Of a stretch of 24,313 nt of DNA, positions 1 to 24,313 are shown piece after piece. Source of the stretch: Ectocarpus siliculosus. Its lineage: Eukaryota; Sar; Phaeophyceae; Ectocarpales; Ectocarpaceae. The notes under the pieces are model-generated. The model saw nothing but the letters and a program-made list of their open reading frames with translations. It had not been told where the DNA came from and ran no database searches. Each line of letters begins with the position of its first letter. Position 1 is the first letter of the stretch. Where the stretch lies: assembly GCA_000310025.1 (NCBI GenBank), contig FN649746.1, forward strand, positions 643,526-667,838, read 5' to 3'. Both the position numbers and the translations under genes were made by a program.

Positions 1-273
1 CCCCCCCCCCCCCCGTAAGCACCAGTCAGTATTGTTTCAAAGGGGACCCCCTCCCCGCCGCTGATGTGAAACAAACTTCCGGTGGGGTCACCGGTCACCC
101 CGCGAGTGGCCCCTCACACCTTCGTGAGTTACTATCTTGCAGCTGCCGCTTTTGGGGGCTCTGTCCTCATCTGTAGGGCCCGTTCTAAAATCAGAACCCA
201 AATTTCCCCGATTGAAAACACGGAACGATGAAAATAAAACCCGGCCTTTTTTCCGCTGGTTACGTTCGTGATC
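1..273. other. Left edge: C-run and unassigned sequence
   Basis: The window starts with 14 consecutive C and has further C/G runs near 46-60 and 89-115. No coding frame or RNA gene is recognised. The run may be a sequencing or assembly edge. Confidence 0.5.
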
Positions 274-834
274 TCATCGCAAAATATCTTTCCATCGCTG
301 TATACACGATGTTACACCACAAAGGCTCTTGTTCTTGACACCACGTCGGAACTGAGCACGTGTTCTCATGACCAGGTTCTTACATTTTGAGTTTTTCGAG
401 CCTGCATTTCTTAACTTCGAGCGAGCGCCATCTGTATTAGGTACTACCACATCGATCGCGTCTCCTTTCTTCCGGAAGAACTTTAGATGTGATTCTCGGT
501 ATTCCACATGTGGGAAGTACAAAACCACCGAAAATAATGCCCAAAGCACAAAGGAAAAAACTGCATTTCGCATTTGAACTCGCACTCCGAAACTCACCGA
601 ACGCGCTGAGAAGCAAGCAGCGAAAAACCATCCCTGCCGCAGATTCCGGTGTCTTAACCTGGCCAGCAAATACTGTAGTTCATCGACCATACCATGATTT
701 GGACGCACCAAAACCAAAACTGCTGTTACCGTGGGGAATATCATACACCATTTGTTCACAGCTGTCCCAAGCAGTGTACCGAGAGTATGTTGCTGTTGTA
801 TCCACGTCAAAAAACGTTCCAAGAAGATACACAT
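274..834 (-). CDS. Hypothetical membrane protein ORF
   Basis: This is an ATG-to-TGA open frame of 186 codons. A TAA lies immediately upstream of the ATG, so the start is well defined if it is a single-exon gene. It has two hydrophobic stretches (MIFPTVTAVLVLV and VFSFVLWALFSVVLYFP), with basic patches between and after them, and a long Lys/Arg-rich C-terminus. No family is recognised. It follows 972-1373 on the same strand in another frame, with 137 bp between, so both may be pieces of one split gene. Overlapping frames are also open on the plus strand (489-893, 731-1123), which lowers confidence. Confidence 0.3.
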   Translation of the reverse strand: MCIFLERFLTWIQQQHTLGTLLGTAVNKWCMIFPTVTAVLVLVRPNHGMVDELQYLLARLRHRNLRQGWFFAACFSARSVSFGVRVQMRNAVFSFVLWALFSVVLYFPHVEYRESHLKFFRKKGDAIDVVVPNTDGARSKLRNAGSKNSKCKNLVMRTRAQFRRGVKNKSLCGVTSCIQRWKDILR

Positions 835-971
835 TTATTTGGAGCGAATTTGCCACGCTGGCTTTTGTGTTGGATGGTGCTCACGCGGGATGATGAACCC
901 GACGGTACATACTTCTACAACATTATCCAGCGTGCTGGAAGACCAATCCCCATTCCGTCCCTCAACACAGT

Positions 972-1373
972 CTACCGTACAGCGAACCAAACCGAAAGAA
1001 CCAACACGCATCGCTGCCGGGCCATCTCAACATGAATACCATTTGTTTTGCGCAGCCTCAGGTCACAGCAACTCGCCATCCGTAGCAAGGAGCGAAAACA
1101 ACGCAGCTCAAAAGGAATGGTAGACAACCACGTTGGCACCGACGAAAGCAGTTCTTGGAGAACCAGTATAGCCCGCGCCTTGTGCATCCTACTCTTGAGG
1201 ATGCACAGTGGTGCGGCCACAATTAAGAACTCCTCCACTGCCGAACAGAACGAAAGCAGGCAGAAAGCACGCCAGACGTATAAAAAATATGAGAGCCACA
1301 CACATGGCTCCAAATAGGTTATAGCCCACAAAACACGCAAAACGTTCGACGCAACCCTATTATTACATGAGCG
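972..1373 (-). other. Hydrophobic open frame, in frame with the kinase stop
   Basis: Directly after the kinase TAG the same frame stays open for 133 codons down to a TAG at 972-974. There is no ATG near its beginning (the earliest usable codon by bacterial rules is TTG, irrelevant here). The product is rich in hydrophobic runs: WLSYFLYVWRAFCLLSF, FLIVAAPLCIL, VLVLSVWFAV. It could be a further exon reached by splicing out the stop, an exon of a separate membrane-protein gene, or chance openness in a 3' UTR. No family is recognised. Confidence 0.25.
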
Positions 1374-1740
1374 CTACTGAGCGTAGCGTTGTCGCAGGTC
1401 GCAGGTTTCCCACAGCAATACGCAACGCCACGGCCTTGTATAGTACTGTTGATCGTGGCGCGTCAAAACGCCTTCTTTTGTTGCCGGGGGGCAACACGGG
1501 AAACAAATGAATGCCTGACTCGCCTGCATGGACAACATGTCTTTGAGCTTGTTTGCCCTCGGTCGCTTTCGCGGATCTTGGTCCCAACACGAGGTGATGA
1601 GCGTTTCCTGGCCAACAGGACTCCCACGTGGGATCGGAAGACGGCCGCCATTGCCCACGTGAACTACAATCTTGTCCATGATGCGTACCTCTTCCCATGG
1701 AACCTTGAGAGTGAGCATCTGCCAACAGATGACCGCAAAG
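1374..1740 (-). CDS. Membrane-kinase gene, kinase C-lobe and C-terminal exon
   Basis: The acceptor is TTCCCGCTCAG; the first base completes the split Ser codon, giving SFAVICWQMLTLKVPWEEV (helix F and following). Later SCWDQDPRKRP with the conserved helix-I Arg marks the end of the kinase fold, and LKDMLSMQ closes it. A 48-residue Cys/Arg-rich tail runs to TAG at 1374-1376. An alternative is a GC-AG intron starting at CAG-GCGAGT directly after SMQ, which would remove this tail. Confidence 0.8.
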
Positions 1741-4700
1741 CTGAGCGGGAAAACACGCACAGACGGGAGGTAGGTGGTACGTCAGGGTTTTGCTGACGCA
1801 CGGTACCGTATTGTGCAGTATCAACAAAAGTTTAAATACTTACGAGCGTTCGCCGCGGCTCGTTTTTCGGCGATACATGAACGTGAGTCTGCGGGCCTGG
1901 CATACTAGTCTAGCTCAAGGTTCAAGGCTATTCCTCGATGTGTGTATCTACCTGCTACTCGTGAAAAATACTAAAAAAAAAAAAAGGCGAGCAGCACGCA
2001 GATAGCTTAGACTACACCGGAATAAATAATCGCAACCAGAGGTTTCCGCTAGGATATACTCCGTTTATGCCTTTTTCGGTCTCCGTGGCGCAAGAAATCC
2101 TAATCCTCGAACAACACAAGTCGTACCTGAAGACATCACTGCATGATGTGCATTCTTGCATGTCCATCACCTCGGGAGCAGCCCACTCGTATGTCCAACC
2201 GCGCGGGGCTGTAGAATCGCCAACTGGCTGTTCATGCACCCAACTGGAAAGCCCGAAGTCCGCCAGCTGACAGAGCAAGCAAGCAACGAAACGACGCAGT
2301 CAGAGCGAATGCCGTTTGAAAAATGCATGTTTCGGGCTCGCCAGACCTATAATTTAGATAAAGCAGCCATGAATGTATTGGCTACGAAATTAATACCAGT
2401 CAAAGCAATTTCGGCTGGGTCTCTCGTGGGTGCATTGATATGGTGCGGACGGGCCCGCTAAAGCCATAGCACCAGTGGTCTGGGGAAAGGGGGCTAAGCA
2501 CGAGGTTCTGCGACTGCAAAGAAAGGCTCGCCAAGAACGTCTGCACGTGGGAACGCCAGATGCCGGCCTGTTGAGATCGATATCAATAATATGGAGTAAT
2601 ATTTGTAATAGCTTTTGGTATCCCATTCCTTGGCCTTGTCATCCAAGTGTTGGTTTAGAGCAAACACAAAAAAAACTCCGGAGCACGAAGTAATTGTTTC
2701 CGGTGTCTCGTCTCACCTTCGCTTTTCCATCCCAGTCAAGCAAAATGTTGGCGGGTTTGATGTCGCCGTGAATCACGCCCTCCCCGTGCAGGTAGGCTAC
2801 CGCGGCGGCTATGTCCATCAATATGCCCCGCTGAAGGTCGACGCCGCTGGCTAGCTCGTCCTGCCCTGTTGTTGCTGCTGCCGCCGCGGCAGCGCGTGCG
2901 GCGATGAAGCGTTCCAGCGTCCCGCCGTTGACGAACTCCATGATAATGATGGTCTGTGGTGATGGCAGTCCATGTGGAACGACAATCAATCTACAATCAA
3001 CGTTGGATTGGCGTTCAGGATAGGCAAACAGGCGGGCGAGTTGTAAGGTAGCAAGAGAGAGGCTAGATACATAGTCGACACACCTTGCCTGACCACACGA
3101 GAGAGATGGGCAGACCCACAGCCCGAAGCCTAACGAGGAGTCAGGCTATCTGAAATACGTCTCCTATCGCCACGAGCATCAAGTTTGAAGGCAACCACGC
3201 CGACCGGATGGCGAGCCGAGACTCGGTTCGGTAGATTGGATTATCCTTTGAATAGTCTAAAATACCCGGTCAGTGCATAGTCACTGCCACAAAAATGCCC
3301 GATTAGGATTGCCGAAGACGCTACGGGTGTACGTACCTCCTCGACCAAACGGTACTGAACGATGCGGTGACCTACAGATACACAAGGGAGCAATGCGTGC
3401 GCACGCACGCACTGCTCCCAAAAATATGAGTTTTTTTCGCGGAAACAGCAGGATTTTCGGTTTTAGTTGTACACAGTACAATCGAGAAGCTGTGCGCACA
3501 AGTACTATGACTATCCATGTAGAAAAGAGGCTTAAACATGCTCCGTATCTGTGGTGGTAGCCCGCTCTGCTTGTTTACCCTGCCGTGACGTGTTTCACCG
3601 TCGTCCTCTCGCTGCTGTCGTCACGGTTTTCTGTCTCGTGGACACCTTGCTGTATCCAGTCGAAGGTGGGCTTCTCCGCCTGTTTGCCCTCAGCTAAAGC
3701 TTTCGTGTGTCTTGTGACGTGTGTGGGGGGGACCCTGTCCCGTCGCCTGCAACTAACTTTCTCGTGGTTCAGCAGTGTGGGGTACTTGAAAGCGTTCGTT
3801 TTTTGGGGTTCTCTGGAAAACCTGCCAAGGCTTATTTTGGTGGTTCGGAAACAACGCCCCACAAAAATAAAGCCAGTCCCAGCATCTTTTGGCGGCTACA
3901 TGTATGTACGCACGACCGGCGTCGTTCGAGACCCTCACGTAACGGGCAAAGTGCAGACGAGCCCGTGTCCCTTGAGGGAAAAAAACACGAGATACGGTAC
4001 AGCTGTGCCGGAGATACCCACCCAGGCCGTGTCCAAATTGACATGTATTTAGAGAATACAAGAGTTGATGTGTATAGTATTGGCACATGGAAACGATTGG
4101 TATTTTCGGTCTGACTGACGTAGTGAGCCATTCGCAGTCTCACAGTTACATAGCGCTCCCAAGGGGATCCCGTCGGACGTCCCTCATGCTGTTGCACATT
4201 ACAGACAGCACAGCGGCATAAATGAAGGAATCGAAACGAACGGCTGTACATAATGTCCCGCTTGGTACAACGTTCGACAGCAGTTACGTCGTATTCGTGC
4301 TTTTTTTTTACGGTCTCGTGTATCGCGCCGTGCATTTGACTGACTCATGGGTGGAAATCCGCGCGTGCGCTTTGCCGGGTCATCGGCATGCCTCCTGAGT
4401 GAAGCCTTACACCAAAACATTGTCAGCATGTGTGTTACGCGGCCGGTTATAGCGGGAAGGGGGGAATTGCCGATGCTGTCGAAGTCAAACTGGAACACGC
4501 ACCGATGTCCAGCATCTGTTGGGGATCATGCAGCCCAGGATTTCTGCTGACGTTGCAGTGAACAGTGTTGTCGTTGCATAGAACTAGCCCGAACGTTGCC
4601 TACGTTGCACAAGTGTAAGTCTTATACTAACATGCATGGCGAAATGTCTGAGGCAAGCGTATGACTGCTACGTCTGCACGGTCAGCTTCACGTCACCTGA

Positions 4701-7700
4701 CTCGGCTGGTGGACTATGCCGTCTAGCACGTTCACGATATGCGGCGACTTAAGGCGCCGCAACGTCTCCACCTCGCTTTCCAGGGTCTTCTGGCGAATGG
4801 CAAACTCTTCGTCGTTGTCCTCGTAGTCTCCCATTGAAATCACCTTAGCCGCCGCGTTCATGCCCCTGTAGTCGACTAGTTTCACCTGCAGCAGCAAGGT
4901 TCGAGGGGGGGAAATGGCGAGGACCGAGGTCTTATCTAACACCATGATGATAACCTTTGACAACCTTCCCGACGGATTCGCTGTTGTCAATGGCAATGAG
5001 CGTGCTCCAAAACCCGCATTTGGTCGGTACACAGCGCCGGAGCTTGCGCTTTGGCCGGCGGCAGTCAGTGCACGCGGTGGCAAATCATCTGTTATCGTTG
5101 TCCATCCGCGCCCGATATTTTGCACGTGCGCTCCCACTCGCTCGCACCCAACCCGCGGCGAGACGTTTCAAGGAGGGAGTTTGGCGAAGGTTACCTACCA
5201 TGCGAACAATTGTACGAGGATGACCATGATACTCCGGAGTATGATATTTTGACGGGTGCTGCGCCCGACCGATACTCCGGAGTGTGCTATTTGGACGGGT
5301 GCTGCGGCCAATCACGCCAAGCAATGGAAATCACCTGCTCGACGACAAAAACGTGCGTCGAGTTGGCAACAAAATATCACAAAAAGCCATGAATGAGTAT
5401 CAAAGGACGGACCAACCTGGCCGAATGCTCCCGATCCCAGGAAGTCTCCCAAACCCAGAAAGTCCACGCGAAGCGGAGGGGTGTCGTCGTCATGCGAGGA
5501 ACTCGAACGAAAAATATCTAAATATTTGGCCAGCAACATTTCCCGCTGCGCGTGAAAAACGTCGGGGCGAGGATTGTTAAGAATTAGTAATTGAACTGCC
5601 AACGCGTGCATTGATTGCCTGCCGGCCAAAAGCAAGGCAAAACCATTACTCACAAGCTCCATCGCTCTGTACCGACTAGGCACGGGTTTTGGATCATACT
5701 CATCCTAGCAAAAAACGTCGGGAAGAGTGTCAAGGGCTAAGATAGAGGCAAATACCATGAACTGTCAAGCCACGACATAAGGCCTGCTCGTGTGAAATAG
5801 GCGCTCATGTACCGTAAGGGCGCAGAATATGACATTCCACACGAATTGCTTGATGTATGGTAGGTCCCCCAAGCCTGACAACTGCCGAAAAGAAGGAAAT
5901 ATTGTTCAGACGTAGTCGGCACAACAATCTGAGGTATATTTTGAAATCATTTTCGAATTCCCCAGAGGCATTCCGTTCCCTGTGTTGGGAGGTACCGATG
6001 CAGGAAGGAGGACCCAAGTCCACGCTTTCACAGAAAGGTGCAGCAGGCACGAGAAGTAGCGTAGAAATTGAGACTGCACAGGAGAATCGAACACAGAGAG
6101 AAGCGCAATAACGCGGCTCCACTGTGGAAGCCAGGTTATACGTTTGTTCCTTCCTCCGTGAGTTACAGAGAATACTTTTTGCCAACGGTACGGAAGCAGC
6201 CAAGGCCGACCATAGCACAGCAAAGATAACCACTAATCTCTATTAGCACCCTACGACAAGGTGTTCCCAAGGCCACCCCCCAAAAGCGGCGGGCAGCCTT
6301 ACATATATAGTCTATCTACAGCAGCCCCGTCCTTGCTGGCCTTGACGCAATCTTTGTGGGATCAACAGAGATTCTTGTCCAGCAATACACCGTAACCAAC
6401 CGTCGCTATATACAATCCCCCTCTTTTCTAGAAAAGTGTGCTCGCCATCTCGTTGTACTGGGCACCCTCACACGTCGAAGCGTGCAACCAGTATTGACTC
6501 CACCCTCACCTCCCAGGGGTAAAGCGTGTCCACCGTGGTGCGATCCGTTTGCCATCCACCTAAGAAGCCAGGCAGCCAGCCCCCCTTTCGATGGAGCACG
6601 CGCATGAAAGTGTCGTTACGAAAGCTCTCCGCTGGCGGACTTTGCGAATATAATCCGTTTACTGTGTGTGTGGGGGGGGTACTCATGTTTTGCAGCCTTG
6701 GTTGTTAGACCATTGACCACGAGGACGGAGAATGTTTCCCGCGGGACGGATCGCCGATGGCTTCCCAACGCCACCCATTAAGGCCCTGTAAATAACACTT
6801 TTGTCGTTGAGAAATCGAGCCCTACAAATCGGCCCAAGGAAGGTGTTATCTTATGTCACATACGGTGGTACCGCCTTCCGAGGCCATCGAGATTTTTCAT
6901 CCCGTCCGTGCAGTCTTAAGGATACGACACAGAATCCTGGTCACAACCTTTAAGGGGGGACTCCTAAAAAAGCGACCCACAGGCTGAGTTCTTACAGGCT
7001 AAGGTGGTACAAGGAGTGTGAAGTGGGTTAGATATTGACGAAGGGGAAACGTTCGACGCGGACAGCCTAGGGGGGCAGAAGAAGGGCATACCAGAGGATT
7101 TTGAGAAGAGAGCCGACCAGAATATACGGAAAGAGACCTGGGAAAAGGAGGCTCTAGAAGGGTACGGAAGGGTAAACGAAGTAAGAGGGTTCAAGGAGCC
7201 TTGAATGGACCAATGGATGAAGGGACAAAGTTGAAAGCAAAAAATAGGACGGGTGACATTGACCTCCGATAACGAAGACGGAGATTTAGGAAGATAGACG
7301 AGGACGACGACAAGTTCAAACGTGAATGTGGCACCACCGAGTTCTAAGACAGGATTCATGTAGTTGGGGAACGCCCGCTTTACGCTAAGGAGAGAGAAGT
7401 CAGTGTAGATGGCTGAGCTATGTAGGAAAATAAAACATGCCAGACAGAGGGGAGGTTTCAAGCATGGGACAAAGAGGAGGAGACGGTAGCGGTACTGGGG
7501 GTATAAGAAGTGGACTAAGAAGACCAGGGACTAGTAGACAGGTAGGGAGGGAAAATATTGTTGCACCACCTTTGGCAAAGTAGGAAGGAACGCCGTAGAT
7601 TCACCGATACGTGTTGGAATCTGCCACAACGTGGAGAAATAGAGGTTTGAAAATCCGTCCAGGGGGTGTGGTATCTTGTGTCGCATATGGCACCTACACC

Positions 7701-10700
7701 GGTGATAATTACGTGATGCCGTCAGAACGCCGTACATACATAACCTTGTCAACCATCCCACAGATAGATTCAGATAGATTCAGATAGATTCGGGACCCCG
7801 TTTTCGGTTTTTGTTGATCACACAGCTTTATGGACGAGAACAGCGAGCCATCATGTATTCCACATTGATCGACTGGGAATGGGATGGAATACTTCGTGGT
7901 AGCACCATTGTGACCACGGAAAGCGCGCCGTCCCCCAACACCCCGAATGAGCAATAAGCGGTAGGGCATAGGTACTGACTCAGTGGAGTCGGAGTATTGT
8001 TTTTTGAACGTGAAGACAACACACACCATTGACATTTGACAGTCACCTTTGCCTTCGCTACGTCGTCGAGGCGCGATTTTGCCTCTTCCACCCGCTGCTT
8101 GTAGAGACAAGACTCCTCGCACTCGTCCATCGCCCCCTGTCGAATTTTGTGCTGAATGACCTGTGGCACCGCGGAGCGGAGGACAGCTCATAATTTTCTG
8201 CATCTCTTTGCTGTTTTAGATTTATCGAAGTGGTGGAAGCAAGTACTGTAGAGAGTAAGGAGGGGAAGTCGGCAAACAAACTTCCCAACCCCAACAACAC
8301 AACACGCCACTAAAGGGTCGATTGAGCGAGAGAGACGCGAAGATAGATATAATACTACGTTTGGTTTTGTGTGGCACAATCCAACCTGCGGCGCGGAGGA
8401 CACAAAATAAGTGGTGGAAGTAAGTAGAGAACGAGAAAGTGGAGTCGGCAAGCAAAACCCAACCCCAATACAAAAAGCTATTGGAGGGTCAATCGAGCGA
8501 GAGAGAAACCAAGATATGATACTTCAACACTAATGGACTACAGATTGGCCCTCCTGTGAGCAGGGGTCTGTACGCCAAGCTTGGACTACTGGAAGAGCTA
8601 ATTTTGAAATTCAATGAAAGAGAGCCCCACCAGAAACGTTTGGTGCTGCTTAGACGCTAGAACTAGCCGCTCACGAGCAACTACAGCCCAAGACACTGCT
8701 CTAGTTTGACTACCATGGTGTCTGAGAGTCTTCGCATACCCTGGAAAGCAGCGCTGGATGGTTATATGTCACGTGTGAGCTTCGGGGCTTGAACTTGAGT
8801 TTTTGCTCCAAAAAAGCGGAGATTTCACGTACGCACTTCAATACACGGCGCGGTGCTGTGTGTCATCCCTACTTGGCCAATCGAAAAACGGAAACAACGA
8901 AATTTGGGCTTGTCTGTTGTAGCGTCAGATGCCTAAAATTGTAGCGATTGTGCGGATGCTACGGGGCAAACATTTTCCGTTTAATGTTTTTGCCCGAAAA
9001 AGGCCCGAAAATCACCAAAAAGCGTGCAGACCCCTCTGATATTTCACAGACTATTTCTGGCCCCTGAAATAACGCTTCTGTTGATGCAGCCTCCCACACT
9101 ACTAGTTTCAAGTTATGGTTGCCACGGAGCCCCCCACGTATGACGAGCCTTCGCGTTTGAACCCCCCCTTTCTTTCCCTTTGGGATACAGCCCGGCCTTA
9201 AAGCGTTGGTCGAGCATCGTTTACTGGAAGAACACCGCGACTTTTTTACCTCTGCTAAGACCTTAGGCGTTAAGGGGTTGGTCGCATATCGCCTGCCTTA
9301 GTTGAAAAACGGTTACTTTCTTACCTCTGCTAAAGCCCCAAGGGCGCCGTCGAGCATCGACACCTCCTCCACGAGGCGAGCAGCCGGATACCCGTGGAGA
9401 ATGTTCTCCGAGTTCTGTTGGGCAGGTTGATGTTGCGAGCGGCCAAGGTCCACAACGACAACGAAAATGCAGTCTCTATTTATCATTAGTCGCTGTTGTC
9501 GGTGGCTACCACACTAACTAGCTGACCCAAAGCTAAAAGCCCGTGGTCACAAACCGCACCATGACGTGCGCTGGTGATTGAACGCACGACGTAAGTCCAC
9601 TGTGAGGGGGCTCGAGCACGGGTGGTACCTTCAAAAGTACTGGACTTCAATATATCATAGACTTGGGATGCGATCCAACTGGCTGAAATGGCGGACCCAA
9701 AAACGCTATCCACAACCAGTCATCCACCCGCAATGTCGACTATTGTCACTTGGTTACTCGCAGACACCGACGCACCCTCTGGTCGCACGTAGGCTCTGTG
9801 ACGCGCAGTACACGCACATGGCAGTTAGACTCCATTTTTGTCCAGCGTAAAAATACCCAATTAAACTCACCCTCAGTAGCCCATGCTGCCGTAGATCGTC
9901 CACCAGCGAAGCCAATGGTTCGGGCCACCTAACTCCACTGTTTTGAGCTTCTGCCTGTAGCAGCTGCAGTCTCGAAGCATGTACACTCATGTCGTCGGAT
10001 GAGCTGTTATTCACAAATTCTACCGCGGCGGACCTCAAGGCTCCACCAAAAAGATCGGACAGAGACTCCGAAGACTCCGAATTTGCGTCCAAGTTGTCTG
10101 AACTCCTAGAACGCGGAAGCGCCACATCTTGTACATCCTGTGCCGGCACAGCGTCAGCCGGTTCCGGCAGGACGTCATCCTGTGCCGGCAGGACGTCAGC
10201 TTGTGCCCGCAAGGCGTCCTCCTCTGTCGGAAAGTCCTCGTCAGCGTGTGCCGACCTCATCCTGTGTCGGAAAGGCCTCATCAGCTTGTGACGACCTTTG
10301 CGTTCCTGGACATTGGAATCGAAAGAAAATCGTGTGGGTATGTGTGCCAAGGAAAGCTTACAGTAAAGTGTGCGTATGATAGCACTCACTTCTGATATAC
10401 AGTTTGTGGCGTTGGTCGCCTACCGGTCTATTTAGAACAACGAATCACGCTCAATACGGTAGGGGTATCGAACGAGCGTTTGGTGCCAAAGTCACGAGCA
10501 AGAACGGAATGGCGTCACAACTCCGTTCTCGCGCGCTGACTCATTTTTCGGGATTGTATCACGCAAGTATTTAGTCCCAACGGGGTGAAACTTCGCATGC
10601 ACGACTATATATTCAGGCGACGTCATCTGATAATCTCAACGGGGTGAAAACCCGCGCCTGGAAGGGGCGGGCCGACCGCGCATTGTAAACCATGATGCGG

Positions 10701-13700
10701 CATGGCACGTGACGTACGAGCTGAGCGGCCCTGGGAGGCGCACGGCGATCTTCTGCCTCGGCACATCCCCAAAACAATTGCCCAAAGGCGGGAACCAATC
10801 ACGACACCTTGTAGCTGCGTAGTAGGTGACGCCCGAGCCCAAGCAAACATAGCGCGACCATAGTTGTGCGGGGTGACATCCAGCAGACGACGATCAGCCA
10901 ACGCACCGGCGACAAGGCAAACTGCATGTACGTGCAAAACAAAACAGCAAAAAGTGGGCGTGACGGACGGCGAAAATCGTACTTTTGCATGTGTGGGTTA
11001 ACCTGTAATCGGCAGTTCCTGGCACCGGCTTCAGAAAATTACACACAGACATCAACCGGCTTCAGAAAACTACCCATGTTACGCCAGGACCGTATACATC
11101 AGCTCGCTGCAGGAGCAGCTCTCGCAAGGGTTCAGAACGACAACCAGCAGCTTGGCGGCATCAAGCGGACATTCAACGACTCTCTCCCTCTAACACCAGG
11201 CCCGCGTGGCTGTAGTCGTGAACAAAATACGAATTGCGTTGGAGTGACGATCCGCAGCAGCGGCGAAATGCTCAGACGCGCAACAACTGGAGGGTCCTTT
11301 GCCAAGGCGTCCGAGTTAGCACCAGGGCGAGCTTGTCCGAAATGGACATCGTTTGTACATACGGTCTAAGGCGGTACATACGCCATTCATTGTAGTGAAC
11401 TGACAATTCAGACAGCTAAATCGTGGTCATTGTACGTCGGTACTTGTTGAAACATGTACATGCACGGAGTATTCAACAACGGCACGAGAGATGAGAGGAG
11501 TGCATGGATAAACAGATCGATAGATAAATGCTGACCCTATGATATTCTATGATGGTGCAGATAAATTGATCGACCTGCGATCAGGAAACCAGAAAATAGG
11601 CCCAGCCTGACTTTCTCGTTTGGGATCCGAAAGAACCCTCAGATTCTCACATCTTTACATATGGTTAACGCCAAAGAGCCTCCATGCGTTCATATTGTCC
11701 CCACATTTCAGCCTCCGTTTCTTCCTGACCACACTCTTGATAGCGGGCCGATATTGTATCGGCCTGCTATCAAGAAAATAGACTGCTCAAGCTCTAGAAC
11801 GGAACGGCGCCTCCCAAACTGTACGAGAGTCGATAGGCGCGTCGATCGCGTGTGTGTGCGCGCACTGACCCCGACAGCATTCGCGTCAAGCTTCGTCTTG
11901 CCCTTCGTTGTAAAAAATGGTGTTGGTTTCCGAAAACTTCTTCGTGGGTGGGTATGATATGGCTTTCTTCGTTAAACTCGTATGTACAGCACTCACCCAC
12001 TAGTAAGGAACACGAGTGACAACGTCAGGTGAGATTTGCTTACAAATTATAAAGACCAATACCTCAGAGTCCAGCGCCACACTAAACCCTTAACAATGGT
12101 TGGTCTAAAATAAGAAACTCAGCCTTATGTTGCTTTGCCGTTTCTTGCTAATCGCCCCGTTCTGTGTATGTATGAGCTATGTCATTGAAAATACAGTATC
12201 TACCTGATGTTCTGATATGGTTGTTTCTCTGATTCGCTCTGCCGGTTGGTTCTCATAGAGAAAACAGTGTTCACCATTTAGGCTGCTGCCGCCCCATGTG
12301 GTTAACTGGTGGGTGAGAGCGCTACATGATACTCGCACCTGAACGATCATTCCCAAGAGGCAGGTATCCACGGCAAGCACATACCCGAACCTCGAGCTCG
12401 GCGACAGCAGCAGGGATGATATCACCAGTAATCCCGGGGGATTGTGCGCAAGGTAGATCATCGAGCCGATGATGTACACACATCGCCAAAAAACTCCCAA
12501 GGACCGCTCAATATTGGATTGTCGTTGCTCCCCGCACTGTACCAGCTGTAACAGTTTCAACAGTGGTCCCGGCAACATGAATGCGAGACCCAGAGCGAAC
12601 AGTAAGGCTCTACTTGCAAAATCTCTTTCCCCTGTGTTCTCCTCGTTCTCTCCCCATCGTTGTTCCAGACGATCCTTTGCGGCGCGTGCAGCCCTCGCGT
12701 TGAGGACGGCCGTGGCAAACACGCCACACACCATGGCCTTTTCCGTCGAGCGTAGGCTTGTTGCTACAATAGGGAGAAATCTCGTGCAGAGAACCGAACC
12801 CGTCGCCAACCCCCAGGTGGGCCCCAGCGATCCAGCCGACCACAGTATCTCCTTCTCGAAGGCGATGCTGTACGCGTGTCGAACAGCAGTAGTCGCGAGA
12901 AGCAACGATGCGACCGTAGGTAGAGAAATCCAAGACCAGGGGGATGGGTCCCAGTAGCACTCCTGCCGCATTTGCACCATGTTCCAAACGAACATCTGGC
13001 TCGCGAACGAGACTCCCACGGCAGCACACCTACAGAGTAGCAAGAAAGTGATGCGAGGTATGGGGAGTGAGTTGGCCGAACGACCGTGCAAACAATCTAT
13101 TAACAGCTCGCTCGCGTCCGGGACAGCTAGCTGAGCCCCACATGAGTGATACATCGTAACTTGTGGCGTGGCCAAAAGGGGGGACCACATGAACGCCGCA
13201 ATTGGCATCCACTCCAATGCGTTGATTAGCGAACCTTTCCATGTCTGTCTAAGCAAGAACCAGAAATCAGCCTGACGCAAGCAAGCAAGTTTGTTGCCGA
13301 AGCTATACTCGTTCACAGCTTTGACCTGTCGACGCAATATACTGATGCCCCAACAAAGGTGTGCGAGCGTGGAGTAGAAAAAGAAACGCAAACCTCGACG
13401 AGTGTGCAACGCGTACCATGAAGCTTTACACAGCAGTATTGGCCCGCCGTCAAGAAAGCGGCCGTGAAGAAAATGAGGCTGAAAGGTGGAAAAATAAGAA
13501 AGCGGCGAGCCTCTGCGCCGTCAACCCAGCAATCCCACTGTGCCAATTCAAAACACAAGTGGGACGGTTATCAAGGGTAACACATAAGAAAGTCAGGCTG
13601 GGCCTATGCATAGTTTGGTTTTTCTTATGACAGGCCCATACTGAAGCTACACTCATCCCCCAAAGGGCAGGTCCTTGCGGACCGTGACGATTTGTCCCCA

Positions 13701-13981
13701 TACTTCATACTTGTGTTTGTCTGTGTTCCAGTAGTAGTCCGGTACGATAGGTTCACTTCAACATGTACAATGTCTCCGGTTGGACTTCATTATTGAAAAA
13801 CGTTGCTGCGCTGCAGCGCCAAATGTTGCCGTTCGACGGCTTCTACATCTGCGTTCACCGGTATGGCGTGTAGTTTTTTTTCTTTCGCCCACGGGCTGAG
13901 CGGAATTTCTGCAGCTCCTCCAGAGGGTTTCTCGCTGTCCAACTCAACAGTGTCTCGCGCTGCAAGTGGCGGAAGGCCGGC
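1374..13981 (-). CDS. Multi-pass membrane TKL-like protein kinase, nine exons (5' end incomplete)
   Basis: Seen: exons at 13802-13981, 12339-13478, 9871-10305, 8047-8160, 5417-5704, 4697-4885, 2717-2953, 2127-2266 and 1374-1740 (transcribed in that order) join to one open frame of 3090 nt, 1029 codons plus TAG. All introns are GT-AG; all junctions are phase 0 except the last (phase 2). Layout by residue of the recovered part: 1-60 polar; 61-440 membrane module; 441-585 acidic/Ser-rich linker; 586-623 charged helix; 624-705 helical pre-kinase region; about 705-985 kinase; short Cys-rich tail. Kinase landmarks: LGSGAFGQ 712-719, Lys 733, probable helix-C Glu 757, HGDIKPAN 844-851, DFG 864-866, APE 891-893, SDVFSF with helix-F Asp 905. 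Family knowledge: the TKL-type kinase fold phosphorylates Ser/Thr or Tyr. Inference: a membrane-anchored signalling kinase. Kinase part is secure; joining the membrane exons to it rests on phase and splice sites only, so two adjacent genes remain possible. Confidence 0.62.
2127..2266 (-). CDS. Membrane-kinase gene, activation-segment exon
   Basis: 140 nt, starting in phase 0 and ending after two bases of a Ser codon. Acceptor GCTCTGTCAG, donor TTCAG then GTACGA. It contains LADFGLSSW (DFG Asp 864) and the activation segment ending YEWAAPEV (APE 891-893). It then reaches SDVF, where the helix-F Asp 905 lies. The P+1 region has Trp-Thr-Tyr in place of the common Gly-Thr, as in several TKL kinases. 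Confidence 0.85.
2717..2953 (-). CDS. Membrane-kinase gene, hinge and catalytic loop exon
   Basis: 79 codons, phase 0 at both ends; acceptor CCATCACCACAG, donor GCGAAG then GTGAGA. It starts in the hinge (TIIIMEFVNGGTLERFI; Met 787 is the likely gatekeeper). A low-complexity Ala/Thr insertion follows, near residues 803-810. Helix E (AVAYLHGEGV) and the catalytic loop IHGDIKPANILLD come next. Asp 846, Lys 848 and Asn 851 are the catalytic residues. The usual HRD Arg is Gly here, so this is a non-RD kinase. Confidence 0.87.
2954..4696 (-). other. Kinase intron, 1743 bp
   Basis: The intron lies between the kinase N-lobe exon and the hinge exon (GTGACG to CCACAG). The protein sequence joins perfectly across it (HQPSQ then TIIIMEF), so no kinase exon is missing. 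Several open frames occur on both strands (for example 3585-4052 plus, 3832-4335 minus), but none carries a recognisable motif. A short palindrome TGCGTGCGCACGCA lies near 3396. Confidence 0.7.
4697..4885 (-). CDS. Membrane-kinase gene, kinase N-lobe exon
   Basis: 63 codons, phase 0 at both ends; acceptor TTGCTGCTGCAG, donor GAGTCAG then GTGACG. It contains VKLVDYRGMNAAAKVISMGD with the ATP-binding Lys (gene residue 733), then helix C (LESEVETLRRL, probable Glu 757) and strand 4 (SPHIVNVLDGIVHQPSQ). This is a standard TKL-type N-lobe with no insertion. Confidence 0.85.
4886..5416 (-). other. Kinase intron, 531 bp, with 43-bp tandem duplication
   Basis: This intron splits the glycine loop between Gln and Val. 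It contains a two-copy 43-bp tandem repeat (5228-5270 and 5271-5313). No coding content is expected. Confidence 0.7.
5228..5313. repeat. 43-bp tandem duplication centred on ATACTCCGGAGTAT
   Basis: Copy 1 (5228-5270) starts GATACTCCGGAGTATGATAT and copy 2 (5271-5313) starts GATACTCCGGAGTGTGCTAT; both then read into GACGGGTGCTGCG. Copy 1 carries the perfect 14-bp palindrome ATACTCCGGAGTAT at 5229-5242; in copy 2 the right arm has one change. Confidence 0.9.
5417..5704 (-). CDS. Membrane-kinase gene, pre-kinase helices and glycine loop exon
   Basis: 96 codons, phase 0 at both ends. The acceptor is TTTTTTGCTAG before Asp-Glu-Tyr-Asp; the donor is GGCCAG then GTTGGT. After a helical, Leu/Ala-rich stretch and an acidic Ser-Asp patch (SSSSHDDDTPP), it ends in FLGLGDFLGSGAFGQ, the nucleotide-binding glycine loop of a protein kinase. 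The next exon supplies the loop's final Val, which fixes the junction. Confidence 0.8.
6964..7461. other. Purine-rich block open on both strands; possible decayed element
   Basis: The plus strand is strongly purine-rich. On the minus strand a frame is open for 165 codons (Ser/Phe/Pro-rich). On the plus strand a 50-60 codon stretch also reads like charged protein (for example KKGIPEDFEKRADQNIRKET), before a TGA near 7204. It then resumes in another frame (GPMDEGTKLKAKNRTGDIDL). I cannot decide the strand and recognise no family. Base composition alone can keep both strands open. Confidence 0.3.
7763..7790. repeat. Short tandem repeat CAGATAGATT
   Basis: Three consecutive near-identical units of about 10-11 bp (CAGATAGATT) form a simple-sequence repeat in a kinase intron. 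Confidence 0.8.
8047..8160 (-). CDS. Membrane-kinase gene, charged helical exon
   Basis: Short exon of exactly 38 codons, phase 0 at both ends. Acceptor GTGCCACAG, donor GCAAAG then GTGACT. The peptide runs from VIQHKIRQGAMDE through a CEESC motif to VEEAKSRLDDVAKAK and is predicted by eye to be helical, possibly coiled coil. It links the Ser-rich exon to the pre-kinase exon. Its acceptor sits at the edge of a duplicated intron segment (8163-8525). Confidence 0.5.
8163..8525. repeat. Diverged tandem segmental duplication
   Basis: Copy A (8163-8355) and copy B (8370-8525) share in order: GTGGCAC, GCGGAGGACA, AAGTGGTGGAAG, AGTCGGCAA, CCCAACCCCAA, AGGGTC followed by GAGCGAGAGAGA, and a final AAGATA. 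Copy A has about 35 extra bases near 8186-8227. The duplication abuts the splice acceptor of the exon at 8047-8160, so copy B could carry a decayed duplicate of that acceptor region. Confidence 0.75.
9190..9340. repeat. Imperfect direct repeat, 75-bp period
   Basis: The block ACCTCTGCTAA recurs at 9248-9258 and 9323-9333. Flanking shared blocks include a GGTCG-CAT-ATCG-type motif (near 9208, 9280 and 9347) and CTTAGGCG-like sequence. About two imperfect copies are present. Confidence 0.65.
9871..10305 (-). CDS. Membrane-kinase gene, acidic/Ser-rich linker exon with 7-residue repeats
   Basis: 145 codons, phase 0 at both ends; acceptor CCAATGTCCAG before Glu-Arg-Lys, donor the textbook GTGAGT. 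It begins strongly basic (ERKGRHKLMRPFRHRMRS), fitting a juxtamembrane cytosolic stretch directly after the last membrane helix. Next come about five imperfect 7-residue units of the type VLPAQDD / VLPEPAD / AVPAQDV, encoded by a 21-bp minisatellite. Then follows a Ser-rich acidic part (SRSSDNLDANSESSESLSDL) that could be phosphorylated, and a helical end (LASLVDDLRQHGLLR). No known domain is recognised. A further minus-strand donor (GTGAGT at 10384-10389) lies 84 bp upstream, so a tiny exon at about 10390-10419 may precede this one. Confidence 0.55.
10130..10290. repeat. 21-bp coding minisatellite
   Basis: Successive plus-strand units such as GTCATCCTGTGCCGGCAGGAC and GTCAGCTTGTGCCCGCAAGGC follow a 21-bp period. 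The period is a multiple of three, so copy-number change keeps the minus-strand frame. The encoded unit is seven residues (VLPAQDD-like). Confidence 0.8.
10866..11369 (+). other. Unassigned 167-codon plus-strand ORF
   Basis: An ATG-to-stop frame on the strand opposite the kinase gene. Its middle (RIHQLAAGAALARVQNDNQQ) reads like ordinary protein, but no family is recognised. The N-terminal third contains a duplicated phrase from a local direct repeat. It could be a small gene nested in the intron or chance. Confidence 0.2.
11736..11774. repeat. 39-nt inverted repeat (18-bp arms, 3-nt loop)
   Basis: The left arm is CTTGATAGCGGGCCGATA, the loop TTG, and the right arm TATCGGCCTGCTATCAAG. The arms pair over 18 positions with one mismatch. 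It lies in the presumed kinase-gene intron. It could be a remnant of a small transposon or a structured RNA element. Confidence 0.9.
12339..13478 (-). CDS. Membrane-kinase gene, polytopic membrane module exon
   Basis: One 1140-nt exon, 380 codons, phase 0 at both ends. The acceptor has a strong pyrimidine tract ending CCACCTTTCAG; the donor is CAG then GTGCGAGT at 12338. Hydrophobic segments, by exon residue, lie near 31-48, 86-103, 143-166, 181-199, 212-240, 247-262, 291-313, 328-358 (one or two) and 364-380, with a charged loop (KDRLEQRWGENEENTGERD) at 268-286. An open frame also continues past the donor to a TAG at 12177, so an unspliced end there is the alternative. The only family hint is weak: FLDGGPILLCKASW followed by a helix with LAHLCWGISILRRQ recalls the layout of XK-related proteins (acidic-x-x-Pro in one helix, then Ser/Leu/Trp-rich helix). 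I do not claim membership. As a stand-alone gene it would be an unknown membrane protein. Confidence 0.62.
13802..13981 (-). CDS. Membrane-kinase gene, first recognisable exon (N-terminal polar segment)
   Basis: The exon holds 60 codons in phase 0 at both ends. Its acceptor is CTTGTCCCAG before Ala-Gly-Leu. The donor after Ser-Asn is GTTTTT, which is weak. The peptide is polar and charged (for example TVELDSEKPSGGAAEIPLSP), with no hydrophobic stretch, as expected for a cytosolic N-terminal arm ahead of the membrane module. No start codon lies in it. A possible upstream coding piece starts MWETLRALCHMMKLPRP near 14182 and could splice at GTAGGC in phase 0, but this is not demonstrable. If the weak donor is not used, the frame stops three codons further on, so this could instead be the end of a different small gene. 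Confidence 0.45.
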
Positions 13982-14207
13982 CTGGGACAAGCAGCTACGA
14001 CCAACCACCACACCTTCCCCTTTCCTGCTTCTGCGACCAACCAACTCGCGACCTCAAAGCCAGGCAGTGCTCATCTGCCTACTATCTGTCTGTACGTCTG
14101 CGTGTTTGTGCTGCTGACGGCGGGTGGCCTTGGGAGTTTCATCATGTGGCACAGCGCCCGCAGGGTCTCCCACATTTCTACAGTTTTGCTAAACCACCCA
14201 CGGGGCT

Positions 14208-14575
14208 CCCATGGGCTGCCCATAGGCACCACGTTTTGCCCATGGGCTGCGCATGGGGAATGCCCACGGGCAAGCCCATGGGAAACCCGGGGGCAGCCCA
14301 TGGGCAGCCCATGGGTGGTCAATGAGTGCCCTTCAACCGGAACCAATGAACTCCTAAGCAACCATAGATAGATTATAACAGCAACCAACCCTATCGCCAA
14401 CCCTAGCCCTAACTCCAAGCCCACAAGATACGTGCTAGCCGGGTGGCCAAGTTCTAGGTTGATGTGCCGATGACCAAGTTGTAGGTTGATATGCCGGTGG
14501 CGAAGTTCTAGGTTGAAGTGCCCATGGTGGGCAACTCGTGGGCAGTTCATGGGCTACCCATGGGTGTCCCATGGG
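14208..14575. repeat. Cluster of seven CCCATGGG palindromes
   Basis: Perfect copies lie at 14208-14215, 14239-14246, 14275-14282, 14297-14304, 14308-14315, 14557-14564 and 14568-14575. Variant CCCATGG/CCCACGGG/GCATGGGG copies lie between them, mostly in GGCAGCCCATGGGC context. The block is interrupted by the 27-bp repeats. Confidence 0.95.
14447..14527. repeat. Three tandem 27-bp repeats
   Basis: Units at 14447-14473, 14474-14500 and 14501-14527 share CCAAGTTCTAGGTTGATGTG-like sequence, with changes at a few positions. The period is a multiple of three, and the minus strand is open through it (HRHINLQLG-like units). No other coding evidence exists. Confidence 0.9.
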
Positions 14576-15675
14576 CGATTTAGCAAAAACTTAGCAAAAA
14601 CTGCCAGTAGTGTGGGGGTTGCGCCCGCAACCACGCGTGTGCACGATTTTTTTTTCTCGAAAAAGCTTTGAATAAATAAGTGCAAACAAATTGCCAAAGG
14701 GTTGCCAAACACGCACGCATGAGAGTATCACGAGCCGCAAGAGGGATGTCGGTTCCTCTCCATTCTACGTTAACGCCCAACCGGCATAGACAGTTGTCAC
14801 GCATGGCTGAATGACTGTAGGAGGAGGGGCCGCGACTTTGGCTGTGCTGTATCTTGCTCGGTCAATTTCTTTACTTTTTCGCGTTCACATAATTACGCTG
14901 GAAAATTGGCTGGCCGCCCCCCTCTTCACGGCAGATGCAACTTCTAATTTTCAAGTAGGATGAACTCTTCATCACGGCACACAAACACTCGACTGCATCT
15001 AAAAATTTTCCAGAAAATTGTCCGTATGTACCGGAGTGCTGACGTACGTGGACTCAAGCCCGCGACCATCAAGTACGCACAACATTCCACCCACTCCTCG
15101 ATCTGCAATCAAAACAGGTCCTACGTTTGTTATTAGAGAGCTTCACCGTTTATCCAATGCTTGCTGTTGCCTGCGGTCTCTTACATCTATTCATGCGCAT
15201 GCTGGCTTCAGTTTTGGATTGCACACATGGATTATGTTGGCTCGTTTTCGACTTCGCAACGTTTTGCCTCCTGTTCTCTCTACCACATCAGAGATGTGCT
15301 GCAATAATAGTCATATCTGTGAGACCGCAAACTACGTGTGTGTGTATGCTTTTCCTCCCTCTGTGTGCGCACACGTGCATACAATACCCTACCTCCGCAC
15401 TTCAGCGCTCCAGCAACACTATCTCATCCCGTCACAAACGTCTTTCATTCACATCTACTTTTGAATGTGTTTTTTTGCACCTTGACTTCTTTGTGCGACT
15501 CAAATCCCGACGGTACAAAGATGACGTATCATCGTACTAAGCATGCACATGCATAGTCTATGTATCATCGGAGAGCTTCTCTACGAGTCAAAAAGTAATA
15601 TAAAATCTGTTTGACCCGGCAGAGATGTGCAGGGTTCTTATTAATACTGAATCCCAAAAAAGCAGCGTTCTTATT

Positions 15676-15743
15676 CCCGGTCGACATACCAATCTCTTTG
15701 TGAAGAAGTCCCGGTCGACATACCAATCTCTTTGTGAAGAAGT
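15676..15743. repeat. Perfect 34-bp tandem duplication
   Basis: Copies 15676-15709 and 15710-15743 are identical (CCCGGTCGACATACCAATCT, then CTTTGTGAAGAAGT). Zero divergence suggests a recent event or an assembly artefact. It lies 100 bp beyond the last recognisable ATPase exon. Confidence 0.95.
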
Positions 15744-15842
15744 TAATACATCCCACGGAGCCAGTCCATCTCGGGGAGTGTTCTTCCTTTTTTTGTGTTT
15801 CTTACTCCTTTTTTTCAAAGAAAGACTACACCCAAGGGTTAC

Positions 15843-15986
15843 CTTGCGAAGGTGGCCTCGCCGTAGCGGCGATCGAGCGAGTAGAAACGGGTGTAATGCG
15901 CCTTGAAGACCTTGAAGCAGCGGGTGGTCTTCCCCACGCGGGTAACGAGCATCTTGCACACGCTATCCACGCTCTTCACCTCGGAC
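15843..15986 (-). CDS. ATPase exon: end of actuator domain (last recognisable)
   Basis: The acceptor is AAATCGTTCAG, and its phase matches the previous exon, giving AGSEVKSVDSVCKMLVTRVG. This aligns with the family's SGTxVxxGxxxMLVTAVG strand pair. The exon may end at CTTCAAG (GTCTTC donor, 15911) in phase 0, or run to GCAAG (GTAACC donor, 15843) after KVFKAHYTRFYSLDRRYGEA. If neither donor is used, the frame stops at once in TAA. No later ATPase exon was found. Confidence 0.6.
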
Positions 15987-16131
15987 CTGAACGATTTTGT
16001 TTTTCGGTGCCGTTGAGTGCATCCGTGTAAGAAAAGGGCAAGGGCGGTACAGTCCATTCAGTAATTAACTGCTTGAAGCTGGTGTTTGGCAAACACACAG
16101 CTAGAACACGCTACAAAATCCGCTACTACCG

Positions 16132-16173
16132 CCACCACCACCACCACCACCACCACCACCACCACCACCACCA
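16132..16173. repeat. (CCA)14 microsatellite
   Basis: Fourteen uninterrupted CCA units. On the plus strand it would read as poly-His or poly-Thr in the overlapping frames, which are not credible genes. Confidence 0.97.
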
Positions 16174-16262
16174 AATTTACCAAACCCAATACCGTCACTA
16201 TCGAACAACATTTCGAGAGACCAAAACGACTTCGGAGTACAAGAAGAAGCGTATGTTGCATG

Positions 16263-16280
16263 CTAACCCTAACCCTAACC
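16263..16280. repeat. Interstitial telomere-like run (CTAACC)3
   Basis: Three exact CTAACC units, equal to the TTAGGG-type telomere repeat on the other strand. A more degenerate CCCTA-rich stretch lies near 14388-14414. Confidence 0.85.
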
Positions 16281-16735
16281 TATACAGCACAATACTAATA
16301 GTAATGCCGTATGTATAACGGAAGCAAAAGTACGTGCTCGTAATGTAGAGGGAATGAGAACATATGTTTGCAGACCGAGAGCCTACATATCAAAATCAAC
16401 AAACCGACGGTGAACCCCTGGGTCACATTTCGTGCGCACAAAAGGTGTTTTTTTTTTACTCCTTGGTGACAAATCGCTCGTTTTTTGCAGAGACTTTAAT
16501 ATTTCGATTGAGCTCATATACATACATATCCCGTACTTCGTATACTTACATGTGTTGGGGATTGATCTCGTAAAGGAAAAGAAAAACGGGTGATGGCTGC
16601 TCCCACCGAAGCAAACGCCGTGGGAACAAGTACTCGGCCGAAAAATGGCCCAGGTTTGGGTTTGACTTCGCCCCCATGATACCGAAAAATAACGTGAACA
16701 ACTCGCCGTTTTGATGTTTTATTTTGATTGATTAC

Positions 16736-16757
16736 TTTTGGGGGTCAACCCCCAAAA
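16736..16757. repeat. 22-nt palindrome TTTTGGGGGT-CA-ACCCCCAAAA
   Basis: Perfect 10-bp arms separated by two bases. It overlaps the stop end of the unassigned open frame at 16732-17049. Confidence 0.95.
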
Positions 16758-17330
16758 CCATGACAAAACAATTGAAGGATGGGGACTTGCCTTTGGAGTA
16801 GTTGGTGGCTCTTTTTCTGAGACCTCGTGCAACATTCATGTGGAAACCGTCGAAAATAGGGCCAATGTGTCGGCCGAGAAACGTTTGTGTCCAGGGCATT
16901 AATTTGGGTGGAGGAAAAGGTAAGAACCGTTGCAATTTGTTAATCGCCTTCCTGGGGTGGTCAACCTCACAAACATAAAATATATAATGCTTTAGACGAA
17001 CACAAACACAATTTTTAGACTCTGATAGTAACCCTCTCCAATCCCTCATAAAACGAGTTTACGTTTTTTTTTGTGGGACGGACCGAGGAATGAAAAATAA
17101 CCCTACCAGTCATCGATCCATGACATCTACCGAACGTAGACACAATGGAACTACATGCCAGGAGTGCGCGGCGCCAATATAATAATTGATTGCCATCTGT
17201 TCTATGAAGGCGTCTGCCATAGGACTCTGAGAGCAGAATTTCAGATGCCACTACGTGTTCTGTCTCGGTTTTTTTCCCAACTGGTTGTATCCGTGGTGTG
17301 TTGCTCTTTAGCTACTTGTTTGCTGCTCAC

Positions 17331-17515
17331 CCGGCGAAGATGAAACGGTCAAGCGCAGGACTTTTGTGCGCATCCTGATGTTCGCGTTCGGTCGCCAAAT
17401 GTCTTTGGTCCACCCGCATCGACCCAGACTCATCGAGTAGCATTCCATCGGCGCAGACGCGGTCACCGGCCCTGAGTTCGAGCACGTCTCCAACCACAAT
17501 ATCGCGGGAACGAAT
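17331..17515 (-). CDS. ATPase exon: actuator domain core with degenerate TGES loop
   Basis: 185 nt, starting in phase 0 and ending phase 2; acceptor GGCCCCCTGGCAG, donor GCCGG then GTGAGC. IRSRDIVVGDVLELRAGDRV and CADGMLLDES are classic actuator strands. The next segment, MRVDQRHLATEREHQDAHKS, aligns with the region that holds xxxLTGES in working pumps; here only the Leu and Glu remain. FIFAG ends the exon. Confidence 0.8.
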
Positions 17516-18296
17516 CTGCCAGGGGGCCGCAGGAAGCAAGAAGACGTACACAGCAGTCAGTATCGGCCAAAGCGTAAGAAGCACCTTCACAAGAAATCCG
17601 GCCCCACATAAAAATAAAGTAAGAAATTCGGTCTTTTACTACAATAAGTGTGGGCTCAGTGGCAGGCACTACACAAAACCCTATACAAGATCCTGTGGTT
17701 GGTGGCGGGGGACAACATATGGTTTCGAGCCCCGGTCAAAATCGGTGGTTCTTATGAGCGAGCCGGTACAGTATAATTGTAGGCGACCTCGCAAGGAACG
17801 TTCCATCTGTCGGGCAAACAAGTGGTATCACACGGAAGTTATACGAAGTAGTACAATCTGAAATCCGGCCAGTCATGTGGTCGCCACGAAAAAAGACTCT
17901 TGCCTTTTCGCGCAAGGATCGAGGCTTCTCTTTTCCACACCACTACACACCGGCTATTATGGTAGGGTTTAGTGTGGCGTGGGCGCTGCGCACTTGTTTG
18001 TTCGTTCAACTTCCTACAAAAAAACAAGTCGAGCCTGAATTTCTTATCTGCCTGTTTCTTTAGTGGTGGCCGCATCTGTGTGCAAGCTTGCAAGGTAGTA
18101 CTTTCAGCGCCTACTGCACTGACGTAACGTTTCCATACCTAGAGGAAACTAAACCAGTGACATCGAGTCCACAATGCGATGAAAATCGAGAGAAACTGGG
18201 AGTATCTATTGACTAAAATGCTTCACGTATGCAAATAGCGATCATCTGCCGTTCATTCTAATGAGAAGGAGGCACACACGCGGCTGTTTAACGTAC

Positions 18297-18473
18297 CATA
18301 ATTGTGTTGCCGTCGCGTCGAGCTCGCAGCATTCCGGCAGAACCGAACTTCCTGGCGATCCTATTCCTCGATGTTGCAAACGCATCCAGGGAGCGCTCGT
18401 TGAACGTAGCTTTGGCGAGCGCCATGAGTGGCACCCCGATCGCAACGGCTGCCACGACCGAGACGGCCACCCA
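18297..18473 (-). CDS. ATPase exon: TM2 and start of actuator domain
   Basis: 59 codons, phase 0 at both ends; the acceptor is the less usual AAAG and the donor is ATG then GTACGT. TM2 (WVAVSVVAAVAIGVPLMAL) is followed by NERSLDAFATSRNRIARKF and RARRDGNTIM. This fits the family pattern of TM2, then a cytosolic helix, then a strand with the Arg-Asp-Gly turn. Confidence 0.78.
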
Positions 18474-19066
18474 CTTTGTTTCGCAGCAGGAGCATTTGAA
18501 ACACAGCAGGCGTGGGTAAAGTGAGATGTGTTGTGTGTTGTGAGGGAGTGAGTAAGCGAGGGGGGCGAGCAGGCACTACTGCTGTACTGCGTTTTTCTTT
18601 CTGCTATTACGTACTTTGAAAGTTCGAGCTAAAACGGTGTGTCCCATGCTTAGCTTTCGTATGAGGGTCCGGCAGCAGTTTGTCCGCCCGACCGAACTTG
18701 CTTACCCCGCTGTGCAATGCGGAGCGCTAGTTATTCGTGTTATACAGTGAGAGAATACCGAGTTTGTGTGCTCCTGGGCAAAGCTATTAATCGTGATTAA
18801 TTACGTGTGTCACACAGGGTAGAGACAAAGAGAGACGGGCCGAGAGAGAGAGAAAGTGATCTCGAAAGGCACACACATAACCGAGGATGTCCTGCAAAGA
18901 GTCAAATCAGCGTAAATACCAATACCCTCTGACGAACTGACTCGAAACCATCAATGCTGAAGAGTTACGCCATCTGCCAACCTACAGAGCCTGTGCGCAA
19001 AGTGATCAACGCTGTCGCAAGAACTCTGTAGCAGAAAAACGCAGACTGTTATGTGTGTTCTCTCAC

Positions 19067-19240
19067 CGTAGGTGTGTTCTCCATGGATGCTGAACTGATT
19101 GCAGCAAACACGGCGACGACGTAGTTGATCACAGCAAGGCGACCGTCAGCCTTGCACCCCCAGAAAAGTTCTGCGGCATCCCGAAACTCAGCTACGTCCG
19201 GCATGAGGTTTCTGCCGTACTTGTCACGCTTTGTCTTTAC
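19067..19240 (-). CDS. ATPase exon: N-domain end and TM1
   Basis: 58 codons, phase 0 at both ends; acceptor CCGTCTTCAG, donor ACCTACG then GTGAGA. VKTKRDKYGRNLMPD is the family's KYGxNxxP block; AELFWGCKADGRLAVINY leads into a hydrophobic TM1. Confidence 0.78.
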
Positions 19241-19636
19241 CTGAAGACGGCACGAATCGGCAAGGAACGGACGTGCGTGCTTTCACACGCAAAATATTAT
19301 ACGTGCAAGTACCATGCAAGACAACTTCGCTGGAAAGACTTGGAACGCCCACACACAGGCAACACGGCCGTAGAGATAGCCCAACATACCATGCCTTGCA
19401 TTGACTGGTATATACTCCGTATGAGGTGCGATTCGCAGGTGATGGCAGCTCAAACAGCTCGAATTCCCAGACATCCTTAGGTCGGCCGCCACCGGTGGCA
19501 CAAATGTCATACTTGGTATCATTTTCAACCCGCGTGAACTGTTCAAAAGAAAACGGAACAATACTACCAATTGGTGAGGCAGCAACCTCTAGAAAACCAC
19601 TTGCTGTTGTATTCCATGTCATGGGGGTGATCTCAC

Positions 19637-19741
19637 GTAGTCGGTGGAAAGCCCGGTGTCAAGGTCCACGTTCAGCTTCTCCGCCAGTCCCGCGACATCG
19701 TTGAACGCGGACGTTAGCTCCTGTTCGTTTTTTGCTGGGTC
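19637..19741 (-). CDS. ATPase exon: N-terminal cation-ATPase domain
   Basis: 35 codons, phase 0 at both ends; acceptor ATCCCGTTTCAG, donor GACTAC then GTGAGA. NEQELTSAFNDVAGLAEKLN followed by VDLDTGLSTDY matches the typical start of P2-type ATPases, where a helix with Leu-Ala-x-x-Leu precedes Gly-Leu. Confidence 0.75.
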
Positions 19742-20542
19742 CTGAAACGGGATGGCATATATCAAATTACATTGCGCCACGCTTAAACAACAGCTAGGGC
19801 AAGGTCGTCGCCTGCCCCTGAGGCTGGACGGCCACCGAAATGCATTCGACGAGGAAAATGACACACGAAACCCTACTGCAAAATTATTCAACAGTCCCAC
19901 TGGGTCCCGTATAAGGTGGGTGTTATTTTCATGGATGTTTTGATGATTTGAAAGAGGTAGAGTTGAAGGAACTCCGTTAACCCACGTGTAGAGATTAACG
20001 CTGAACCACGTATATTATGACCCACCACACCACACAAAACGGAGAGTCCAAACGGCCGAAAACTCTATTTTTTTGCCACAACAGGAGACAGCACCTATAT
20101 ATACTAAGCAGATCTCGCGCCCTGGGACACTAATCAATCGAGACCACAACTGTTGAAGAGTGTCCTCCAGCGTTCTCAGGTTTGCCACGGAAGTTTTGTG
20201 GGCATGAGGCTTTGACTCTGGTGAGATTTTGACGGCGGTGTTGGTTGTGGTAGGAGAACGCGATGAACGAATATAATGTTTCCAGCCTGTCTTATTTGCA
20301 AGAATACAGGCGAGACTTATGTTAACTGTCATATACTCTACACGACCAACCTGACAACACTAAAGCACACGCTTCAACAGATTTGATCACGAATGGTAAC
20401 CCAGGGGCTGTAACCCAGGGGCTGAGTTATGGCTGGTGCCGTCGCATGATGTGCCCCACACAGTCGTTTGGGGGGGGGGGTCTCTGGTTTGGTTTGGGTA
20501 GGGGATCAAAAACAATCCGTCGATCGTGAGAAACAGCCTTAC
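19742..20542 (-). other. Upstream part of ATPase gene, no certain exon
   Basis: This lies between the first secure ATPase exon and the candidate start exon. A 14-bp tandem duplication (TAACCCAGGGGCTG, 20397-20424) and an 11-G run (20470-20480) are present. A minus frame at 20015-20332 contains a plausible stretch (TSVANLRTLEDTLQQLWSRL) but lacks clear splice borders. Confidence 0.4.
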
Positions 20543-20621
20543 CGGCATACTTTTTAAAAGGAGCTTTGATCATAGTCAACACCGTCGAGATATGGCGAAA
20601 GACCCAGGACGTTGCGCTCAT
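20543..20621 (-). CDS. Candidate first exon of the ATPase gene
   Basis: The piece starts with ATG (MSATSWVFRHISTVLTMIKA) and ends at a strong donor, GCCG then GTAAGG. It is 79 nt, so it ends in phase 1, whereas the next recognised ATPase exon begins in phase 0. Another small exon or another donor (GTATGC, phase 2, 9 bp earlier in the transcript) must be involved. The link to the ATPase rests on strand and position only. Confidence 0.3.
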
Positions 20622-20998
20622 TTTGAAGGAGATGTCGCAATCCCACCATTTTGCACTCGAGACGGCGCGAGAAGGACGGAGTGAAAAACGACAAAACACA
20701 TATAGAGCTTGGGCCCACAAATGTTGTGGGTTGAAGGGAAAAAAATGTCTACAATGCCCCTCGAACAACAGCGGTGTACGTGTGTGTAGGTGTGTGTGCG
20801 CGTCGTGCGTGTGTTTCTTGGGTCGACCGCGCTAACCGGCTGACTAATGAAAATATGTCAGTGCTCAACTAAGAACTGAGAACGTTGCTAAATCCAATAC
20901 TTGCCCTATGTGAATGGGACGTAGACTTGGCACCGGACTGAAACGAAAATATCGTCAACAGAAAAACGATGTACGTGTCTACTTCTCTTTCGTTCTCT

Positions 20999-22216
20999 AC
21001 AGGCTGCTGTTCGTTATTTGTGCTTGATCGTCGTTTCACGATTGTTCCTACTACTCTGCGTCGTGTGCCGACTCCAGGAGCTCGACCGAGAAGGAGAACA
21101 CCGCTCTTAATGTGCTTCATCGACCTACACAAGGCCCATGACTTGGTGGACCGAGAGCTGCTGTGGAAGGTACTGGCCAGGGTCCGTATTCCCAAGGAGT
21201 TGGTCGGCATCATCAGCAAACTCCACGACGGAATGCGGGCCCGGGTGCGCATGGACGACGGAGAGCTATCGGACTGGTTCCCGGTCACGCATGGCCTGCT
21301 GTTAACATTTAACGTATTCTTCGCCGCGGCCCGTGCGATTTCAGCGAGAATGATGTTATTATGCAGAACTTGATACACCTGGCAGAGGAGACGGGAGCGG
21401 GGGCGAGGACATCAATCCACTGTGTACCGAGGGCGGCGTGCGGGATGCTGTATGCCGACGACACCCGCGTTGTTTCGAGGTTAGCCGTCAGACTGGCGAG
21501 GATGATGGTCGTTATCGTGGACGTGTTCGGGGATGTCGGCCTGACGGTACCGGAGAAGAAGACGGAGACCCATCAACATACATGGCGACCTCACCCGGGA
21601 GATCAACCACAGGACCAGAGCAGCGTGGGCGTGCGTCAGGAGATATGGTCCCGAGCTCTTCGACAGGCCGAGAGCACCGTTTCGACTCAGTTTCCGGACG
21701 GGCAACTCCCGAAACGACTGATGTTCGGGGAACTGGTAGGGGGGGAGGACCCGGGCAGGGGGTGTCCGGAGCATAGCTGGCTGACGTGCCTGAAGGACAC
21801 CCTCAAGGCGTTCGGGGCTGGGCACACGGCTTTACGGACGGCGCGAGGTGTACCTTCGGAGTCCCAAAATTCATTTGGACGGAAGCAGCGAAGGTGAAGG
21901 GGGAGTATCTTGGCGTGCAGGGGTTTTGATGGGAGTGAAGAAGTACATGGACTCACGGCACAAGGACGAAGAGGAGGCTAGCCGACAACGAGCGACCAAG
22001 CACAACAAAGAGCCCCGAAATACTAGAGATACGGCAACAGCCAACGGGGCGGCGGACCAGAAGGAGGACAAAATGGCGAGGGAAGAAAGGAACGGAGAAG
22101 AGGCGGACTGGGTGGCGCGTCATGTGCCGGATCGAGTTTCTTGGACAAGTTTTTCCCCTCCCCCGATCGATGCACCATTGCACCACCTCCCCAGGAGAAA
22201 TGACAAAAAAAATTGA
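20999..22216 (+). pseudogene. Decayed non-LTR (LINE-type) retrotransposon, reverse transcriptase and 3' end
   Basis: Reverse-transcriptase palm pieces are clear. Motif A region CFIDLHKAHDLVDRELLW begins near 21113, then IPKELVGIISKLHDGMRARV, and the YADD catalytic box is at 21451-21462, followed by VFGDVGLTVPEKKTET. Frame breaks are visible: RLQELD-type sequence upstream of motif A is in a different frame, and the region that normally holds motif B and the SPLLF block is shortened (VTHGLLLTFNVFF). YADD lies in a third frame, and after KTET the frame shifts again (GDLTREINHRTRAAWACVRR). Then a deletion joins to QLPKRLMFGELVGGEDPG. Later pieces (FGVPKFIWTEAAKV, HKDEEEASRQRATK) alternate frames and end in an A-rich tail near 22205-22216. 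The copy cannot encode an active enzyme. The 5' end is truncated. Confidence 0.85.
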
Positions 22217-22718
22217 AATCAATAATATATTTTTTTAAATCCCAAAATTTTAAAACTTTTTCGGGTAATGTGTCCGCCGCACATATGCATACTCCGTACA
22301 TATGCGTACCACACTGAAAATACGTTTGAAAACTGAGGGAGATTGCATGCCCTACGACTAACAGGGTGCCACACACGAAACGCCCGACTACCCAACAGTA
22401 CCCAACACCTTTCTGCTGCACCTTCCCAACAGAACATATATGAGACACACAAGACAGCTACCAAACTGTTTCGTTGAGCCTGTTACCCGCAGGTGAGATG
22501 TCCCTATATGCTGTCTGGGAAATCGTAGACATACAGGTAGCTTTTTCTGAAGCTATGAATTCATTGCTAATCTGTCTCTGACTCTTTTCTATAGATAGAG
22601 ATGGATTCGTTGTGTCATAATAAGAAAAATAATAAAAAAAAAATCGGGTTGTTTCTTTGTCTTCGTATCTTCTTTTCATTTCACCTTTCTCTGTCGTTGA
22701 CTTTTTTTTCAGTCGCAC
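22217..22718. other. AT-rich, no gene seen
   Basis: Directly after the retroelement tail the DNA is A/T-rich (T and A runs at 22229-22260). It contains a near-repeat ACATATGCATAC / ACATATGCGTAC with ACTCCGT between (22281-22309). A poly-A run lies near 22635. No supported gene. Confidence 0.6.
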
Positions 22719-22967
22719 TATTACTGGAATGCCGGGGATACGTTGGTACTGCTGTAGCACGGTGTCAAAATCTCCTTCCTTCCATACAGAACTCGGTTTG
22801 TGAAAGTGTATTTGTAGAAGATCTGATTCCCTACCCGGCGTGCCCTTGCCCTACAGGACCTAACCTTGTAAAAAGCATACCTTCACAGAGCCAGCGAGTG
22901 TCTCCATCACCCATGGTCTCGTCGCCCAACCGCTTGATATAGACGCTCCCATCGCCACCAGAAGCAC
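22719..22967 (-). CDS. Candidate two-exon gene fragment, function unknown
   Basis: Exon 22881-22967 would read GDGSVYIKRLGDETMGDGDT then RWLCE; its acceptor is CCGTGGCAAG and its donor GAAG then GTATGC. A second exon (about 22719-22822), entered in matching phase at GGAATCAG, reads HKPSSVWKEGDFDTVLQQYQ then RIPGIPVIV. The intron would be only 58 bp, unlike others here. On the plus strand the same DNA has a good acceptor (TTGACTTTTTTTTCAG at 22711) followed by an open frame, so the strand is not certain. No family recognised. Confidence 0.3.
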
Positions 22968-22996
22968 CTTGCCACGGCGGAAGGAGCAGCAGCGAG

Positions 22997-23036
22997 GGTC
23001 GTTGTCGTCGTTGTTGTTGTTATTGTAGTTGTTGTC
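22997..23036. repeat. GTT/GTC-rich microsatellite
   Basis: The run is GTTGTCGTCGTTGTTGTTGT followed by TATTGTAGTTGTTGTC. It gives a poly-Thr frame on the minus strand, which I regard as simple sequence. Confidence 0.9.
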
Positions 23037-24246
23037 TTCACAGTAGTAACAACCGCTACGATCTCTCCATCCAGCTCACAAACAGAGATAGATGACAGAG
23101 CGAGTTGGCAAACGAAGCTGTTGTGTACGTATGTTTGCATTCAATCTGCCGTGTTGGTTGTGGCGGGTGTTGGTTGGTGAACTGGTTGTTCGGCCAATTT
23201 TTTCGGTTAGTTTGTTGTCACGAGCTGGGAGACAAGAGATGAGCTAGCTGTACACCAACACGCTCTACGCACCACGATTGATGATGCATGTACTGCTGTA
23301 CACCTCTCTACACGTGTGCGAGGGTCCAATGTGCGACCTGTGCCTTCCCGGCCAATCAATCTGGTCACCCATCACACGCATTTTGTTGAGTTGCCTCTCA
23401 GAGCACGGGTTGACTGACTGAGGCAGAGGGTGATGAGTACCACCCCCACTCTCTTTGTTAATCACACTTACTTGCGCCCCTCACACCTCAACACTGCCGA
23501 GTGCTAAACAGTCACTGCTATAATATTGAGGAATATAATAAAAACACACACAGAAAGACTACCCATTCGATATATACCCACAGCAGTCGAACGGGATGTG
23601 GTGGAGTCTTTTCAGTGAGTGGAGGAAAACCGGCTGGGTACTGGACTTATTTCTTATTTCGAGTCTTTTTATTCTATACACTGACTAATGATTTATACCA
23701 GTGATGCCAGTTTCGTGACTGGGTTCTTTCTGGATCTTCCGCGTTTTTTTTGTTCTGCCGGGACCGAATAGACCGATGAGTCATGAGACACACACACACG
23801 ACACCCGCACTTGAACGTTTGCACGTTTGTTTGCGCACCAACAGGTTCCCACATGGGTCAACCGCACGCACCCCATGGTGCCACAAAGGTTTAGTGCCCA
23901 ACAGCAGCGTAACCCTCACGTGAAGAATGTGATGAGTGACCGATAACTACACTGACTGCTGTACTGCTGTATGTAGGTGCTGTCGGAAACCGGAGGAGAG
24001 AGAGAGGAGAGGGCGCCGTATTTCTTTACCCCAAACACGATTACATGGTGATAGTCTACATGGATACAGCAGCAGCAGTAGAGATACATCGCATGCACAG
24101 CAGTTCTACCCCGCCGCCGATGCAGCACACTGGCGCAAGGCATGGCACCGCCTCCAATGCCACTTGGTTGGGTGGTAAATCCAGCGGAGACAAGAAGCAC
24201 ACACGCACGCGGTTTGTTTGTTGGATGCATGCATGCGAAACGAAAT

Positions 24247-24296
24247 GAAAAAGCACCAGCAGCAGCAGCGGCAGCCCGCCGCAGCAGCAGCAGCAA
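24247..24296. repeat. CAG/GCA trinucleotide tract
   Basis: Interrupted AGC/CAG units (AGCACCAGCAGCAGCAGCGG, then CAGCAGCAGCAGCA). The minus strand reads poly-Ala or poly-Leu/Cys in different frames. Confidence 0.9.
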
Positions 24297-24313
24297 GCAC
24301 GAGCCGCGCGAGA

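Follow-up and report, generated by a model that had tools for sequence, protein, structure and literature searches.

Multi-pass membrane segments placed ahead of a kinase domain are unusual when judged against plant receptor kinases. They are nevertheless familiar from oomycetes, and fusions of a multi-pass N-terminal part with a C-terminal TKL kinase, the GPCR-TKL bigrams, have been described in oomycetes and amoebozoans (PMC5784254, PMC6033456), with 17 such fusions in P. infestans (PMC5784254). Some TKL kinases of P. infestans carry from one to nine membrane segments, and the membrane forms are described as oomycete-specific subfamilies (PMC3019232). Acanthoecid choanoflagellates contain a further set, termed GPCR-TKL/K, in which a membrane bundle is combined with a TKL-related kinase; the seven-helix nature of the bundle was established by the authors, who infer an independent origin and state that multi-pass receptor-kinase fusions arose repeatedly and that none to their knowledge has been functionally characterised (PMC12716839). 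For Ectocarpus, two LRR receptor kinases (PMC3268121) and GPCR-like genes (PMC3879662) have been reported, and the absence of GPCR-PIPKs is called uncertain in lineages with few genomes, for example brown algae (PMC5784254, PMC6033456). Among the best matches in the open-licence PMC literature, viewed as titles and abstract openings, there was no multi-pass TKL kinase in brown algae.

We analysed a 24,313-nucleotide stretch of the Ectocarpus siliculosus genome (contig FN649746.1, positions 643,526 to 667,838; hereafter the window), and we lean toward the reading that one minus-strand gene in it joins a polytopic membrane module to a TKL kinase. The gene resembles the GPCR-TKL bigrams, which also occur in related stramenopiles, in the order of its parts; it differs in that no seven-helix signature was found, the helix count ranges from 6 to 10 and no DEP domain follows the kinase in a Pfam scan. 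With the oomycete membrane kinases it shares a TKL kinase and membrane segments and is likened to them by description; with the acanthoecid proteins it shares a membrane bundle and a related kinase in another lineage. The architecture, called unusual in the preliminary description, is so by comparison with plant receptor kinases and with the other kinase loci of this genome that we read, and is not so by comparison with the oomycetes as described in PMC3019232 and PMC5784254. The genome is photosynthetic, with 87 exon-level matches to light-harvesting proteins.

Exon structure on the minus strand

Exon pieces with GT and AG borders are present on the minus strand at the positions given in Table 1. 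Nine exons in one frame had been proposed for the span 1374-13981; the pieces, their borders and the single frame were all recovered, and the count is corrected to ten, with a likely eleventh at 9414-9325. The ten pieces read in one frame through 974 residues with a single stop, at the end, and the protein reaches 1,004 residues when the 90-base exon is included. Splice sites were scored with hand-set generic weights, not trained on the Ectocarpus genome, and codon support was measured by an all-codon model and a synonymous-site score, each compared with noncoding windows. On this scale the eight accepted donors other than that at 12338 score 1.9 to 6.6, and introns across the gene measure 108 to 2,342 bases. 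The additional exon has a donor of 6.0, the second-best of nine scored, and the all-codon model gives it 0.27 per codon; on synonymous sites only, 56 of 665 noncoding windows reach its score. It is probably a phase-0 exon that the preliminary description missed.

Table 1. Features of the locus, in positions of the window
Feature	Position	Strand	Basis or remark
First exon of the preliminary description, doubtful	13859..13981	-	lacks an ATG; donor weak and codons noncoding-like
Exon of the membrane module (380 codons with nine hydrophobic stretches)	12339..13478	-	frame, hydropathy, codon scores
Open read-through past the membrane-exon donor, taken as intron	12177..12338	-	noncoding-like, GC3 0.42
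Candidate intron from membrane module to linker, the disputed step	10306..12338	-	splice sites, self-only matches
Alternative first exon, hydrophobic anchor, weak donor	10808..10927	-	would set the kinase apart as its own gene
Linker exon, acidic and Ser-rich, opening with the basic juxtamembrane stretch	9871..10305	-	borders, phase, basic-stretch count
Likely extra linker exon, 90 nt, phase 0	9325..9414	-	donor score, codon model
Linker exon	8047..8160	-	borders, phase, codon score
Linker exon, 51 nt	5654..5704	-	borders, phase; codon score within the noncoding range
Linker and glycine-loop exon (kinase subdomain I)	5417..5545	-	borders, phase, alignment, Pfam
Kinase exon, ATP lysine and helix-C glutamate	4697..4885	-	codon score, alignment, Pfam
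Kinase exon, catalytic loop HGDIKPAN	2717..2953	-	codon score, alignment, Pfam
Kinase exon, DFG and APE motifs	2127..2266	-	alignment, Pfam
Last kinase exon, to stop	1374..1740	-	phase, codon score, alignment

Only between about 13.2 kb and 1.55 kb can the gene model be called reasonably firm. At the 5' end, the codon score of exon 13981-13859 is reached by 392 of 628 noncoding windows and that of the membrane exon's opening 51 codons (13478-13326) by 282 of 628, and the donor at 13858 scores 1.5. The stretch from 15838 to 13330 yielded no good phase-0 ATG start exon: the sole phase-0 candidate with a donor of at least 0 scores 0.5, and at a donor threshold of 2 there are two candidate start exons, neither in phase 0. 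In-frame ATGs at 13208 and 13154 could serve as starts, either of which would shorten the membrane bundle; the gene start probably lies between 15.8 and 13.1 kb. At the 3' end, the 56 codons that precede the stop at 1374 (1545-1377) look noncoding, and the true C-terminus may differ from that stop.

Every junction is in phase 0 except that between 2266-2127 and 1740-1374, as had been claimed. The one-in-three chance per junction attached to this agreement overstates the evidence, since phase 0 dominates the gene, at seven of the eight junctions in the linker and kinase part, and phase agreement is for this reason weak evidence for a fusion. In relatives at 15 loci, GT follows in phase 0 after 23 of 27 motif ends and GC after the remaining four. 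This count is biased, because the motifs were picked for resembling phase-0 exon ends and other phases are uncountable, so it shows only that phase-0 ends are common. Phase agreement was set aside as evidence for the fusion, phase 0 being common in the gene and its relatives alike.

The kinase domain and other kinase loci of the genome

The kinase domain, proposed to be of TKL type, is real. Exons 5545-1374 encode a full domain that matches PF07714 essentially end to end (E 2.4e-46, 158.6 bits against a cut-off of 23.1, profile positions 4-257 of 258), with PF00069 at E 2.2e-42; the best PDB matches are CTR1 (1e-30) and the focal adhesion kinase FAK (1.1e-30), and the placement in TKL rather than TK is provisional. 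Alignment to CTR1 (3ppz) places the glycine loop, ATP lysine, helix-C glutamate, catalytic Asp, DFG and APE, and on this motif evidence only the kinase is probably active. Its catalytic loop is HGDIK rather than HRD; receptor-type relatives have HGDLK and other kinases of the genome HRD.

In a genome search with a query lacking the glycine loop, the 14 best-scoring matches outside the window share 34-41% identity. We read 22 of the 86 kinase matches outside the window, with about 9 kb upstream of each (L024 is 71% N, L030 has no frame above the listing limit, and the upstream frames of L005 and L016 were viewed only cursorily), and wherever the upstream frames could be read, the locus resembles a single-pass receptor or a soluble kinase. 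The single-pass receptor-type TKL kinases (L004, L006-L015, L025, L026) share with the window gene a related kinase, an HGDxK catalytic loop wherever the exon is visible and a basic stretch directly after the membrane helix. They differ in having one evident helix and a different linker, and they lack the glycine-loop intron of the window gene. No second clear module of the membrane-exon kind was found among the 22 loci, a count from which modules split over small exons escape. At the threshold that gives six hydrophobic stretches for the membrane exon, the highest numbers per frame are five in L026, whose 406 aa frame is partly a cysteine run in apparent read-through of an intron, and four in the 179 aa frame of L013, and neither was judged a comparable module. 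The linker likewise has no second copy in the genome; outside the window the linker query matches only the glycine loop.

The membrane module

The open frame of the membrane module is not a product of chance: at 447 codons (13520-12177) it was reached in none of 600 resamples, the longest being 313 codons in 300 Markov and 368 in 300 block-wise resamples. Of 352 noncoding 200-codon windows, which overlap and are not matched in length, one reaches the synonymous score of the whole membrane exon, and in the all-codon model the exon scores -0.05 per codon against a noncoding 95% point of -0.02, that is, within the upper noncoding range. Of the 8-9 membrane segments described earlier, nine hydrophobic stretches are confirmed in the frame, the first of them inside the head that lacks codon support. 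A positive-inside enumeration, in which the last hydrophobic stretch was split into two, placed the C-terminus in the cytosol and counted 6 to 10 helices throughout the six top-ranked topologies at each of three weightings; the best topologies have 8, 8 and 6 helices, and seven-helix N-out/C-in arrangements rank fourth and third at two of the three weightings. The cytosolic C-terminus is partly owed to the basic stretch that follows the last helix and, because the topology scoring uses that stretch, is not independent evidence for the fusion.

Searches for relatives of the module gave no Pfam family and no GPCR family signature at E up to 1 (filters can drop weak matches), no PDB match at E up to 10 and, in its own genome, only itself and two chance-level matches (E 0.59 and 5.8). 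There was no pattern match in IMG/VR, and none of 31 pattern matches in GTDB genomes was a relative. With no relative in these five collections, the lineage-specific sensor suggested in the preliminary description is possible. Single-sequence structure prediction of the membrane exon was helical, at a mean pLDDT of 40 that makes it unusable.

An origin from XK-related proteins (PF09815), which are polytopic and present in the genome, was first suggested by eye from motifs and was rejected for want of statistical support. Profile comparison gave a probability of 0.2% (E 0.38) and BLASTP no support. An HMM of five XKR-like sequences scored the membrane exon at -1.1 and its reverse at -0.4; of 500 shuffles, 370 were reported and 94 of these scored at least as high as the exon. 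Semi-global alignments to four XKR-like sequences gave z from -1.26 to -0.43. The five-sequence profile is shallow, and a very distant XK relation, although possible, is not supported by these comparisons.

Proposed joining of the membrane module to the kinase and its implications

The step on which a single gene depends is the putative splice from 12339 to 10305. Its donor, CAG/GTGCGA, scores 4.3 and its acceptor 2.62, where ten scored acceptors span 1.88 to 3.75; both values resemble those of the kinase part, and the intron of 2,033 bases falls inside the range of the gene. Beyond the 12338 donor another 53 codons can be read before a stop. GC3 falls there from 0.61 in the last third of the membrane exon, whose score is reached by 26 of 502 noncoding windows, to 0.42, and the score of the read-through is reached or exceeded by 520 of 628. 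Because the codon signal is low beyond 12338, the membrane exon probably ends by splicing at this point rather than at the stop at 12177. The drop is not unique, since a 40-codon dip inside the membrane exon (12680-12561; GC3 0.47, -0.15 per codon) is as low as the read-through, and it is therefore weaker evidence. As had been described, the membrane module would be followed by a basic juxtamembrane stretch and a Ser-rich linker: exon 10305-9871 opens with ERKGRHKL, 4 K/R in 8 residues and 8 in 17, and single-pass receptor kinases of Ectocarpus carry such a stretch in the corresponding place. In a post hoc count, restricted for the 8-residue version to AG sites open for 8 codons, 4 K/R in 8 occurs at 28 of 994 minus-strand and 37 of 1,098 plus-strand sites of the window, about 3%, and at 347 of 10,487 and 311 of 10,386 sites in the fetched loci; the corresponding counts for 8 K/R in 17 are 3 of 750 and 4 of 796, and 71 of 8,235 and 61 of 8,030. 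The linker exon does not have the best synonymous score of its three frames. A repeat or transposon was rejected as the cause of the large intron, as the 1,901 of its 2,033 bases that were searched match only themselves (the search skips simple repeats).

The pieces, the frame and the kinase of the one-gene proposal hold, and the join is its better-supported reading, short of proof. It is unlikely, though a serious alternative, that two neighbouring genes are present, a membrane protein with a small terminal exon within 12.3-10.6 kb and, apart from it, a TKL kinase that begins in the short anchor exon 10927-10808 or at one of two ATGs, 10281 and 10260, of the linker exon. The anchor exon is a phase-0 ATG exon with hydrophobic stretches that can be joined to the linker exon; the absence of any in-frame ATG between the upstream stop and the linker acceptor fits one gene. 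The disputed intron also contains acceptor-to-stop candidates for a terminal exon and, of all non-exon regions that were scored, the three strongest coding-like stretches (11.3, 11.2 and 9.4; next 8.0), somewhat above other introns, and receptor-type relatives in the genome are single-pass. Two genes would, however, require an additional terminal exon for the membrane protein and a weak anchor-exon donor (1.2 against 1.9-6.6 for accepted donors) with codon scores near zero, and a start at a linker ATG would make the preceding basic stretch a coincidence.

As a special case of the one-gene reading, with which its odds overlap, the gene could be an algal GPCR-TKL bigram with a seven-helix receptor. 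The similar order of parts, the related lineage and the ranking of seven-helix topologies speak for this, which we nonetheless regard as improbable: the module has no Pfam family, the top topologies have other helix numbers, and a 2018 survey gives no evidence for such bigrams outside oomycetes and amoebozoans (PMC5784254). A decaying or mis-assembled locus, in which pseudogene pieces or a chimaeric contig never make one protein, would account for the missing start exon, for the head and tail without codon support and for a membrane module without a paralogue in its own genome. It is very improbable given the long intact frame, the kinase motifs and the splice sites across 12 kb.

On the favored one-gene reading, the product from the start of the gene to 1374 would be a polytopic protein in which the last helix leads directly to a basic stretch in the cytosol, with the acidic Ser-rich linker and the TKL kinase after it. 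Most likely it would work as a receptor or sensor kinase. A signal at the membrane bundle would shift the cytosolic linker in position or dimer state and in this way switch the kinase, which would phosphorylate Ser/Thr targets.

The architecture itself is already known, and the Ectocarpus instance, if it is one gene, would extend it to a lineage not reported in the literature covered and bring in an unrecognised membrane module. We put forward only tentatively, as somewhat less probable than otherwise, that an undescribed membrane family became joined directly to a TKL kinase in this photosynthetic stramenopile, in an event separate from those behind the GPCR-kinase fusions of oomycetes, amoebozoans and choanoflagellates. 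If true, this would be a further independent invention of a multi-pass receptor kinase and would offer brown-algal signalling a candidate sensor, its module differing from known receptors, in what is probably a multicellular photosynthetic stramenopile.

Sequence features surrounding the candidate gene

On the minus strand of the window, the coding-like stretch that terminates in a stop codon (Table) is probably the end of an upstream gene. Its similarity to CpeT was weak (E 0.02) and fell below cut-off, and the match was not recovered when the genome was searched with that family. The minus-strand frames adjoining the P-type ATPase fragment were scanned and returned no match. On the plus strand, the reverse-transcriptase match is likely to represent a retroelement remnant. 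Short degenerate repeats with units CCCATGG/CCATGGGC were spotted by eye at window positions 14220-14600, and a further kinase match is located approximately 10 kb past the right edge of the window (contig C21:678254-678460).

Features located in the window and elsewhere in the genome (L, fetched kinase loci with local coordinates; C, contigs with genome coordinates)
Feature	Location	Strand	Details
Weak reverse-transcriptase match	window 21313-21897	plus	PF00078, E 0.0037, below cut-off; YADD motif
P-type ATPase fragment	window 17327-17635	minus	PF00122, 9.4e-8
Coding-like stretch ending in stop	window 15839-16057	minus	strongly coding-like part 15985-15840, GC3 0.88
MLKL_N match	L023 7692-8423 (C10)		PF22215, 1.9e-9, above cut-off; directly upstream of TKL kinase frame
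MLKL_N match	L029 8531-9112 (C29)		PF22215, 5.5e-9, above cut-off; directly upstream of TKL kinase frame
XK-related protein	C477:18917-19630		PF09815; long single open frame
XK-related protein	C476:289696-290430		PF09815; long single open frame
XK-related protein	C8:1159506-1160246		PF09815; long single open frame

XK-related proteins and single-pass TKL kinases

XK-related proteins are encoded elsewhere in the genome (Table). Loci L004, L006-L015, L025 and L026 carry TKL kinases of the single-pass receptor type that form a family, and several of these share a helix-rich stretch between the membrane helix and the kinase. The sole example subjected to a Pfam scan, joined from L010, gave nothing above cut-off.

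MLKL_N-like frames associated with TKL kinases

In this genome, which is photosynthetic and probably that of a brown alga, the MLKL_N matches at L023 and L029 lie directly upstream of TKL kinase frames. These predicted arrangements suggest the presence of cell-death kinases of the MLKL type; no publication describing such kinases in a genome of this kind was found among the literature matches listed.
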